Shown: positions 1-64,000 of the stretch, one piece after another
Position numbering within the stretch: the stretch's first letter is position 1
Layout of the letters: the number at the start of each line of letters is the position of its first letter
Assembly: GCF_900104745.1 (NCBI RefSeq)
Contig: NZ_LT629732.1
Coordinates: forward strand, 434,001-498,000
DNA length: 64,000 nucleotides
Origin: Actinopolymorpha singaporensis
GTDB lineage: Bacteria; Actinomycetota; Actinomycetes; Propionibacteriales; Actinopolymorphaceae
Direction of reading: 5' to 3'
Program-made: the position numbers and the translations under genes
The notes under the pieces: generated by a model
The model's database searches: none
What the model was told of the DNA's origin: nothing
The model's input: only the letters and a program-made list of their open reading frames with translations

Positions 1-333
1 GCCGAGCGCGATCAGCAGCGCGGCCGTCGGCCGGGCGTCGCCGGTGGTGAGGAACGCGCCGGCCAGGGCCACTCCCCCGGCGGCGAGGTCGGCGGCGAGC
101 ATGATGCGGCGGGCGCCGCGCAGGTCGGCCAGCACCCCGCCGAGCAGCATGAGCAGCAGCCGGGGAACCCCGGCAGCGGCCAGGACGATGCCGGTGAGGC
201 GCGGGTCGCCGAGCTGGGCAGCCGACCAGCCGACGGCGATCCACCAGACGTTGTCGCCTACGAAGCTGAGGCCGCGGGCGAGGAGGTAGCCGAGGAAGCG
301 CGGCTGGCCGACCGGAGCCCGCGGCGTTCGCAC
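1..333 (-). CDS. MFS transporter, N-terminal part (runs off the window)
   Basis: This is the first 111 residues of a major facilitator protein on the minus strand; the gene continues beyond base 1. It starts with GTG at 333, preceded by GAGGGAGAG at a good distance, so it is missed when only ATG starts are considered. After a short polar N-terminus there is a first membrane helix (FLGYLLARGLSFVGDNVWW, about residues 13-31), a second hydrophobic stretch, and then the MFS motif A region GGVLADLRGARR (about residues 62-73) followed by another helix. The pattern matches MFS_1/MFS_3 type exporters. Substrate cannot be told from this part. It is transcribed divergently from the dehydratase gene to its right. 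Confidence 0.8.
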   Translation of the reverse strand, partial: MRTPRAPVGQPRFLGYLLARGLSFVGDNVWWIAVGWSAAQLGDPRLTGIVLAAAGVPRLLLMLLGGVLADLRGARRIMLAADLAAGGVALAGAFLTTGDARPTAALLIALG

Positions 334-661
334 CGTCTCTCCCTCGTCCTCTCGTCCCGACCCGGCAACCTGGCGTTCGTGTGCGTACCAGTTTCGCGTG
401 CGTGCCAATGTTGCATGCCCGTGGCCCGGGCGCGACGTGTTCGCGCCGACGACCGGCCGCCCGACCGGCATCCGAGACGAAGTGCCACGCTCCGCATTGC
501 CGTCGGCACCTACCGCCCATGCTGGGTGCCGGGCCGGCGACCGTCAGCGGCAAAGGAGAGACCGGGATACGTCTGATGTCTAGGCTTTGTGCGCGGGACG
601 GATCTCTAGACTGTCGCCGGCGTTGTCGTACGCGCGGTGAACCGACCGAAGGAGCAATGTG
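334..661. other. Intergenic region between divergent MFS and dehydratase genes
   Basis: About 330 bases without a convincing gene; short open frames here have no recognisable content. It must hold the promoters of both neighbours. A GAAGGAG Shine-Dalgarno lies at 648-654. A pair of inverted 6-base arms (GTCTAG about 577-582 and CTAGAC 606-611) near the dehydratase start could be a regulator site, and TAGACT at 607-612 could be a -10, but no matching -35 at 17-18 bases is seen. These are weak signals. Confidence 0.4.
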
Positions 662-2395
662 ATGACAGGGGAGACGAACGGCCTACGCAGCCGGGCCTGG
701 TTCGGCGCGACCGGCCGCACGGGCATGGCCCACCGGTCCTGGATGCGCAACCAGGGCTTCGGCCAGGAGGTCTTCGACGGGCGACCGGTCATCGGCATCG
801 CCACCACCTGGTCCGAGCTCGCTCCCTGCAACGCCCACCTGCACCGGGTGGCCGAGGCGGTCAAGCGGGGCGTGTGGCAGGCAGGTGGGTTCCCGCTGGA
901 GTTCCCGGCGCTCGCCCTCGGTGAGTCGCTGCTGCGGCCGACGGCGATGTTCTACCGCAACCTCCTCGCCATGGAGGCCGAGGAGATGATGCGGGCCAAC
1001 CCGCTCGACGGCACCGTCCTGCTGTCCGGCTGCGACAAGACCACGCCCGGCCTGCTGATGGCCTCCGCCTCGGTCGACCTGCCCTCGATCATGGTCACCG
1101 GCGGCCCGATGCTGAACGGCAAGTACCGCGGCCAGGACGTCGGATCCGGCACCCACGTGTGGAAGTTCGAGGAAGACCTCAAGACCGGCAAGATGACCCA
1201 GGAGGAGTGCTACTTCGCCGAGGGTTGCATGGCCCGCTCCAACGGGCACTGCATGACGATGGGCACCGCGTCAACCATGGCTTGCGTCGCCGAGGCGCTC
1301 GGCATGCAGCTGCCCGGGTCGGCCACCTGGCCGGCCGTGGACGCGCGGCGCTACGAGGTCGCCCAGGAGGCCGGTCGCCGGATCGTGGGCATGGTCGAGG
1401 AGGACCTGCGTCCCAGCAGGATCCTCACCCGCGAGGCGTTCGAGAACGCCATCCGCGCCAACGCCGCGATCGGCGGCTCGACCAACGCGATCGTGCACCT
1501 GCTCGCCCTGGCCCGCAGGCTCGGCGTCCAGCTCGACCTGGCCGACTTCGACGGGCTCGCCCGGCCGGTGCCGACGCTGGTCAACCTCATGCCCTCTGGG
1601 AAGTACCTCATGGAGGACTTCTGCTACGCCGGCGGGCTGCCGGTGGTGCTGCGCCAGCTGGCCGAAGCCGGACTCCTGCACTCCGAGCAGATCACCGTCA
1701 CCGGCAAGGGCATCGCGGACAACAACGCCCAGGCCGAGTGCTTCAACCGCGAGGTCATCACCACCATCGAGGAGCCGTTCCAGGCCGCCGGCACCGGCAC
1801 GGCCGTCCTGTCGGGCAACCTCGCCCCCAACGGCGCGGTGATCAAGCAGTCAGCGGTGTCGCCGCACCTGCTCAAGCACGAGGGACGCGCGCTGGTCTTC
1901 GACTCCCCCGAGGACTACCACGCCGTGTCGGAGGACCCCGACATGGACGTGACCGAGAGCGACGTACTGGTGATCCGGTACGCCGGGCCGAAGGGCTACC
2001 CCGGCATGCCCGAGGTGTCCAACGTGCCGCTGCCCACCAAGCTGCTCAAGGCCGGCGTCACCGACATGGTGCGGGTCTGCGACGGCCGGATGAGTGGTAC
2101 GGCGTACGGCACGGTCGTCCTGCACGTCTCGCCGGAGGCCGCGGTCGGCGGGCCGCTCGCCCTCGTACAGACCGGTGACCGGATCATCCTGGACGTGCCC
2201 GCGCGCAGCATCACCCTCGACGTCTCCGACGAGGAACTCGAACGCCGCCGGGCCGCGTGGCGGGCGCCGGAGCAGAAGTACAAGAGCGGGTACGCCTGGC
2301 TCTACACGACCCACGTCACCCAGGCGCACGAGGGCGTGGACTTCGACTTCCTGGCCGGCTCCCGCGGCCATGAGGTCCCGCGCGAGTCCCACTGA
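662..2395 (+). CDS. IlvD/Edd-family sugar-acid dehydratase (L-arabinonate dehydratase-like)
   Basis: A 577-residue iron-sulfur dehydratase that should remove water from an aldonic acid to give a 2-keto-3-deoxy acid. Cys56, Cys124 (in CDKTTPG) and Cys197 have spacings of 68 and 73, the same as the [2Fe-2S] ligands C59/C127/C200 recalled for Rhizobium L-arabinonate dehydratase, and Ser478 in MSGTAYG matches the catalytic serine. Length also fits that family (about 579). Strict dihydroxy-acid dehydratase (IlvD of branched-chain synthesis) is less likely because neighbours are sugar-acid genes. ATG at 662 is 7 bases from GAAGGAG; GTG at 659 is an in-frame alternative, while the ATG at 657 runs straight into TGA. 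Cytoplasmic. A strong terminator hairpin follows. Confidence 0.88.
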   Translation: MTGETNGLRSRAWFGATGRTGMAHRSWMRNQGFGQEVFDGRPVIGIATTWSELAPCNAHLHRVAEAVKRGVWQAGGFPLEFPALALGESLLRPTAMFYRNLLAMEAEEMMRANPLDGTVLLSGCDKTTPGLLMASASVDLPSIMVTGGPMLNGKYRGQDVGSGTHVWKFEEDLKTGKMTQEECYFAEGCMARSNGHCMTMGTASTMACVAEALGMQLPGSATWPAVDARRYEVAQEAGRRIVGMVEEDLRPSRILTREAFENAIRANAAIGGSTNAIVHLLALARRLGVQLDLADFDGLARPVPTLVNLMPSGKYLMEDFCYAGGLPVVLRQLAEAGLLHSEQITVTGKGIADNNAQAECFNREVITTIEEPFQAAGTGTAVLSGNLAPNGAVIKQSAVSPHLLKHEGRALVFDSPEDYHAVSEDPDMDVTESDVLVIRYAGPKGYPGMPEVSNVPLPTKLLKAGVTDMVRVCDGRMSGTAYGTVVLHVSPEAAVGGPLALVQTGDRIILDVPARSITLDVSDEELERRRAAWRAPEQKYKSGYAWLYTTHVTQAHEGVDFDFLAGSRGHEVPRESH

Positions 2396-2430
2396 GGTTT
2401 CGCCGGCCGCACGGCACGACGAGCGCCTGA

Positions 2431-2463
2431 CGAGGGGCGGGTCCCGAGTGGATCCGCCCCTCG
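2431..2463. terminator. Bidirectional terminator hairpin
   Basis: A 14-bp stem (CGAGGGGCGGGTCC / GGATCCGCCCCTCG, one G-U pair) closes a 5-base loop CGAGT. It sits in the short gap between the converging dehydratase and the membrane-protein gene, so it can serve both. There is no T-run, as is common in high-GC actinobacteria. Confidence 0.75.
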
Positions 2464-2470
2464 CCTCGGC

Positions 2471-3088
2471 TCACCGATCGGCGTCTTCGGGCCGTCGTGG
2501 CTCCCTGACGCAGGCTTTGACGTCCGCTACCACCAAGTACGTCCATGCCGCCGCCGCGAGCATCGCGGAGAGGGCCGCCCCGATGATCAGGAGCATGTCG
2601 AGCCCACCGTGCTGGACGGCGGAGACGGCAAGGATGGCGGACGCGGCGAAACCGCACATCCCGACCAGCCGGAGAGCCAGGTTTCGCTGGGCGTACGGGT
2701 GGGTGCCTCTCCGTGCCTCCACTCCTGTGGGCCTGGCTCGCGACGCTTCCTGGTCGGCCCGGGTTCTGCACTTGTCCGTGGTCCTGCGGCACCACAACTC
2801 CGAGTGCAGTTCCTCGAGAGCGGCCGGGGAGTCCCTCGTCACCGCCGTGACGGCTTGATCAAGCCGTCGAGCTGCCCGGTCGGCGGCCGCGTCGTAGGTG
2901 TCACCTTCTGCTTGGACGACCACCTCCAGGCTGCCGGACTGCAGGTCGGGGTGGACGGTGGCGTGACCCACGGACGGATCCCTGGTCTCCGACGCCCGCA
3001 GTTCCTGCAGCATCTCCTCACAGCACACCACGAGCTGGCGCCGACTGTAGCCGGGAGCTCTGTAGACAGCGATCATGTTGAGCTTCAC
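2471..3088 (-). CDS. Two-helix membrane protein with cytoplasmic N-domain, unknown function
   Basis: A 205-residue protein that I do not recognise. The N-terminal ~140 residues are soluble and charged, beginning KLNMIAVYRAPGY and containing a CCEEML segment; the C-terminal ~65 residues hold two hydrophobic helices (around LVGMCGFAASAILAVSAV and MLLIIGAALSAMLAAAAW). No signal peptide. The start is best placed at the GTG at 3088, because GGAGGAGAGG lies just upstream; an ATG at 3103 is in frame but its own first codons would be that ribosome-binding site. It converges on the dehydratase across a terminator. No function is inferred. Confidence 0.65.
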   Translation of the reverse strand: MKLNMIAVYRAPGYSRRQLVVCCEEMLQELRASETRDPSVGHATVHPDLQSGSLEVVVQAEGDTYDAAADRAARRLDQAVTAVTRDSPAALEELHSELWCRRTTDKCRTRADQEASRARPTGVEARRGTHPYAQRNLALRLVGMCGFAASAILAVSAVQHGGLDMLLIIGAALSAMLAAAAWTYLVVADVKACVREPRRPEDADR

Positions 3089-3229
3089 GGCCCTCTCCTC
3101 CATGAGGAGGTGGACAGGTCTATCGCCATGCTATGACCGGCTGGAAGCGTTCACGCCGCCGAGCAACGCTAGCTTGACATCAAGGACGCAACCGGTACAG
3201 GCAACGCGAAAGCCACCTCGCCGTCAGGC

Positions 3230-4651
3230 TCAGCGGTCGGCCTGCGCCTGTGCCACGAGTTCCCGCGCCTCTTCCTCGGTGGACACCGCGGGGTTGGAGC
3301 CGGCCAGCGGACGGCGCGCGGACTCCCGTACGAAGTACACACAGACGGCACCAATGACGCCCGCGCCGATCAGGTAGTAGCCGGGCCACAGGAGGTTGCC
3401 GGTGGCCAGGATCAGCGCACCCATCACCGCCGCGGTGGTGCCGCCGAACGCGGACACGAAGATGTTGAACGCGATGGACAGCCCGCCGTACCGGATCTCG
3501 GTCGGGAACATCGCCGGCAGCGTCGAGGGCGCGGTCGAGGAGAAGCACACCAGCGACAGCCCCATCACCATCAGCCCGAGGAACGTCGGGCCGATCCCGC
3601 CGACCTGGAGCAGCAGCACCATGGGCAGGCCGAGCACGACGAGGGCGAGGGATCCGGTCATCAGGATCGGGCGCCGCCCCACCCGGTCACTCAGCCGGCC
3701 GAGGAAGGTCACAACGACCATGAGGAGAACCAGCACGACGATCTGCAGCACGTTCGACGCGCCGGTGGTGGTCCCGTGCTTGCCGTGCCTGGGCAACGTG
3801 GTGGTGAGGTAGGTCGGCATGTAGCTGGTCAGCATGTAGTTGGTGACGTTCCACGCGATCACCAGGCCGCCCACCAGCAGGAGTGCCCGCCAGTGCCGGG
3901 TGAAGATCAGCCGGAACTCGTCCCTGGTGGAGGTTCCCTCGTGGTGCTCGGACTTCTCCACCAGCTGCTCGAACGCCGGCGTCTCCTCCAGCCGCATGCG
4001 CAGATACAGCCCGACCAGCCCGATCGGCAGCGCGAGCAGGAAGGGGATCCGCCAGCCCCACGACTGCATCGACGAGTCACCCAGGACGGTGGTGAGCAGC
4101 GTGACCAGCAGCGCGCCGAAGGTGTAGCCGGTCAGCGTGCCGAACTCCAGCCAGCTGCCGAGGAATCCGCGCCGCCTGTCGGGGGCGTACTCGGCGATGA
4201 ACGTCATCGCGCCGGCATACTCGCCACCGGTGGAGAACCCCTGCACCAGCCGGGCGAACAGCACGAGCAGCGGAGCAGCCACGCCGATCGCGGCGTAGCT
4301 CGGCACCAGGCCGAGCAGAGTGGTGCCGCACGCCATCAGGATGACGGTGGTGGCCAGCACCTTCGTCCGGCCGATCCGGTCGCCCAGCGGACCGAAGACC
4401 AGGCCTCCGAAGGGACGGACGAGGAACGACACCGCGAACGTACCCAGGGTGGCGACCGTGGCCAGGCCGGGAGACAGGTCGGCGAAGAAGACCTTCGAAA
4501 TTATCGCGGTGAGGTACGAATAGACGCCGAAGTCGTACCACTCCGTGAAATTGCCGATCGAGGCCGCCGTCACCGCCCGCCTGACGACGCTCTCGTCGGT
4601 GACGGTCACGTCGTCCAGCGTGATGTCCCGACCATTCTCGGCAGTCGCCAC
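3230..4651 (-). CDS. MFS metabolite:H+ symporter (MHS family)
   Basis: A 473-residue inner-membrane transporter of the MHS branch (ProP/KgtP/shikimate type), which imports organic acids or compatible solutes with protons. Signatures: N-terminal GNFTEWYDFGVYSYL typical of MHS proteins, motif A GPLGDRIGRTK, and RLVQGFSTGGEYAGA before helix 5, followed by the long cytoplasmic loop after helix 6 with YLRMRLEETPAFEQL. The start is GTG at 4651 with an excellent AGGAGGTGA Shine-Dalgarno. Neighbouring sugar-acid genes make a carboxylic or aldonic acid a likely substrate, but that is an inference from position only. Confidence 0.88.
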   Translation of the reverse strand: MATAENGRDITLDDVTVTDESVVRRAVTAASIGNFTEWYDFGVYSYLTAIISKVFFADLSPGLATVATLGTFAVSFLVRPFGGLVFGPLGDRIGRTKVLATTVILMACGTTLLGLVPSYAAIGVAAPLLVLFARLVQGFSTGGEYAGAMTFIAEYAPDRRRGFLGSWLEFGTLTGYTFGALLVTLLTTVLGDSSMQSWGWRIPFLLALPIGLVGLYLRMRLEETPAFEQLVEKSEHHEGTSTRDEFRLIFTRHWRALLLVGGLVIAWNVTNYMLTSYMPTYLTTTLPRHGKHGTTTGASNVLQIVVLVLLMVVVTFLGRLSDRVGRRPILMTGSLALVVLGLPMVLLLQVGGIGPTFLGLMVMGLSLVCFSSTAPSTLPAMFPTEIRYGGLSIAFNIFVSAFGGTTAAVMGALILATGNLLWPGYYLIGAGVIGAVCVYFVRESARRPLAGSNPAVSTEEEARELVAQAQADR

Positions 4652-4767
4652 CTGAGGTCACCTCCTGGTCGGCGCGGGCCGGGTCCGGGGTGCGCTGTCG
4701 CCCATACTTCACCCTCGGGGCCGGGCTGGCGAACGCCCCCGTGACCTGGGCCGGGACTCTCAGGTGG

Positions 4768-5673
4768 TCAGCGGCCGCAGCCGCCCTCCTTGTCCGGGCG
4801 TACGCTCGGCCGGGCGATGTCGACGGTTCCCTTGTAGGCGTAGGGATCCTCGCCGGCGACGAGTTCGACGTCGCGGTAGTCGTACTTCGCCACGTGGGTG
4901 TTGTCGGGCACGCGACCCCACGGGAGCAGGGACTCCGCGCTCATGAAGTGGTTGGTCAGCGCCCGGCGGAAGCCGTGCCTGCCGGTGTTCGGCAGCGACC
5001 GGTGCAGCAGGTAGCCGTTGAAGATGATGGCCGCGCCCGCCGGAATCTCCACCGGCACCGCGTCCTCGTCCTTGTACGGGAAGTCGTACAGCTCGACCGT
5101 GCAGTCGAAGCGCTCGTCGTCCTGTTCGCGGTCGGGGTAGATGACCCCGCGCCTGTGCGAACCGGGCAGCACCCACAGGCAGCCGTTCTCGATGGTGGCG
5201 TCGTCGAGCGCGATCCAGGCCGCGGTGAGGGAGCGGTCGCGCGTGGGGATGAAGAACTCGTCCTGGTGCCAGGCCTGACCCGGCTTGCCCTCCGCCTTCA
5301 TGAACAGCATCGACTGCATGGCCTTGACGTTCGGGCCGATGACCCGGGTGAGGACGTCCACGATCTTCGGGTGGTGGTAGGTGCGGGCGATCACCTCCGA
5401 CAGCTTGTTCGGGAAGTGGATGCACAGGTAGCGCCGCATCACCTCCTCGTCGGACTCCTCGGCGGTGGCCCGGGTGACCCGCTCGATCTCACCGAGCTCA
5501 CCGCGGCACAACCGGGCCGCCTCGGCGTTGATCTCGGCGACCTCCGCGGGCGACAGGGCGTTCTTCAGCACCCCGAACCCGTCCTCGCGGATCTGCGTGA
5601 TCAGCGCGTCCGAGACCGACTCGTGCAGCACCGGACCGGGCCGTGCCGGCACCTGCTCAGTGACCGTGGTCAT
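4768..5673 (-). CDS. Phytanoyl-CoA dioxygenase (PhyH) family Fe(II)/2-oxoglutarate oxygenase
   Basis: A 301-residue non-heme iron oxygenase of the PhyH family, using 2-oxoglutarate and O2 to hydroxylate a small substrate. The iron-binding H-x-D is His136/Asp138 in AWHQDEFF; the distal His lies in the LLHRS segment and the 2-oxoglutarate-binding Arg in FRRALTNHF, in the usual order. The stretch ENGCLWVLPGSH is typical of the family. Start is the ATG at 5673, preceded by AAGGGAAAC; an in-frame ATG 60 codons upstream gives an arginine-rich extension with no homology-like features and is rejected. Substrate unknown. It is divergent from the SMP-30 gene. Confidence 0.87.
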   Translation of the reverse strand: MTTVTEQVPARPGPVLHESVSDALITQIREDGFGVLKNALSPAEVAEINAEAARLCRGELGEIERVTRATAEESDEEVMRRYLCIHFPNKLSEVIARTYHHPKIVDVLTRVIGPNVKAMQSMLFMKAEGKPGQAWHQDEFFIPTRDRSLTAAWIALDDATIENGCLWVLPGSHRRGVIYPDREQDDERFDCTVELYDFPYKDEDAVPVEIPAGAAIIFNGYLLHRSLPNTGRHGFRRALTNHFMSAESLLPWGRVPDNTHVAKYDYRDVELVAGEDPYAYKGTVDIARPSVRPDKEGGCGR

Positions 5674-5793
5674 GGTGTTTCCCTTCGCCGCGAAAGGCTT
5701 CTTCGACACCTGGATCCACACCAGGCCATCCCAAGCATCGCCTCGCCGGCCACCGGGAGGCCATGCCCGGGACGCGCGTTCACCTGTCTGTTC

Positions 5794-5822
5794 CTGACAT
5801 GCCCTCCCGCGCCGACTAGTGT
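5794..5822 (+). promoter_or_regulatory. Candidate promoter of the SMP-30 lactonase gene
   Basis: CTGACA (5794-5799) and TAGTGT (5817-5822) are spaced by exactly 17 bases, 64 bases ahead of the ATG at 5886. The box pair fits a vegetative actinobacterial sigma factor. No experimental support. Confidence 0.45.
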
Positions 5823-5885
5823 CGGTGCGAACGTTGCTCGCAGTCGTTCCCACGTCGTCGCGGCGCAGACCCCCACGGAGGACCC

Positions 5886-6746
5886 ATGAGAGCCGAGCAG
5901 GTCACCGGGCCACACGCCTACCACGGAGAGGGACCGGTATGGGACGCCGGTTGGGGCGGGCTGCGGTTCGTGGACATGCTCGCCGGCGACATCCTCACCG
6001 CCGACCTGGCCAGTGGCGATGTCGAGCGGCTGCACGTGGGCGAGGTGGCGGCGGCGTTCCGGCCGCGTACGTCCGGCGGGATGGTGGTGGCGATCGAACG
6101 CGGCTTCGCGCTGGTGGACGCCGAAGGTTCGGTCGAACGGCTCCCGGAGCTGTGGGACGACCCGGGCGTACGCATGAACGAGGGCGGCTGTGACCCGCAG
6201 GGGCGGTTCTACTGCGGGTCGATGGCGTACGCCTCCACCAAGGGCGCGGGCACGGTCTACCGGCTCGACCCCGACGGGACTGCCTCCGTCGTACTCCCGG
6301 ACGTGACCATCTCCAACGGCCTGGCCTGGTCTCCGGACCACCGGGTGGCCTACTACATCGACACCCCGACCGGGCGGGTCGACGCGTTCGATTACGACCC
6401 GGAGTCCGGTCTGGTGGTGGAAAGCCGCCGCCCCGTGGTGGAGGTCCCCGGCGACTGGGGTGGACCGGACGGGATGACGGTGGACGCGGAAGGCTACCTG
6501 TGGGTGGCGATGTACGGCGGCTCGGCGGTACGCCGGTTCGCTCCGGACGGGACGCTCGACGGCGTGGTCGAGATCCCCGCTGTCAAGCAGGTCACCGCGT
6601 GCACGTTCGGCGGGGCGGACCTCGACGAACTGTTCGTCACCACCTCCCGGGAGGGGCTGTCCGACGACGAGCAGCCGACCGCCGGCGCGGTGTTCTCCGT
6701 ACGCCCCGGGGTGCGCGGACTGCCCGTGCTCCCCTACGCCGGTTAG
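5886..6746 (+). CDS. SMP-30/gluconolactonase/LRE family protein
   Basis: A 286-residue six-bladed beta-propeller enzyme expected to open sugar lactones to aldonic acids. Three metal-binding positions are visible in order: Glu15 in HGEGPVWD, Asn in ISNGLAWSPD and Asp in GGPDGMTVD; VRMNEGGCDPQGRFYCGSM is the typical substrate-loop segment. Length matches the family (about 290). No signal peptide, so cytoplasmic. Its product type, an aldonic acid, is what the dehydratase at 662-2395 would consume, so the two may be steps of one pathway although they are not in one operon. Confidence 0.88.
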   Translation: MRAEQVTGPHAYHGEGPVWDAGWGGLRFVDMLAGDILTADLASGDVERLHVGEVAAAFRPRTSGGMVVAIERGFALVDAEGSVERLPELWDDPGVRMNEGGCDPQGRFYCGSMAYASTKGAGTVYRLDPDGTASVVLPDVTISNGLAWSPDHRVAYYIDTPTGRVDAFDYDPESGLVVESRRPVVEVPGDWGGPDGMTVDAEGYLWVAMYGGSAVRRFAPDGTLDGVVEIPAVKQVTACTFGGADLDELFVTTSREGLSDDEQPTAGAVFSVRPGVRGLPVLPYAG

Positions 6747-6851
6747 GAGCGCGCGGGTTCGCCCGTCTAGGGTACGTACGCCCAGCGACGTGGTGGTCAC
6801 CAGGCCCTGCCGGGGCGGGCGCTGGCCACGCGGAGGAAGGAGCGTACGCCG

Positions 6852-7811
6852 ATGACACTGGTGGCGGTTCTGGACGACTACCAGGCGGTCGCGGAGCGGA
6901 TGGCGGACTGGCGAAGCCTGCCCGACCGCACCAGCGTGGCGTTCTTCCACGACCGCCTGCCCGACGAGGACACCATCGTCGAACGCCTGGCCCACTACGA
7001 GGTCATCGTGGCCATGCGCGAGCGCACGGCGTTCCCGCGTTCGGTGCTGGAACGCCTGCCCCGCCTGCGTCTTCTGGTCACCACCGGCATGCGCAACGCC
7101 GCCATCGACCTCGAGGCGGCGTACGAGAACGGCGTCGTGGTGAGCGGCACACCGGGCAGCGGCGGCGCCACCACCGAGCTCGCCTGGGCACTGATCCTCG
7201 GGCTGGTACGCCACGTACCCGAGGAGGACGCAGCCGTGCGCGCCGGTGGCTGGCAGCGGACGGTCGGCACCGACCTGGCGGGTTCGACGCTCGGGCTGCT
7301 CGGCCTCGGCCGGCTGGGCAGGGCGATGGTGCCGGTGGCGCAGGCGTTCGGCATGCGGGTGCTCGCGTGGAGTGCCAACCTCACCTCCGAGACGGCGACC
7401 GCGGCGGGTGCCGAACGCGTGGCCAAGGACGAGTTGTTCGCCCGGTCCGACGTGCTCAGCGTGCACCTGAAGCTCAGCGACCGCACCCACGGTCTGGTCG
7501 GTGCCGACGAGCTCGCGCTGATGCGGCCGACCGCCTACCTGGTCAACACCTCCCGCGGTCCCATCGTCGACGAGAAGGCGCTGGTCGGGGCGCTGGAGGA
7601 GGGCCGGCTTGCCGGCGCCGGCCTCGACGTCTACGACCAGGAGCCGCTTCCGGCCGACCACCCGCTGCTGCAGGCGCCGCGCACGATCCTGACGCCGCAC
7701 ATCGGGTTCGTGACCCGGCGGACGTACGAGGAGTGGTACACCGCGGCGGTCGACGCGATCGCGGCGTACCTCAACGGCCGTCCCGTTCAGGTTCTGACGC
7801 CGACGCGCTAG
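6852..7811 (+). CDS. D-2-hydroxyacid dehydrogenase
   Basis: A 319-residue NAD(P)-dependent dehydrogenase of the 2-hydroxyacid family, reducing a 2-keto acid to a D-2-hydroxy acid or the reverse. The nucleotide site is GLLGLGRLG, the catalytic triad is visible as Arg in NTSRGPIVDE, Glu in DVYDQEPLP and His in LTPHIGFVT. Preceded by AGGAAGGAG before the ATG at 6852. Candidate substrates include glyoxylate, hydroxypyruvate and phenylpyruvate; sequence alone does not decide. It is co-directional with the lactonase, about 105 bases downstream. Confidence 0.88.
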   Translation: MTLVAVLDDYQAVAERMADWRSLPDRTSVAFFHDRLPDEDTIVERLAHYEVIVAMRERTAFPRSVLERLPRLRLLVTTGMRNAAIDLEAAYENGVVVSGTPGSGGATTELAWALILGLVRHVPEEDAAVRAGGWQRTVGTDLAGSTLGLLGLGRLGRAMVPVAQAFGMRVLAWSANLTSETATAAGAERVAKDELFARSDVLSVHLKLSDRTHGLVGADELALMRPTAYLVNTSRGPIVDEKALVGALEEGRLAGAGLDVYDQEPLPADHPLLQAPRTILTPHIGFVTRRTYEEWYTAAVDAIAAYLNGRPVQVLTPTR

Positions 7812-7950
7812 ACGTCCGGCGCCTGTTCCTCCGGTCGCCTCTCCTACTCGACGGCCGGAGTTTTCTTCCGCTTCAGGTCGAGGTCTGGAAACTCGTCTCC
7901 CGGTCGAGTTCACTGCGAGGTGCCGTCCGGCATCCCTGGGGAGGAACCTC

Positions 7951-10900
7951 GTGGCTTCTGTGGCTTCGCCAAAGACCCGCGCGCGCCTACGTACGTTCGC
8001 CTCGCTCCTGGCCGGCTGCACGGTCCTGGTCGGGCTGGCGGCCGGAGGCACCGCCACCGGATCGCCGCCGAACGCCTCGGCACAAGGTACGCGGCCGGAC
8101 CCGCGGTACGACCTGCACTCGGCCACCTCCGACAGCGCCGACCATCCGGGCAGCAGCGTCGACCGGCGTGCCGCCCAGGCACCACGGGCGGCAGACGTCG
8201 CTCCCCGGCTGGAGACGGCCACCGCCTCCCGGCCGGTCGCGCCCGGGGTGACGCTGCGGTCGTTCGACCGGTACGGACCGGACGCCTACACAGGCACGCC
8301 GAACTGGCTGCAGTCGGACTCGCTCACCGTCGACCTCACCAAGGGAACCTCGGTCGGCTACCTCTTCCCGGGCCGGGTCGCCTCGGGCGCGCCGATCTCC
8401 GAGCAGGCCCGGCAGGCCGGCGCGGTCGCCGCGGTCAACGGCGACTTCTTCGACATCAACAACTCCAACGCGCCGCTGGGGGTCGGCATCAAGGACGGCA
8501 CCCTGCTGCAGTCGCCGGACACCAGCCCCACGTGGCAGAAGTCCGCGGCCATCATCACTCCGGACGGGCTGGGCAGCATCGGATCGGTGTTCTTCACGGG
8601 CACCATCGCACTGCCGGGCGAGAAGACGGCTTCCCTGGCAGGGGTGAACAAGCCGACCCTGCCCACCGACGGCATCGAGGCGTTCACCCCGCTGTGGGGC
8701 AGCTACTGCCGCTGCCGGGCCACCACCGGCGCGGCGAAGGTGGCCGAGGTGGAAGTGGTGGGCGGCAGGGTCACCGCAGTCCGCGACAGCGCGGGCTCCG
8801 GAGAGGTTCCCTCCGACGGGTTCGTGCTGGTGGGCCGCGACGCGGGGGCGGACACGCTGGCCGCGCTCACCGTCGGGGATCCGGTGAGCATCGACTACCG
8901 CGCCAGAACCGCCGACGACAAGGAGATCCGGACCGCCCTGAACGGCCGTCAACTGCTGGTTGTCAACGGCGTCGCGCAGAAGGCCAGTGCGGGCAACAAC
9001 GTTCCTCCCGCGCCGCGGACCGCGGTCGGCTTCTCCCGCGACGGCACGAAGATGTTCCTGCTCGCCGCGGACGGCCGCCAGCCGGCATTCTCCGACGGGC
9101 TCGGCCTGGACGAACTCGCCGACATGATGGTCGAACTCGGCGCCTGGAACGCGGTCAACCTCGACGGCGGTGGATCGACCACGATGGTCGCCCGCAAGCC
9201 CGGAGAGCAGACTGTGCGGGTGGAGAACCACCCCTCCGACGGCAGCGAACGCCACGACCCCAACGGCCTCGGCCTGTTCGCGCCCGAGGGTTCGGGTCGT
9301 CTGCGTGGGCTGTGGGTCGAGCCCACACTGGATCCGGAGCGGGCGGCCGGCTCGTCCGCGGTCGCACCCGCCCGCCCCGACCGGGTGTTTCCCGGGCTGA
9401 CCCGCCGGCTGACCGCCACCGGGTACGACGAGACGTACGGCCCGGCGGCGAGCACCCCGCGCTGGCGTACCAGCGGCGGTTCCGACGCCGGCACCGTCGA
9501 CCGGGAAGGCGTCTTCCACGCCCGCACCACCGGCGCCGCCACGGTCACCGCGTACGACCGGGACGTCACCGGATCCACCGCCCTGCAGGTGCTCAGGCCG
9601 CTCACCCGGCTCGGCCCGACCGTCGACCAGGTGGCTTTGCCCGGCGAGGGTGACCACACGAAGCTCGGCGTCCTCGGCTACGACCGGGAGGGCTACGCGG
9701 CACCGATCGAACCCGCCGACCTCACCCTCGACTACGACCACGACCTGCTCGACATCAGTACCGACGACGCCGGCCAGTACGTCGTGACCGCGAGGCAGGC
9801 AAGCGGTTCGGTACTGGTCACGGCCACGGTGAACGTCACCGGCCGGCAGATCAGCACGGTCTTCCCGGTCACGGTGGGCCTGGAGGAGAAGGTCGTAGCC
9901 GACTTCGAGGACTCCTCGGCCTGGAACTTCTTCGGCGAACGCGCCACCGGCTCGGTCGGCTCCGCCGAGGGCAAGGTGGGCAGGGGACTTCGGCTGGACT
10001 ACGACTTCACCGCCTCGACCGCGACCCGCACCGGCGGTGCCGTACCCACCGGCACGGTGGAGATCCCCGGCCGGCCGCGAGCCCTGCGGCTGTGGGTCGA
10101 CTCCAGCGGCAAGGGCGAGTGGGCGAGCCTGCAGGTGTACGACGGCGCCGGGCAACTGCTGCCCGCGATGCGCGCCGGCTACCTCACCAAGCCCGGCTGG
10201 CAGCAGCTGGAGTTTCCAGTGCCCGCGGGGACGCAGTATCCGCTGCGGCTTCGGCGGTACTACTCCGCCGAGACCCGGCCGGACGCGCAGTACCAGGGCA
10301 GCATCGTGATCGACCAGCTCACCGCACTGGTGCCGCCGTCGGTGGACGTACCCGCACAGCCGATCCGCAAGGACCCGTTGATCGCCGCGAACACCGACGT
10401 CGGCGGGCAGCCGTGGCGGTTCGCGGTGATGTCGGACGCCCAGTTCGTCGCTCGCGATCCCGACAGCGACCTGGTGAGGTCCGCCCGGCGCACGCTGCGG
10501 GAGATCCGGGCCGCCTGCCCGGACTTCCTGGTCATCGACGGCGACCTGGTGGACGAGGGATCGCCCGCGGACCTGGCGTTCGCCAAACAGGTACTGGACG
10601 AGGAACTCGGCGGTACGGTGCCGTACTACTACGTGCCCGGCAACCACGAGGTGATGGGCGGCGACATCGCCAACTTCCAGGCGGAGTTCGGCGCCACCAG
10701 CCGGGTCTTCGACCACGAGGGCACACGGTTCCTCACCTTCGACACCTCGCGGCTGTCGATCCGCGGCAGCGACTGGACGCAGCTGCGCACACTGCGCAGC
10801 CGGCTCGACGCGGCCGCCGCCGACCCGGACGTCGGCTCGGTGGTTCTGGTGCAGCACGTCCCGCCGCGCGACCCGACGCCGAGCCGGGCCAGCGAGCTCG

Positions 10901-11508
10901 GCGACCGCAAGGAGGCCGCCACCATCGAGCGGTGGCTGTCGGACTTCCAGCGCACGACAGGCAAGGGAGCGGTATTCGTCGGCGGGCACGTGGGCACCTT
11001 CCACGCCGACCGGGTGGACGGTGTGCCGTACTTCGTCAACGGCAACTCCGCCAAGACCCCCTCCACCCGGCCCGAGGACGGCGGCTTCACCGGCTGGTCG
11101 TTGTGGGGCGTGGACCCGGTGACGCCGGACGCGGCCGCGGCCGCCCGCCGCGACCCGGTCCACGATGCTCCGGACTGGGTACGCACGCAGGTGCGCCCGC
11201 ACGTCGACACGCTCACCGTGACCGCGCCGGAAAGCCTGACCGTGGGTCAGTCGACTGCCGTCAAGACGACCTTGACACAACACGGCAGGACGATGCCGGT
11301 GGCGTACCCGATGAGTGCGCGCTGGAGCGGCTCGGCCAACGTCTGGATCGGTGACCCCGCCGACCGGCGGCCCGGCCACATCGCGGTACTCGACCCGCGG
11401 ACGGGCACGCTCACCGCGTACCGGCCGGGGAGGATCACCCTTCGCCTCACCGTGAACGACACCACCGCGGAGGCGACCGTCACCGTCGAACCTCGTCCCG
11501 GCGGCTGA
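7951..11508 (+). CDS. Secreted phosphodiester glycosidase / metallophosphoesterase fusion
   Basis: A 1185-residue exported protein. The GTG start at 7951 follows GGGGAGGAAC; a basic stretch and hydrophobic helix (FASLLAGCTVLVGLAAGG, ~16-33) form a signal peptide. Residues ~100-430 carry a phosphodiester-glycosidase (NAGPA/DUF2233) domain, recognisable from AAVNGDFFDINNSNAPLG, RTAVGFSRDG and NLDGGGSTTMV. The middle holds Ig-like and beta-sandwich parts (VVADFEDSSAWNFFGER onward). Residues ~805-1080 are a calcineurin-type metallophosphoesterase: FAVMSDAQF, VIDGDLVDEG, GNHE at 897-900, VQHVPPRD and VGGHVGTFH supply metal ligands. A further Ig-like domain ends it. It could cleave sugar phosphodiesters and release phosphate outside the cell, for example from wall teichoic acids or glycerophospho-sugars; that use is inferred. 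Confidence 0.87.
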   Translation: MASVASPKTRARLRTFASLLAGCTVLVGLAAGGTATGSPPNASAQGTRPDPRYDLHSATSDSADHPGSSVDRRAAQAPRAADVAPRLETATASRPVAPGVTLRSFDRYGPDAYTGTPNWLQSDSLTVDLTKGTSVGYLFPGRVASGAPISEQARQAGAVAAVNGDFFDINNSNAPLGVGIKDGTLLQSPDTSPTWQKSAAIITPDGLGSIGSVFFTGTIALPGEKTASLAGVNKPTLPTDGIEAFTPLWGSYCRCRATTGAAKVAEVEVVGGRVTAVRDSAGSGEVPSDGFVLVGRDAGADTLAALTVGDPVSIDYRARTADDKEIRTALNGRQLLVVNGVAQKASAGNNVPPAPRTAVGFSRDGTKMFLLAADGRQPAFSDGLGLDELADMMVELGAWNAVNLDGGGSTTMVARKPGEQTVRVENHPSDGSERHDPNGLGLFAPEGSGRLRGLWVEPTLDPERAAGSSAVAPARPDRVFPGLTRRLTATGYDETYGPAASTPRWRTSGGSDAGTVDREGVFHARTTGAATVTAYDRDVTGSTALQVLRPLTRLGPTVDQVALPGEGDHTKLGVLGYDREGYAAPIEPADLTLDYDHDLLDISTDDAGQYVVTARQASGSVLVTATVNVTGRQISTVFPVTVGLEEKVVADFEDSSAWNFFGERATGSVGSAEGKVGRGLRLDYDFTASTATRTGGAVPTGTVEIPGRPRALRLWVDSSGKGEWASLQVYDGAGQLLPAMRAGYLTKPGWQQLEFPVPAGTQYPLRLRRYYSAETRPDAQYQGSIVIDQLTALVPPSVDVPAQPIRKDPLIAANTDVGGQPWRFAVMSDAQFVARDPDSDLVRSARRTLREIRAACPDFLVIDGDLVDEGSPADLAFAKQVLDEELGGTVPYYYVPGNHEVMGGDIANFQAEFGATSRVFDHEGTRFLTFDTSRLSIRGSDWTQLRTLRSRLDAAAADPDVGSVVLVQHVPPRDPTPSRASELGDRKEAATIERWLSDFQRTTGKGAVFVGGHVGTFHADRVDGVPYFVNGNSAKTPSTRPEDGGFTGWSLWGVDPVTPDAAAAARRDPVHDAPDWVRTQVRPHVDTLTVTAPESLTVGQSTAVKTTLTQHGRTMPVAYPMSARWSGSANVWIGDPADRRPGHIAVLDPRTGTLTAYRPGRITLRLTVNDTTAEATVTVEPRPGG

Positions 11509-11611
11509 GCCGAGGTGCGAAACCACCGTGAAACGGTCCTGAACGTTCACCGCGGTCGCTCACGGACTGTCGACCAGGCCTGACCGATCTGGACGTGCCG
11601 TACGACGGGCA

Positions 11612-11641
11612 TTGACCGCACACGCGACGACCGCCTAGCTT
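11612..11641 (+). promoter_or_regulatory. Candidate promoter of the GH30 gene
   Basis: TTGACC (11612-11617) and TAGCTT (11636-11641) are 18 bases apart, 24 bases before the ATG at 11665. This gives a short leader that still contains the GGAAAGGAAGG ribosome-binding site only in part, so the exact start point is uncertain. Confidence 0.4.
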
Positions 11642-11664
11642 CCGCCGGAAAGGAAGGTGGGCCG

Positions 11665-13965
11665 ATGTCTGCAGGACCTGCGCGACGACTGGGCGCCGTC
11701 GTCCTCGGTGCGTTGCTGCTGGCCGCCTCGCTGAGCCCGGCAGACGCCGCGGTGCGAACCGGTGCCGGCAACGGCAATGGCACCGGCACCGGCACCGGCA
11801 TCACGGTGGGCAACTGGCTCACCGACCCGGCGCGCAAGGTGTACTTGACACGGCAACCGGACCTGAACTGGAAGCGCGGAACTCCTCCCACGGGCACCAC
11901 CATCACCGTGGACGAGACGCGGAAGTACCAGTCGATGGAGGGCTTCGGTGCTTCGTTCACCGACTCCTCCGCCTGGCTGGTGGGCACCAGGCTGGACCGC
12001 GGCCGCCGGGAGACGGCGATGCGGGCGCTGTTCGGTCAGCGTGACGGCATCGGGCTGAGCTTCGTCCGCCAGCCGATGGGCGCCAGCGACTTCGCGGTGA
12101 ACGGCAACTACTCCTACGACGACATGCCCGCCGGGCAGACCGATCCGACGCTCGCGCACTTCTCCGTCGACCACGACCGGGCGTATGTCATCCCGGTTCT
12201 GCGGGACGCGCTGCGAATCAACCCGAGGCTCACGCTGATGGCCTCGCCGTGGAGCCCGCCCGGCTGGATGAAGACCAGCGACTCGATGGTCGGTGGCACG
12301 CTGAAGCCGGAGGCGTACCAGCCGTTCGCCGACTACTTCGCGAAGTTCGTCAGGGCGTACGCGGACGCGGGTGTGCCGATCTCCTACGTCACCCCGAACA
12401 ACGAGCCGCTCTACGTACCCGCGGGCTATCCCGGTCTCGATCTCGGCCCGGACAAGGAGGCCACGTTCATCCGAGATCACCTCGGCCCCACCCTGCGCAA
12501 GGCCGGCCTGCCGACGAGGATTCTCGGCTACGACCACAACTGGGACGTGGTGAGCTACCCCGAGAGCCTGTACGCCGACCCGGCCACCTCCCGCTACGTC
12601 GCCGGGACGGCCTGGCACTGCTACGCCGGGGACGTGCGCGCGCAGTCCCTGTCCCACAACAACTTTCCGGGCAAGCCGGCCTTCCACACCGAGTGCTCCG
12701 GGGGAACGTGGGAGGGCGACGACGCCGCGGGCTTCGCCGGCGCGATGTCGCTGGTGGTCGGTGCTCCTCGCGAGTGGGCGAAGTCCGTCGTGCGATGGAA
12801 CATGGCGCTGGACGGCGACAACGGCCCGACCAACGGCGGCTGCCTCACCTGCCGCGGTGTTCTGAAGGTCACCAAGGACGCGGACGGACGCTGGAACTGG
12901 TCGAGGACGGTCGACTACTACGCACTCGGGCACGCCAGCAAGTTCGTCCGGCCCGGCGCGCGTCGAATCGCGTCCAGCGCGCCGGCCGCGGGGACCGACG
13001 GCGCGGTGCAGAACGTCGCGTTCGTCAACCCGGACGGCTCCAAGGCGCTGATCGCGTTCAACCCGGGCAGGTCCGCCGCGACGTTCCACGTGCGCTGGGG
13101 ACACCTCTGGTTCGACGCCACGTTGCCCGCGGGTTCTGCGGCCACCTACACCTGGCGCGGAACCCAGGACGCCACCGCCAGCGACGGCGCGCTGGGCACC
13201 ACCGACGTGCACTTCGAGCGGCCGGGCAAGGCTGCGTTGACAGTCTCCTGGGACGCCGACCTGCTGAGCCGGCTCAACCAGGTCAGGGTGAACGGCTCCT
13301 GGCTCGGATACTCCCTGCCCACCGGCGCGTCGTTGCAGGCCCCGGTCGCGTCCGCTCCCCTGCCGCGTACGAACTGGACGGCGACCGCGAGCGCGAGCAG
13401 TCCGGACGACCCGCCGCGACAGGCGATCGACGGCGACCCGGCCACCAGGTGGAGCACGGGGCACGGGATGACGCCGGGCGACTGGTTCCAGGTCGATCTC
13501 GGCGCGTCCACGACGTTCGACGAACTCCACCTGGACACCTCCGCCAGCCCCGGCGACTTCGCCCGCGGCTACGAGGTCTACGTGTCCGAGGACGGGAAGT
13601 CCTGGGGCGAGCCGGTGGCGCGCGGCGGCGGTGCCACCCAACTGCGGGTGCTGTTCCCGCCGGTGACCGGGAGGTACGTCCGCATCGTCAACACCGGAAG
13701 CTCCGGCAGCTGGTGGTCGATCCACGAGGCGGACGTGCTTGCCGCAACCGGCTCCGGATCGGGGCCGGGATCAGGCGGCGAGCAGCCACCGGCGGCGAAC
13801 GCGGACCTGCTGCGGCGTACGGCGACCACACCCGACGGCACCGCGCTCGAGGTCTACTACAACGCCGGCGACCAGGCGGCGACGTTCGACGTCACCTGGG
13901 CGGACACGACCTACCGCTACAGCCTGCCGGCCGGCGCGTCCGCGACCTTCACCCGCGCGGACTGA
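11665..13965 (+). CDS. Secreted GH30 glycoside hydrolase with F5/8-type carbohydrate-binding module
   Basis: A 766-residue secreted enzyme. The signal peptide is residues ~1-28 (LGAVVLGALLLAASLSPADAA). Residues ~70-500 form a GH30 domain (glucosylceramidase/beta-1,6-glucanase clan): MEGFGASFTDSSAW at the start, acid/base Glu247 in TPNNEP and nucleophile Glu343 in FHTECSGG. A C-terminal beta domain is followed at ~575-700 by an F5/8-type C (CBM32-like) module (WTATASASS...DGDPATRWSTG... GSWWSIHEADV), and a final small beta module. Likely substrates are beta-1,6-glucans or glucosides; GH30 also contains xylanases and fucosidases, so the activity is open. Ribosome-binding site AAGGAAGG. A terminator hairpin follows. 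Confidence 0.9.
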   Translation: MSAGPARRLGAVVLGALLLAASLSPADAAVRTGAGNGNGTGTGTGITVGNWLTDPARKVYLTRQPDLNWKRGTPPTGTTITVDETRKYQSMEGFGASFTDSSAWLVGTRLDRGRRETAMRALFGQRDGIGLSFVRQPMGASDFAVNGNYSYDDMPAGQTDPTLAHFSVDHDRAYVIPVLRDALRINPRLTLMASPWSPPGWMKTSDSMVGGTLKPEAYQPFADYFAKFVRAYADAGVPISYVTPNNEPLYVPAGYPGLDLGPDKEATFIRDHLGPTLRKAGLPTRILGYDHNWDVVSYPESLYADPATSRYVAGTAWHCYAGDVRAQSLSHNNFPGKPAFHTECSGGTWEGDDAAGFAGAMSLVVGAPREWAKSVVRWNMALDGDNGPTNGGCLTCRGVLKVTKDADGRWNWSRTVDYYALGHASKFVRPGARRIASSAPAAGTDGAVQNVAFVNPDGSKALIAFNPGRSAATFHVRWGHLWFDATLPAGSAATYTWRGTQDATASDGALGTTDVHFERPGKAALTVSWDADLLSRLNQVRVNGSWLGYSLPTGASLQAPVASAPLPRTNWTATASASSPDDPPRQAIDGDPATRWSTGHGMTPGDWFQVDLGASTTFDELHLDTSASPGDFARGYEVYVSEDGKSWGEPVARGGGATQLRVLFPPVTGRYVRIVNTGSSGSWWSIHEADVLAATGSGSGPGSGGEQPPAANADLLRRTATTPDGTALEVYYNAGDQAATFDVTWADTTYRYSLPAGASATFTRAD

Positions 13966-14023
13966 GCTCGAGCGGGGCTCTGTACTCCCGTACCTGGCCA
14001 CGACCGGACTGGCGGCGCGGGGT

Positions 14024-14054
14024 GCAGGCGGGACGGGGCGTCCGTCCGGCCTGC
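14024..14054. terminator. Terminator hairpin between converging GH30 and nucleoside hydrolase genes
   Basis: The arms GCAGGCGGGACGG and CCGTCCGGCCTGC pair over 13 positions with one mismatch, around a 5-base loop. It lies between the ends of two converging genes and likely stops both. Confidence 0.65.
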
Positions 14055-14066
14055 CCCACGACCTGG

Positions 14067-14966
14067 TCAGGACGGGCCGCAGTGCCCGGCCGTGGCGATC
14101 AGCTTGACCAGGTGGTCGACGGCGTCGGGGAGTACGACCGAGGTGACCACGCGGGTGCGGCTCTGCGGGTCGTCGGTCGCGGTGCTCGCTCCGGCCCGCT
14201 CGCCCTCGGGCTCCACCGAGATCGTGACCGGGCGGGAGCCGAGCAGGTCGGTCCGCAGCATCGCCAGCACGGCAAGCGGGTCGTGCGGGACGTTGGACTC
14301 CTCGCCGGTGAAGTTCCACCACTGCCGGACCTCCGCCTCCAACTGGCGGCCGAGCGCGCCGGCGGCGGCGATCTCGCCGAGGTGGTCCGGGCCGATCCGG
14401 GCCTGGGTGGTGATCTCCAGCCCGACCACGGTGACCGGGATGCCGGAGGCGAACACCTCGGCGGCGGCCACGGCGTCGCTGCGGAAGTTGTGTTCGGGCT
14501 CGGGCCGGTCGAACCTCCCGCCCATCACGTGGAGCCGGCGTACGTTGCGGGCGAAGCTCTCGTCCGCCCTGATCGCCTCGGCGATGTTGGTCAGCGGGCC
14601 GATCGCCACCACGTCGATCTCGCCGGGCCGTTCGGCCACGGTCCGGGTCAGGAACTCCACCGCGCTGACGTCCTCGAGGTAGGCCTCCGCGCCGAGGTCG
14701 TGGTAGAGCCGACCCTCGAAACCCGCCCACCAGGCGTCGGCGCCGGTGAGCGGACGCTCGGCGCCGGCGACCACGGCCAGACCGTCGTGGCCGGCGAGGC
14801 GGGCCAGCCGCCGGGTGACCAGTGCGCGAAGCCGGACGTCGCCGTAGACCGTGGTGACGCCGAGCAGCTCGATCTCGGGCGCACCGAAGATCATCGCCAG
14901 GGCGAGCGCGTCGTCGACGTCGGAGCCGATGTCGGTGTCGAGGATCACCTGGTGGGTGGCGGCCAC
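14067..14966 (-). CDS. Inosine-uridine preferring nucleoside hydrolase family protein
   Basis: A 299-residue N-glycosidase of the IUNH family that splits ribonucleosides into base and ribose. The calcium-binding signature is near the N-terminus as DTDIGSDVDDALAL, with the later metal/ribose motif in AIGPLTNIAEAI, HVMGGRF and PEHNFRSDAVAA. Length is close to the family norm (about 310). The start is the GTG at 14966 with GGAGAC upstream, since the catalytic DTDIGSD motif then sits at residue ~10 as usual; a longer in-frame extension overlaps the next gene and is rejected. Cytoplasmic. Gene follows the uronate-dehydrogenase-like gene on the same strand. Confidence 0.88.
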   Translation of the reverse strand: MAATHQVILDTDIGSDVDDALALAMIFGAPEIELLGVTTVYGDVRLRALVTRRLARLAGHDGLAVVAGAERPLTGADAWWAGFEGRLYHDLGAEAYLEDVSAVEFLTRTVAERPGEIDVVAIGPLTNIAEAIRADESFARNVRRLHVMGGRFDRPEPEHNFRSDAVAAAEVFASGIPVTVVGLEITTQARIGPDHLGEIAAAGALGRQLEAEVRQWWNFTGEESNVPHDPLAVLAMLRTDLLGSRPVTISVEPEGERAGASTATDDPQSRTRVVTSVVLPDAVDHLVKLIATAGHCGPS

Positions 14967-15075
14967 GACGGTCTCCGTTCTCGGGGAATCCCGGGGAAGT
15001 TGCCCGGCCGGACGCCGATACAGGGCGCTGACCAGGGGTTCTGTCGGTTCGCAGGGACGAATCAGGGGATGAAGA

Positions 15076-15876
15076 CTATCCCCTGCCGGTCGCCAGGGCA
15101 CCGGGCAGAGTCGTGTCGTCCGGGCCGTACCTCCCCGCGCACAGGCCCCAGCTGTCGTCGGCGGGCACCTCCCCGGCGTAGGTCTCGGAGTCCTGCTCCG
15201 GGTGATAGCCGATCGCGTTGTGGGTGAGCCAGCGGCTCCGGGTGTTGGCCGAGATGCCGGGACAGACGGCGTACGACACGTCCGCCGCCAGCGCGCGGGC
15301 CACGAGTTGGCGCAGGTCGTCCGGGCCCAGCCAGCCGTCCAGGGCACTGGAGGCGAGCGGGCGCTCGGTGGTCGCCCCGAGCCGCAGCGCGACGACGGAC
15401 GCACCGGTGCGGTAGGCGTGTGCACGGCCCAGCGCCTCGCCGAACGCCTTCGTCGCGCCGTACGCGCAGCAGGGCGCGGCCGGCCAGGACGGGTCGATCA
15501 GCGGGGCGCCCGGCCGGGCGTACTGCCCCATCGCGTGGGCCGAGCTCGCAAGCACGATCCGGGGTACGCCGGTGGCGAGGAGTGCCGCCACCACGTCCAC
15601 GTTGGGGACCCGCAGGTCGTCCCAGGACGCGGTGGGGTCGGCGTTCGCGGCCAGGTGGACCACCGCGTCCACGCCGCCGGTCACCCGGGCGAGGAACGCC
15701 GGGTCGGCCAGGTCGCCGACGACGTCCACGGCGTCCACCGGATCGGTCCCTCGGCCCTCCACCCGGTCGGTACGCACCAGATCCCAGCCGTCGAGGTCGG
15801 GGTGGGTGCCGAACCCGGGTGCCAGCATCGCGGCCACGCCGCCCGCCGCGCCGGTGAGCAGCAAGCGCCTGGTCAT
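15076..15876 (-). CDS. NAD(P)-dependent uronate-dehydrogenase-like SDR
   Basis: A 266-residue extended short-chain dehydrogenase. The Rossmann start LLLTGAAGGVAAML begins at residue 4, and the YxxxK pair is in CCAYGATKAFGEAL. The segments RIVLASSAHAMGQY, the short C-terminus and NTRSRWLTHNAIGYHPEQDSE parallel uronate dehydrogenase (Udh), which oxidises galacturonate or glucuronate to the aldarolactone. The start chosen is the ATG at 15876 with GGAG upstream; an ATG at 15918 would add 14 residues before the glycine-rich loop. Other NAD-epimerases remain possible. Udh with a sugar-acid dehydratase and lactonase elsewhere in the window would make a uronate pathway. Confidence 0.78.
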   Translation of the reverse strand: MTRRLLLTGAAGGVAAMLAPGFGTHPDLDGWDLVRTDRVEGRGTDPVDAVDVVGDLADPAFLARVTGGVDAVVHLAANADPTASWDDLRVPNVDVVAALLATGVPRIVLASSAHAMGQYARPGAPLIDPSWPAAPCCAYGATKAFGEALGRAHAYRTGASVVALRLGATTERPLASSALDGWLGPDDLRQLVARALAADVSYAVCPGISANTRSRWLTHNAIGYHPEQDSETYAGEVPADDSWGLCAGRYGPDDTTLPGALATGRG

Positions 15877-15925
15877 CGGAGCTCCATTCGCTCGCGGGTC
15901 CCTTCGTTCCGGGTTCATTCGGGGT

Positions 15926-17392
15926 TCAGCTGTCCTGGGCGCGGTAGCGCCAGAAGATCGGGAACGCCACCACCGCGGCGAGCATCGCGACCACCACCAG
16001 GACGCCGCCGCCGCTCACCGCCACGGTGGTGCCGACCGCCGCGCCGGCCGTGCCGTGCAGCAGGTCGGCCAGCCGCGGCCCACCTGCGACCACGACGGTG
16101 AAGACGCCCTGCATCCGTCCGCGCATCTCGTCGCTGGCCGCCGACTGCATGATCGTTCCCCGGAACACCATGCTCACCAGGTCGGCCATGCCGGCCACGG
16201 CGAGGAAGAACGCCGCCAGCCACAGCCACGGCGACAGGCCGAAGCCGACGATCGCCAGCCCCCACGCGCACACCGCCCCGATCACCGCGACGCCGTGCCG
16301 GCGGACCCGGGAGAACGCGCCGGAGAACAGGCCGCCGAGCACCGCACCGAGGGGGATCGCGGCGAACAGGATGCCGAGGGCGAAGCCGCCGCCGGGCGGG
16401 TCTCCGAACGTCTGCTGGGCCATCTGAGGGAACAGCGCCCGGGGCATGCCGAACACCATCGCGATCACGTCGGCCAGGAAGGAGACCAGCAGCACCTTGC
16501 GGGTGGCGAGGTAGCCGAACCCCTCGATCACGTGCCGCAGCCCGGCCCGCCGCGGAGCACCGGCCAGCGGCGGCAGCGCCGGCAGCCGCCACACCGCCCA
16601 GATCGTCACCGTGAGCGCGACCGAGTCGATGAGGTACAGCGTGGACAGGCCGAGGACCGGGATCAGTACGCCCGCCAGCAGCGGCCCGATGATCGAGCCG
16701 ATCTGGAAGACGGTGGAGCCGAGCGCGTTCGCCGCGGGCAGCAGGTGGGCGGGGACCAGGCGTGGGATGGAGGCGCTGCGGGCCGGCTGGTTGACTCCGG
16801 CACACGCCTGCTGCAGGCCGAGTAGCCCGAACAGCACCCACACCGAGTGCGCACCCGCGAACGCCTGCGCCCAGAACAGCAGCGAGGTGACGGCGATGCC
16901 GGTGTTGGTGACCAGCAGCAGCTTGCGCCGGTCCACGGCGTCCGCGATCGCGCCGCCCCACAGGGCGAACACGACCAGCGGGACCAGCGCCACCAGACCG
17001 GCCAGCCCGACGTAGGCCGAGGAGCCGGTGATGTCGTAGATCTGCTTGGGCACCGCGACCGCCGTGAGCTGACTGCCGACCGAGGTGACAGCGGTCGACG
17101 TCCACAGCCTGCGGTACGCCGGGATGGACAGCGGCCGGGTGTCCACGACGATCCGCCGAAGGTCCCACCGGGAACGGCGCCGGCCCGGGCCGGTGGCCCG
17201 GCCGTCGTGGGTGGCGCTGTCGTCTCGGAGGTCCTCGGCCCCGAGTGTCTCCTGGGCAGGCGGTGACGGCTGCCGGAAGTCGAGCGGTTCGTCGGAGGAG
17301 TCCGCTGAGTCTGCTGCGTCGGGGTGGAGGTTGCTGCCGGAACTGCCGGTGCTGCTGGTGCCGGGCTCGCCTCGGCCGGCGGGATGTGACAC
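15926..17392 (-). CDS. MFS transporter (EntS/MFS_3 type)
   Basis: A 488-residue major facilitator with an unusual ~90-residue disordered, acidic and serine-rich N-terminal extension before RDIVVDTRPLS-like sequence and the first helix (RRLWTSTAVTSVGSQLTAVAVP). The motif A is GGAIADAVDRRKLL; ANQPARSASIPRLVP is typical for MFS_3 proteins such as the enterobactin exporter EntS. Twelve hydrophobic segments can be counted. Start is GTG at 17392, with GAGAGGAA upstream. Drug or siderophore efflux is the usual role; nothing here defines the substrate. It is upstream of, and close to, the uronate-dehydrogenase-like gene. Confidence 0.85.
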   Translation of the reverse strand: MSHPAGRGEPGTSSTGSSGSNLHPDAADSADSSDEPLDFRQPSPPAQETLGAEDLRDDSATHDGRATGPGRRRSRWDLRRIVVDTRPLSIPAYRRLWTSTAVTSVGSQLTAVAVPKQIYDITGSSAYVGLAGLVALVPLVVFALWGGAIADAVDRRKLLLVTNTGIAVTSLLFWAQAFAGAHSVWVLFGLLGLQQACAGVNQPARSASIPRLVPAHLLPAANALGSTVFQIGSIIGPLLAGVLIPVLGLSTLYLIDSVALTVTIWAVWRLPALPPLAGAPRRAGLRHVIEGFGYLATRKVLLVSFLADVIAMVFGMPRALFPQMAQQTFGDPPGGGFALGILFAAIPLGAVLGGLFSGAFSRVRRHGVAVIGAVCAWGLAIVGFGLSPWLWLAAFFLAVAGMADLVSMVFRGTIMQSAASDEMRGRMQGVFTVVVAGGPRLADLLHGTAGAAVGTTVAVSGGGVLVVVAMLAAVVAFPIFWRYRAQDS

Positions 17393-17546
17393 CTGCGATT
17401 CCTCTCGATGTCAAGACTTTAGCCGCAGACACCTTAGCTCAGGGAGATCGGCGAACGAGCCGCGTTCTCGGCGTACGGCATCCCGGGCCGACTCCGGCCG
17501 CACACGCGGGAGGACGTCGACCTGGCCACCGACCGCACCGGAGCGC

Positions 17547-18050
17547 TTACGCCGCGGCCCACCGTCGGGACAGCTCGGCCACCAGGTCGTCCAGGGACAG
17601 GCCGGTCACGTCCAGCTCCGCGTCCACGGCCGGCTCGGCCGCGGCGTCCTCGGCGTGCAGCGCGGCGAACTCCTGCGCGGTGAGATGCACCGGCCGGGTC
17701 GCGGCCCGCCGCCGCGCCTCCGCGACGTCCACCCGCAGCCGGACCACCAGGCAGCGGGGAAGCTCGGCCCGGTAGATCGTGAGCGTGCGTGGCGTCACCA
17801 CGTCCGTCAGCACGGTGGCGAACCCCTCGGCGGTGAACCGCCGGGCCAGCTGACAGGCGTTGCGTACGCCGAGCTCCTGCTGGCGGACCCCCTCGTCGCC
17901 GTCCCACGGAGCGGCGCCGCCGGCCACGACAAGCTGGCGTACGTCGTCCACGTCGACGTACGCACCTCGCGGCCGCGACTCCGCGAGCCGCCGCCCGGCA
18001 CTCGTCTTGCCCACGGCCGGCGGACCGGTGAGCACCAGCGGAGCGCGCAT
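17547..18050 (-). CDS. AAA-type nucleotide/small-molecule kinase-like ATPase
   Basis: A 167-residue P-loop protein with Walker A GPPAVGKTS at residues ~8-16 and the following AYVDVDDVRQLV, where acidic residues take the Walker B/substrate position. Later RAELPRCLVVRLRVDVAEARRRA resembles the lid and base-binding region of gluconate/shikimate-kinase-like proteins. The ATG at 18050 is chosen because it puts the P-loop in the usual place; a longer frame upstream is only low-complexity sequence. Substrate unknown. It is divergent from the GH2 gene. Confidence 0.75.
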   Translation of the reverse strand: MRAPLVLTGPPAVGKTSAGRRLAESRPRGAYVDVDDVRQLVVAGGAAPWDGDEGVRQQELGVRNACQLARRFTAEGFATVLTDVVTPRTLTIYRAELPRCLVVRLRVDVAEARRRAATRPVHLTAQEFAALHAEDAAAEPAVDAELDVTGLSLDDLVAELSRRWAAA

Positions 18051-18119
18051 GCGACCAGACCCTAGGCCAGCCGATCGCCCTGCGCGGCCTCGGCTGGTCG
18101 GCCGGGTCCGGCCGGATGC

Positions 18120-18149
18120 TGGACCAGCGACCGGACCCGCACCTAGCGT
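18120..18149 (+). promoter_or_regulatory. Candidate promoter of the GH2 gene
   Basis: TGGACC (18120-18125) and TAGCGT (18144-18149) are spaced by 18 bases, 63 bases ahead of the GH2 start. The -10 form TAGCNT is shared with the GH30 promoter candidate. Confidence 0.3.
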
Positions 18150-18212
18150 GACCGCGATCAACCAAGATCATCCGCGCGGTGCACCCGCGGGTCCCACGAA
18201 AGGGGACGGCCG

Positions 18213-20282
18213 ATGCGAGGTCCGGAGGTCGGTCGAAGGACACGGCTCACCGCGGTCGCCGCCGGGTTCGCGCTGGCGGTGGCGGCGTTCGCGGGCTCGG
18301 CGTTCGGCGGTTCGGCACTGGCCGCACCGAGCGGCACCACCACCACGACCACCGGCGCCGCGCCGGCGAGCGTGGTCCGCGACCCGCACGGCTCCCGGGA
18401 GCCCTCGGGCACCGAGGTCCGTGCGGTCGACGGCACCAACGTGGTCTTCTCCTACGGCGAGGTGATGCCGTCCTTCGACGGTTACGCCCGCCACGAACCC
18501 ACCCGGCGCTACCTCTCCCTGGACCGGACCTGGCGGTTCCGCTACGACCCCGGCAACCAGGGCCTGACGGCCGGCTGGCAACAGCCGGGTGCCGACGACT
18601 CGACGTGGGACTCGATCGCGGTGCCGTCCTCGTGGGATCTCAAGGACAACGACGGGTGGGCCGGTTACGACGGCGCCGACTTCGGCAAGGGCGGAGCACT
18701 CGAGGACGGGTACGCGTGGTACCGCACCAAGGTCGCGGTGCCCGCGTCGTGGCGCGGTACGCACGTCCGGCTGGCGTTCCTCGCCGCCTCCTACAGCGCG
18801 GACGTCTGGGTGAACGGCACGTTCGTCGGCAAGCACGAGGGCGGCCACACCGCGTTCGCCCTGCCGGTCGGCGACGCACTGCGGCCCGGACAGCCGGCCA
18901 CCATCGCCGTCCGCGTCTACCGCCGCGCGAGCTACACCGCCTACGACGGGACCGGTGAGAAGGTCAGCGACGACCACGCGCTTCCGCCCGGCGTCGTCGA
19001 CTACTGGCCCTACGCAGGGCTCACGCGTTCGCTGTGGCTGGAGTCGGTGCCCGAGGTCAACCTGGCCAAGGTGCTGCTGGACGCGAAGGCGGACACCCTC
19101 GACGCGCGGGTGGTGGTGCAGAACAACGGCGACACCGACTTCCACGGGTACGTACGCCTCGATCCCGGGCGCGGCTCGACCGGACGGCCCGTCCAGGTGC
19201 CCGTCGACGTGCCGGCGGGCGGGGTGGCGGTGCCGTCGGCGCGAATCGACGTGCCGGGTGCGCCGCACTGGAGCGTCGAGGACCCGCGGGTTCTCACCGC
19301 GCGGGCGTCCCTCACCGCCACCGAGGACGGCCGGCCGGTGGACACCCTGGCCGCCACCTACGGCGTACGCGAGATCGAGGTGGACGGTACGCACCTCCAG
19401 CTTGACGGCCGGCCGCTGTTCCTCAAGGGAACCAACTGGCACGAGGAGACCGACCGGTCCGGCCGGTCGATGACCTACACCGAGTACGACCACGAACTCG
19501 GCCAGGTCAAGGCGGCCGGCGCCAACTTCCTGCGCAACTGCGTCTACAACCGCCACCCGTACGTCTACGACTGGGCCGACCGCAACGGCCTGCTGCTGAT
19601 GGACGAGTGGGACACCATGTGGGTGAACACCGACCAGCAGAAGCTGCAGACCGAGAGCTACGGCCTGTCCCGCGCGCTCGCCCTGGCCACCGCGTGGAAC
19701 AACCACAACCATCCCTCGGTGATCCTGTGGGGTCTGCAGAACGAGTCGACGATCGACGGGAACGGCGCGCCGGTCTACCGCGCCTGGCTGGCCGACATGA
19801 AGGCGGCGGTGAAGGCCGTCGACCTGTCCGACCGGCCGGTCACCTGGGCGTCGTACTCCTCCTGGGACCCGGCGTTCGACCTCGCCGACGTGGTGGGTTT
19901 CAACGAGTACTTCGGTTACTTCTACGGCAAGAACGAGGACCTCGGGACCACGCTGGACGCCGTGCACCGCAACCATCCGGACAAGCCGATCCTGATCACC
20001 GAGAACGGCACCTGGTCCTATCTCGGCAAGCACGGCTCGCCGGCCGAGGCAGGCACCGAGGAGTGGCAGGCCGCCAACTTCGTCTCCCACTGGGACCAGG
20101 TGACCGCGCCCAGCCGGCCGTGGATGGCCGGCTACACGTTCTGGGTGCTGAAGGACTACAAGGAGCGCGCCGGCTACAACCAGAACTACAACGGCCTGTC
20201 CACGATGGGCATGCTCGGCTGGGACGGGACGACTCGCAGGCTGGTCTTCGACGCGTTCGCCGAAGCCCGGTCCCCGCGCTGA
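18213..20282 (+). CDS. Secreted GH2 glycoside hydrolase (beta-glucuronidase/beta-galactosidase-like)
   Basis: A 689-residue exported GH2 enzyme. A signal peptide covers residues ~1-38 (TAVAAGFALAVAAFAGSAF, then ALAAPSG). Sugar-binding, Ig-like and TIM-barrel domains follow in the normal order. Acid/base is Glu511 in WGLQNES and nucleophile Glu597 in LITENGTW; FNEYFGYFYG is like the GUS active-site loop. The Asn-x-Lys motif that bacterial beta-glucuronidases use to hold the carboxylate is not obvious in the C-terminal segment NYNGLSTMGMLGW, so galactosidase or another uronidase activity is possible. Ribosome-binding site AAAGGGGAC. The secreted location and the uronate dehydrogenase nearby fit polysaccharide use. 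Confidence 0.87.
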   Translation: MRGPEVGRRTRLTAVAAGFALAVAAFAGSAFGGSALAAPSGTTTTTTGAAPASVVRDPHGSREPSGTEVRAVDGTNVVFSYGEVMPSFDGYARHEPTRRYLSLDRTWRFRYDPGNQGLTAGWQQPGADDSTWDSIAVPSSWDLKDNDGWAGYDGADFGKGGALEDGYAWYRTKVAVPASWRGTHVRLAFLAASYSADVWVNGTFVGKHEGGHTAFALPVGDALRPGQPATIAVRVYRRASYTAYDGTGEKVSDDHALPPGVVDYWPYAGLTRSLWLESVPEVNLAKVLLDAKADTLDARVVVQNNGDTDFHGYVRLDPGRGSTGRPVQVPVDVPAGGVAVPSARIDVPGAPHWSVEDPRVLTARASLTATEDGRPVDTLAATYGVREIEVDGTHLQLDGRPLFLKGTNWHEETDRSGRSMTYTEYDHELGQVKAAGANFLRNCVYNRHPYVYDWADRNGLLLMDEWDTMWVNTDQQKLQTESYGLSRALALATAWNNHNHPSVILWGLQNESTIDGNGAPVYRAWLADMKAAVKAVDLSDRPVTWASYSSWDPAFDLADVVGFNEYFGYFYGKNEDLGTTLDAVHRNHPDKPILITENGTWSYLGKHGSPAEAGTEEWQAANFVSHWDQVTAPSRPWMAGYTFWVLKDYKERAGYNQNYNGLSTMGMLGWDGTTRRLVFDAFAEARSPR

Positions 20283-20303
20283 GCGGACCCGTAGGGTTGG
20301 CCC

Positions 20304-20612
20304 ATGATCGTGGTACACGCGGTACTCCGCTCCCGACCCGAACGCCGCATGGAGACCGTGGCCGCGCTGATCGCCATGCAGCACGCGGTCCGCACCAACG
20401 ACGACGGCTGCCTGCACTACGCCTTCGTCGCCGACCTCGAGGACGACTGCCTGTTCACCTGCGTGGAGGAGTGGACCGACCTGGACGCTCTGCGCGAGCA
20501 CCTGGCCAGTCCGCACATGGCGGCCCTCGACGCGGTGCTCGCGGACACCGCCGAGGGGCCGGCCGACATCCGGGTGTTCGAGGCGGTGCCGACCGAGATC
20601 ACCCCGGTCTGA
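20304..20612 (+). CDS. Antibiotic biosynthesis monooxygenase (ABM) domain protein
   Basis: A 102-residue single-domain ferredoxin-like protein of the ABM/putative quinol monooxygenase family (YgiN-like). Typical features are the N-terminal VVHAVLRSRPERRMETVAAL, the central CLHYAFVADLEDDCLFTCVEEWTD and AL-REHLASPHM helix. Such proteins dimerise and act on quinols or small aromatics without a cofactor, but many have no known substrate. It begins 21 bases after the GH2 gene, so it may be co-transcribed, and its end overlaps the converging patatin gene by 14 bases. Confidence 0.8.
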   Translation: MIVVHAVLRSRPERRMETVAALIAMQHAVRTNDDGCLHYAFVADLEDDCLFTCVEEWTDLDALREHLASPHMAALDAVLADTAEGPADIRVFEAVPTEITPV

Positions 20613-23475
20613 CGGCCGGCACGTCGTCGGTGGGCCAGTTCGAGTTGGGAACGCCCGCCGCCGGGACGTCGCCGGCCGGTACGCCGTGAGCGCGTTCCCG
20701 CTCGACCTGGTGCAGCAGGTCGCGGGTCAACGTCTCGCCGAGCGCGCGGTAGGCCTCGAAGTCGAACTCGCCGTACAACTGGTCCCCGGTGGTGTGCCGC
20801 GGGAAGTCGGGGTGTTCGAGGGCGTAGGTCTCCAGGTCCCAGCACAGGTCGCCTGCCAACACGGCCTTGACGAGCAGGATGTCGGCCGTGCCGCCCTCGG
20901 GATAGGTCGCCCGGCCGCGTGCCCAGCCGCGGCCGATCCGCTCCCCGCCGTGGCGCTGCAGGGTGCGCAGGTCGAGGTTGACGTCGACGCCGAGATCCAT
21001 CCGGGCGGACGCGATCGCCGAGCCCACCGCCGCGAAGGAGTCCTCCACGTCGTTCGACGCGTCGATCACCACGACCCGGGCGGGGCGGCGGCGCAGTGCC
21101 TCCACCAGGCCGAGGTTGTCGTAGTGGCCGCCGTCGGTGACGTACAGCCTGCGGTCGTACATCGACGCCCGGCCGAACGCCTCCCGGAACAACTGGTGGG
21201 CGCCCGGCTTGTCCGCGATCGACGCGGCGTACGCGGTGGCCGAGGCCAGCCGGGTGAGCATCCCGGTTCGGCTCTCGCCTCGCCGGCGTTCGGCCAGGTC
21301 GCCGCAGCGGCGGGCGAGCGCGGCCGCCGGTGACGTCGTACCCCAGTACGGGTTGGGCAGCCACACGCCGAGCCGGGCGTTGACCACCGCGAACAGCAAC
21401 CGCATCGGGCGGGTACTGGCGTTGTTGCGCCCGGTCAGCGGCGCGAACGCGGCTCCGCTGATCGCCACCGCACCGGGCAGGGTCACGTCGCGATGGTGGT
21501 AGTCCGCGCGGACCTCGTACTCCGCGGTGGGTTCCAGCCCCTCCGCGGGGAGGGTGACGTCGCCGGCGATGCCGGTCAGCTCCGGGTCGAAGACGAACGG
21601 CACACAGCCCCGGTCCGGCGGGATGAAGTCCGCGTCGGCGGCGTTGGCGGAGCCGACGATCACGAGTTGCGGACCGCCGTCCGGCGACACGGCGTACCGC
21701 GAGTACGGCAGCGGTGTCGGGTAGGCGCGTTCGGCCTCCCGCTCGGAGTGTCCCCGGCCGACCAGGTACGCCACCGACAACCGCTCGCGGTAGTACGGAT
21801 GCAGGGACGTGCGGGTGGCGTCGGTGAAGATCCGCGTCGCGACCAGCATCGCCGCGCACAGACCGGCCACCCACCAGCGCGAGCGCCACTCCTCACTGGC
21901 GGCGTACCCCGCGGTCCAGCGCAGCAGCACCACGAGCACGCCCACGACCAGCAGCGCCGAGCCGAGCCAGGGCACCAGGTGGGTACGAAGCCAGGTGAGG
22001 ATCCGCCTGCGCAGGCTGGGACCGACCCCCGCGGAGATGGTCTGGATCCCTTTCCAGGCCGACCGGGCCAGCGCGATGAACGCCGCGCCGAGAGCGGCCA
22101 GGGTGACGAAGCCGAACTGCGAGTCGACCGCGGCGTTCGCGTTCGTGGCCTGCGGTCCGGCGACGCCGCTCGCGGTGCCGACCACTCCGTCGGTCAGCCC
22201 GCCGAGAAGGCCGGAGTGACCGCCGGCCGGACCAGGGCCGAGGTTGTTCGCCCACACCAGGACCAGCGGAACGCCCAACAGCAGCAGGGGGCTGACGATC
22301 CCCGGCAGCAGGAGCAGCCGGGCCAGTGCCCGGCCCTCCCTGCGCAGCCAGGTCGGCGGGACGCGGAACCGGTCGACCAGCACCTCCGCCAGGAACAGCA
22401 CCACCACGATCGCCAGCGGACCGGCGGCGCCCAGCCAGTACCACGTCGGCAGGCTGCCGAAGTCCGTGGACGCGTCGGCGCCACCGAGGCCGCGTACGAC
22501 GGAGGTTTCCGCGATCGCCCAGCCGAGCACCCAGGCCACTGCCCGGATCAGGATCCCAATCAACACCAGGTTGACAACGGCGCCGTACAGCAGGGACATG
22601 ATGGCGCGGGCGCCGACCGCCAGCGAGGGCATCAGGTAGTGGGTGTGCCGGCGCAGCCGGGCGAGCTCGGGACTGCCCATGGAGTATGGCGGGCTCTCGC
22701 CCGGCGACGTGCGTCCCTCGTCGACCAGGGAGCGCCGCAGGAAGTGGAACGCCGCTGCGATGTAGCCGCCGCCACTGACGCCGATCACCGTCGAGGAACG
22801 TTGGTACTCACCCGCGTCGGTCAGCGCCTGCAGGGCTCCCAGTGAGAACGCCGCCGACCGGATGCCGCCGCCGGAGCAGCAGATGATCTGCCGGCCGCGG
22901 TCGTGCCTGGTGAGGTCCGCGGCGACCTTCCCGTCGGGTGTCTGCCCGCCGGCCGCCTGCCCGTTGGATGCCTGCCCACCAATCGGCGGCGTTCGGCTCA
23001 GCGAGCCGTACCGGGTGGTCACCAACGCCGTCCCGGCCAGCAACAACCCACCGATCCACAGCACCCACAACGCCCCGGTCAGCCAGCCGACCGACAGCGA
23101 GGGACACGTGCCGGTCGCGGATCGGTCGCCGAACCGCTGCCACAACACGACGTTCTCCACCCCGTCCAGGAAGGCGGCCGCGCTCACCAGCACCGCACCC
23201 GCGAACGCGCGCCGGCGAACCATGTCCCCCGCCGGCCGCACCAGCGCCACGAAGCCGTGCGCACGCCACGCGGCGAGGAGGTAGGCGCAGATCAGTCCGG
23301 TGTCGACCAGCAGCGACAACCGCGCGGGTGTGGCGCACGGTTGCTCACCGGCCTGCACCGCATGCCGCATCGGCCACTGCACCAGCAACAGCAAGGCGGT
23401 GAGCAGCATCGCCGCCCGCACCTGCCGCCAGTGCCCACCCAGCCGAACCTCTGCCCGCGTGCGTTCGTCCGACAC
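20599..23475 (-). CDS. Multi-spanning membrane protein with a split patatin-like phospholipase domain
   Basis: A 958-residue protein with patatin-type serine hydrolase signatures: oxyanion loop CSGGGIRSA (Gly202-Arg206), nucleophile Ser234 in GVSGGG, and catalytic Asp781 in VTDGGHYDN. N-terminal residues ~20-155 hold about four hydrophobic helices; between Ser and Asp lie at least six more (AIMSLLYGAVVNLVLIGILI, PLAIVVVLFLAEVL, LLLLPGIVSPLLLLGVPLVL and others). The dyad residues are therefore ~547 apart, against roughly 150-200 in simple patatins, so the catalytic domain is split by a membrane insertion. Likely a membrane-embedded lipid acyl hydrolase. GTG start at 23475 with GGGGGAC upstream; longer frames upstream are not coding. 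Confidence 0.82.
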   Translation of the reverse strand: MSDERTRAEVRLGGHWRQVRAAMLLTALLLLVQWPMRHAVQAGEQPCATPARLSLLVDTGLICAYLLAAWRAHGFVALVRPAGDMVRRRAFAGAVLVSAAAFLDGVENVVLWQRFGDRSATGTCPSLSVGWLTGALWVLWIGGLLLAGTALVTTRYGSLSRTPPIGGQASNGQAAGGQTPDGKVAADLTRHDRGRQIICCSGGGIRSAAFSLGALQALTDAGEYQRSSTVIGVSGGGYIAAAFHFLRRSLVDEGRTSPGESPPYSMGSPELARLRRHTHYLMPSLAVGARAIMSLLYGAVVNLVLIGILIRAVAWVLGWAIAETSVVRGLGGADASTDFGSLPTWYWLGAAGPLAIVVVLFLAEVLVDRFRVPPTWLRREGRALARLLLLPGIVSPLLLLGVPLVLVWANNLGPGPAGGHSGLLGGLTDGVVGTASGVAGPQATNANAAVDSQFGFVTLAALGAAFIALARSAWKGIQTISAGVGPSLRRRILTWLRTHLVPWLGSALLVVGVLVVLLRWTAGYAASEEWRSRWWVAGLCAAMLVATRIFTDATRTSLHPYYRERLSVAYLVGRGHSEREAERAYPTPLPYSRYAVSPDGGPQLVIVGSANAADADFIPPDRGCVPFVFDPELTGIAGDVTLPAEGLEPTAEYEVRADYHHRDVTLPGAVAISGAAFAPLTGRNNASTRPMRLLFAVVNARLGVWLPNPYWGTTSPAAALARRCGDLAERRRGESRTGMLTRLASATAYAASIADKPGAHQLFREAFGRASMYDRRLYVTDGGHYDNLGLVEALRRRPARVVVIDASNDVEDSFAAVGSAIASARMDLGVDVNLDLRTLQRHGGERIGRGWARGRATYPEGGTADILLVKAVLAGDLCWDLETYALEHPDFPRHTTGDQLYGEFDFEAYRALGETLTRDLLHQVERERAHGVPAGDVPAAGVPNSNWPTDDVPAVRPG

Positions 23476-23605
23476 GAGCGTCCCCCTTCGCGCGGTCGGG
23501 CTGCACCCCCGGCGGGCTCGCCATGCCGTGCTCGACGTCGTACGAAGAAGGTAGTCCCGCCGCTGTCCGGCGGCTACCGGACTCGACTCATCGGGGAGCT
23601 CGAAC

Positions 23606-24361
23606 TCATCGGGGAAAGCCGGGCGTGGCCCAGGTGGTGCCGTCGGGTGCGATCGCGTACGCCTCGAAACCCGTCCGCCCGGCGAGCCACTCACGCGCCT
23701 GTTCGCCCATCGCCAGTGCGGCGGTGGCGTAGGCGTCGGCGGTGGGCAGGTCCGGGCCGACGACGGTGACGCTCGCCCACCCGGTGGCGGGTTCACCGGT
23801 GCGCGGATCGACGACGTGGGCGCCGCGTTCGGCCGTGCCCGACGTGGCGACCGCGATGTCCGCGCCCTCGACGACCGTCGCCAGCCGGCTGCGGTCGTGC
23901 GGGTCGGCGATGCCGACGCGCCACCACCGGCCGGGCGCGGGCCGGCCACGGGCGAGGACGTCGCCGCCGGCGTTCAGGCAGTGAGCCTGCGAGCCGGCCG
24001 CCCGCAGGATGTGGTCGGCCTGCTCGATCGACCATCCCTTCACCAGTCCGGACGGGTCGAGCCGCCCGGCGTACCTCGGGTCGAAGTAGCCGACCGTCTC
24101 CACTCTCAGTTCCTCGCACCGCGCCAGCACCGACCGGACCGTGTCCGGGCAGTCGGCCAGTCCGACCTCGCCGCGGTCGAGCCGGCTGATCGCGCTGTCG
24201 GGACGGTAGGTGCTGAACGTCGCGTCGACGGTGTGCAGCCAGCTGACGACCGCATCCACCGCGCCGGCGCCCACCCGCGTGTCACGGACGTCGATGGTCA
24301 CCGCCGTACCCATCACGTACTCCACATGACGGACCGGGCCCGGAGCCGTCGCCGCGCTCAC
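23606..24361 (-). CDS. FAD:protein FMN transferase (ApbE family)
   Basis: A 251-residue flavinyltransferase that attaches FMN from FAD to a Thr/Ser of an extracytoplasmic partner. ApbE hallmarks are present: the opening EYVMGTAVTIDVRD, the lysine segment DPSGLVKGWSIEQA, the NAGGDVLARG glycine loop, and VATSGTAERGAHVVDPRTGEPA, followed by ADAYATAALAMG with the Mg-binding acid. No clear lipobox. It overlaps the preceding FMN-binding gene by 4 bases (ATGA), so translation is coupled, and that neighbour carries the acceptor motif. Confidence 0.9.
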   Translation of the reverse strand: MSAATAPGPVRHVEYVMGTAVTIDVRDTRVGAGAVDAVVSWLHTVDATFSTYRPDSAISRLDRGEVGLADCPDTVRSVLARCEELRVETVGYFDPRYAGRLDPSGLVKGWSIEQADHILRAAGSQAHCLNAGGDVLARGRPAPGRWWRVGIADPHDRSRLATVVEGADIAVATSGTAERGAHVVDPRTGEPATGWASVTVVGPDLPTADAYATAALAMGEQAREWLAGRTGFEAYAIAPDGTTWATPGFPR

Positions 24362-24963
24362 GCGCCGGCCTTGTCGAGCGCGGACTGCAGCGAGGTTCTG
24401 TAGCCCTCGCTGGTGTACGTCGCGCCGGACACGCTGTCGATGTGTGCGCTCTGGGCGGACAGGGCCTCCTTACGCAGTTCGGGTGCCGAGAAGCCGGCGA
24501 TCTCGGAGCTTCGCTGGTTGCCGCCCGGCAGTTGCAGCGCGGTGACGTCGGTGATCCGGTGCCCGACCAGGGTGACCTGCACCTGCACAGGGCCGTACGG
24601 CGTGTCCGCGGTCTCCCCCGCCACCTTCACCTTCGTCACGGGCTTGGGCTTCGGGACGACCTTCTTCGGCGCGGCCTGCACCTTCGGGGCAGCCTTCGCC
24701 CTGGGTGTCGCCCTCGTCTTCGTCCCGGTGGACGGCTTCTTCGTCGCCGTCAACTTCTTCTTGCGCGGGGTCGGGTCAGCCGTGGGAGTCGGCGTCACCT
24801 TGGGTGTGGGCGTGCGCTTGGTGGCCGTCGACCCGGATCCGGTCGCGCCGGCGCCCGGCGCCGCCGCGGTGGCCAGGCCCGGCGCACCGGTCTGTGACTT
24901 CACCCCCAGCAGCAGCACGATTCCGGTGATGGTGGTCAGCGCGGTGAGCACGATGCGTTTCAT
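24358..24963 (-). CDS. FMN-binding (flavinylated) extracytoplasmic protein with long Lys/Pro linker
   Basis: A 201-residue protein with an N-terminal membrane anchor (KRIVLTALTTITGIVLLLG), a ~75-residue linker extremely rich in Lys, Pro, Thr and Ala (for example TKRTPTPKVTPTP and PKKVVPKPKPVTKV), and a C-terminal FMN-binding domain of ~85 residues. The acceptor motif is SGATYTSEGYR, where the Thr is the expected covalent FMN site. The basic linker could span or bind the cell wall. Start ATG at 24963 overlaps the stop of the upstream reductase gene (TGATG), and its own stop overlaps the ApbE start, giving a three-gene coupled operon. Confidence 0.88.
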   Translation of the reverse strand: MKRIVLTALTTITGIVLLLGVKSQTGAPGLATAAAPGAGATGSGSTATKRTPTPKVTPTPTADPTPRKKKLTATKKPSTGTKTRATPRAKAAPKVQAAPKKVVPKPKPVTKVKVAGETADTPYGPVQVQVTLVGHRITDVTALQLPGGNQRSSEIAGFSAPELRKEALSAQSAHIDSVSGATYTSEGYRTSLQSALDKAGA

Positions 24964-26291
24964 CAGAAGTTGAAGTCCTCGTGGTGGATTCGGCGCGCGG
25001 GAACCCCGCACTCCCGCAGCGACTCCATCGCGGTGGTCATCATCCCGCCGGGTCCGCACAGGTAGGCGTCGCGCTCGGCGACGTCGGGCACCAGGCGGCG
25101 CAGCCAGTTCGGATGCAGCGCCGGTTCCTGACCGGGACCCGGAGGGCCGACCAGATAGTGCACGACGGCCCGGCGGTCGGCGGCGATCTCGTCCAGTTCG
25201 TGACGGAACACGACGTCCTCGTGCCTGCTGGCGCGGTAGATCAGGGTGAGCCTGCCCTCCTCCGCCGGTAGCGATTCGAACAGCGCACGCAGCGGGGTCA
25301 CCCCGACCCCGCCGGCGATCAGCACCACGCCGTGCCGGCTGCGCCGCCGAGCGGTGAGCGCGCCGTACGGGCCCTCGGCGAGCACCCTGGTGCCCACCCG
25401 GATCCGCTGCAGTTGCTCGGTGTGGTCACCGAGTGCCTTGATGGTGACCCGCAGCCAGCTGGGGTTCGGCGCGGCGGACAGCGAGTACGGATGCGACTGC
25501 CACCACGCGTTCCGGGTGAGGAAGCGTAGCCGCAGGAACTGCCCCGCCTCCGCGCCGAGCTCGTCCAGGCGGGCCCCGGTGAGGTAGACCGACACCACGC
25601 CGGGCGCCTCGGTACGGACGGCGGCCACCTCCAGCCGGTGCCGCCAGAGGTTGCGGATCGGGACGAGGAGGCGGTACCAGACGAGCAACGCCGTCGCGGC
25701 GGCGTACGCACCGATCCACCCCCACCGCGCCACGGCGTTCGGCACGAACTGCGCACCGGTGAGGATCTGGTGCCAGAACGCGAGCGCTATGCCGGCGTAG
25801 GTCAGCAGGTGCAGGAGATACCACGTCTCGTACCTCACCCGGCTGCGGATCGCGGTGGCCGAGACCGTCCCCACGAGCACGAAGAGTCCCGCGCCGATCA
25901 CCGCCCACAGGACGTACGGGTAGCCGGTCAGCAGGTCGGTCACCTCAGCGCCGAGAGACGCATGCGCGGTCAGCGCGTACCCGAGCCAGATCAGCACCAT
26001 GTGTGCGACCGTCACGCACACGACGTAACGTCCGACCATGCTGTGGATCCGGGCCAGCCGGTCCGTGCCGACCTGGCGTTCCAGCAGCGGGAGGCGGGCC
26101 ATCAGCACCAGCAGGATCACCACCAGGTAGCCGGCGAACAGCCCGGTCAGCCGACCAGCCTCGGTCAGCTGCGCGCCGAAGGAGGTCGGCGGAAGGGTGC
26201 TGGTCCACCACAGCAGGGTCAGGCCCCCGGCGCCGACGGCGACCCCGGCCCACACCAGCCACGGCGAGTGCCGCACGATCAGAGCACGCAT
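24963..26291 (-). CDS. Ferric-reductase-like transmembrane flavin/NAD(P) oxidoreductase
   Basis: A 442-residue protein. The N-terminal half has six helices of the ferric-reductase (bis-heme b) type, with paired histidines in the segments VTVAHMVLIWLGYAL and WYLLHLLTYAGIALAFWHQ. The C-terminal half is a ferredoxin-NADP reductase module: FAD site HPYSLSAAP, pyrophosphate region LIAGGVGVTPLRAL, NAD(P) site YLCGPGGMM and an aromatic C-terminus DFNF. It should take electrons from cytoplasmic NAD(P)H through FAD and hemes across the membrane. The FMN protein and ApbE enzyme coupled downstream are the likely outer acceptor and its maturase. ATG at 26291; GTGs at 26300/26297 are in frame. Confidence 0.87.
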   Translation of the reverse strand: MRALIVRHSPWLVWAGVAVGAGGLTLLWWTSTLPPTSFGAQLTEAGRLTGLFAGYLVVILLVLMARLPLLERQVGTDRLARIHSMVGRYVVCVTVAHMVLIWLGYALTAHASLGAEVTDLLTGYPYVLWAVIGAGLFVLVGTVSATAIRSRVRYETWYLLHLLTYAGIALAFWHQILTGAQFVPNAVARWGWIGAYAAATALLVWYRLLVPIRNLWRHRLEVAAVRTEAPGVVSVYLTGARLDELGAEAGQFLRLRFLTRNAWWQSHPYSLSAAPNPSWLRVTIKALGDHTEQLQRIRVGTRVLAEGPYGALTARRRSRHGVVLIAGGVGVTPLRALFESLPAEEGRLTLIYRASRHEDVVFRHELDEIAADRRAVVHYLVGPPGPGQEPALHPNWLRRLVPDVAERDAYLCGPGGMMTTAMESLRECGVPARRIHHEDFNF

Positions 26292-26348
26292 GGACACCAC
26301 CGTGGCCGACCGACCTGTGGGAACCCGGTGACAATACTGTCCGCGCCC

Positions 26349-26403
26349 TGTGAACCGAGCCGGCGGCTTCCGCGTTCACAGCGAACGCACAGGAAACCCA
26401 CAC
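26349..26403. promoter_or_regulatory. Phased direct repeats, probable OmpR-type response regulator site
   Basis: Three half-sites CACAG, CACAG and CACAC start at 26377, 26388 and 26399, exactly 11 bases (one helical turn) apart, within TTCACAGCGAACGCACAGG and what follows. An inverted copy CTGTGAA lies at 26349-26355. OmpR/PhoP-family regulators bind such 11-bp-spaced direct repeats. The site lies between the divergent reductase operon and response regulator gene, so it could control both. Confidence 0.6.
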
Positions 26404-26499
26404 CCAACTCCCAGCCCCGACGGCGAAGGTGTGTAGTAGAGAACCGCGGGGGACTCGCACCGGCGCCTGCCGGTGGCGGCAGCCCGACGAGGAGACCCT

Positions 26500-27282
26500 G
26501 TGCCTGGTACGGAAGGTACGGCACCAATCGAACAATCCGAACGTACGGCACGAACCGAGGCCACCCAGCACACCGGGCGGGCCACCGTGGCCGACCCGCC
26601 GGTGCGGGTGCTGGTCATCGACGACGAGCGCTACCTCGCCGAGATGATCGCCTCCGCGCTGCGGTACGAGGGCTGGAAGACCATGGTCGCCGGGACCGCC
26701 GACCAGGCGCTGACCCAGGCCCGCGACTTCGGGCCGTCCGCGATCGTGCTGGACGTGATGCTGCCCGACACCGACGGGTTCGCGTTGTTCGCGGCACTTC
26801 GCGCCAAAGGGGTGGACGCGCCGGTCATCTTTCTCACCGCCCGCGACGGTACCGAGGACCGCGTACGGGGGCTCACCATCGGTGGCGACGACTACGTCAC
26901 CAAGCCGTTCAGCCTGGAGGAACTGATCGCCCGGCTGCGCACGGTCATGCGCCGCGCGGCCGCCGCGGTCCCCCGCGGCACCGGGCTGCGGGTCGCCGAC
27001 CTGATGCTCGACGAGGACTCTCGCGAAGTACGCCGCGGTGACCGGTTGGTCGAGCTGACCCCGACGGAGTTCGAGCTGCTGCGCTTCCTGATGCGCAACG
27101 CCCGCACGGTGTTGTCGAAGGCGCAGATCCTGGACCGGGTGTGGAACTACGACTTCGGCGGCAACGCCAACGTGGTCGAGCTCTACATCTCCTACCTCCG
27201 CCGCAAGATCGACGTCGACGCCGAGCCCCTGATCCACACGGTTCGCGGGGTCGGCTACGTCCTCCGCCCGCCGCTTTCGTGA
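26500..27282 (+). CDS. OmpR/PhoB-family response regulator
   Basis: A 260-residue two-component regulator. The receiver domain starts at VRVLVIDDERYLAEM; the phospho-acceptor Asp is in AIVLDVMLPDTDGF, and the conserved Lys in VTKPFSLEEL. A winged-helix DNA-binding domain follows (VELTPTEFELLRFLMRN ... VVELYISYLRRKID ... VRGVGYVLR). It resembles the MprA/TrcR group. The start is taken as GTG at 26500 with GAGGAG upstream; this leaves a ~30-residue disordered N-terminus, and a GTG at 26587 would remove it but has no ribosome-binding site. Overlaps the sensor kinase by 4 bases. Confidence 0.9.
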   Translation: MPGTEGTAPIEQSERTARTEATQHTGRATVADPPVRVLVIDDERYLAEMIASALRYEGWKTMVAGTADQALTQARDFGPSAIVLDVMLPDTDGFALFAALRAKGVDAPVIFLTARDGTEDRVRGLTIGGDDYVTKPFSLEELIARLRTVMRRAAAAVPRGTGLRVADLMLDEDSREVRRGDRLVELTPTEFELLRFLMRNARTVLSKAQILDRVWNYDFGGNANVVELYISYLRRKIDVDAEPLIHTVRGVGYVLRPPLS

Positions 27283-28769
27283 GCCGCCGGCGTTCGGTCT
27301 ACACGGCGGCGCGAGGGTTCCTCGCCCGTCAGCCGTTGCGGCGCCGTGTCCTAACCCTGGTGCTGCTGCTCACCGCCGGAGTGCTGGCGGCCGGCGGGGT
27401 CGCGACGACGCACGCGCTGCAGACGTACCTGCTCAATCGCACCGACGGTCAGCTGCGCCAGGTCGCCGCACAGACGAGGGACGCTCTCCTGCACGGGGAC
27501 GACGACGCCGACCGGGGGCAGATCCCGCCCGAGGACGCGGTCCGGTTCGTGGTGAGCGCCGACGGCAGCCGATCGGCGATGCTGCCCGCGACCCGCGGCG
27601 CGACCGAGCACGTGCGGGACCTGTCGCATGCCGAGCAGGCCAGGCTTGCCAGGGAGGTGCCCGTCGAGTCCCCGCGTACGTTCGAGGACCGCGCGCTGCC
27701 CGGCCCGTACCGTCTGGTGGCCACGGAGTTCAAGAACGGCGCCCGGCTGGTGGTCGGCCTGCCGTTGCGGTGGCTGAACGACACCGTGCGCCGGCTGGTG
27801 CTCATCGAGTTCGCGGTCGGCCTGGCCGGACTGGCTGTCACCGCGGTCCTCGGCTCGATCCTGATCCGGGTCGGGCTGGCTCCGCTGGGCCGGATGACCA
27901 CCACCACCCGGCGGATCGCCGAGACCGACCTCACCGGCCCGGAAGCCGCGGTGCGGCTGCGGGCGCCGGTGCTGCCGCCGCAGACGGAGGTGGGTCAGCT
28001 CGGCTCGGGGCTGAACCACATGCTGGAGGCGATCGACGCGTCCTTCCAGGCACGTAACGAGGCCGAGCGCCAACTGCGGCAGTTCATCGCCGACGCCTCC
28101 CACGAGCTGCGGACACCGCTGTCGACCGTACGTGGATACGCCGAGCTCTTCGACCGTTCGACGAGGGACGGCGACGGGACCCTCGCACTCGACCAGGACC
28201 TCGACCTCGCCGAACTCGGCACGGCGATGCGCCGGATCGCCGCGGAGTCGAACCGGATGAGCCTGCTGGTCGACGACCTGCTGCTGCTCGCCCGTCTGGA
28301 CCAGGGCCGCCCGCTCGACCGCCGCCCGGTCGACCTGTGCCGGCTGGCGGTGGACGCCGCGAGCGACTTCCGGGTCCGCGGCCAGGACCGCCCGATCAGG
28401 CTGGACCTGCCCGCCGACCCGCTCGTGGTGAACGGGGACGAGGGCCGGCTCCGCCAGGTGCTGGCCAACCTGCTCGCGAACGTCCACGCCCACACCCCGA
28501 CCGGCACCGTCGTCGACCTGCGGGTCCGCGACGAGGACGGTGACGCCCTGGTGGAAGTCCACGACGACGGGCCCGGCGTACCCCCGGCCGCGGTCGCCCA
28601 CGTCTTCGACCGCTTCTACCGTGCCGACACCTCGCGCACCCGCGCCAGCGGAGGCACCGGGCTCGGCCTGGCCATCGTGCAAGCCGTGGTTGACGCCCAT
28701 CGCGGGACCGTACGGGTGAGCAGCCGGCCCGGCGACACGACGTTCCGCGTCCGGCTTCCGGCGGCCTGA
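27279..28769 (+). CDS. Sensor histidine kinase (HAMP-HisKA-HATPase)
   Basis: A 496-residue membrane sensor kinase. GTG at 27279 overlaps the regulator stop (GTGA). First helix is VLTLVLLLTAGVLAAGGVA, then an ~145-residue extracytoplasmic sensor loop, a second helix (FAVGLAGLAVTAVLGSILI), a HAMP linker, and the phospho-acceptor His in IADASHELRTPLSTVRGY. ATP-binding boxes are LRQVLANLLANVHAHT (N), VHDDGPGV (G1), FDRFYRAD (F) and GGTGLGLAIVQ (G2). It pairs with the regulator before it. What it senses is not visible, but the divergent redox operon suggests oxidative or iron cues. Confidence 0.92.
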   Translation: MSRRRSVYTAARGFLARQPLRRRVLTLVLLLTAGVLAAGGVATTHALQTYLLNRTDGQLRQVAAQTRDALLHGDDDADRGQIPPEDAVRFVVSADGSRSAMLPATRGATEHVRDLSHAEQARLAREVPVESPRTFEDRALPGPYRLVATEFKNGARLVVGLPLRWLNDTVRRLVLIEFAVGLAGLAVTAVLGSILIRVGLAPLGRMTTTTRRIAETDLTGPEAAVRLRAPVLPPQTEVGQLGSGLNHMLEAIDASFQARNEAERQLRQFIADASHELRTPLSTVRGYAELFDRSTRDGDGTLALDQDLDLAELGTAMRRIAAESNRMSLLVDDLLLLARLDQGRPLDRRPVDLCRLAVDAASDFRVRGQDRPIRLDLPADPLVVNGDEGRLRQVLANLLANVHAHTPTGTVVDLRVRDEDGDALVEVHDDGPGVPPAAVAHVFDRFYRADTSRTRASGGTGLGLAIVQAVVDAHRGTVRVSSRPGDTTFRVRLPAA

Positions 28770-28824
28770 CTCGCGGGCACTATCCTGCTCGCGCGCGGGC
28801 CCCGCGCCGGGACGGGAGGACGTC

Positions 28825-29517
28825 ATGGACGACGCGAACGGCATGGACGACATGGGCGGCACGAACGGTCCGAACGCCGGCGCGATCGCCGACACCAACG
28901 CCGACACGATCGCCGGGTGGCTGGAACGCCTGGCATCCGCCGACCCGGCCCCCGGTGGCGGTGCGGCCGCGGCGATGCAGGTCGCGATCGGCGCGGCGCT
29001 GGTGTCGATGGTGACCAACCTGACGATCGGCAAGCCGGTCCACGCCGCGCACGAGGAGAACGCGACCCAGGTCCGGGAGCGGGCCGACGCTCTGCGCGCG
29101 GAGGCGCTGCGGCTGGGCAGGGAGGACGAGGCCGCGTTCACCGCACTGATGACGGCCTACCGCCTTCCCCGTACGACCGAGGAGGAACGCACCGCCCGCC
29201 GCGACGCGGTGCGGTCCGCGACCCATGCGGCCGCCCTGCCGCCGCTGGCGATCGCCGCTGCCGCGGCCGACGTGGTCGCGCTGGCCGAGTCGCTGCGGGG
29301 AAGGTCCAACCCGCACGTGGTCTCCGACCTCGCGGTCGCCGCCGCGGCGGCCGCCGGTGCCGCGGAGTCCGCCGCGGTCAACGTCGAGGTCAACCTGTCC
29401 TCGTTGCCCGACGGCGACGTCAAGGCTGAGTTGACAGCCGATCTGGAGGAGCACCTCGCTGTGGCCGAGCGGGGTCGCGCCCTGGTCGCCGACATCCGCC
29501 GGGAGCTCACCCGATGA
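28825..29517 (+). CDS. fchA: Methenyl-tetrahydrofolate cyclohydrolase / cyclodeaminase-family protein
   Basis: A 230-residue protein of the FTCD C-terminal (cyclodeaminase/cyclohydrolase) family, as in stand-alone FchA. The key motif LASADPAPGGGAAAAMQVAIGAAL is broken here into LASADPAPGGGA and AAMQVAIGAAL, followed by VTNLTIGK; all-helical composition follows. FchA converts 5,10-methenyl-THF to 10-formyl-THF; a formimino-THF cyclodeaminase role is possible as well. Residues 1-28 are a disordered Asn/Asp/Gly-rich tail. Ribosome-binding site GGGAGGA. The gene overlaps folD by 4 bases, and that FolD lacks the cyclohydrolase lysine, so the pair appears to share the two reactions. Confidence 0.85.
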   Translation: MDDANGMDDMGGTNGPNAGAIADTNADTIAGWLERLASADPAPGGGAAAAMQVAIGAALVSMVTNLTIGKPVHAAHEENATQVRERADALRAEALRLGREDEAAFTALMTAYRLPRTTEEERTARRDAVRSATHAAALPPLAIAAAAADVVALAESLRGRSNPHVVSDLAVAAAAAAGAAESAAVNVEVNLSSLPDGDVKAELTADLEEHLAVAERGRALVADIRRELTR

Positions 29518-30368
29518 CCGCGGCCCACCGGATCGACGGGCGCGTGGTCGCGGCGGAGATCGACGCGCGAACCACCGACGACATGGCCCGGCTGACCGCT
29601 GCTGGGATCGTTCCCACCCTGGCCGTGGTGGTGCCGACCCACGACGAGGGAACGGCGTGGTACGTCCGTTCGATCGCCCGGGCGGGCAAGCGGCTCGGCA
29701 TCACCTGCCTGGTCGACACCCTGCACGGCGCCGACGCGGCGACCCTCGCCGGCCACCTGAAGGCAAGGTCCGCGGACCCCGCGGTGCACGGGGTGATCTG
29801 CCAGACCCCGCTGCCGGCCGGGGTCACCCTGGCCGACCTGGGCACGGCGATCGCCCCGGTCAAGGACGTCGACGGCGCCAATCCCACATCGCTGGGGCTG
29901 CTCGCGACCGGCTCGGCGGAGGCGTTCGCGCCCGCGACCGCGCAGGCGGTGCTGGAGATCCTGCGCCACGAGCAGGTGCCACTCGCGGGCCGGCGCGTCG
30001 TCGTGGTCGGTCGTTCGACGGTGGTGGGCAAACCCGCGGCGCTCCTGCTGCTCGCCGAGCACGCCACCGTGACGGTCTGCCACTCCCGGTCGACTGACCT
30101 GCCCGCGCTGTGCCGGGAGGCGGACGTGCTGGTGGCGGCCGTCGGGCGTCCGGGGCTGATCGGCGTGGACCACGTACGCCCCGGTGCGGTCGTCGTGGAC
30201 GTCGGCACCAACCCGACGCCGGACGGCGGGCTGGCCGGTGACGTCGACCCGGCCGTCGCGGCGGTGGCGGGAGCTCTGACGCCCGTGCCCGGAGGGGTCG
30301 GGCCGGTGACCACCGCGCTGCTGCACCGCCACACCGCCCTCGCCGCGGCCCGCGCTTCAGGTCGCTGA
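29514..30368 (+). CDS. folD: FolD-type methylene-THF dehydrogenase lacking the cyclohydrolase lysine
   Basis: A 284-residue FolD homologue, which oxidises 5,10-methylene-THF with NADP. Tyr50 of the Y-x-x-x-K motif is present but the fifth position is Ile54 (YVRSI), where bacterial and human enzymes have an essential Lys (Lys54/Lys56). Other active-site residues are kept: Gln97 in CQTPLP and the KDVDGANP aspartates, with NADP motif GRSTVVGKPAA and TPVPGGVGPVT. Lysine mutants of human MTHFD are known to keep dehydrogenase but lose cyclohydrolase activity. ATGA overlap with the upstream fchA-like gene suggests a split-function pair. The 3' end overlaps the converging regulator gene by 12 bases. 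Confidence 0.88.
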   Translation: MTAAHRIDGRVVAAEIDARTTDDMARLTAAGIVPTLAVVVPTHDEGTAWYVRSIARAGKRLGITCLVDTLHGADAATLAGHLKARSADPAVHGVICQTPLPAGVTLADLGTAIAPVKDVDGANPTSLGLLATGSAEAFAPATAQAVLEILRHEQVPLAGRRVVVVGRSTVVGKPAALLLLAEHATVTVCHSRSTDLPALCREADVLVAAVGRPGLIGVDHVRPGAVVVDVGTNPTPDGGLAGDVDPAVAAVAGALTPVPGGVGPVTTALLHRHTALAAARASGR

Positions 30369-31067
30369 CGTTCCGGGCGGTACGACACCGCGCCGATAGG
30401 CATATGCCACGGCCTGGGCCCGATCGCGTACCCCGAGCTTGGCGAACAGACGGTTGACGTGGCTCTTCACGGTTGCCTCGCCCACCACCAGCCGACCGGC
30501 GATCTCGGCGTTCGACAGCCCCTCGGCCATCAGGGCCAGGACCTCGGCCTCGCGCGGTGTCAACCCGTCCGGGCGGGCACGAGCCGGGCCGGGCTCGCCG
30601 GCGGGTTCAGCTTCCGCCGCTCCGCCGAGCGCGTCCACGAGATGGTGGTGGACGGCCCGGTCGATCACCGCGTGGCCGTCGGCGACCTGAACCAGCGCGG
30701 CCCGGATCTCCTCCGCACCGGCGTCCTTGGTGAGGTAGCCGCGTGCCCCGGCGCGGAGGGCGTCGAGGACGGACCGGTCGTCGGCGTACGTCGTGAGTGC
30801 GATCACCTGGCTCGCCCCGGGTTCCGCACGCAGCCGCCGGGTGGCCTCGATGCCGTCGCAGCGGGGCATCCGCAGGTCCATCAGGACCACGTCGGGGCGC
30901 AACTGCCCGGCCAGTTCGACCGCCTGCTCGCCGTCCGCGGCGGTGCCGACCACCTCCACATCAGGCAGCAGGCCGAGGAGCATGGCCAGCCCCTCGCGTA
31001 CGACACGCTGGTCGTCGGCGAGCAGCACGCGGATCGGCTCGCTCCTGCCGCGCGCTTCGCCTGTCAC
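30357..31067 (-). CDS. NarL/FixJ-family response regulator
   Basis: A 236-residue regulator with an N-terminal receiver (VLLADDQRVVREGLAMLL; phospho-Asp in VVLMDLRMPRCDG; Lys in YLTKDAGAEE) and a C-terminal LuxR-type helix-turn-helix (LTPREAEVLALMAEGLS ... GEATVKSHVNRLFAKLGV). A ~35-residue acidic linker joins them. Its start ATG overlaps the upstream sensor kinase stop (ATGA). The likely targets are the divergent small membrane protein genes, whose upstream region has repeated CCACCCG motifs. Confidence 0.92.
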   Translation of the reverse strand: MTGEARGRSEPIRVLLADDQRVVREGLAMLLGLLPDVEVVGTAADGEQAVELAGQLRPDVVLMDLRMPRCDGIEATRRLRAEPGASQVIALTTYADDRSVLDALRAGARGYLTKDAGAEEIRAALVQVADGHAVIDRAVHHHLVDALGGAAEAEPAGEPGPARARPDGLTPREAEVLALMAEGLSNAEIAGRLVVGEATVKSHVNRLFAKLGVRDRAQAVAYAYRRGVVPPGTSAT

Positions 31068-32341
31068 GCCGGCACCTCGCCGTCGCGCATCGGGATCTCG
31101 GCGTCGCCGCCCGCGGGCATCTCGGCGTCGCGCACGGGCAGCCAGAGGGTGACGCGGAAGCCGGTCGCGGTCGGCTCGGCGGTCAGCTCGCCGCCGAGCA
31201 GTTCGGCGCGTTCGCGCATGCCGCTCACGCCGTAGCCGGGTGCTCTACCGCTTTCGGCGGCGAGCTCCGACGCGGCGGAGGCGGCCACGTCCTCGACGGT
31301 CAGCCGGGTGCCGCCGGGCTGGTAGCTCAGGCATACGTCGATCCGGTCGGGGTGGGCGTGCCGACGTACGTTCGTCAACGCCTCCTGCGCCACGCGGTAC
31401 AACGTCAGCCGGGCCTGCGGACCCAGGTCGTACGGCGTGCCGCGCACCTCGACCCGGCAGGCGATCCCCAGATCGCGCTCGAGCTCCCCGGCCAGCGCGG
31501 GTAGCCGGTCCGGCCCGGGAAGGTCCTCGTCGCGGAGTACGCCGATGGCCTGCCGCGCCTCGCCGAGCCCGGCCTGGGCCAGGCCCCGCGCCCGGTCGAG
31601 GGAGTTGATCAGCCCCGGGCCGGCCCCCTCCTGAACGGCCAGCAACCGGGCACCTTCCAGGTGCACCAGTAGTCCGGACAGCGAGTGGGCCAGCACGTCG
31701 TGCATCTCCCGGGCGAGTCGCTGGCGTTCGGCAAGGGTGGCCGCGCGTACGTAGGCGGACCTGGTGCGCTGGACCTCGGCCAGCAGGCGTTCGGCCTGCT
31801 CGGTCCGCGCGCGCAGCTGCCGGGCGTACTGCCCGAGGCGGAAGAACGCCAGCGCGCCGGCCTCGGCGATCAGGATCGTCGTCCACGACCGGTGCCCGCC
31901 GAAGTGCCCCGCCACGGCGATACCGACCAGCGTGAACGCCACGACCGCCTGACCGGGCCTCCGGGGCAGGCTCGAGGCCGCCACGCTGGTGGTGACGAAC
32001 CCGCCGACGAATCCCGGCCCGTCCGGCTCGATCGCCACGACCACCACCGAGCCGGCGATCAGCAGGGCGAAGAGGGCGGCGGTCAGCCAGGTGGGCCGCC
32101 CACGGGGCAGCTCGACGAGCAGGCCCGCGCCGCCGACGGCGACGGCAGCCGTCGCGGCCAGGGCAAGGACGTCCAGGCCGTGGGCGTACTCGTCCGGCCG
32201 GTCGCGCAGGGTCAGACCCATCACGACGACGAGCAGCGCGAGCCCAGCCGGCCGCAGCCACCACGGAGCGATGCGCCGGTCCGCGTGGCCCCCGTCCGGC
32301 AAGGCGGTGGCCGAGATCGGGTCAGCGGGCACGGCGACCAC
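31064..32341 (-). CDS. Sensor histidine kinase, HisKA_3 (NarL-partner) type
   Basis: A 425-residue sensor with five or six hydrophobic segments in the first ~170 residues and almost no extracytoplasmic loop, followed by a coiled linker and the HisKA_3 dimerisation domain (LAREMHDVLAHSLSGLLVHL, phospho-His in EMHDVLAH). The ATPase domain has YRVAQEALTNVRRHA (N box) and GYGVSGMRERAELLGG (G2), while the usual G1 DxGxG is weak (VEDVAASAAS). The start is ambiguous between GTGs at 32341 and 32332. Probably an intramembrane or cell-envelope stress sensor. Confidence 0.88.
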   Translation of the reverse strand: MVAVPADPISATALPDGGHADRRIAPWWLRPAGLALLVVVMGLTLRDRPDEYAHGLDVLALAATAAVAVGGAGLLVELPRGRPTWLTAALFALLIAGSVVVVAIEPDGPGFVGGFVTTSVAASSLPRRPGQAVVAFTLVGIAVAGHFGGHRSWTTILIAEAGALAFFRLGQYARQLRARTEQAERLLAEVQRTRSAYVRAATLAERQRLAREMHDVLAHSLSGLLVHLEGARLLAVQEGAGPGLINSLDRARGLAQAGLGEARQAIGVLRDEDLPGPDRLPALAGELERDLGIACRVEVRGTPYDLGPQARLTLYRVAQEALTNVRRHAHPDRIDVCLSYQPGGTRLTVEDVAASAASELAAESGRAPGYGVSGMRERAELLGGELTAEPTATGFRVTLWLPVRDAEMPAGGDAEIPMRDGEVPA

Positions 32342-32366
32342 GGTAGTACGCCGTTCGCGGGCGGTC

Positions 32367-32431
32367 CTCCACCCACGGGTGGAGCCCGCCGGTGCCCAGC
32401 GTGGTGGTTCCACCCGTACTTCCACCCGTAC
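32367..32431. promoter_or_regulatory. Repeat cluster in divergent region, probable NarL-type operator
   Basis: A palindrome CTCCACCCACGGGTGGAG (8-base arms, 2-base centre) lies at 32367-32384, and two exact tandem copies of TTCCACCCGTAC follow at 32408-32419 and 32420-32431. All share the core CCACCC. The cluster is between the sensor kinase gene (minus) and the small membrane protein gene (plus), the place where the cognate regulator would be expected to act. Confidence 0.6.
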
Positions 32432-32527
32432 GCCGACGCCCGGGAGGGTGCCCGCGCCCCACTCTGGCCTTGCCCAAGCCAGCCACGCGGCGCCCCAGTC
32501 AAGGTGTTCACAGAACGGAGAAACGCG

Positions 32528-32710
32528 ATGATCGCACGGCTCGTCGTCATCGGCGCGGCCCTGCTCGTCACCGGGCTCACCCACTTCTTCGGCAGAACCA
32601 CCTGGACCGCGGTCCTCGGCGGTGCTCTGCTCGTCGTCGCCGGCGGCCTCGGGGTCGTCCGGTACCGGCGGGGGCTTCCCCTCACCCGGTTGGGCGGTGG
32701 CCGCCGATGA
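32528..32710 (+). CDS. Small two-helix membrane protein
   Basis: A 60-residue protein: MIARLVVIGAALLVTGLTHF, then a short polar turn with RTTW, then AVLGGALLVVAGGLGVV and a basic tail. GGAG precedes the ATG at 32528. The stop overlaps the next start by 4 bases (ATGA), so it is coupled to the VC0807-like gene. Position next to the operator-like repeats suggests it is an output of the adjacent NarL-type system. I do not recognise a family. Confidence 0.65.
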   Translation: MIARLVVIGAALLVTGLTHFFGRTTWTAVLGGALLVVAGGLGVVRYRRGLPLTRLGGGRR

Positions 32711-33387
32711 ACACCTCCTCCACGCCGCCGCGGACCGCCTCTGCCCGAGCGACCGCCTCCAACCGACCGGACCAGCCGACACTTTCCCGCCCGTCCCTGC
32801 GCCGCCTGCTGCCACGGGTCGCCGTCAACGCCGGCTTGCCCCTGGTGGTCTTCGCGATGGTCCGGCCCCACGTCGGCAGCGACGTGCTCGCGCTCGCCGT
32901 CGCCGGCGGCGTTCCGCTCCTCGGAACCCTCGCCACGGTCGTACTGCGACGACGCCTCGACATGGTCGGCGCGGCCGCGCTGGTGGGTTTCGGTCTTGCT
33001 CTGGTGATCTCCGCCCTGTCCGGCGGGAACCGGATCGTGCTCGAACTCCAGGACTCCCTGGTGACCGGGCCGCTCGGGCTACTGCTGCTCGGCTCTGCTG
33101 CCGTGGGCAGGCCGCTCCACCTCGTACTCGTGCGGATCCTCGCCGCCCGCGACCCGCGGATGCGCTGGGATCTGTCGGACCCGGGCCGGCGTCGTACGTC
33201 GACGATCTTCACCGTTCTGCTCGGATCGACGCTCGCGGTTCACGCCGGTGTGCTGGTGGTCCTCGCCCTCACAGTGCCGACTGGGACGTACCTCGCGTTG
33301 TCGCGGCCGATCGGGCTGGCCGTGCTCGCGGTGGGTGTGGGTGCGATGTGGTGGTACCGCACGCGGCTGCGGAACCGATCCTCCTGA
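32707..33387 (+). CDS. VC0807-like polytopic membrane protein
   Basis: A 226-residue protein with a ~35-residue Ser/Thr/Arg-rich N-terminus and about six membrane helices (for example VNAGLPLVVFAMV, LALAVAGGVPLLGTLATVV, MVGAAALVGFGLALVISAL, GPLGLLLLGSAAVG, FTVLLGSTLAVHAGVLVVL, IGLAVLAVGVGAMWWY). The arrangement and the WDLSDPGRRRTSTI loop match VC0807-family proteins, which have no established biochemical role. Coupled to the small protein before it by ATGA. Confidence 0.7.
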   Translation: MNTSSTPPRTASARATASNRPDQPTLSRPSLRRLLPRVAVNAGLPLVVFAMVRPHVGSDVLALAVAGGVPLLGTLATVVLRRRLDMVGAAALVGFGLALVISALSGGNRIVLELQDSLVTGPLGLLLLGSAAVGRPLHLVLVRILAARDPRMRWDLSDPGRRRTSTIFTVLLGSTLAVHAGVLVVLALTVPTGTYLALSRPIGLAVLAVGVGAMWWYRTRLRNRSS

Positions 33388-33433
33388 GCTGCGGATCCGC
33401 GCGGCCGCCCGATCTGTCGGTGGCCGGTCGTAG

Positions 33434-33565
33434 CGTCTTCATCCCGAACTCGTCACATCGTTGGCGGAGGCCGGAGCCACGTGGTGGCACGAGTACGTCC
33501 CGCCCCGGCTGTCCCGGGAGGAGGCACGGTCGATCATCGAGCGCGGCCCGATCCGCGCGCGCTGA
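33434..33565 (+). pseudogene. C-terminal remnant of an LLM-class flavin-dependent oxidoreductase
   Basis: An open stretch encodes SLAEAGATWWHEYVPP, then RLSREEARSIIERGPIRAR and a stop at 33563-33565. The AGATWW-E-x-VPP signature and the following R-x-GP end are typical of the last ~40 residues of F420/FMN-dependent LLM-class monooxygenases. A stop precedes it at 33431, and the ~250 upstream residues are absent because an intact membrane-protein gene ends at 33387. It is therefore a deletion remnant. Confidence 0.6.
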
Positions 33566-33613
33566 GCGGACCTGCCTGCCCGGGCACGTGGGGCACGGCC
33601 TACCGTCGAAGGC

Positions 33614-34111
33614 ATGACCGGTGCTTTCGATGATCTGCTCGCCGCGAACGAGCGTTATGCAGCCGACTTCCAGCTCGCGGGATTCGACGGGTTCGCCCAC
33701 GCGGGCGTCGGCCTCGTCACCTGCATGGACTCCCGCATCGACCCCCTCGGCCTGCTGGGACTGCGGCCCGGCGACGCCAAGATGGTGCGCAACCCCGGCG
33801 GGCGAGTCACCCACCAGGCGCTGCTGGCACTCATCCTGGGGGTCAACCTGCTGAAGGTCGAGCGGATCCTCGTGATACCGCACACCCGCTGCGCGATGGC
33901 CTCGGCCACCGAGGCCGAGTTGCGCGCCCGGGTCGGCGAGGCGAGCGGGCAGGACGCTTCATGGGAAACCTTCGGCGCGATCGCCGACCAGGAGAGCCAG
34001 CTGCGGGACGACGTGACGCGCGTACGCACGCACCCGCTGATTCCGGACTCGGTCGCCGTCGGCGGTTTCCTGTACGACGTCGACACCGGGCGGCTCCGCC
34101 AGATCGTGTGA
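33614..34111 (+). CDS. Beta-class carbonic anhydrase
   Basis: A 165-residue enzyme interconverting CO2 and bicarbonate. The zinc ligands and active-site dyad are clear: Cys37-x-Asp39-x-Arg41 in TCMDSRIDP and His90-x-x-Cys93 in PHTRCAM. RNPGGRVT matches the conserved RNAGGR region of the small mycobacterial-type beta enzymes. Length matches (about 163). Cytoplasmic. Flanked on both sides by decayed genes, so it stands alone. Confidence 0.9.
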   Translation: MTGAFDDLLAANERYAADFQLAGFDGFAHAGVGLVTCMDSRIDPLGLLGLRPGDAKMVRNPGGRVTHQALLALILGVNLLKVERILVIPHTRCAMASATEAELRARVGEASGQDASWETFGAIADQESQLRDDVTRVRTHPLIPDSVAVGGFLYDVDTGRLRQIV

Positions 34112-34119
34112 CGCGCGGT

Positions 34120-34606
34120 TCAACCTCCGGTCACGAGCAGCAGCGCACCTGACACGACGAGGCCCACTTCGATGACCACGACGAAGGTCGAGGCGGGGAG
34201 GCGGTCGACGATCTTCTTGCCTGCCCACGCGCCGGCCGTCGCCGCGGTGCACAGCCGCGGGCCGCAGTCGCCTCCACACCACCATGAGCAGCACGAAGAC
34301 ACCGATGATCCTCGTCAGCGACGGCAACGGCGCCTTCGCGAACAGGAGCGCCCCGGCCACAGCCGCCGGCACCGCCCCGCAGGCGAACACCGTGACCAGG
34401 CGCCGGTCGACCTCGTGTCGGTTGAACCAGACCCGGTTTGCGTTGCTCGCCAGCTGAACGACGGTCAGGATCGCCACCGCTTCCCGCGCTCCGAACACCG
34501 CGACGAACACCGGCAACAACAACACCCCGCCACCGAACCCGGCTATGGCGGACAGCAGCGCGGTGGCGAACGTCGCAGCGATCACCAGGAGAGCAGTCAG
34601 CACCAT
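34120..34606 (-). pseudogene. Frameshifted, internally deleted TauE/SafE permease
   Basis: The first ~114 residues read as a normal TauE/SafE sulfite-exporter-type permease (LLSAIAGFGGGVLLLPVF, EAVAILTVVQLASNANR, GAVPAAVAGALLFAKAPL). After VVWRRLRP near 34270 the frame is lost, and the family's C-terminus resumes in another frame as AGAWAGKKIVDRLP and VVVIEVGLVVSGALLLVTGG to a stop at 34120. About 75 residues (helices 5-6) are missing between the parts. Both a deletion and a frameshift are thus needed, so this is a pseudogene and not a simple read error. Confidence 0.75.
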
Positions 34607-34764
34607 GGCATCCTCTCCCGCACGGGGCGGACGTCGTCGGCCAGCGCAGGGGACGACCCTGTTCCTGCCACCACAAGTCGTTCACCGAGCTCTCCCGTCA
34701 GCGTTTCAAGCAAGCTGAAGTTGACGTGGATTCCTCTTGTGGGTAAGGGGTTTCCGGCGGTCGG

Positions 34765-36588
34765 GTGCTGCCCGCAGGGCTGGCGGAGATGTCGGCTGGT
34801 CCGCGGTTGGCAGTGCTGGTCGCCTCGGTGGACCGAAGCATGTGTAACGGGTTCGAGTTGGAGGAGCTGATCAAGGCACGGCGGCGGCTGATCTGCTGGC
34901 TGGAGGCTGAGTGCCTGTCCGATGTGAACGAGCTGGCCTACGCCGAGCCCGGCAGGGTTGACGGCCCGGCCGGACGCAGTGTCACCCCGGATCCGATGAC
35001 ACCTGAGATCCTGGAGCCGTTGCTGGGGTGGACCGGCTACCGCGCCCACCAGTACGTGGCCCTGGCCACCACACTGCCCCGGCTGCCGCGGGTACGTGCG
35101 GCCCTCGCGTCCGGTGGGCTGGAGCTCAACGATGTGCGGGTGATCGTGGACCGGATCACCGACGCCGAACCCGACCTGTGGGCAGCCATCGAGGACGCGA
35201 TCTTCCCCAAAGTGCTCGAACTGCGGGGCGGGTTGTTGCGGGCCAAGGTCGAAGCCGAGGTCGTCACAGCAGACCCCGACGCCGCCGCCAAACGTCACCG
35301 CGCCGCCAGGTCCGGGCGCAACGTCGCGATCTGGCCCGCCGTCGACGGCGTCGCCGACCTCGCCATCCGCGGCCTTTCCGCAGACCAGGCCGCCGAAGCC
35401 TACGGCCACATCGACGCCATCGCCCGCGCAGTCAAAGCAACCGGCGACACCCGCACCCTCAGCCAACTCCGCGCCGACGTCGCCGCCGCCCTACTCACCG
35501 GCACCGCCGACATCAAAGACTGCTCCACCCCACCGCTCGCTGAACAAACGCACGGCGACACCGCTCAAGGCCGCGCCGAGCAGGACTAGGCCGAACGAAC
35601 CGAAGGTGAATCCGAGCAGACGCCAGACGAACAGGGGCACTGTCCCATTCACCGCTACCCCGACCACGACCTGCACAGCGCCGGCTGTGACTGCGGCGAC
35701 TGCGCTCCCGCCGGAACCGCAAACACCACCGCCCACTACACCCCCTGCCACTGCGCCACCACGCACGACACTGAAGCCCACGACGCCGCCGCGCGCGCCA
35801 CGGCCGCAGAGAATGCAACCGCTCGCACCATGGGGTCCAACACCTCCGGTCCCAACTCCGTTCTCCCCACCGCGGGTCAGATTCCGCGGCAGAACCGCAG
35901 ACCCGACGAAACGGCCGACCCGCCGGGTCTGCCTGATCCACCTGATCCACCTGATCCACTGAAAGGTAACCCGACATCACCAACACCACCCTGGTGCTCC
36001 TCACAACCGAGCTGGGGGCCCATACGAACGCGCGCCAAAGTGCAGCTGAACATCCCGCTCACCACCCTGATGGGGCTGTGCGCCCAGCCGGGTGAGCTCG
36101 GCGGGTTCGGACCCGTCATCACCGAGGTGGCCGCCAGGATCGTCGCAAACCACCTCGACAACCCCGAAGCCAGATTCTCCGTGGGGGTCACCCACCCGGT
36201 CACCGGACGCCTACTGCACCTGCACCCCATACCGGCAAGATTCCTCCGCGGACTACAGGCAGAACTCGTCCACGCCCGCGACCAACGCTGCGCATGGACC
36301 ACCTGCAGGAGACCCGCCGCCACCTGCCACCTCGACCACAACACCGAACACCACCACGGCGGATCGACGTCCGTAGAGAACATCGCACCCCTGTGCCCAC
36401 GCCACCACAAAGCCAAAACCGACCGCAACTGGAAACTCCACCAGACCGGCCCCGGCGAACACACCCTCACCGACCCCCACGGCCGGCACTACCACAGCCG
36501 AACACCATCCCTCACCGACCCGGCCGTCGACGAACCAGTAGTCACCGCGAGCACCAGGACGGTCGACGATGACCTACCGCCGTTCTGA
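34765..36588 (+). pseudogene. DUF222-HNH endonuclease (13E12 repeat family) interrupted by one amber codon
   Basis: One frame of 608 codons runs from GTG 34765 to TGA 36588 with a single internal stop, TAG at 35587-35589. The first part (274 residues) is the DUF222 domain (MTPEILEPLLGWTGYRAHQY, RAALASGGLELNDVRVIVDR, GLSADQAAEAYGHIDA). The second part has a Cys/His-rich linker, three tandem CCTGATCCA units (35932-35958, giving Pro-Asp repeats), RAKVQLNIPLTTLMGL and a full HNH nuclease (CRRPAATCHLDHNTEHHHGG, NIAPLCPRHHKAK). These proteins are common in actinobacteria, probably mobile, of unclear target. The rest of the frame is undamaged, so the stop may be recent, or read through. Confidence 0.75.
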
Positions 36589-36592
36589 GGAG

Positions 36593-37171
36593 TTACGTCC
36601 CCTCGTCGGCGAGAGCGAGGCGCAGCGGCGTGCCGTGCATCACGACGTCGGCCACCGGCGAGCGGCGTTCGGCGAGACCTACCAGATCGGCGAGTTCCTC
36701 CCTGCTGGCGTCCCCCTCGACGTGCATCGTCATCCGGATGCTCTGGTAGCCGGGGCGAACGTCCTCGGCCATGCCGAGCAGTCCCCGCAGGTCGATGTCG
36801 CCGTCGAGCTCGGCGTCCACCCGAGTGAGAGTGATCCCCCGGGCCGCCGCGTGGTAGACGAGCGTGGTGGTGACACATCCTGCGAGTCCGGCGAGGAGGT
36901 ACTCCACCGGGTTGGCGCCCCGGTCCTCACCCAGCAGTGCCGGGTGTTCGTCCTTGTCGTAGACGAAGTACGTCTTGTCCCGGCGGTGTGACGTACGAGC
37001 GCCGTCGAAGTCGGCGACGACCGCCCTGTTGTGTGCACCGCGGACCCAGAAGTTGATGAGCCGGAAGTTGAACTTCGCGAGCGCCGGATCCTGTTCGATC
37101 GCGGTGATGGTCTGGAACAACCTGCCCGCGTCCACCCCGTTGACGACCTTCTCGGCGGTCGTTGTCGTCAT
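36593..37171 (-). CDS. OsmC family protein
   Basis: A 192-residue OsmC/Ohr-fold protein. The peroxidatic-type Cys is in LLAGLAGCVTTTLVYHAA with the upstream Arg region, but the second cysteine position is Ser in RRSPVADVV, so a full thiol-peroxidase cycle is not assured; it belongs with the YhfA-like side of the family. The start is ATG 37171 with AAGGGAG upstream; an in-frame 76-residue extension overlaps the neighbour and lacks coding character. Ends 5 bases from the HNH gene end, convergent. Confidence 0.82.
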   Translation of the reverse strand: MTTTTAEKVVNGVDAGRLFQTITAIEQDPALAKFNFRLINFWVRGAHNRAVVADFDGARTSHRRDKTYFVYDKDEHPALLGEDRGANPVEYLLAGLAGCVTTTLVYHAAARGITLTRVDAELDGDIDLRGLLGMAEDVRPGYQSIRMTMHVEGDASREELADLVGLAERRSPVADVVMHGTPLRLALADEGT

Positions 37172-37211
37172 CGAGTCCAGCTCCCTTCGAGCGTGGTGGT
37201 TGGCTGTCCTC

Positions 37212-38291
37212 TCAGCGCAACCGACCGTTGACAGGCGGGGAAGTGCCGGGCGGGCCGCTGTACGGAGGACCTTCGACTCTGTTCGGCCGATGCGACTCCC
37301 GACGCACCGTTCGCTCCTCGGAAGGAGCTTGCGGAGGCACAACCCGCAACGCGCCGGCGCTGCGGTCGAAGTGATCGAGCACTTCGTCCAGCCGCTCACA
37401 GGTGCGTTCGATCTCCCTTCTCGCCCGGTCGCGTTCGATGATCGCGACGGACAGCAGCAGTCCGGTCAGAGCGACTGCCCCGTCGAACATCTGCAGGATC
37501 ACCATCGTGTCGAACAGCCCGCGTCCGGTGAACGGCCCGATCGAGTGCACCGCCGCGTAGATCGCGTCCGCCGAGGCGAGCAACGCAACCGGTGCGGCAC
37601 CTGGCAGCTGGTACCTCCAGGCGGCCCATACCAGCAGCGGAAAGGCGAGGAAGAGGACGCCGAACATGCGGGCACCGGCCAGCACCACCCCGAACGCGGC
37701 GGCGAACAGCGCGATGAGCTCCAGCAGCGTCGCTGTTGGGATGGCGTGCCGCCACGGGATTCTGACGACGGTCAGCAGCAGAGGCGCGACGAACAGGACG
37801 CCCATCGCGTCACCGGTCCACCAGGTCAGCCAGGTCGGCAGGAAGAAGCTCGGATCGGTCGCGCCGACGGCCACCCGGATCGCGGTTCCGATGGTCGAGC
37901 TGATCAACATGCTGCCGAACGCGGCAAAGAACACCAGCGCGAGCGCGTCGCGCAGCCGGTCGAGTTCGGTCCGGAAACCGAACCTACGTAGTGCGTAGTA
38001 CGCACACACGCATGCGAGCGTCGTTCCCGCAGCCGTGGGCAGAACGGCGACCGGCGGGCTCTGGCTCAACTCGACCAGGAGGGCACCGAGCAGAATCGCC
38101 GGCCAGATCCGCGGGCCGAGCAGCAGCAGGGCTACCAGTGCGATCCCGGTCGGCGGCCAGAATGGGCTGATCTGTCCGTCGACCAGACCGACCAGGAGCC
38201 CCAGTTGCGCCGATCCGTAGAAGGCGGCCGCAACAGCGATGATCTGCAGCCCAACGATTCCGATCCGTCGGAGCCCGGAGATGCGCTCCAC
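37212..38291 (-). CDS. MASE1-domain membrane protein without output domain
   Basis: A 359-residue protein whose first ~290 residues are a MASE1 sensor domain of eight or so helices: ISPFWPPTGIALVALLLLG is the diagnostic motif, followed by SSTIGTAIRVAVG and LTWWTGDAMGVLFVAPLLL. In most proteins MASE1 is fused to a GGDEF, EAL or kinase output; here there is only a short coiled segment (RARREIERTCERLDEVLDHF) and a ~60-residue disordered tail. It may be a sensor that lost its output or works with a separate partner. Confidence 0.82.
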   Translation of the reverse strand: MERISGLRRIGIVGLQIIAVAAAFYGSAQLGLLVGLVDGQISPFWPPTGIALVALLLLGPRIWPAILLGALLVELSQSPPVAVLPTAAGTTLACVCAYYALRRFGFRTELDRLRDALALVFFAAFGSMLISSTIGTAIRVAVGATDPSFFLPTWLTWWTGDAMGVLFVAPLLLTVVRIPWRHAIPTATLLELIALFAAAFGVVLAGARMFGVLFLAFPLLVWAAWRYQLPGAAPVALLASADAIYAAVHSIGPFTGRGLFDTMVILQMFDGAVALTGLLLSVAIIERDRARREIERTCERLDEVLDHFDRSAGALRVVPPQAPSEERTVRRESHRPNRVEGPPYSGPPGTSPPVNGRLR

Positions 38292-38368
38292 AGCAAGCCA
38301 CCCTACGCGCGCGCAATGGACGAAAGATAGGGCGTCCGCCGGCCGGACGTCCTACCTGCTGCCGACCG

Positions 38369-39166
38369 TCAGTCCCCTGTGCGTACGCCCCGGACCGAGA
38401 ACATCGCGGGCAGTTCGTCGCGCAGACCGTCCCGGTCGAGGTTGGGGAACGGCATGTCACCCGCCCTGGCCGGGAACTCGTGCAGGAACTCGATCGCGAT
38501 CCCCGCGCGGACGAGCGCGGTCACCACCTCGCCCAGGGTGTGGGTCCACTCCCGCGACTCCTGGTGTGCCAGGCCGGCGTCGGCCACTGCGTACGAGCCG
38601 TCCTTGACCACCACGGTCGGCACCGGGCGGCCGAAGTAGGAGCCGTGCAGCGCCAGGCCGCCCTCTGCGCTGCCGGGGTCCGACAGCGCGAGCGCCAGCG
38701 GGTGGTGGTCGAGCACGTAGAGCACGCCGCCCGGGCGAAGGAGTCGCGCACACGTCCCCGCCCAGGCGTCCAGGTCGCCGATCCACATCACCACACCCTT
38801 GGACAAGAAGACCACGTCGTAGGTGTCGTTCAGGTGCTCGGCCGCGGCGAGCACGTCGCAGACCACGAACTCCGCCTCGGTGTTCGTACGGTCGGCGAGG
38901 TCCCGGGCTATGCCGATCGCCTGCTCGGAAAAGTCGACGCCGGTGACCCTGGCCCCCTCGCGCACCCATGACAGCGTGTCCAGACCGAAGTGACACATCA
39001 GGTGCAGCAGGCTCTTGCCGGTGACATCACCGACCTCGGCGAGTTCGAGTTCGCCGAGTGTGCCGGTCCCGCGCAGGAACGACTGCACGTCGTAGAAGTC
39101 CGACGCGGCATGCAGCGGGGCGAGCTCGTTCCACAGGGCCTGGTTGACGGTCGTGTGCTGGTCCAC
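38369..39166 (-). CDS. Class I SAM-dependent methyltransferase
   Basis: A 265-residue methyltransferase. Motif I region is GKSLLHLMCHFGLDTLSWVREGARVTGVDFS split as LLHLMCHFGLDTLSW and VTGVDFSEQAIGIA, the post-I and motif II regions are FVVCDVLAA and YDVVFLSKGVVMWI, and motif III is RLLRPGGVLYVLDHHPLAL. The HLMCHFGLDTL form is typical of an actinobacterial small-molecule methyltransferase group. GTG at 39166 with GGGAAGG upstream is the preferred start. Substrate unknown. Confidence 0.82.
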   Translation of the reverse strand: MDQHTTVNQALWNELAPLHAASDFYDVQSFLRGTGTLGELELAEVGDVTGKSLLHLMCHFGLDTLSWVREGARVTGVDFSEQAIGIARDLADRTNTEAEFVVCDVLAAAEHLNDTYDVVFLSKGVVMWIGDLDAWAGTCARLLRPGGVLYVLDHHPLALALSDPGSAEGGLALHGSYFGRPVPTVVVKDGSYAVADAGLAHQESREWTHTLGEVVTALVRAGIAIEFLHEFPARAGDMPFPNLDRDGLRDELPAMFSVRGVRTGD

Positions 39167-39212
39167 GTCGCCGACCTTCCCACACACGTGACAGGCGAGG
39201 CGACCGGATTCG

Positions 39213-39581
39213 CCGCCGCATGACCTCCCGGCCGAACTCGGCGAGCTCGGCATCGGTGACCCGCAGCCATCCCTCGGTCGAGAAGGGACCCAGCGGCCAG
39301 CGTTCCTGCTCCGGCTGCGGCTGGTCGGCCCAACGACGGACGTGACCGGCCTGGCGTTCGAGGTTGAGCGACTCGACGGCACGGGCGACCGCGTCCCCGG
39401 CCGCGTCCTCGGCGAAGTCGGCCGAGGACCAGCACAGCGACGGTGTGGCGCGGCGCCACCACCGCTCCCTCCGGTCCTTCGCCAGCTCCGGCGCCTGCTC
39501 GATCAGCCCGGCCGCGGCCAGGGCTCGAATGTGGTGGCTGACGCTGCCGACGGCCTCACCGGCCTTCTGGGCGAGGGGCGG
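39213..39581 (-). pseudogene. Truncated ArsR-type winged-helix regulator
   Basis: The frame encodes the back part of a winged-helix repressor: KAGEAVGSVSHHIRALAAAGLIE is broken here as AVGSVSHHIRALAAAGLIE, then RRERWWRRATPSLCW and a helical C-domain with ERWPLGPFSTEGWLRVT. The first ~35 residues (helices 1-2, normally ending in a conserved LRLL-like segment) are missing, and there is no ribosome-binding site before the frame. The C-terminus also loses similarity near 39213, where the methyltransferase gene begins. It looks like a deletion remnant that once sat beside the GNAT gene. Confidence 0.55.
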
Positions 39582-39643
39582 GGCATGCGCGGACCGACAG
39601 ACGGACCCGCCGGTCACCAGCAGGTCCTGCCATAATCCCGCCG

Positions 39644-40477
39644 GTGACCTCCACCGCGAACCGATCCGCGACTTCCGGTGCGCAGACCTCTGTCGCCGCC
39701 GAACTCCTCGCCGCCCACGACGCCCAGGTCCGGGCCACCGTGGCCGCCCGCATGCCGCTCACGTGGACCTCACACCCGGACGGCCGGGTACTGCGGGTGA
39801 CCACGACCCACCGGGCGTTCGTGTTCTCCGACGGACTCGCCGGCGCATCGGATGAGGAGGTGGAGGGCTACGTCCGGCGGGCGCGGGACTTCTTCGCCGA
39901 GCGGAACGAAGCGGTGGAGTGGAAGTACTACAGCAACGACCATCCGCGGCTGCGGGGCCTCCTGGAAGAGGCCGGCTTCGCGCCCGAGGACGAGGAGTCG
40001 GTGGTCGTCGGCCGGGTGCGCGACGTCCTCGACGCCGGGCGGGTGCCGGAGGGCATCACGATCCGCCCCGTCAGCGACCGGCCTGACCTGGACCGGATCG
40101 CGGCGATGGAGTCGGAGGTGTGGTCCCAGGACTGGTCCTGGCTGGCCGACGACCTGGCCGACCGGGTGGCCGGCAGCCCCGACGACATCGCCGTCCTGGT
40201 CGCCGAGGCCGATGGAGCCGTGGTGGCGGCGGCCTGGCTGGTGGTGATGCCGGGCACCAGGTTCGGCGGCCTGTGGGGCGGTTCGACGCTGGCGAGGTGG
40301 CGGGGACGCGGCATCTACCGGGCGCTGATCGCCGAGCGCGCGCGAATCGCGCAGGCCAAGGGACTGGAGTTCCTTCAGGTGGACGCCTCCGAGGACAGCC
40401 GGCCGATCCTCGAACGCCTGGGCATGTTCAAGGTCGCCACCACCACGCCGTACGTCTGGACTCCGCAGGCGTCATGA
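39644..40477 (+). CDS. GNAT family N-acetyltransferase (two-domain type)
   Basis: A 277-residue protein. The C-terminal GNAT domain (~140-270) shows VVAAAWLVVMPGTRFGGLWGG (strands 4-5), the acetyl-CoA loop RWRGRGIYRALI (R-x-x-G-x-G/A form) and FLQVDASEDSRPILERLGM. The N-terminal ~130 residues are a degenerate GNAT-like half seen in several actinobacterial proteins. GTG start at 39644. Its stop overlaps the start of the next gene by 4 bases, so it is coupled to the DNA glycosylase-like gene. Substrate unknown. Confidence 0.82.
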   Translation: MTSTANRSATSGAQTSVAAELLAAHDAQVRATVAARMPLTWTSHPDGRVLRVTTTHRAFVFSDGLAGASDEEVEGYVRRARDFFAERNEAVEWKYYSNDHPRLRGLLEEAGFAPEDEESVVVGRVRDVLDAGRVPEGITIRPVSDRPDLDRIAAMESEVWSQDWSWLADDLADRVAGSPDDIAVLVAEADGAVVAAAWLVVMPGTRFGGLWGGSTLARWRGRGIYRALIAERARIAQAKGLEFLQVDASEDSRPILERLGMFKVATTTPYVWTPQAS

Positions 40478-41592
40478 CCGTGCACCGGCTGTCCCGCACG
40501 GAGGCTCGCCGCGTCGCCGTACGCGCGCAACTCCTGCAGAAGGAACGGCCGACGGATCTGCTCGACCTGGTGCGTCACCTCACCATGCTCCAGCTCGACC
40601 CGACGGCGGCGATCGCGCCGAACGCCGACCTGGTGGCGTGGAGCCGCCTCGGTTCGTCGTACGCACCGGCCGAGCTGACCGCCGCCCTGGAGAAACGCCG
40701 GCTGATCGAGCTGGCGGCGATGCTCCGGCCGGCCGAGGACCTGGCGCTCTACCGCGCCCAGATGGCGGCGTGGCCGGGTACCGGGAAGCTTCGCGACTGG
40801 CAGGTGTCGCTGCGGGAGTGGGTGCGGGCCAACGACGCCTGCCGACGCGACATCCTGGACCGGCTCGGCTCCTCCGGGCCGCTGACGTCGCGGGAGCTTC
40901 CGGACACCTGCGCCGTGCCGTGGAGTTCTACCGGGTGGACCAACAACAAGAACGTGATCAAGCTGCTCGACATCATGGTGGCGCGGGGCGAAGTCGCCAT
41001 CGCCGGGCGCAGGGGCCGCGAGCGGCTGTGGGACCTCGCGTCACGGGTCTATCCCGACGACCCGGTGGTCCCGGCGGACGAGGCGGCGCGTGTCCGCGAC
41101 GAACGCCGGTTGCGTTCCCTGGGCATTGCTCGAGCCAGGGCGGCGGAGAGCCCGACCGAGGCATGGGATGTCGGTGAGGCCGGCGAACCCGCCGTGGTCG
41201 AGGGTGTCAAGGGCACCTGGCGGGTGGACCCGGTCTACCTCGACCAGCCCTTTTCCGGCCGGGCCGTCCCGGGCCGGGCGGCGTTGCTGTCGCCGTTCGA
41301 CCGTTTGGTCCACGACCGAAGGCGCACGCTCGAGCTCTGCGACTTCGACTACCAGCTGGAGATGTACAAGCCGGCCGCCAAGCGGCGCTGGGGCTACTTC
41401 GCGCTCCCGATCCTGTACGGCGACTGCCTCGTGGGAAAACTCGACGCCACCGCCGACCGCAAGGCCGGCTTGCTCCGGGTGCACGCCATCCACCAGGACG
41501 TACCGTTCACGAAGGCGATCAGCGCCGCCGTACACCGTGAGATCAACGATCTCGCGCGCTGGCTGAAGGTGGATCCCTCCCTGCCGGGTTGA
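40474..41592 (+). CDS. YcaQ/AlkZ-family DNA glycosylase (winged-helix DNA-binding)
   Basis: A 372-residue protein of the HTH_42 superfamily. The catalytic Gln-phi-Asp motif is Q40-L-D42 in TMLQLDPTAAI, the form found in the YcaQ subfamily of interstrand-crosslink/alkyl-adduct glycosylases. Three winged-helix units and a C-terminal beta-barrel follow, with LLSPFDRLVHDRRRTLELCDF and RRWGYFALPILYGDCLVGKLD as the strong family signature. Expected to remove bulky alkylated or crosslinked purines. Translationally coupled (ATGA) to the GNAT gene; acetylation of a self-made genotoxin and repair would make a self-resistance pair, but no toxin gene is nearby. Confidence 0.82.
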   Translation: MTVHRLSRTEARRVAVRAQLLQKERPTDLLDLVRHLTMLQLDPTAAIAPNADLVAWSRLGSSYAPAELTAALEKRRLIELAAMLRPAEDLALYRAQMAAWPGTGKLRDWQVSLREWVRANDACRRDILDRLGSSGPLTSRELPDTCAVPWSSTGWTNNKNVIKLLDIMVARGEVAIAGRRGRERLWDLASRVYPDDPVVPADEAARVRDERRLRSLGIARARAAESPTEAWDVGEAGEPAVVEGVKGTWRVDPVYLDQPFSGRAVPGRAALLSPFDRLVHDRRRTLELCDFDYQLEMYKPAAKRRWGYFALPILYGDCLVGKLDATADRKAGLLRVHAIHQDVPFTKAISAAVHREINDLARWLKVDPSLPG

Positions 41593-41622
41593 GTGGGCCG
41601 CATCCCGCCTGGGTAAACGGCG

Positions 41623-42987
41623 ATGGTGGTGTTGCTGACCGCGCCCGCGACCTACGCCGACCTCGTGGCGGCCCGGACCCAGATGGCTCTGTCCCTGGGC
41701 TGGCACATCATCCTGGCCTGCCTGGGCGTCGGCATGCCGGCGATCACGTTGATCGCGGAGTGGCGCGGACATCGCACCGGGGACCCGGCCTACCGGATGC
41801 TCGCGCGGCGCTGGGCGCGGGCCATGGGCGTGCTCTTCGCGGTCGGCGCGGTGTCCGGCACCATTCTGTCGTTCGAGATGGGTCTGTTGTGGCCGGGCCT
41901 GATGGGCGTCTATGGGCAGGTCATCGGCCTGCCGTTCGCCATGGAGGGCGTGGCGTTCTTCATCGAGGCGATCTTCCTGGGCATCTATCTGTACGCCTGG
42001 GATCGGCTGAGTCCGGTCAAGCATCTGTTGACAGGGATACCGATCATGGTCGCCGGGGTCGCCAGTGCGTTCTTCGTGGTGTCGGCCAACGCTTGGATGC
42101 AGCAGCCCACCGGGTTCGACGTCGCGCACGGGAGGATCGTCGCGGTCGACCCGTGGGCGGCGATGTTCAACCCGTCGACCCCTCCGCAGACGACGCACAT
42201 GATCCTGGCGGCGTTCATGGTCGCCGGGTTCGGCATCGCCGGTGTCTACGCGGTCGGGACGTTGCGTGGTCGACGCGACCGGTACCACCGGCTGGGTTTC
42301 CTGCTGCCGTTCACGGTGGCGGCCGTGGTCACGCCTGCACAACTCGTCGTCGGCGACTGGGCCGCCCGCTTCGTCGCCGACAACCAGCCGATCAAGCTCG
42401 CCGCGATGGAAGGGCTGTTCCACACCGGACGCGGCGTACCCCTGAGCGTCGGCGGCTTCGCCGTCGACGGCGAGCTGCGGGGCGCCCTCGAGATTCCGTA
42501 CGGGCTCTCCCTCCTCGCGCACGGCAAGCCGAACGCCGAGGTCGTCGGCCTCGACAAGGTTCCACCGAGCGACTGGCCGCCGGTCAACGTCGTGCACCCC
42601 GCCTTCGACCTGATGGTCGGAATGGGACTGGCGCTGCTGTTGCTGTCGGCATGGCTCGCGTGGACGTGGTGGCGACGGCGGGAGCTGCCGCGCTCAGCGT
42701 GGTTCCTGCGGGCGGCGTCGCTCGGCGGCGTCGCCGCCGTGGTGGCGCTCGAGGCCGGCTGGACGGTCACCGAGGTCGGCCGGCAACCGTGGACGGTCTA
42801 CGGCGTGCTGCGTACGGCCGATGCGGTCAACCCCGCACCCGGACTGGTGTGGGGATTCGTCCTGGTCTTCGCGGTCTACGTGGTGCTCACCGTGGCGACG
42901 GTGTACGTTCTGCGCCGGCTGTCCCGGGACTCCCCAGCGCCGGCCGCGCCGCAGGAACACGACGTCGCCGGGTACCCGGTCGCCTGA
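41623..42987 (+). CDS. cydA: Cytochrome bd-type quinol oxidase subunit I
   Basis: A 454-residue inner-membrane subunit with nine helices. Heme ligand His28 is in LGWHIILACLGV; the conserved acids are in SFEMGLLWPGLMG and EGVAFFIEAIFLGIYLY; a second His is in PQTTHMILAAF; GRQPW, an invariant motif, lies near residue 390. The quinol loop is short, as in the CIO/bd-II-like short-Q-loop group. It reduces O2 to water with quinol. CydB starts 9 bases after it. No cydDC (needed for bd assembly in E. coli) is found in the window. Confidence 0.92.
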   Translation: MVVLLTAPATYADLVAARTQMALSLGWHIILACLGVGMPAITLIAEWRGHRTGDPAYRMLARRWARAMGVLFAVGAVSGTILSFEMGLLWPGLMGVYGQVIGLPFAMEGVAFFIEAIFLGIYLYAWDRLSPVKHLLTGIPIMVAGVASAFFVVSANAWMQQPTGFDVAHGRIVAVDPWAAMFNPSTPPQTTHMILAAFMVAGFGIAGVYAVGTLRGRRDRYHRLGFLLPFTVAAVVTPAQLVVGDWAARFVADNQPIKLAAMEGLFHTGRGVPLSVGGFAVDGELRGALEIPYGLSLLAHGKPNAEVVGLDKVPPSDWPPVNVVHPAFDLMVGMGLALLLLSAWLAWTWWRRRELPRSAWFLRAASLGGVAAVVALEAGWTVTEVGRQPWTVYGVLRTADAVNPAPGLVWGFVLVFAVYVVLTVATVYVLRRLSRDSPAPAAPQEHDVAGYPVA

Positions 42988-42996
42988 GGCCTGCCG

Positions 42997-44028
42997 ATGC
43001 CACTCGTCGACGTCATCCTCGCGCTGGTGTGGATCGGCCTCACGGCGTACGTGTTGTTCGCCGGAGCGGACTTCGGTGCCGGCGGCTGGGATCTGCTCGC
43101 CGGCAGCGCCGAACGCGGCCGGGCGCAACGCGGGCTGATCGAGCACTCCATCGGACCGGTGTGGGAAGCCAACCACGTATGGCTGATCTTCGTCATCGTG
43201 TTGCTGTGGACGGGCATTCCGCCGGTGTTCGCCGCGGTGTTCTCCACCCTGTACATCCCGCTCACGCTTGCCGCGCTGGGGATCATCGCCCGCGGGTCCG
43301 CGTTCGCGTTCCGCAAGGTGAGCACCAAACTGTGGCAGCGGCGGCTGTTCGGCGCGACGTTCGCGTTCTCGTCGGTGGTGACGCCGTTCTTCCTCGGCAC
43401 CGTCGCGGGGGCGATCGCGTCCGGCAGGGTGCCACCCGGCATCGCGCGCGGCAATCTGGTCACCAGTTGGCTCAACCCCACGTCGATCGTGACCGGGGCA
43501 CTCGCCGTGGGCACCGGTGCCTATCTCGCGGCGGTCTACCTCACGCGGGACGCGGAGCGCGCCGATCTCGCCGCACTGGCAGAAGTTTTCCGCCGGCGCG
43601 GGCTGGTCACGGGAGTCGTCGTCGGAGTGGTCGCGGCGGTGGGGCTGGTCGTCTTGCATGCGGACGCGCCGGGCCTGTTCACCGAGCTCACCTCCGGCCG
43701 GGCGCTCCCTCTGCTCGTCCTCTCGCTCGCCGCGGGGTTGGCCTCGCTCGTACTCCTCTGGCTGCGGGTGTTCGTGGCCGTACGGATCACCGCGGCGGCC
43801 GCGGTCGTGGGCCTGTTGTGGGGGTGGGGTGTCGGACAGTTTCCGCGGCTGCTGCCGGGGGTGACGGCTCGTCAGGCCGCGGCGACCGATGCCGTACTCG
43901 CCGCCACGATCGGCGCGGTCGCCGTCGGCGCACTCCTGCTCGTTCCGTCGCTGTGGTGGCTGTACGCCACCTTCCAGCGCGGCTCGCACCAGGAGACGGC
44001 CCCTGCGTCGGGTCAGGAGCCGACGTAG
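42997..44028 (+). CDS. cydB: Cytochrome bd-type quinol oxidase subunit II
   Basis: A 343-residue CydB partner of the preceding CydA. Diagnostic opening VDVILALVWIGLTAYVLFAGADFGAGGWDLL and EHSIGPVWEANHVWLIFVIVLLWTGIP, here quoted in pieces: LFAGADFGAGGWDLL and GPVWEANHVWLIFVIV. Eight to nine helices are present. Its end overlaps by 16 bases the stop of an ABC-exporter remnant on the other strand. Confidence 0.92.
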   Translation: MPLVDVILALVWIGLTAYVLFAGADFGAGGWDLLAGSAERGRAQRGLIEHSIGPVWEANHVWLIFVIVLLWTGIPPVFAAVFSTLYIPLTLAALGIIARGSAFAFRKVSTKLWQRRLFGATFAFSSVVTPFFLGTVAGAIASGRVPPGIARGNLVTSWLNPTSIVTGALAVGTGAYLAAVYLTRDAERADLAALAEVFRRRGLVTGVVVGVVAAVGLVVLHADAPGLFTELTSGRALPLLVLSLAAGLASLVLLWLRVFVAVRITAAAAVVGLLWGWGVGQFPRLLPGVTARQAAATDAVLAATIGAVAVGALLLVPSLWWLYATFQRGSHQETAPASGQEPT

Positions 44029-44472
44029 GCGCTGGACTGCAGTTGGTACATCCGGCGGTAGCGACCTTCCAGTGCGATCAGTTCCTCGTGACTGCCGTTC
44101 TCCACCAGCCTGCCGTCGTGCAGAACCAGAATCCGGTCGGCCGAACGCACCGTCGAGAAGCGGTGCGAGATGAGGACGACGGTACGCCCGGCACGCAGGC
44201 TCTCGATCGTCTCGAACAGCGCCGCTTCGGCCTCGGCGTCGAGCCACCTGGACCGGGACGCGATCGAGGACAGCGCCGCGCAGGCGGGTGCCGATGACTT
44301 TCTGCGGCGGCTTCCGGACGGGTTCGGCCACGCCCAGGCCCGAGACCGCGAACAGGCACACGACCGCGGCGAACGCGCCCCGGTCGGCTGCCGACACGAT
44401 CGAGACCGCTCGTACGAGGGCGATACCGCGTGCTCCGCCTTCGGTGTCCGGCTCCGCGCTCGGCGCCCTCAC
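44013..44472 (-). pseudogene. Scrambled ABC exporter remnant with internal inversion
   Basis: Three pieces of one type of gene are packed in 460 bases. From GTG 44472 (overlapping the regulator stop as GTGA) the minus strand encodes an exporter N-terminus and first helix (RAVSIVSAADRGAF, AAVVCLFAVSGLGVA) until ~44333. Bases ~44242-44325 encode, on the plus strand, a nucleotide-binding-domain piece (DRDAIEDSAAQAGADDF, LRRLPDGF) normally located just before the signature motif. Minus-strand bases 44246-44013 then encode the domain end: D-loop LDAEAEAALFE, switch ISHRFSTVRSADRILVLHDG, and a stop. Walker A, Q-loop and signature are gone. A deletion plus inversion of ~85 bases explains it. Confidence 0.7.
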
Positions 44473-45074
44473 CGGGCGTCCCGGTGCTGGGACCTGCCAC
44501 TCGGCGGTTCCGTCGGAAAGCCCCACGCCGCGACCGTCACGGCCCTCGCGCCCTTGGGGAGCTCACTCGCGGGACGCTTGTACGGCTCGAGCACGTCCTG
44601 GATCTGCCGGCTGACCTTCTTCAGTTCCTCCGCCGTCATCCGGGTCCGGAACTCCATCTCGAAGCCGACCCCCTGCCACTTCTTCGGGTAGGCGGAGCGC
44701 TCGGCGACCCAGCGTTCGATCTGGCGGATCAACAGCGTTCGCAGACCGTTGACCATCGCCACCGCCGCACGCCGCGCCTCCCCTTCCAGCTCGGCGTCGG
44801 GAATCACCAACACCCCGCTCGCGTCGCGCCAGGGACGGCTGCGGCCCCTACCTCCTTCGGCCTCCGCGACGAAGCCGTACTTCGCCAACGTACGAAGGTG
44901 GAACGAGGTGTTCGCGGGACTCTCGCCGATCCGCTCGCCGAGCTCGGTGGCGGTCAGCGGCCCCTCCTCACGGAGGATCTCCAGCACCCTCAGCCGAACC
45001 GGATGGGCCATCGCCCGCATCGCCTTCGGGTCGCGGAGTACGCGAGCCTCCGGAGACCGGTCCTCGAAAGACAT
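44469..45074 (-). CDS. ArsR-family winged-helix transcriptional regulator
   Basis: A 201-residue repressor. The N-terminal winged helix has KAMRAMAHPVRLRVLEIL and TATELGERIGESPANTSFHLRTL, followed by the wing and a ~100-residue helical C-domain with repeated Arg/Glu pairs. No obvious metal-binding CxC, so an organic ligand is likely. A GTTTCGAAAC palindrome directly touches its start codon, suggesting autoregulation. Its stop overlaps the start of the decayed ABC exporter, so it once controlled an efflux pump now lost. Confidence 0.85.
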   Translation of the reverse strand: MSFEDRSPEARVLRDPKAMRAMAHPVRLRVLEILREEGPLTATELGERIGESPANTSFHLRTLAKYGFVAEAEGGRGRSRPWRDASGVLVIPDAELEGEARRAAVAMVNGLRTLLIRQIERWVAERSAYPKKWQGVGFEMEFRTRMTAEELKKVSRQIQDVLEPYKRPASELPKGARAVTVAAWGFPTEPPSGRSQHRDAR

Positions 45075-45110
45075 GTTTCGAAACTAGTCTTTAGATAATT
45101 CGGGCGTCAA
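45075..45110 (-). promoter_or_regulatory. Promoter and palindromic operator of the ArsR-type gene
   Basis: Read on the minus strand, TTGACG (45110-45105) and TAGTTT (45086-45081) are 18 bases apart; the start codon ATG is at 45074, so the transcript would be leaderless or nearly so. The perfect palindrome GTTTCGAAAC (45075-45084) covers the -10 end and the transcription start, and CGAAA/TTTCG arms also straddle the ATG. This is a good site for self-repression. Confidence 0.6.
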
Positions 45111-45217
45111 GTGCCAGGCTTCGTCTCGCCCACTGCACTCCGAGAGGTGTCGGCCGCCCGGCTACCCTCGCCGGAGCAACGTCGGATGAAGCAGGAACGG
45201 AACGGAGGCACCCGCCG

Positions 45218-45940
45218 GTGGAGCGCAACGTGGCGAGCGAGGAGGACGTGTTCGCCCTGATGGACGCCCTGTTCGAGGCGGACGCGGACCGGTGGACCGC
45301 ACGCGGCGCCGGTTGGTGGGACGGCTTCTACGGCGACCGGGAGCGCGGTGTTCCGTTCTTCCGCGACGCGCCGGACGAGTCGCTGGTCGCCTGGCACTCG
45401 GCCGGTCTCGTACCCCGCGCGGGTCGTGCCCTCGACCTCGGCTGCGGACCCGGCCGCAACGCCGTCTGGCTCGCCCGCCAGGGGTTCGACGTCGACGCCG
45501 TCGACCTCTCGCCGGCCGCGCTCGAGTGGGGCCGGGAGCGGGCAGCGGCAGCGGACGTGGACGTCAACTTCGTCCAGGCCAGCATCTTCGAACTCGACGA
45601 CGCGTTCGCCGCGTACGACCTGGTGTACGACTCGGGCTGCTTCCATCACCTGCCGCCGCACCGCCGGATCAGCTACCGCCGGCTGCTCGAACGCGCGCTC
45701 GCTCCAGTCTCCGCGTTCGGGTTGGTGAGCTTCGCCTGGGGCGCGATGGGATCGGAGGAGCCGGACGCGAACTTCTACCGCGAGGGCCGCCTCGCCGGAG
45801 GTCTTGCGTACCGCGAGGAGGATCTTCGCCGGATCTTCGGCTGGCTACGGCCGGTCGAGGTACGCCGGATGCGGCCGCAGGACGCCGGCTCGCCGACGTT
45901 CGGCGAGAGCTTCCTGTGGGCGGGCCTGTTCGTGCGGTGA
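45218..45940 (+). CDS. Class I SAM-dependent methyltransferase
   Basis: A 240-residue methyltransferase with motif I ALDLGCGPGRNAVWLA, VDAVDLSPAALEWG after it, motif II region YDLVYDSGCFHHLPPHRR and a C-terminal FLWAGLFVR strand. The order and the FGxRERGVPFF-like N-terminus suggest the thiopurine/tellurite-type small-molecule group. GTG at 45218 with GGAGG upstream. Substrate unknown. Divergent from the ArsR gene. Confidence 0.83.
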   Translation: MERNVASEEDVFALMDALFEADADRWTARGAGWWDGFYGDRERGVPFFRDAPDESLVAWHSAGLVPRAGRALDLGCGPGRNAVWLARQGFDVDAVDLSPAALEWGRERAAAADVDVNFVQASIFELDDAFAAYDLVYDSGCFHHLPPHRRISYRRLLERALAPVSAFGLVSFAWGAMGSEEPDANFYREGRLAGGLAYREEDLRRIFGWLRPVEVRRMRPQDAGSPTFGESFLWAGLFVR

Positions 45941-46044
45941 TGGTTGCGGTCCAGGTTTCCCGAGCGCCGTGGCGGAGGCACAATTGAGGCGCGGCATCCC
46001 ACCCCTGACGGTCGGACGAGTACGAGAACGGCGGTTGACTGCGG

Positions 46045-47184
46045 ATGAACGACGACCTGGTCGACCGACTCCTCGACTGGGGGCGCATGGCGCTGTCCCG
46101 GCGAGGGTTCATCGGCCTGGGCGCCGGAGCGACCGCTGCGTTGCTCGACTCCCGCGAGTTCGGCTCCGTCGGCGACGGGAGCAAGGACGAGCACAAGGCC
46201 CTGCAGACCGCGCTGGACCGCGCCGTCGCCGGCCCGCGGCCGCGTCCACTCCTCATCCCGGCGGGCACGTACCAGCTCAGCAAGTCACTGCAGGCGACCG
46301 GCCCGCTGGAGATCCGCGGCGACGGACCGGAACGCACCGTGCTCCTCGCCCCACCCCACTCGCCCGCCATCTCGGTCGGCACGCTGTCCAACGGCCAGCC
46401 GAACGGCCTGGTCCTGCGCGACTTCACCATCCGCTCCTCGTCGACCACCCGCGAACCCATGCTGGACATCCGCCAGTACGGCCGGAAGTGGATCGTCGAC
46501 CGGGTGAACTTCGACGCCGCGTTCGGTGACCGCACGGGCGTCCGGGTCTGGTCGAGTTGGGTGGGCTCGATCCGTGACTGCAGCTTCTACCGGTTCGGCG
46601 TCGAGGGCGTCCGGGCCGAGCGCGCTGCCATCGTCGTCAAGCCGCAGTCGCTTCCGACCGGAAACGGCCCGATCAACAACGTCGCCATCGCCGACTGCGC
46701 CTTCGAGCGCGTGCAGGCAGGCATCGACCTGCACGACCCCGAGGAGACCGGCAAGAGCACGGTCATCCACGCAGTCGAGATCCGTAATCCACGCTTCAAG
46801 AACTCCAGCGTCAAGGGGCCGGTGGCCAACTCCATCGGCATCCGCGCGAACTCCACGTCCACCTTCAACGTCGTGGTCACCGCGCCGTTCTTCGAGGACT
46901 TCGCCGTCGGCGTCTCCGTTCGCGGGTGGGGCTGGGCGATCACCTCGCCGTTCGCGCAGTCCGCCGACACCGTGGTCGACCTGGTGACCGGTGGCGGCCA
47001 CAGCATCACCGGTTTGATCCTCGACGGCGCCGCGTCCAACGCCATCGGGACCGGGGTCCGCTGCCGCTCCGGCGTCAGCGGGCGGTGCGAGCTGCGCCTG
47101 TGGAAGAGCGTGCACGGCCGGAAGTACCTCACGCACCCGTGGGTCGACGACACGAAGGGCAAGCTCGTCGTCATCCCGGCCTGA
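46045..47184 (+). CDS. Tat-exported right-handed beta-helix (pectate-lyase-superfamily) protein
   Basis: A 379-residue protein. A twin-arginine signal is at residues ~17-35 (SRRGFIGLGAGATAALL). The opening REFGSVGDGSKDEHKALQTALD is the Pectate_lyase_3 motif, followed by LLIPAGTYQLSKSL and many irregular beta-helix turns (LRDFTIRSSS, IVDRVNFDAAFGD, IRDCSFYRFGVEG, IADCAFERVQAG). Catalytic residues of GH28 polygalacturonases (NTDG...DD) are not seen, so it may be a lyase, an epimerase or a non-enzymatic tailspike-like protein. Confidence 0.78.
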   Translation: MNDDLVDRLLDWGRMALSRRGFIGLGAGATAALLDSREFGSVGDGSKDEHKALQTALDRAVAGPRPRPLLIPAGTYQLSKSLQATGPLEIRGDGPERTVLLAPPHSPAISVGTLSNGQPNGLVLRDFTIRSSSTTREPMLDIRQYGRKWIVDRVNFDAAFGDRTGVRVWSSWVGSIRDCSFYRFGVEGVRAERAAIVVKPQSLPTGNGPINNVAIADCAFERVQAGIDLHDPEETGKSTVIHAVEIRNPRFKNSSVKGPVANSIGIRANSTSTFNVVVTAPFFEDFAVGVSVRGWGWAITSPFAQSADTVVDLVTGGGHSITGLILDGAASNAIGTGVRCRSGVSGRCELRLWKSVHGRKYLTHPWVDDTKGKLVVIPA

Positions 47185-47187
47185 GCT

Positions 47188-47262
47188 GGTCGGGCCTGCG
47201 CCGGTCGGGTCCCCGCCGGTCGGGGCCCCGCCGGTCGGGTCCCCGCCGGTCGGGTCCCCGCC
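47188..47262. repeat. Five tandem 15-bp repeats
   Basis: The unit GGTCGGGTCCCCGCC occurs five times head to tail (47188, 47203, 47218, 47233, 47248), the first copy degenerate and the third with one change. It fills the short gap after the beta-helix gene. It has no spacers and is not CRISPR; possibly a variable-number repeat. Confidence 0.85.
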
Positions 47263-47308
47263 GGCAAATTGGATTGCGGCCTGCCGAGGTTCGGCCGACC
47301 ATCGTCCG

Positions 47309-48007
47309 GTGAGCACCCATTGGTTCGTCGACGAACTCGCCCACGCCGGGCCCGAACACCTCGACCCCGGCTTCGTCGCCGGCTTCGACCGCAAGCAGGG
47401 CCGCCCCGACCCCTCGGACGACCTGGCCGCGCTGGCGGCCCACGGCGTCGGCGAGGGCGCGACCGTGGTGGATCTCGGCGCCGGCACCGGCCAGTTCGCG
47501 CTGGCCGCTGCCGAGCGGTTCGCCCGCGTCGTCGCCGTGGACATCTCGCCGGCGATGGTGGCCAGCATGCGCGAACGCGCCGAGTGTCGAGGCCTGGCGA
47601 CCCTGGAGTGCGTGCGGGCGGGGTTCCTGTCGTACGACCACACCGGCGAACCCGCCGACGCCGTATACACCCGGCACGCGCTGCACCAGCTGCCGGACTT
47701 CTGGAAGACGCAGGCGCTGGTACGGATCGCGAACATGCTGCGCCCGGGCGGGGTGCTGCGGGTCCGTGACCTGATCTACGACTTCCGCCCCGACCAGGCG
47801 GGCGAGTTCTTCGACAAGTGGCTGGCCGGCGCTGTGGACGACCCCGCGGCCGGCTACACGCGCGAGGACTACATCGAGCACATCCAGACCGAGCACAGCA
47901 CCTACCGCTGGCTGTTCGAGCCGATGCTGGAAGCCTGCGGCTTCGAGATCGTCGACGTCGGGTTCCATGGCTCGATCTACGGCGCCTACACCTGTGTCAA
48001 GCGGTGA
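47309..48007 (+). CDS. Class I SAM-dependent methyltransferase
   Basis: A 232-residue methyltransferase: motif I TVVDLGAGTGQFALAA, VVAVDISPAMVASMRERA, motif II region ADAVYTRHALHQLPDFW and motif III MLRPGGVLRVRDLIYDF. HWFVDELAHAGPEHLDPGFV at the N-terminus is typical of an actinobacterial UbiE-like group. GTG start at 47309. The stop overlaps the next gene by 4 bases (GTGA), so the two are coupled. Confidence 0.85.
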   Translation: MSTHWFVDELAHAGPEHLDPGFVAGFDRKQGRPDPSDDLAALAAHGVGEGATVVDLGAGTGQFALAAAERFARVVAVDISPAMVASMRERAECRGLATLECVRAGFLSYDHTGEPADAVYTRHALHQLPDFWKTQALVRIANMLRPGGVLRVRDLIYDFRPDQAGEFFDKWLAGAVDDPAAGYTREDYIEHIQTEHSTYRWLFEPMLEACGFEIVDVGFHGSIYGAYTCVKR

Positions 48008-48909
48008 CTGACACCGAGTCCGGCGAGGCGCCTGCGCCGCACAGGACGGTGCAGGTGCTGGGGATCGATGTCAACCGCACCTTGCTTCGGCGCTGGGCAG
48101 GTTGGCTGGCGCCGGCCTGTCAGCCGTTCTTCCTGACCGCGGCCGAGGCGGCCGAGCTCGGCCTCACTCCCGACTCCGCACGCGAACTGTCGACGGAACT
48201 CCGCGACACCTACGAGCTCTGGAATCTCGACGCAGGGCTGGACAGAGTCTGGCTCGACGAGGAAGCGTTCCACGCCCTCCCACGCCCCGTGCGTGCGGAG
48301 CTCGTCCGAGCACAGGTGAGGCACGGGCGAGGTGGCGTGGCCACCGTCGGCGAGTGGGCGAACCTGCTCGACGCACGGGCGCTGCGCGAGCAGGCCGACG
48401 GGCAGCACTTCGTCTGGTGGCCGACCCTGGTGGAGCCGCACGTCGACGCCGTACTCCCGCGCTTCGTCGGCAAGGACCAACTGCCGTGCAAGCGCCGTTC
48501 GGTGCCGGAGGAGATCTGGCGCACCGCCGCTGCCGTACTCCCCGACGCCCGCGCACTCAGCGGGACCTTCGCCGGCGGGAGCAGGGGAAGCGCACTGGAC
48601 ACCGGCGCGACCAACTGCTTCGCCACCGTCATAGCCGCGACAGGCGTCCGGAACGCCGCCGAAGAGCCTTTCGAAGCGTGGCTGGCAGCCCGCTGCACGG
48701 CGGGAGGAAGCGACGACCTGCCGGGCACGGTGCTGGTCTGGCGCAACGCCGGTGGGACCTCAACCCACGCGGCCGTCACCCTCGGCGGTGGCTGGGCGCT
48801 GCACAAGCCGGGGCAGGAATGGCACAGCCCTCGCCAGGTGCTCACGGTCGCCGACATCGTCCGCCTCGCTCCCCCGGGTCTCACCCTTCACCGGCACTCC
48901 CTGCGGTAG
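48004..48909 (+). CDS. Conserved hypothetical with C-terminal NlpC/papain-like fold
   Basis: A 301-residue protein starting with GTG at 48004, coupled to the methyltransferase before it. The N-terminal ~190 residues are a soluble domain of no recognised family (FFLTAAEAAELGL, LDAGLDRVWLDEEAFHALP). The last ~110 residues place a Cys in DTGATNCFATVIAATG, a His in GGTSTHAAVTLGGGWALHKPG and polar residues after it, in the Cys...His order of NlpC/P60-like peptidases or transferases. No signal peptide, so a cytoplasmic amidase or acyltransferase is more likely than a wall hydrolase. Function is inferred from residue order only. Confidence 0.65.
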   Translation: MTDTESGEAPAPHRTVQVLGIDVNRTLLRRWAGWLAPACQPFFLTAAEAAELGLTPDSARELSTELRDTYELWNLDAGLDRVWLDEEAFHALPRPVRAELVRAQVRHGRGGVATVGEWANLLDARALREQADGQHFVWWPTLVEPHVDAVLPRFVGKDQLPCKRRSVPEEIWRTAAAVLPDARALSGTFAGGSRGSALDTGATNCFATVIAATGVRNAAEEPFEAWLAARCTAGGSDDLPGTVLVWRNAGGTSTHAAVTLGGGWALHKPGQEWHSPRQVLTVADIVRLAPPGLTLHRHSLR

Positions 48910-49299
48910 TCCCCAGCGCCCGTTCGAACGTGCAGGCCGGTGGTCGGAGCGCGTGGGCGTTCCGGCCACCCGTCCGTAGGTGAGCCACAGCGGCCCGATC
49001 TCGTAGCCCAGCTTGAGGTTTGCCCTCAGTGAGGCCTCGTCCACCGCAGCCTCCGGCCACGCTCGGCCCGGTCGGTGACCGTGAACTCCGTACCCGCCCT
49101 GGACGGCAACTCCGTTCTCTGTGCCAGGAGCGCGGGAACACGGCACCCGGCAAGAGCAACCTGCACGTCTCGCCTGTCTATTTCGGGCAGAGCGTCGAGG
49201 TCTGCGAAGAAGGAAAGGGACTTGAGACTCTGCCCCGTTCGGACTGGCGGCTGGCATGGTGGGCGAGACCAGCGGTGACACCGACGCGAGGGGCCGACG
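48910..49299. other. Gene-poor gap, possible minus-strand remnant
   Basis: About 390 bases without a whole gene. On the minus strand two adjoining frames look more protein-like than the rest: one with LPEIDRRDVQVALAGCRVPALL (here in part, EIDRRDVQVALAG) and one with DEASLRANLKLGYEIGPLWLTYG. They could be the broken end of a lost gene, but I could not assign a family. AAGGAAAGGGAC near 49222 and the region before 49300 should contain the dehydrogenase promoter. Confidence 0.3.
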
Positions 49300-50340
49300 A
49301 TGAAGGCACTTGTGTACGACGGGCCCGGCCGGCGCGCGTGGCGCGACGTGCCGGAGCCCACGCTGGAGCAGGACAGCGACGCGATCGTGCGAGTGGACAC
49401 GGTCACCATCTGCGGCACGGACCTGCACATCCTGGGCGGGGACGTGCCCGAGATCGAACCCGGTCGCGTACTCGGGCACGAAGCGGTCGGGACGGTCGAG
49501 CAGGTCGGCCCCGCGGTGAGAACGCTCCAGCCGGGCGACCGGGTACTCGTGTCCTGCATCACCGCGTGCGGCCGCTGCCGCTTCTGCCGTACCGGCGCGT
49601 TCGGTCAGTGTCTCGGGGGTGGCGGCTGGATTCTCGGACACCTGGTCGACGGCACGCAGGCGGAGTACGTGCGGGTGCCGTTCGCCGACACCTCCACCTA
49701 TCCGGTCCCGAACGGTGCCGCTGACGAGGCCGTACTCATGCTCGCCGACATCCTGCCCACCTCCTACGAGGTCGGCGTACGCAACGGCCGGGTCTCCCCC
49801 GGTGACGTCGTGGTCGTGGTGGGCGCGGGGCCGATCGGGCTGGCCGCACTCACCACCGCCGCCCTCTTCAGCCCGAGCCACCTCGTCGCCGTCGACCTGG
49901 CGCCGACGCGACTGGACGCGGCCAAACGGCTCGGTGCCGACGTCTTGGTCGGGCCGGGCGAGGACGCGGAGACGATGGTGGCCGAACTCACCGACGGCCT
50001 CGGCGCGGACGTCGCGATCGAGGCGGTGGGCGTACCGGCGACGTTCGAGTTGTGCACCCGCCTGGTCCGTCCCGGAGGGCACGTGGCGAACGTCGGTGTG
50101 CACGGCAAGCCGGCCACCCTGCACCTGGAAAGCCTGTGGAGCCGCAACGTCACCATCACTACGGGTCTGGTGGACACGTACTCCACGCCCACGCTGCTCC
50201 GGATGCTGGCCGCGGGCCGGCTCGAGGTCGACCGGTTCGTCACCCACCGCTTCGGCCTGGACGAGATGGAGCAGGCGTACGACGTGTTCTCGCATCCGCA
50301 GGAGACCGGCGCACTGAAGGTCGCCCTCCACCGAACCTGA
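49300..50340 (+). CDS. Zinc-dependent medium-chain alcohol dehydrogenase
   Basis: A 346-residue MDR enzyme. Catalytic zinc ligands are Cys38 (ICGTDLH), His60-Glu61 (GHEAVG) and an Asp near 150 (LMLADILPTSYE), the Cys-His-Asp set seen in secondary alcohol dehydrogenases of the Clostridium beijerinckii type. A structural-zinc-like cysteine cluster (Cys86, 90, 93, 96, 104) lies in SCITACGRCRFCRTGAFGQC. NAD(P) site VVVVGAGPIGLAA, then VAVDLAPTRLDAA, where the acidic residue after the second strand favours NAD. Oxidises a secondary alcohol or reduces a ketone. Confidence 0.88.
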   Translation: MKALVYDGPGRRAWRDVPEPTLEQDSDAIVRVDTVTICGTDLHILGGDVPEIEPGRVLGHEAVGTVEQVGPAVRTLQPGDRVLVSCITACGRCRFCRTGAFGQCLGGGGWILGHLVDGTQAEYVRVPFADTSTYPVPNGAADEAVLMLADILPTSYEVGVRNGRVSPGDVVVVVGAGPIGLAALTTAALFSPSHLVAVDLAPTRLDAAKRLGADVLVGPGEDAETMVAELTDGLGADVAIEAVGVPATFELCTRLVRPGGHVANVGVHGKPATLHLESLWSRNVTITTGLVDTYSTPTLLRMLAAGRLEVDRFVTHRFGLDEMEQAYDVFSHPQETGALKVALHRT

Positions 50341-50438
50341 CGTGACGGTACGCCGCAGCCGCCGAGATTTTCTTTGCGGGCACGACGGCACGTGCGCATA
50401 ATGCGGAGCGCCGCTGTCGTTCACGCTGAGGAGGCTCG

Positions 50439-51335
50439 TTGGCGCGCCGTTCGCCCTGGACTCGGTGGAGTCGCGCTGTCGAGGCGGCGATCCGCGCCGA
50501 TCCCCGGATGGCCCAGACGGCCGACCTCGTGGTGCGGCAGGGTGGCCAGTTGGTCCACCGCGTCTCGTTCGCTCCGGGAAGACCGCGGGACTGTTTCTCG
50601 ATGACCAAATCCGTCCTGGCGATGCTGGTGGGCCTCGCGGTCGACAGCGGCGTCGTCACCCTGGACGATCGCGTCGAGGACGACGCGACGGTCCGGGACT
50701 TCCTGACCATGACGCGAGGTGTCGCGAGCGAGCTCGAAGACGTCGACCGGCTGATGGAGCTCCCCTCCGGGTGGGAGCAGGCGATCCGTGGCCGGGCGCA
50801 CTGTTGGGCGCCGGGCACGCGGTTCTGTTACGACAACGAAGCCGCACACCTGTTGGCGATCTGGTTGAGCAGGCGAGTCGGAGACCTCGAGGAGTACGCC
50901 GCCGAACGTCTCTTCGGCCCCCTGGGTATCGACGAGGCGGAGTGGCTGCGCGACCCCGAGGGCCACTGCTTCGGTGCCGCACACCTGCGGCTGTCCGCCG
51001 ACTCCCTTGCCGCGCTGGGGCAACTTCTCCTTGACGGCGGTACGACGAGCACGCAGAGGCTTCTCGATCCCGCCTGGGTACGGGCGATGACGACGGCCTG
51101 GACGCCGGGCGGGCCACCGGAGAACACGGGGTACGGCTACCTGACCTGGGTAGACGATGACGGCTTCTTCTTCGGCGGCTGGGCCGGCCAGCACACCAGC
51201 GTCTTCCCGGCGTACGACCTCGTGGTCGTCACCACGGGTCTGCCGAGCCTCCTGCCCGCTGACTGGACGCCGGCCCGCGCTGCCGTACTCGCCCACCTTC
51301 GTACCGTGCCGCCCGTCCAACGGTGGCAGCCCTGA
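50439..51335 (+). CDS. Class C beta-lactamase-type serine hydrolase
   Basis: A 298-residue penicillin-binding-protein-fold hydrolase. The catalytic Ser54-x-x-Lys57 is in CFSMTKSVLAML, the Tyr-x-Asn is YDN in RFCYDNEAAHLLAIW, and the third motif is FFGGWAGQHTSV. It begins with TTG at 50439, with GAGGAGG at the right distance; no in-frame ATG or GTG has a comparable site. No signal peptide, so an intracellular esterase or peptidase-like role is more likely than beta-lactam resistance. Confidence 0.82.
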   Translation: MARRSPWTRWSRAVEAAIRADPRMAQTADLVVRQGGQLVHRVSFAPGRPRDCFSMTKSVLAMLVGLAVDSGVVTLDDRVEDDATVRDFLTMTRGVASELEDVDRLMELPSGWEQAIRGRAHCWAPGTRFCYDNEAAHLLAIWLSRRVGDLEEYAAERLFGPLGIDEAEWLRDPEGHCFGAAHLRLSADSLAALGQLLLDGGTTSTQRLLDPAWVRAMTTAWTPGGPPENTGYGYLTWVDDDGFFFGGWAGQHTSVFPAYDLVVVTTGLPSLLPADWTPARAAVLAHLRTVPPVQRWQP

Positions 51336-51512
51336 TATGCGGGGACCTCGATAGGAGACATCCAAGGGTACGCAGAACCGTTCCCTGACAGGGCGGCTAC
51401 CCAGGCTCCACCTCCGCCCCGATCCAGCGACGGCTGGACCTCTGAGGCAGACCACCTCCACAGTCGCCAGCGCCCAGGAGGTGACACTGCGTAAGTAATT
51501 TTGCACGTTGCG

Positions 51513-51541
51513 TTGCAAACTGCGTGTCCCATGGGTATATT
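51513..51541 (+). promoter_or_regulatory. Strong sigma-70-type promoter with operator-like repeats
   Basis: TTGCAA (51513-51518) and TATATT (51536-51541) are exactly 17 bases apart, unusually close to consensus for this genome. Upstream, TTGCACGTTGCGTTGCAA (51501-51518) contains inverted TTGCA/TGCAA arms and repeated TTGC, overlapping the -35. The first base of the message would lie ~45 bases before the GTG at 51594. Confidence 0.7.
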
Positions 51542-51593
51542 CACCGTGCTTGGTGGGACGGGGGCAGTTCCAAGTACACCAGAGGAGGAATCT

Positions 51594-52457
51594 GTGCCTG
51601 GTTTACGAGGCACGTTTGCGCGAATCTGCGCGTGGTCGAAGTGGGCAAGCCAAAGGGATGCCGTCTCGAATTTCGGCTTCGCCTTGACATTGTTGACCGC
51701 ACTGATGTTCCTGACAGCGGCGCCGTCGACCCTTGGATTGTTGTCGAGCCATCGACAAGATTGGGAGAGACTTAGCTGGATCGCGAGCGTATTCGGTGGT
51801 CCCTCCGCAGTTCTATCCGCAATCACAGGTGTCGCGGTAGCCCTGTTCCTGCAACGACCCCAGAACCGCCTTGAGAAGCTCCACTCCTTCAGGCAGATTC
51901 ACATGCAACTCATGGGATTCGCGATGGCCGACCCTCGATACGCCGCATGCTGGGGCCCCTCTACAGTCGAACCCGGGCAGGACTGGGACGTCCATGCGTA
52001 CATGAATCTGATCGTCCAGCATCTGCGAACAGCTTGGGCCGGTAGGCAACTACCGAAGGACGAGTTGCGTTTCATAGCCGGCGGTATCTTCAGAGGTGAG
52101 CCGGGGCGGAACTACTGGAGATGGCGCCGTATGACCCGTCCCGGCGACGGCTTTGGTACCCACCGGGATTCGCGTTTCATGAGAATCCTTGACAAGGAGT
52201 ACCGAGAAGCCGCGAAGGCGGGCCCACCAATTGCATACGGTCCTCCTTCCCGACCACGATCCGAGTCTCCCAGCCAAGGGAGTTCGTCAACCATCTTCGT
52301 ACGACCTCAACCGCCGTCCGATTATCGGCCGCCGGGTCGAAGAACAACGAAACCGGCGCGCACCCTGAAACCACGGCGCCAAACACCGCCGGCCAGGTGG
52401 ATCTCGCAACTTCGACGTGCTCTGCGGACCAAAAGGCAGTCGCACTCGAAGCGATAG
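51594..52457 (+). CDS. DUF6082-like membrane-anchored protein
   Basis: A frame of 287 residues with GTG start at 51594 directly after GAGGAGGAATCT. Two hydrophobic segments near the N-terminus (FGFALTLLTALMFLTA, ASVFGGPSAVLSAITGVAVALFL) are followed by the DUF6082-type core: RQIHMQLMGFAMADPRYAACWG in pieces (QLMGFAMADPRYAACWGP) and YMNLIVQHLRTAW. Such proteins sit beside XRE regulators in streptomycetes and have no known activity. After about residue 220 (PPIAYGPPSRPRS) the sequence becomes basic, Pro/Arg-rich and looks non-coding, so the native C-terminus may be lost. GC is clearly lower than in neighbouring genes, suggesting transfer. Confidence 0.68.
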   Translation: MPGLRGTFARICAWSKWASQRDAVSNFGFALTLLTALMFLTAAPSTLGLLSSHRQDWERLSWIASVFGGPSAVLSAITGVAVALFLQRPQNRLEKLHSFRQIHMQLMGFAMADPRYAACWGPSTVEPGQDWDVHAYMNLIVQHLRTAWAGRQLPKDELRFIAGGIFRGEPGRNYWRWRRMTRPGDGFGTHRDSRFMRILDKEYREAAKAGPPIAYGPPSRPRSESPSQGSSSTIFVRPQPPSDYRPPGRRTTKPARTLKPRRQTPPARWISQLRRALRTKRQSHSKR

Positions 52458-52566
52458 ACGCGAGGATTGACAACGATCGGCTGCCGGAAACGCACTGGTC
52501 CCAAAAGGCGCGCTGCCTTGTATGTATAGATCGTGAGCGGACGGCCGCGCGTGCAGCTCGCAGCAC
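52177..52566 (-). CDS. Possible two-helix membrane protein (SLATT-like), overlapping the DUF6082 frame
   Basis: A 129-residue frame from GTG 52566. It has a basic N-terminus (RAAVRSRSIHTRQRAFW), two hydrophobic segments (SLSILASIASSATAFW, WPAVFGAVVSGCAPVSLFF) and a polar helix (NRTAVEVVRRWLTNSLGW). This layout is like SLATT/DUF4231 two-helix proteins of SMODS-type defence loci, but the match is by shape only. It overlaps ~280 bases of the opposing frame; in that overlap the minus strand looks more protein-like. No ribosome-binding site is evident, so it may be a fragment. Confidence 0.35.
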   Translation of the reverse strand: MLRAARAAVRSRSIHTRQRAFWDQCVSGSRSLSILASIASSATAFWSAEHVEVARSTWPAVFGAVVSGCAPVSLFFDPAADNRTAVEVVRRWLTNSLGWETRIVVGKEDRMQLVGPPSRLLGTPCQGFS

Positions 52567-52693
52567 TTCGCCGTTGCCCCGGCCCCCGCATGAACCGGCG
52601 GTCTGACATGCGTGAGCGGATGGGGGGACGACGGCGTATCGCCCCCCATCCGCCACGCTCACCGCCGAATGGGCCGCTGGCGTCGGCATCCGG

Positions 52694-53209
52694 CTACGGT
52701 AGCGAGCGCGTCAGCCAAATGTGCTCGCCGCGCTCGTCGGTCGAGACGTGGCTGCGCTCGAAGCCCAGTTTCTCGAGGACACGCAGGGACGGCGCGTTCC
52801 AGGGACCTACGGTCGACCAGAGCCGAGTGCGTCCAGTCGAGATCGCGGCGTCGAGGACAGCCCTGGCCGCTTCGGTCGCGTAGCCGTTTCCGTGTACGCG
52901 CTTGTACAACTCGTACGCGATCTCGGGCTCGTCGACGGTCGAGCGGCCGACGATGAGTCCGCAGTACCCAATGAAGTCGCCGACGTCGCGCCGGCGAATG
53001 GGCAGCAGAGCAAGCCCGGTCTGCTCCGTTGTCGCGAGCTGTCTCGTGATGATCTGGCGGACGTCCTCGATCGTCGGCGTCCCGCCACCTCGTTCGGCGT
53101 GGAGCGCTCGGAGCTCGGCGGCATCAGCGAGAGTCCATGGCCCCATGGTCAGCCGCTCGGTCTCCAGGTGGAGCGACATCGGTTGGTAGTCGGGCATAGC
53201 GGCGAGCAT
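52694..53209 (-). CDS. GNAT N-acetyltransferase, RimJ/RimL type
   Basis: A 171-residue acetyltransferase with the RimJ/L pattern: HLETERLTMGPWTLADA at the front, FIGYCGLIVGRSTVDEPEIAYEL in pieces (FIGYCGLIV, EIAYELYKRVHGNGYATEAA with the acetyl-CoA loop), and NAPSLRVLEKLGFER near the end. ATG codons at 53209, 53197 and 53179 are all possible starts; none has a strong ribosome-binding site. Acceptor unknown; the family acetylates protein N-termini or small amines. Confidence 0.84.
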   Translation of the reverse strand: MLAAMPDYQPMSLHLETERLTMGPWTLADAAELRALHAERGGGTPTIEDVRQIITRQLATTEQTGLALLPIRRRDVGDFIGYCGLIVGRSTVDEPEIAYELYKRVHGNGYATEAARAVLDAAISTGRTRLWSTVGPWNAPSLRVLEKLGFERSHVSTDERGEHIWLTRSLP

Positions 53210-53284
53210 AACGTCGGCCCTGTAACGCCGACCCGGCCGAACCTGACCGTCGACAGCGGACGATCAGGATGCCAGGGTGGGCGA

Positions 53285-54010
53285 GTGGACAACCGCACCC
53301 ACGTACGCGAGGTATCCCGCGTGCTGGCCGTCGCCGCGCATCCGGACGATCTGGACTTCCTCGCGGGTGGAACCATCGCTGGCTGGACACGCGCCGGACT
53401 CGACGTTGCCATCTGCATCGTGACCAACGGGGACGCCGGCCAGCTGGGTCAGACTCCCCGAAACCAGGTGGCCGCCCTCCGGCAGGCAGAAGCCCGCGCG
53501 GCCGCGCGCGAGCTAGGGGTCGGCGACGTCACGTTCCTCGGCTACTCCGACAGCCGAGTGGAGGTCACACTCGCGCTTCGCCGTGACATCGCGCGCCAGA
53601 TCAGGCGGGTCCGGCCCGACCTCGTCCTCACCTGGGCACCGGAACGGACCCGGGACTTCATCCGCAGCAACCACCCGGACCACCGCGCGGTCGGTGAAGC
53701 CACGCTGTGCGCGATCTATCCCGATGCCGCCAACCGCTACATCCACCCCGAGCTTCACGACGACGAGGGATGGCACGCGTGGCGTGCCTCTCAGGCATGG
53801 CTGATGGGTGCCGCCGAACCGACCGCGTACGTCGACATCACCGACACCGTCGACGTCAAAGTGGCGGCACTTCGCGCACACCGCAGCCAGACGGGCCATC
53901 TCGACGACCTCGCCGAGCGAATCCGCGAGACGGCCGCCAAGGCTGCACTCGGCGCCGGGCTTCCGGCAGGCCGTCTGGCGGAGGTCTTCCAGATCACCCC
54001 AACCGCCTGA
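53285..54010 (+). CDS. PIG-L/LmbE family deacetylase
   Basis: A 241-residue zinc-dependent N-deacetylase fold protein. The metal motif AAHPDDLDFLAGG (His-Pro-Asp-Asp) is at residue ~19, TNGDAGQ follows, and the second zinc His is in NHPDHRAVGEA. Family members deacetylate GlcNAc conjugates (mycothiol MshB, Mca) or other N-acyl sugars. GTG at 53285 is the likely start. Not in an operon with other sugar genes. Confidence 0.87.
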   Translation: MDNRTHVREVSRVLAVAAHPDDLDFLAGGTIAGWTRAGLDVAICIVTNGDAGQLGQTPRNQVAALRQAEARAAARELGVGDVTFLGYSDSRVEVTLALRRDIARQIRRVRPDLVLTWAPERTRDFIRSNHPDHRAVGEATLCAIYPDAANRYIHPELHDDEGWHAWRASQAWLMGAAEPTAYVDITDTVDVKVAALRAHRSQTGHLDDLAERIRETAAKAALGAGLPAGRLAEVFQITPTA

Positions 54011-54055
54011 CGAACCAAACCCAGGCCATTGTGCTTCGACCTCGGCTTTCGTGTC

Positions 54056-54068
54056 TGAGCCAGCGAGG
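54056..54068 (+). repeat. 13-base copy of the tRNA 3'-end sequence
   Basis: TGAGCCAGCGAGG at 54056-54068 is identical and in the same orientation to 59084-59096, where it is the acceptor-stem end of a tRNA fragment. It bounds the ~5-kb block of orphan genes 54.1-59.1 kb. It may be an old attachment-site copy, or chance. Confidence 0.4.
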
Positions 54069-54250
54069 CGAGCAATCGGTCCGACGTTTCGGACACAGCA
54101 CGGGTAGGGAGACGGGCGCGCCTTGGGCGCCCGGTCGGCCGTCGCGGCTGGGCGCGACAAGATGGCCGCCAGCAAGACTGGCGACCCTCATCAGCTCCCC
54201 TCAGCCCCTCATGCTGCCAACCATGTCCGCGGTGACTCCCGGTCCTGCCT

Positions 54251-54610
54251 GTGACGCTCCCGCGCGGGTACGACTTCGCTCGCTGGTACGAGCACGAGGT
54301 CAGCAGCGATGATGACGGCTCGGAGTCGCTGGACGAGGCGACCGCCGCGCCGGCCGCCTCCTGGTCTGTCTACTTCTTCCCCACGGATGGACCTCGCGAG
54401 GACGGGCTTCCTGTCGTCATCGTCTGCGTGCAGAGGCCCGGCATCAAGGACGTGCTCTGCCCCGAGCAGAACGACGCGACGCACCTGCACCGGCAGGTTG
54501 GGCAGAACCACGTCGCCATCTCCCGAGTGAGCCCAGGCCGTCAAGACATGACGGCCTGGCACGACCTTGAACTCACCACCGACCTCAACAAGGTGACCTG
54601 GCTGCGCTAG
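54251..54610 (+). CDS. Hypothetical protein
   Basis: A 119-residue soluble acidic frame with no family I recognise. It begins with GTG at 54251; an in-frame stop at 54233 limits the start. Contains YDFARWYEHEVSSDDDG, SWSVYFFPTDGP and VIVCVQRPGIKDVLC, which reads like a compact alpha/beta protein. No clear ribosome-binding site. The 240-base region before it holds only the 13-base repeat and no gene. Confidence 0.4.
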   Translation: MTLPRGYDFARWYEHEVSSDDDGSESLDEATAAPAASWSVYFFPTDGPREDGLPVVIVCVQRPGIKDVLCPEQNDATHLHRQVGQNHVAISRVSPGRQDMTAWHDLELTTDLNKVTWLR

Positions 54611-54778
54611 TCGGTGCCCCGGAGGCACCCACGAACAGCACGGAAGTACCACGCCGCTCGCGGCCTGCCCAGACGAAAGGAACCGGCTCGGGTCTGGTTC
54701 CATCTGCCCGCGCGCCCCCCGCTGGCCTGTCATGCTCTCGCCGCGACCACGAACCAGGATTTGGGGTTCGACTCTCGC

Positions 54779-55177
54779 GTGCGGACCATCACCGCAGGCG
54801 CCCTGCTGCTCGCGCTGGCTGTCGCGATGGGAGCCGTGTTCATGGAGCAAGCGAACAGGTACGTCATGCTCGGCGGCAATCAAGGCTGCCCGCGCACCGT
54901 CCTGGAGGAGATGTTCAACCTCAAGGAAGGCCTCTACCACCAGGGCGAGCCACGTTCGGACGCACAGGTTACGGCTGACAAGAAGACCTGCCTGCGAGCA
55001 GCCCTCCCGTCGATGACCGTCGCCACCACATCCATGACCGGCGCTGTCCTGCTCCTCGCGGCCGGAGTCACCTTCCTTACGCGAGCGAAACCATGGCCCC
55101 GATTGCTCCTTCTCTCCGCTACGGGCGTCGGCGTCGCGGTCGTGATCATCGTCGTGATGGCCACGCAGCCAGGGTGA
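54779..55177 (+). CDS. Three-helix membrane protein, hypothetical
   Basis: A 132-residue frame from GTG 54779 (a longer in-frame version starts at 54614). Hydrophobic segments: ITAGALLLALAVAMGAVFM near the start, SMTGAVLLLAAGVTFL and LLLLSATGVGVAVVIIVVM at the end. The ~70-residue loop between helices 1 and 2 (CPRTVLEEMFNLKEGLYHQG ... CLRAALPS) has two cysteines and probably faces outside. Function unknown. Confidence 0.5.
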   Translation: MRTITAGALLLALAVAMGAVFMEQANRYVMLGGNQGCPRTVLEEMFNLKEGLYHQGEPRSDAQVTADKKTCLRAALPSMTVATTSMTGAVLLLAAGVTFLTRAKPWPRLLLLSATGVGVAVVIIVVMATQPG

Positions 55178-55220
55178 CGGCCGCCCCGGCGAGAAGAACC
55201 AGCTTGGAAGATCAGCGCTC

Positions 55221-55711
55221 ACGGGCACCGAGGCTCAGGCGTAGCGACGGGAACCTCGAACTGACCGCTGTCGACCGGTGATCAGCGAGGCGTGGCAGGT
55301 CCGTCCGCGAAAGGTTGCCGCGAGTGGCCTGGATCGCGGGCCGTGTTTCGCTCCGGACCGAGGAGCGGTGGGAGTTCCGCGACCCGTGTCTGACCATGAC
55401 AGAGGCGCGGGACCTGGCGACCTGGCTCGCAGAGGCGGCCGCCGGAACCGTCGAGGTGGTCCAGAACCCAAGCGAGGAACGCATACTCGCGTTCACAGAA
55501 CCGGTCTTGGCGTTCTCCGTCGCCGGACGTGACGACTGCGAGGTCGTCGTCCGGGTGCACCTCTCACTGGAAGCACTGCCTGGACTGGATACACCATCCG
55601 AAGCAGTGGTCGCTCTTCCAATACGCGGTCTTGTTGCGCTTGAACGCCGCTGACTTGCGAGCCGCTGCGAAGTCGTGGACAGAGGAACTTCAGGCATACC
55701 CGGTCCGCTAG
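55221..55711 (+). pseudogene. Decayed WapI-type immunity protein gene
   Basis: The core reads like WapI-family immunity proteins: VAWIAGRVSLRTEERWEFRD in pieces (EERWEFRDPCLTMTEARDLATWL), ILAFTEPVLAFS and VRVHLSLEALPG. Upstream in the same frame NLELTAVDR is cut by TGA at 55279-55281, and near 55600 the reading shifts by one base to WSLFQYAVLLRLNAADLRAA and SWTEELQAYPVR, the expected family C-terminus. Two independent lesions indicate a pseudogene. No polymorphic toxin gene is adjacent, so it is an orphan immunity remnant. Confidence 0.6.
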
Positions 55712-55753
55712 ATCTGGCCAGGGAGTGGCAGGCGGCTCCACCGTGGGTTACCG

Positions 55754-55999
55754 CTACAGGCCAAGTCCGCGTCTCGGCGGGTCCTCCCGCCATCCCTCCA
55801 GAAAGCCTCGCGCTGTCCTCGCGGCTAGCCGCCATGAGATGAGCGTGATCGCGAGTAACGCGATTGGCACGGCGACGTATGCCGGCGGTCGCGACGGGAC
55901 GAGGAAACCGGCCATGATGGCCACCGCGGCACCGAGCAACCGGCCGTGGTGTTCAAGCCAGGTCGATACAGACCCTGCCACGCGACCCGCGCTCGTCAT
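55754..55999 (-). CDS. Small two-helix membrane protein, hypothetical
   Basis: An 81-residue frame from ATG 55999 (in-frame start also at 56041). Contains LLGAAVAIMAGFLV and VAVPIALLAITLISW flanked by basic residues, with an arginine-rich C-terminus. No family recognised; codon choice is similar to neighbours. Confidence 0.4.
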   Translation of the reverse strand: MTSAGRVAGSVSTWLEHHGRLLGAAVAIMAGFLVPSRPPAYVAVPIALLAITLISWRLAARTARGFLEGWREDPPRRGLGL

Positions 56000-56138
56000 G
56001 CCGTGAGTGTGGCACTCGCAGGGTTCGATTGTCAGCAGCATCGCGGTCGTCTACGAACGCTGTTGAACCCGCTTCCAAGGCCGCCCAGTGAACCGGCTGA
56101 GGCCCTCCCGGTAGGGCGCCCAGCGCGATGGCGACAGG

Positions 56139-56747
56139 TCACCAGCTAGCCGTGAACGTGTACCAGGGCCCGCCGAGGTGTCTGAAGGTCGGTGATTCGA
56201 AGCTTCCGTTCTCCAGTCGGGGTGTCGGGCCGTCAGGTAGGTAAGCAAATCCGGCATGGTCGAACAGCGAACCATTGGCCTCGTAGAACACGAACCCGCC
56301 GGGAACCCTGGTCACCCTGGAGATGTGGTAGAGACCGATCCAGGACGCCTTGCGAATGTCTACCTGTTCCGACGTGGCCAGGGCGGCGTCCTCAACAACC
56401 GCGTCGAAGGCTGGCTTGCTCAACCCCCACCGCATCTGCAGTGGCACAGTCATCACTACCAAGACCAGAACGATCAGCGCTCCGATCGGCGCGACCGCGA
56501 ACGACCATGACGGTGTTCGGTTTCGTAGCGCGATCACCAATCGGGCTGCCCAGATGACTGCTGCGGCGCAGAGACCAAGCAAGACGAAGTAGCCAGCCGG
56601 AAGCACCGCGCCGGGAACGCTCACAGCCCACAGCAGACAACCGGTGAGTAGTGTCACGACCAGATGGAAGCGCCATCGCGGAACGGTGGATGCGTCGGCA
56701 GTGGGCGTGGGTTGGGGAGGCTCTGGTGAGGGCGGATCGGCAGCCAC
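56139..56747 (-). CDS. Membrane protein with extracytoplasmic C-domain, hypothetical
   Basis: A 202-residue frame from GTG 56747. A proline-rich cytoplasmic N-terminus (~23 residues) precedes three helices (FHLVVTLLTGCLLWAVSVP, GYFVLLGLCAAAVIWAARLV, FAVAPIGALIVLVLVVMTVP). The last ~95 residues form a soluble domain with IGLYHISRVTRVPGGFVFY and HLGGPWYTFTASW. I do not know a family. Divergent from the lipoprotein gene. Confidence 0.55.
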   Translation of the reverse strand: MAADPPSPEPPQPTPTADASTVPRWRFHLVVTLLTGCLLWAVSVPGAVLPAGYFVLLGLCAAAVIWAARLVIALRNRTPSWSFAVAPIGALIVLVLVVMTVPLQMRWGLSKPAFDAVVEDAALATSEQVDIRKASWIGLYHISRVTRVPGGFVFYEANGSLFDHAGFAYLPDGPTPRLENGSFESPTFRHLGGPWYTFTASW

Positions 56748-56791
56748 GTGGTCATTCTGCAGGATTGCTCCGACGGCAGCACAATGACTGC

Positions 56792-57100
56792 GTGGAGCGA
56801 TGGCTGGCCAGTGTCGGTGCCGCCGTTCTAGCGGCCTCGCTTCTCGGTGCCTGTACTAAGTCGACCTACGACGTGGACGTCGAGCTGTGGCACTGCGGAG
56901 TCTCACCGTTGAAGGTCGATGGCCACACCTGGGAAGTCCGCCGTCCAGCACCGTTCGATGGCACGAACGCTCCACCAAGCTTCACCGGCCACGGGACGGC
57001 CACCGTCAACGACGACAAGCTGGTCTACGTCGATGACGGCGGCGCCCGGATCGTCTTCCGACCGGGCGAAGACGTGCCGCCCCCACCACCGTGCGGCTAG
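56792..57100 (+). CDS. Small lipoprotein, hypothetical
   Basis: A 102-residue frame from GTG 56792. VERWLASVGAAVLAASLLGAC gives a lipoprotein signal with lipobox LLGAC; the mature part begins CTKSTYDVDVELWHCG and has a beta-rich look (GHTWEVRRPAPF, LVYVDDGGARIVF). Ends with a proline run. Probably anchored on the outer face of the membrane. Confidence 0.55.
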   Translation: MERWLASVGAAVLAASLLGACTKSTYDVDVELWHCGVSPLKVDGHTWEVRRPAPFDGTNAPPSFTGHGTATVNDDKLVYVDDGGARIVFRPGEDVPPPPPCG

Positions 57101-57269
57101 CTTCGTTTGAGAACGACGACGGGTGCCGCGAGCACGACCTAGACGGCCACCACCGTAGGAGCGTCACGTCGCGCCACCGGCACCGTCCCTGGCGGCCTGG
57201 GCGTGATCGACCTTGTGTCACACGTTCGATCCATCAACTGACGAGCTGCTGGCTCGGGCTGCAGCGGAT

Positions 57270-57593
57270 TTAATAGCGCCGGTCAAGCACATCGGCCTGC
57301 TCCGCTGTGCGCGGTGTGCAATCCGACCTGTCAGGCGGCACGTACAGCTTCTTCAGCTCTTGCCTTGTGCCAGGCGATTCGCGACGAATTTGCGCGACCT
57401 GCGGTGCGACAGTCGGGACGGGTCGAGTGGCTGCGGTGATCTTTGCTTTCACCGTGACTGTCGACCATTTGTCGGACCCCAGCCCGGTGCCGTGTCGAGC
57501 CTCGAACCACGCGACGTAGGGGACCGCGATGTCATAGTCCTCCGGCCACGGCGTCACACCCCGCCAGGTCCCGGTGAACGACGCCTGGGCCAT
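57270..57593 (-). CDS. Hypothetical protein
   Basis: A 107-residue frame from ATG 57593 (ATG 57599 also in frame). Contains FTGTWRGVTPWPEDYDIAVP and TVTVKAKITAATRPVPTV, with a basic C-terminus. No signal peptide or membrane helix. Lower GC than the core genes. May be the remnant of a longer exported protein; no family recognised. Confidence 0.35.
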   Translation of the reverse strand: MAQASFTGTWRGVTPWPEDYDIAVPYVAWFEARHGTGLGSDKWSTVTVKAKITAATRPVPTVAPQVAQIRRESPGTRQELKKLYVPPDRSDCTPRTAEQADVLDRRY

Positions 57594-57677
57594 GATCATC
57601 GCGGGTAGCGCATCTCCTCGGCGTGGCTTCGGACGTCCGCTGGCGTTGGTCGGCCCTGGAAGGTACTGCGAGTCTGT

Positions 57678-58589
57678 TCAGGGGATGAGCACGACTTTTC
57701 TCCCGCCGGTCCGTCCGGCGGCTACGCGGGCGAAAGCGATCGGCCCCTCGCGCAGTGGGAGAGGTTCTGGCGTCAGCTGCAATGTCCCTTCGCTGAGCCG
57801 CTTTGCCAGCCCGGCAAGCTGCGTGGCATCGGGTTGGACGGTCAGGTCCGTGGTGGTGATGGCGCGTTCAGGTGCAGGTGCGTCGAAGGTCAGAGAGCAC
57901 AGCCGCCCACCGTCGCGCACCAGGGGCATGGCGGCCGCCGCTGTGCCGCTTGCGGCGGTCAGCGCACCGTCGAACTGTCCGCGTACCTGGTCCGGCCAGT
58001 CTTGGTCGTGGTAGTCCACGACCTGTGCGGCTCCGAGGCCGCGCAGCCGGCCGGTGGCAGAAGCGGATGCGGTCGCGGTCACCTCGACGCCCATGGCTGC
58101 GGCGAGTTGAATGGCCAGCGAGCCGGTGTTGCCGCCCCCGTTGGTGATCAGGAGTCGCTGACCTCGCCCGAGCGCCAGCGTTGCCAGTGCCTGCCAGGCG
58201 GTGAGGCCGTTGACCGGCAGTGCTGCCGCTTCCGAAGGCGACAGCCCAGACGGGCACGGCGCCGCATCAGCCGCAGTGAGCAGGACACGTTCGGCCCAGA
58301 AGCCGCTTCCCCCGGGCAGCGGGGCCTCATGCGCGAGCACCTGGTCGCCGACGGCGAACTCATCAACGTCGGCGCCGACTGCCAGCACTCGCCCCGCACC
58401 TTCTACCCCCAGTGCCGCCGGCGGGCGCAATCCCACGTCCCAGCCGTCGCCGCTGAGCAGACCATCCCATGGTCCGACTCCGGCTGCCTCGACCGCCACC
58501 AGGACCTGACCGGGACCGGGAGACGGAGGATCGGGCAAGTCCAGCAGGATGACATCCCCGCCCGGCCCGGACACTCCGCACGCTCTCAT
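57678..58589 (-). CDS. Quinone-oxidoreductase-like (MDR) zinc-free dehydrogenase
   Basis: A 303-residue medium-chain reductase without zinc ligands. VEAAGVGPWDGLL and GVEGAGRVLAVGADVDEF are the GroES-like part, ALPVNGLTAWQALATLAL the hinge, and LITNGGGNTGSLAIQLAAAMG the NADPH-binding glycine loop. Typical of NADPH:quinone or enone reductases. ATG 58589 follows AAGGGATA; the in-frame extension upstream is not coding-like. Confidence 0.84.
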   Translation of the reverse strand: MRACGVSGPGGDVILLDLPDPPSPGPGQVLVAVEAAGVGPWDGLLSGDGWDVGLRPPAALGVEGAGRVLAVGADVDEFAVGDQVLAHEAPLPGGSGFWAERVLLTAADAAPCPSGLSPSEAAALPVNGLTAWQALATLALGRGQRLLITNGGGNTGSLAIQLAAAMGVEVTATASASATGRLRGLGAAQVVDYHDQDWPDQVRGQFDGALTAASGTAAAAMPLVRDGGRLCSLTFDAPAPERAITTTDLTVQPDATQLAGLAKRLSEGTLQLTPEPLPLREGPIAFARVAAGRTGGRKVVLIP

Positions 58590-59083
58590 CGGTATCCCTT
58601 TCGCCCAGTTCCACCGAGCGGAAGATGCGGGCCGCAATCCTTGGCGTCTGAAGCGGCGCCACCAAGATGTCGAGCGAGACGCCCCGCATCTCCCCTCCAC
58701 GCTATGACCCGCATTCCCGATCGCACGACATTCCATGTCAGGCGGTTCCGAGGCGCTACCGCCGACCGTGGTCCCCGCCTTCGGGTCCCGGACCAAGCGA
58801 GGTGGCCAAACCTCCGGCCCGGCACCAGCCACACAGCACTCCTGGTCCCGTGGAGCGGGGCACGTGATGAGGGTCGCCAGTGCTCAGGCGGCCCTCTTGT
58901 CGCGCCCATCTGCGCCGCCCGACCGGGCGCCCAACGCGCGGAATGGGTCGTGGGCTGGTGCGAACGGGCGCCAAGGACGTGCTCGAACGGCTCGTCGACG
59001 ACGAGCGGTCAAGCTGAATTGTGGGGGTAAAGTGGGAGCGCGATGAGGGGCGCCGACGCTGCACCCGTTCTGACCTGCGATTT
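58590..59083. other. Gene-free gap left of the tRNA fragment
   Basis: About 490 bases. Open frames on both strands are arginine-rich and typical of non-coding high-GC sequence. A short plus-strand tail KDVLERLVDDERS followed by a stop near 59020 could be the end of a lost gene. I see no convincing promoter, and nothing else to annotate. Confidence 0.35.
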
Positions 59084-59085
59084 TG

Positions 59086-59127
59086 AGCCAGCGAGGGGAC
59101 TTGAACCCCTAACCGCCCGATTACAAG
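59086..59127 (-). tRNA. Isolated 3' half of tRNA-Thr(TGT), probable attachment site
   Basis: On the minus strand the 42 bases have exact tRNA geometry from position 32 on: anticodon loop CTTGTAA (anticodon TGT), 3' anticodon strand TCGGG, variable loop CGGTT, T-arm AGGGG-TTCAAGT-CCCCT (perfect 5-bp stem), acceptor strand CGCTGGC and base 73. The preceding bases (GCGCT) do not pair with TCGGG and no D-arm or 5' acceptor strand GCCAGCG exists to the right. Similarity therefore stops in the anticodon loop, the normal crossover point of tyrosine integrases. It cannot be a working tRNA. Confidence 0.8.
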
Positions 59128-59561
59128 AGCGCCGCCAAGCCGATCATGATCATTTTCATGCGGCCTGACCTGCACGCTTGCTTGCCTAGGCTGCTATGTT
59201 CGGCCCGCTACGGCTCCATTTCATTGACAGAACCATTGACAGAGCGAGGTACCCCGGCCGCGTATACCGTCGTCAAGCCGGCCGATGACCGAGCCTGGAC
59301 CACGCTGGCGTTGCTGCACGGATCCTCGGTGCGCCGGGCGTCAACCTCGCGTTCCCCGAAACCGGGCCTTGATCGGCACTGACCCACAACGGTGGGTCAT
59401 TGCCCACGGATCATGGAGTGCATCACCGACTCATCGCTCTCGCCGAAGGACTCGACGATCTGGGCGCTGATCGCCTGGAGCATGCTGTTCTACTTGCTGT
59501 TCGGTTACTTCTCGGCAGGTCATGGGGGCGTCCGGGCAACCGCAAGGCTCAGCGGAGGGGG
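59128..59561. other. Gap right of the tRNA fragment
   Basis: About 430 bases. CATTGACAGA occurs twice close together (~59222-59245), giving two TTGACA boxes. A plus-strand frame from ATG 59413 has one clear hydrophobic helix (STIWALIAWSMLFYLLFGYF) before running into the antisense of the repeat gene, so it could be a tiny membrane protein or the start of a truncated one. No other gene is seen. Confidence 0.3.
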
Positions 59562-60110
59562 TCAGTCGGCGTCTTGGCCACGCAAGTGGGAGACCCCTTC
59601 GCGTTCGTCGGCCACCCGGTCGCGTTCGTCGGCCACCCGCTCGCGTTCGTCGGCCACCCGCTCGCGTTCGTCGGCCACCCGCTCGCGTTCGTCGGCCACC
59701 CGCTCGCGTTCGTCGGCTCGGTCGGCTCGTTGGTCGGCGGCGCGTTCTCGTTGCTCGATGAGCCGTTCACGCTTATCTGGGCCCAGCCGCCATTGATACG
59801 ACGCATCGTCGCGAATCCTTGCACTCTTCGCGCGAATTTCTGCCTCGGCCAGCCGGATTTCTTTGGCATCGCGCCGCGCCTCGGCGGCCCGCTCCCGCTG
59901 AGTGGCGGCAAGTCCGCGCAGATCTTGAGCCTCTCCACGCAGTCGAGCCAAGTCCCCGCGTGTTGGCTCATTGACGGGTGCGTCGTCCAAGCCCATATCG
60001 TCCATGGTACGCATCATGCCGCCTACCATGCGGAACGGTTGGCCAACCGCCCCTTTGACTCTGTTTCGTGCACCTGTCTTTACACTTGGGCCGATCGTCT
60101 GCTCTGTCAT
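59562..60110 (-). CDS. Arg/Glu-rich heptad-repeat protein (ADERERV repeats)
   Basis: A 182-residue protein from ATG 60110 (a longer frame begins at 60242). The first ~60 residues include VKGAVGQPFRMVGG and acidic DDMGLDDAP; residues ~60-130 are a charged helix (RLRGEAQDLRGLAATQRERA); the C-terminal ~60 residues are nearly perfect copies of the 7-residue unit ADERERV. One unit per heptad gives a continuous, strongly charged single helix or coiled coil. No enzyme motif. It belongs with two similar proteins at 61215-61649 and 63388-63906. Confidence 0.72.
   Translation of the reverse strand: MTEQTIGPSVKTGARNRVKGAVGQPFRMVGGMMRTMDDMGLDDAPVNEPTRGDLARLRGEAQDLRGLAATQRERAAEARRDAKEIRLAEAEIRAKSARIRDDASYQWRLGPDKRERLIEQRERAADQRADRADERERVADERERVADERERVADERERVADERDRVADEREGVSHLRGQDAD
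59601..59705. repeat. Five tandem 21-bp repeats inside the heptad gene
   Basis: The 21-base unit GCGTTCGTCGGCCACCCGCTC starts at 59601, 59622, 59643, 59664 and 59685, with a partial sixth at 59706. Near identity at the DNA level, including silent positions, shows recent expansion by slippage or recombination. It codes on the minus strand for the ADERERV heptads. Confidence 0.9.
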
Positions 60111-60394
60111 TATCGGCTTCGTTCTGGCGGGGGTCGGCGAGCAGGCTTGCCCGTCTTGCTCGCAACCAGCCGGATCAAGGGCACATTTGTGGCGGGTCAA
60201 CAAGACGGCGTAGTCAGACCGTAGTGGTGGCCGGGAGCGCATGCGATTAGCTGGACCTCACAGCGTCGAGCGTGGGTGTTCGTCCCATTTCAGGGGCCAA
60301 TCGGAGAGCCGGGTGATCGCCCGGCCAGAATGCCGAAGTCGCGGAAAACGGGCCAGTTCCTATACGCGTTCACGCCTCGGCCGGACCGCATTGG

Positions 60395-60895
60395 TCAGGA
60401 CTCCGGCCCCGGAGGATCAACGCCCGGCGGAAACGCTGCCGGTTCATGGGCAACCGTGGCGAGGATCTCCTGAGCCGGCACGGCGCAAGCCGGGCTCGCT
60501 GCCATGACCATCGCGGCCTCGGCCCGCACGGGATCGGTGTCAAAGGGGATGATCAGCAGATGCACGTTGGGAAGCTCAGGGAAGGTCACCGTGACCAGGG
60601 CGCACGGCTGAGTCGTGTACCAGCCGACCCTGACCACCCGGCCGCTCACCCGGATGCGCACTAACCGGTCCTCCCAGCCGTGAGGGGCGAGCATAAGGCA
60701 TTCGGAGGATCCGCTGCACCACTCGTCGACGCCGACGATCAGTCCCGGGAGTTCGAGGAGAGGGTCGTTCGACTGCGGCCACCAAGCGCCATGAACCAGG
60801 GCGCAGCGCGAGAGCGACGGCCCCCACCTCAAACGTGCGCTGATGATCGACGGCTCCGCGTCCCAGGGGCGGGAGCTACTGGCCATCCAAGCCAC
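60395..60895 (-). CDS. DUF5994 family protein
   Basis: A 166-residue protein. The DUF5994 pattern is visible: VHGAWWPQSNDPLLELPGLI in the first third, RIRVSGRVVRVGWYTTQPCAL in the middle (quoted in part as VVRVGWYTTQP), VTVTFPELPNVHLLIIPFDTDP and a C-terminal alanine-rich helix AEAAMVMAASP. The family is actinobacterial and uncharacterised, often next to ANTAR regulators. No signal peptide. It lies between two heptad-repeat genes. Confidence 0.78.
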   Translation of the reverse strand: MAWMASSSRPWDAEPSIISARLRWGPSLSRCALVHGAWWPQSNDPLLELPGLIVGVDEWCSGSSECLMLAPHGWEDRLVRIRVSGRVVRVGWYTTQPCALVTVTFPELPNVHLLIIPFDTDPVRAEAAMVMAASPACAVPAQEILATVAHEPAAFPPGVDPPGPES

Positions 60896-61214
60896 AGGGG
60901 CTCCTTTCGCTGCCGACGAGTGACATCACCACCAGGTCATGCCACCTCCGGCAGCGACGAGACCCGGAGCATCCAGCGATCGCTGGTCAACGCCGAGATC
61001 CGACGTCTGCGTCGATGAGCATCAGGCAGGGGCGGCAGACATGTACGACTCTGAGTCGACTGTCGCCGCTCGGAATACCAACGACCCTACGCGGAATCGC
61101 TCCCGAATAGCCAGGCTTGCCTGGTTGGATCTCGGCAAGGTTAGGCCGAAGAATGGGGCGGGTCGGCTGATTTCAAAGCGGCCCTGCACTGTACCGCGCG
61201 CCTACACTCAAGCC
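60896..61214. other. Divergent intergenic region between DUF5994 and second heptad gene
   Basis: About 320 bases. A plus-strand open frame from 60939 leads into the heptad gene but its sequence is not protein-like before ATG 61215. TACACT at 61202-61207 could be a -10 just ahead of that ATG, implying an almost leaderless message; no clear -35. Confidence 0.3.
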
Positions 61215-61649
61215 ATGGGCACAGGCCAGGACGGCGACACTTTCATCGACATGGCCCTCCGCAGGAGACGGCGGGACGCCGAACGGCGTCGTCAGGCCAC
61301 GGCGGAGCGGGGGAGCGCGGCACAGGAGCGCGTCGACTCCGAACAGACCCGTAAGCTCGCGGCGATGGTACGAAGGCACTCGGCCGATCGACGTCTCCGC
61401 CTCGCCAACCCGCAGGGCTCCGGGCTCGGTGGTCAAGTTCACGCCGTGAGCTGTCCGACCCCGGACGCAGACCGCGACGCCCACGAGCGGCGGCAGATGG
61501 CCGATGCCCGCGACGCGGCTACCGACGAACGAGAACGTCGCGCAGACAAACGTGACGCAGTCGCAGACGAGCGGGATCACCTCGCGGACCTTCAAGAGGC
61601 CCAGCTGGATGAGCGTGAACGCGGCCTGGACACGACGGCCGGGGCGTAG
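61215..61649 (+). CDS. Arg/Glu-rich coiled-coil protein, second of the group
   Basis: A 144-residue protein starting MGTGQDGDTFIDMALRRRRR. The whole length is highly charged; the last ~55 residues hold heptad units of the same kind as the first protein but more varied (AATDERERRADKRDAVADER in pieces: TDERERRADKR, AVADERDHLADL). No membrane helix or catalytic motif. Convergent with the GAF-ANTAR gene. Confidence 0.62.
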   Translation: MGTGQDGDTFIDMALRRRRRDAERRRQATAERGSAAQERVDSEQTRKLAAMVRRHSADRRLRLANPQGSGLGGQVHAVSCPTPDADRDAHERRQMADARDAATDERERRADKRDAVADERDHLADLQEAQLDERERGLDTTAGA

Positions 61650-61816
61650 CCCAGGGCATTACGAGTGCGCTCGGGGTGCGCCAGGTCGTTTGGATCGTGC
61701 TGGGTTAGTGCGGACTCCCCGTTGATTGGGGATCTGCCTTGGTTGGGCTGAGGGGTCCGAGGCTTCGGGGCTCCAGTGGACTGGCTGCATGTTCGCGGTG
61801 AGCAGGCCGGGGGATT

Positions 61817-62701
61817 TCAAGGCTTCTGGTCTGGGGCCGGTTGATGGTTGTCCTCATCGATCCGGTCGTGGGGTGTCGGGTTGGGTGTTTGGTTCGGTGG
61901 GGGGCCGGAGCGGGCGCGTCCACCGCTTCGTCGGGTGTGGCGTGGCTTGGTTCGGGGTTCTGTCGGCGTGGCCAGGATCGGCTTGGTGTCGCGCTCGCCG
62001 GCGGCGATCTGGCGGGCGACCTCGGTGAGCATGAGTCGGTTGCTTCGAACGTATGCACGCAGCATGTGAAAGGCTTGGTCGACCCGGATGCCGCCGAGTG
62101 CGGCGAGGATTCCCTTGGCTTGTTCGATAGGGACGCGGCTGTCGAGAGCGGTTTGGAGCTGTCCGGCGCGGACGTGCGCGTCCTCCGCGGCGCGTTGGCC
62201 AACGACGGCGATGGCGGTTACCTCGGCGAGAGCATGGATGAGCCTCTCCTGGTCAGCCGTGACCGCGGTGGTGTGGGTGGCGAACAGCCCCAGGGCGCCG
62301 ATCGTCTGGCCAGCTGTTTGCAGGGGCATCACGTGGACGGCAAGAATGCCGGCCTGATCGGCGAGTTGGGCGAATGCCGGCCACCGGCTGGGATCTGTCA
62401 CCAGATCGGTTTCGCTGACTTGCTGCTCCAAGGTGTACCCATCTACACACGGTCCCTCGACATGGTCCTCGTCCGCGGACGGGAACAAGACCCGCAGCAG
62501 GGCCGACTCACCAGACGAGGCCGCGAGCCGCAGTCCTGCGATGGGACTGGGCAGCATGACACAGCTCGCGGCGAGGTGGAACAGACTCGTGCAGTTGCTG
62601 GCGAGCAAGCGCAGTAGGTGGGCCTCTGCCTCCGCCGGAATCGGTTCGGCGGCGACGCCGACACGTACGGTCGGGTCAGGTGAGGATTGATGTCGCGTCA
62701 T
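61817..62701 (-). CDS. GAF and ANTAR domain RNA-binding regulator
   Basis: A 294-residue protein. Residues ~25-160 are a GAF sensor (EQQVSETDLVTDPSRWPAFA, GILAVHVMPLQTAGQTIGAL in parts). An ANTAR RNA-binding domain follows (~175-235): QLQTALDSRVPIEQAKGIL and FHMLRAYVRSNRLMLTEVAR; ANTAR proteins prevent termination by binding paired hairpins in nascent RNA. A ~55-residue Pro/Lys/Arg-rich disordered tail is added. ATG 62701 with GAGGGAT upstream; GTG 62716 is an alternative. It is the only recognisable regulator in the cluster and may control the heptad-repeat genes. Confidence 0.87.
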   Translation of the reverse strand: MTRHQSSPDPTVRVGVAAEPIPAEAEAHLLRLLASNCTSLFHLAASCVMLPSPIAGLRLAASSGESALLRVLFPSADEDHVEGPCVDGYTLEQQVSETDLVTDPSRWPAFAQLADQAGILAVHVMPLQTAGQTIGALGLFATHTTAVTADQERLIHALAEVTAIAVVGQRAAEDAHVRAGQLQTALDSRVPIEQAKGILAALGGIRVDQAFHMLRAYVRSNRLMLTEVARQIAAGERDTKPILATPTEPRTKPRHTRRSGGRARSGPPPNQTPNPTPHDRIDEDNHQPAPDQKP

Positions 62702-62902
62702 GGCGATCCCTCGCACGTAGCCGGGAAGGTGCCGTATCTGCGTCAGAGTCTCGGCGGCGCGAGTTCTCCCCTAGAACTCCGCACGCACCCGACATCTCGT
62801 ACTTTGCGGTCTACGCCTGGATGACGACATTGCGTACTTCCGTAAAGGAAGTTACCACCCTCGCGGTCCGCAACGAGCGATGTCAAGGAGCACACTGGAA
62901 GT

Positions 62903-63391
62903 GTGTCCGGGCAGGACTGGCATCGGGTTGTTCGCCGCGAGGGGCCGCCGGAGGAACACCGGCCGCTCCCCGCAGGCGGACGACGATACGAAGGTATCGG
63001 AATCGAACTCGCGCCGGCACCAGCCGACAGCGCCCCGCGCATCTCCTCGGCTGAGGCGATCCGAACGTTCGAGGCCACTTGGGGGCTGCGCTGGCACAGC
63101 CACGTACCTCCCGACGCCGACCTGATGACCGCCACGAACGGTGTGTTCCATTTCGACCCCGGCCCCGGCCTCGCCTTCGCCACCACCTTCACCAACCGGC
63201 TGGTCTGGGTACTGACATGGCGAGGCGTCCACCCCCTCCTACGCAAGGCGTCCAGCCGCACCCCATACGGTCAGGATTACGGCGAAGCCGGACTCGTTGA
63301 CGGGACAGCCATCTTCGACGCCCAGACGGCCGAACTCCTCGCCGTCCTCGAAAACGGCTCCGAACTCCCCCCGTCCGCCGCCCAGGCCTAG
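62903..63391 (+). CDS. Hypothetical secreted-type or soluble protein
   Basis: A 162-residue frame from GTG 62903. Begins with a polar Arg/Pro-rich stretch, then ISSAEAIRTFEATWGLRWHS, FHFDPGPGLAFATTF and RLVWVLTWRGVHPLL, ending ELLAVLENGSELPPS. It reads as a compact alpha/beta domain; no signal peptide. No family recognised. Its stop overlaps the third heptad gene by 4 bases, convergent. Confidence 0.55.
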   Translation: MSGQDWHRVVRREGPPEEHRPLPAGGRRYEGIGIELAPAPADSAPRISSAEAIRTFEATWGLRWHSHVPPDADLMTATNGVFHFDPGPGLAFATTFTNRLVWVLTWRGVHPLLRKASSRTPYGQDYGEAGLVDGTAIFDAQTAELLAVLENGSELPPSAAQA

Positions 63392-63906
63392 TCGGGCTTC
63401 TGCTCGTGTTGGGGCAGCCGTTGTTCGCACTGGTCCAGCAGGCTTTCGCGTTGGTCGAGAAGGCGTTCGCGGTCGTCGAAGAGGCGCTGGCGGTCTTGGG
63501 CCTGGTCCTCGCGTTCGCCGGCGATCCGGTCACGTTCGTCGGCTACCTGGTCGCGTCGGTCGCCGTCGGCTTCGCGTTGGTCGGAGATCCAGTCTCGGTA
63601 GTCGGCGGCCAGGTCTCGTTCCGCAGCGGCCCGTTCATGCTCGTCCGGGCCGAGGGTGCCTGGCTGGTCGATGAGTCCTCGGCGGGTGTCGGCGGCCAGC
63701 TGGCGGAGGAGGGCCGCAAAGGTTCGATTGGCCACTGCACGGAAGCGTTCGGCCGCGGCGAGTTGGCGGCAGCGGTACGCCTCGTCGGCTTCGCCGGCTT
63801 GCTCGGCGCCGTCATGAGCCGCGCGGTGGCGCAGCTGCGCGGCGAAGCTCCGCTTGTTCGCGGCCTGCTCGTGCAGCTTCTCGGTGGAGTACAGCCTTGG
63901 GTCCAC
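63388..63906 (-). CDS. Arg/Glu-rich coiled-coil protein, third of the group
   Basis: A 172-residue protein from ATG 63906. The N-terminal ~75 residues form an alanine-rich helical region (ANKRSFAAQLRHRAAHDG, CRQLAAAERFRAVANRTF); the rest is a charged heptad region (AAERDLAADYRDWISDQR, QVADERDRIAGERED, LFDDRERLLDQRESLLDQ). Same general build as the other two heptad proteins but with degenerate repeats, so divergence rather than recent copying. No catalytic motif. The last 94 bases of the window upstream of it show no gene. Confidence 0.65.
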   Translation of the reverse strand: MDPRLYSTEKLHEQAANKRSFAAQLRHRAAHDGAEQAGEADEAYRCRQLAAAERFRAVANRTFAALLRQLAADTRRGLIDQPGTLGPDEHERAAAERDLAADYRDWISDQREADGDRRDQVADERDRIAGEREDQAQDRQRLFDDRERLLDQRESLLDQCEQRLPQHEQKPD

Positions 63907-64000
63907 TTCGGGGCATCTGTCGCTTTGCTGTGCGCTGGGCTAGCGCCAAGGGTACGTCTGTGCAGGTCAGGGCGTCGAGACTGTAGGAGTGTCGACCCGA

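Follow-up and report, generated by a model that had tools for sequence, protein, structure and literature searches.

A FolD homologue without the cyclohydrolase lysine and its overlapping FchA-type neighbour: a probable split form of bifunctional FolD in actinomycetes

The gene pair and its predicted products

The window analysed here, a 64,000-nucleotide stretch of the Actinopolymorpha singaporensis genome (contig NZ_LT629732.1, positions 434,001 to 498,000), contains two overlapping genes for predicted folate enzymes (Table 1). The upstream open reading frame (ORF) matched the Pfam family FTCD_C (E 1.1e-51) and the downstream ORF matched THF_DHG_CYH (E 3.9e-20) and THF_DHG_CYH_C (E 8.8e-54); these matches and the ORF coordinates bear out the original prediction, made from the letters alone, that an FchA-family gene lies directly upstream of folD and overlaps it by ATGA. 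The pair is flanked by two-component systems (window 26473-28769 and 30357-32815), with a response regulator carrying Trans_reg_C and a kinase on the plus strand upstream, and a LuxR-type regulator and HisKA_3 kinase on the minus strand downstream (Pfam). These neighbours gave no metabolic clue to the role of the pair, and no promoter- or terminator-like site was found in window 28500-30600.

Table 1. Features of the gene pair, in window coordinates
Feature	Position	Strand	Size and basis
fchA-type gene (FTCD_C family), predicted 5,10-methenyl-THF cyclohydrolase	28825..29517	+	230 aa; Pfam, predicted fold
folD-type gene, Ile54 for the cyclohydrolase lysine, predicted monofunctional methylene-THF dehydrogenase	29514..30368	+	284 aa
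ATGA overlap, fchA stop and folD start	29514..29517	+	sequence; probable translational coupling
Codons of Y50-V-R-S-I54 (altered Y-x-x-x-K)	29661..29675	+	sequence, alignment

FolD, a drug target under study, is generally portrayed as a single active site that carries out two reactions. The fold and both Pfam domains of the bifunctional enzyme are present in the window FolD (predicted fold pLDDT 94.2; TM 0.93 to the solved FolD 4b4u), for which the best NCBIfam model scored 250.5 bits against a cut-off of 411 bits. When aligned with E. coli FolD, the protein retained Tyr50 and had Ile54 opposite Lys54, just as first claimed, and it reads YVRSI where bifunctional FolD has Y-x-x-x-K. Like E. coli FolD and human MTHFD1, it also keeps Gln97 and Asp118 (counterparts of the human folate-site residues Gln100 and Asp125) and the nucleotide-site motif, and the GRS-VVGKP stretch is retained in Ile-type FolD. 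It differs from these bifunctional enzymes in the Ile for Lys and in sixteen further group-specific columns, giving 17 alignment columns that separate the Lys and non-Lys groups, among them Thr for Leu next to Gln97 and Asn or Ser for His near Asp118. In the human enzyme, mutation of the lysine abolishes cyclohydrolase activity and leaves dehydrogenase activity in place. Lys56 has been proposed as the catalytic residue, and its role is debated (PMC9173628; PMC6443876). From the loss of the lysine, taken with the genome pattern below, the window FolD is predicted to be a dehydrogenase without cyclohydrolase activity.

The sole NCBIfam match of the window FchA was FchA (NF045657), at 177 bits and below the 275-bit equivalog cut-off, so that the claim made here is that the protein works like FchA and not that it belongs to the equivalog. 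Its predicted fold (pLDDT 90.5) best matched Methylobacterium extorquens FchA (7vg4; TM 0.94 by target, 39% identity), followed by the cyclodeaminases 1o5h and 1tt9. Identity over aligned fragments was 41.0% (188 positions) to the M. extorquens cyclohydrolase, compared with 28.5% and 27.3% to two cyclodeaminases, placing the window protein nearer the solved cyclohydrolase by identity as well as by fold rank. Window FchA and 7vg4 also share N-L-T-I-G-K at a site where most of 70 related rows read R-Y-[ST]. The partner dehydrogenase of M. extorquens FchA is MtdA, not FolD. The FTCD_C domain occurs without a formiminotransferase domain both in the window protein and in its genome, in which no formiminotransferase and no formate-THF ligase (FTHFS/Fhs) was found.

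Distribution of FTCD_C and of Lys-type and non-Lys FolD

Contigs of many genomes were scanned with the window FolD, and the best 80 of 188 loci were analysed. The residue at the Lys site was Ile at 61 of these, Leu at 15, Thr at one and Lys at three. FTCD_C lay directly upstream on the same strand at 66 of the 76 Ile/Leu loci, at none of the three Lys loci and not at the Thr locus, and the overlap was exactly four bases in 56 of 67 pairs from this best-80 set, the window pair included. The ten Ile/Leu exceptions are nine Nocardia loci and L054 (Nonomuraea), the latter with no FTCD_C in the 0.9 kb upstream; all nine of the Nocardia genomes nevertheless contain FTCD_C.

Since the scan set had been chosen by similarity, an even sample of 118 genomes of the class was drawn, and all 140 of its PF00763 matches were read. 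FolD was found in 117 of the 118 genomes and FTCD_C in 23. The matches comprised 119 Lys-type and 19 Ile/Leu FolDs, a fragment with the motif missing (G074) and an odd second copy in G101 reading H-x-x-x-E, the last two being excluded. By coordinates, FTCD_C was adjacent to 13 of the 19 Ile/Leu FolDs versus none of the 119 Lys-type FolDs; two of the six non-adjacent genomes have FTCD_C elsewhere (G031, G107) and four, all of family f19, are without it (G038, G088, G100, G111). No Lys-type FolD was found in five of the sampled genomes, each of which has FTCD_C (three adjacent, two elsewhere), and the Fisher test for the class gave p 2.0e-4 (112 Lys-carrying genomes, 111 without G074; kinship uncorrected). 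Three genomes (G060, G090, G108) have FTCD_C without the formiminotransferase domain FTCD_N and only a Lys-type FolD found, the FTCD_C of G090 lying at a contig end; FTCD_C of this type is thus not tied to non-Lys FolD. Within the window's own family, FTCD_C occurred in six of eight genomes, all six from its own genus, and the two other genera were without it; all five genus relatives have FTCD_C, and the FolD next to it carries YVRSI in four of them and YVRSL in the fifth. The original prediction had asked whether non-Lys FolDs co-occur with an adjacent FchA gene: loss of Lys and an FchA-type partner did go together (adjacent in 13/19 versus 0/119), and adjacency proved usual but not obligatory. 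Adjacency as the key criterion was accordingly softened, presence at the level of the genome fitting better.

The window genome, a single contig of 6.4 Mb, contains one FTCD_C gene. It also has the second, Lys-bearing FolD for which a search had been proposed (Y-V-R-G-K; G000:C1:5725744-5726088, L001), located beside a PurU homologue named from its translation, so that formyl-THF disposal is the setting of the canonical copy as well. Genomes of 50 of the best 80 of 188 loci were then examined, the ten exceptions and the Thr locus among them, and FTCD_C was present in 49; in the sole genome without it, G123 (carrying L054), a second FolD (L250) is Lys-type by its residues. Sixteen of these genomes had a single, non-Lys FolD, and all 16 carry FTCD_C: eight Nocardia, two Kitasatospora, one Stackebrandtia, two Actinokineospora, two Eremiobacterota and one Bipolaricaulota. 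The 30 second FolD copies that were read were all Lys-type, with FTCD_C absent from the 3.3 kb read around each. A further nine genomes without Lys-type FolD likewise all have FTCD_C. In total, FTCD_C is present in 30 of 30 genomes without a detected Lys-type FolD, 27 of them actinomycetes, these 30 being non-independent and representing five actinomycete lineages by name or code. Many of the genomes are drafts, in which an apparently absent copy may have been lost in assembly, and the FTCD_C match of G125 is partial.

A see-saw was seen in family f19 (35 genomes). Twelve of its genomes have an Ile-type FolD only, with FTCD_C adjacent in 12/12, and 21 have an Ile/Leu FolD together with a second, Lys-type FolD and FTCD_C in 0/21 (Fisher p 2.8e-9, kinship uncorrected); of the second copies, 16 were read as Lys-type and five (G171, G172, G175, G176, G177) were assigned from score. 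One remaining genome has Lys-type FolD only and in the other, 63% complete, no FolD was found. In g65, an f19 genus without FTCD_C, the Tyr has been lost from the Ile/Leu FolD in four of eight genomes (three Phe, one Ser), while it is retained in 13 of 13 genomes of g37, also without FTCD_C, and in all 12 FTCD_C-paired FolDs. Ile-type FolDs without any FchA neighbour, named beforehand as evidence against the pairing, do therefore occur in the literal sense (L054 and the 21 f19 genomes, which have no FTCD_C at all), yet a further FolD is present in each of these 22 genomes, Lys-type by reading in 17 and by score in five.

Several FolD and FTCD_C variants were noted in passing. In the FolD encoded at the Bipolaricaulota locus L078 (4107-4925), Thr replaces Lys and Glu replaces Gln; the genome has Fhs, FTCD_N and FTCD_C. 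The H-x-x-x-E protein of G101 (L098, G101:C19:215084-215308) is a low-scoring FolD homologue that coexists with a Lys-type copy, and is perhaps another kind of paralogue. A second, weaker FTCD_C gene (34-134 bits) lies away from the FolD matches in seven genomes (G135:C2, G143:C17:28225, G145:C55:22932, G150:C1:117034, G152:C31, G159:C37 and G165:C24).

Origin of the non-Lys group and the proposed division of labour

In a tree of 65 FolDs computed with the Lys column omitted, the 44 non-Lys rows formed one side of a single branch (SH-aLRT 99; a quick method, with L078 and E. coli as long rows). The single branch indicates an old state and an inherited window pair: loss of the lysine is a clade-wide trait and not a recent event in the window genome. 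Comparison with Actinopolymorpha rutila gave dN/dS values of 0.19 for the window FolD and 0.22 for FchA, so that neither gene is pseudogene-like, and random decay was ruled out by these values, the single tree group and the retained active-site residues. The original proposal of a subfunctionalised C1 module in place of decay gains support from adjacency, from the four-base overlap (56/67 in the best 80 of 188 loci) and from genome content (30/30).

We consider that the two genes are a split version of bifunctional FolD, with a probability of roughly 80% on the sequence evidence. With NADP+ as its probable cofactor, the FolD homologue would oxidise 5,10-methylene-THF to 5,10-methenyl-THF; lacking the lysine, it would be unable to hydrolyse methenyl-THF, and the overlapping FchA-type protein would convert methenyl-THF to 10-formyl-THF. 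Points that weigh against this reading are the Lys-type FolD of the window genome, the 22 Ile/Leu genomes and the plasmid stretch L224 without FTCD_C, the three class genomes with FTCD_C and only Lys-type FolD, the two family genera without FTCD_C, the FTCD_N of the two Eremiobacterota and the Bipolaricaulota genome, the NCBIfam score of FchA below its cut-off and the debate over Lys56. Methenyl-THF also hydrolyses slowly and spontaneously. In lineages without a detected Lys-type FolD or Fhs, the pair would in addition supply 10-formyl-THF for purines and formyl-methionine.

It is conceivable that the Ile-type FolD retains enough cyclohydrolase activity through other residues and that FchA merely raises flux, given that Gln97 and Asp118 are kept and that other columns differ between the groups, which would leave room for compensation. 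Such a FolD would need no FTCD_C when alone, yet all 30 such genomes have it, and the motif's Arg52, replaced by Asn in Nocardia, offers no general substitute; we therefore regard residual activity as improbable.

A second alternative would make FTCD_C a formimino-THF cyclodeaminase, with formimino-THF passing to methenyl-THF and on to methylene-THF and FolD working reductively. The FTCD_C family does include cyclodeaminases of the same fold, and the two Eremiobacterota and the Bipolaricaulota genome, each with a single non-Lys FolD, carry FTCD_N (the last also Fhs), so that a cyclodeaminase role is possible in those three. Among 47 actinomycetes tested, however, FTCD_N was found in none, and in the class sample it occurred in five of 118 genomes, in the same open frame as FTCD_C and with Lys-type FolDs, and in no genome bearing an Ile/Leu FolD. 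Fhs was absent in 26 of 27 genomes tested, and the 18 tested actinomycete genomes without Lys-type FolD have neither Fhs nor FTCD_N; their FTCD_C is for this reason probably the cyclohydrolase. Retention of FTCD_C in genomes without Lys-type FolD would also go unexplained by cyclodeamination. Consequently, action of the neighbour on formimino-THF only, listed at the outset as a possible refutation, is disfavoured by the lack of a formiminotransferase in the window genome and the tested actinomycete carriers, and the cyclodeaminase reading appears quite improbable for the group. A move of the Ile-type FolD out of folate C1 chemistry to another reaction, with FchA an incidental neighbour, is hardly credible: the 17 separating columns would suit it, but Tyr50, Gln97, Asp118 and the GRS-VVGKP stretch are kept, this is the only FolD found in 27 actinomycete genomes (18 tested being without Fhs), and PurU or folate-dependent oxidase genes lie near 19 of the best 80 of 188 loci.

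Those 19 loci have nearby genes for PurU (18), dimethylglycine-/sarcosine-oxidase-like proteins (18) and serine dehydratase (8), the neighbour names having been assigned by reading and confirmed with Pfam for four members: a PurU, a serine dehydratase, a dimethylglycine-type oxidase and a sarcosine-type oxidase, the two oxidases each carrying the folate-binding domain GCV_T. PurU and oxidase-like genes are both near the pair at 17 loci of the same best-80 set, which suggests that the split pair is probably oxidative in these relatives, from methylene-THF to formate; where PurU and a folate-dependent demethylase-like gene are nearby, PurU would then release the formate. No shared context was found in the Nocardia and f19 surroundings (some of L258-L271).

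The f19 rows without FTCD_C were nested among FTCD_C-bearing relatives in the tree, and three f19 Lys-type copies fell outside the main actinomycete Lys group with their forks open, a placement that fits later gain of a Lys-type FolD and loss of fchA as the presumed direction. It seems reasonably probable, though less so than the split itself, that the old non-Lys group runs on a translationally coupled FchA; that in at least five actinomycete lineages (Nocardia, Kitasatospora, Stackebrandtia, Actinokineospora and f19) bifunctional FolD has been wholly replaced and 10-formyl-THF comes solely from the pair; and that in f19 a Lys-type FolD displaced FchA, with the active site of the Ile-type FolD then starting to erode. 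Such a natural group, with one activity seemingly transferred to a separate protein, offers a clean test of lysine function, of the need for methenyl-THF channelling, and of how an essential two-step enzyme can be divided and made whole again as genes are lost and gained. With only non-Lys FolD found in 27 actinomycete genomes, models that give FolD both steps would misassign the cyclohydrolase gene there.

Related systems and plasmid-borne copies

Structure 1edz, which we take to be the yeast monofunctional NAD-dependent methylene-THF dehydrogenase, is a distant relative (E 2e-20, 176 profile positions) and differs in being eukaryotic and NAD-dependent; the yeast enzyme is not known to have an FchA partner. 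Split FolD/FchA pairs are already known elsewhere. According to a title cited in PMC7219735, Clostridium perfringens also has FolD with a separate FchA, with Fhs in addition, and among acetate-oxidising and acetogenic bacteria an fhs1 locus of T. acetatoxydans combines fchA and folD in an anaerobic, Wood-Ljungdahl-type setting with Fhs (PMC3584212). The yeast NAD-dependent methylene-THF dehydrogenase is given as a monofunctional enzyme in a title cited by PMC6443876. The FolD2-Mch-PurU3 cluster of Arthrobacter sp. 31Y places a second FolD (2859) beside a 'non-homologous methenyl-H4F cyclohydrolase' (2860), PurU and an aminomethyltransferase (PMC5023230), and is probably the same module as the window pair; it is a single-strain record, and the available text mentions neither the lysine nor a wider pattern (PMC5023230). 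On pAO1 of Paenarthrobacter nicotinovorans, MABO, FolD and PurU form a co-expressed line from demethylation onwards, compared here by description; the FolD is reported as bifunctional and FchA goes unmentioned in the accessible text (PMC6214936). No report of lysine loss in an FchA-paired FolD was found in the open-licence literature searched, and within that literature three points are new: that lysine loss is fixed across the group, that it is coupled to fchA, and that there is a see-saw with FolD of the Lys type.

An Ile-type FolD annotated as bifunctional follows an amino acid permease gene on the conjugative Paenarthrobacter plasmid pYJN5-2 (L224, 4986-5867), where 10.7 kb of sequence contained no FTCD_C; two other actinomycete plasmid records (L225, L227) have FTCD_C beside FolD. 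By coordinates only, G167 apparently has two FTCD_C-FolD pairs (G167:C73 and C262), and a Nocardia genome has an extra pair (G122:C43) besides its lone Leu-type FolD.
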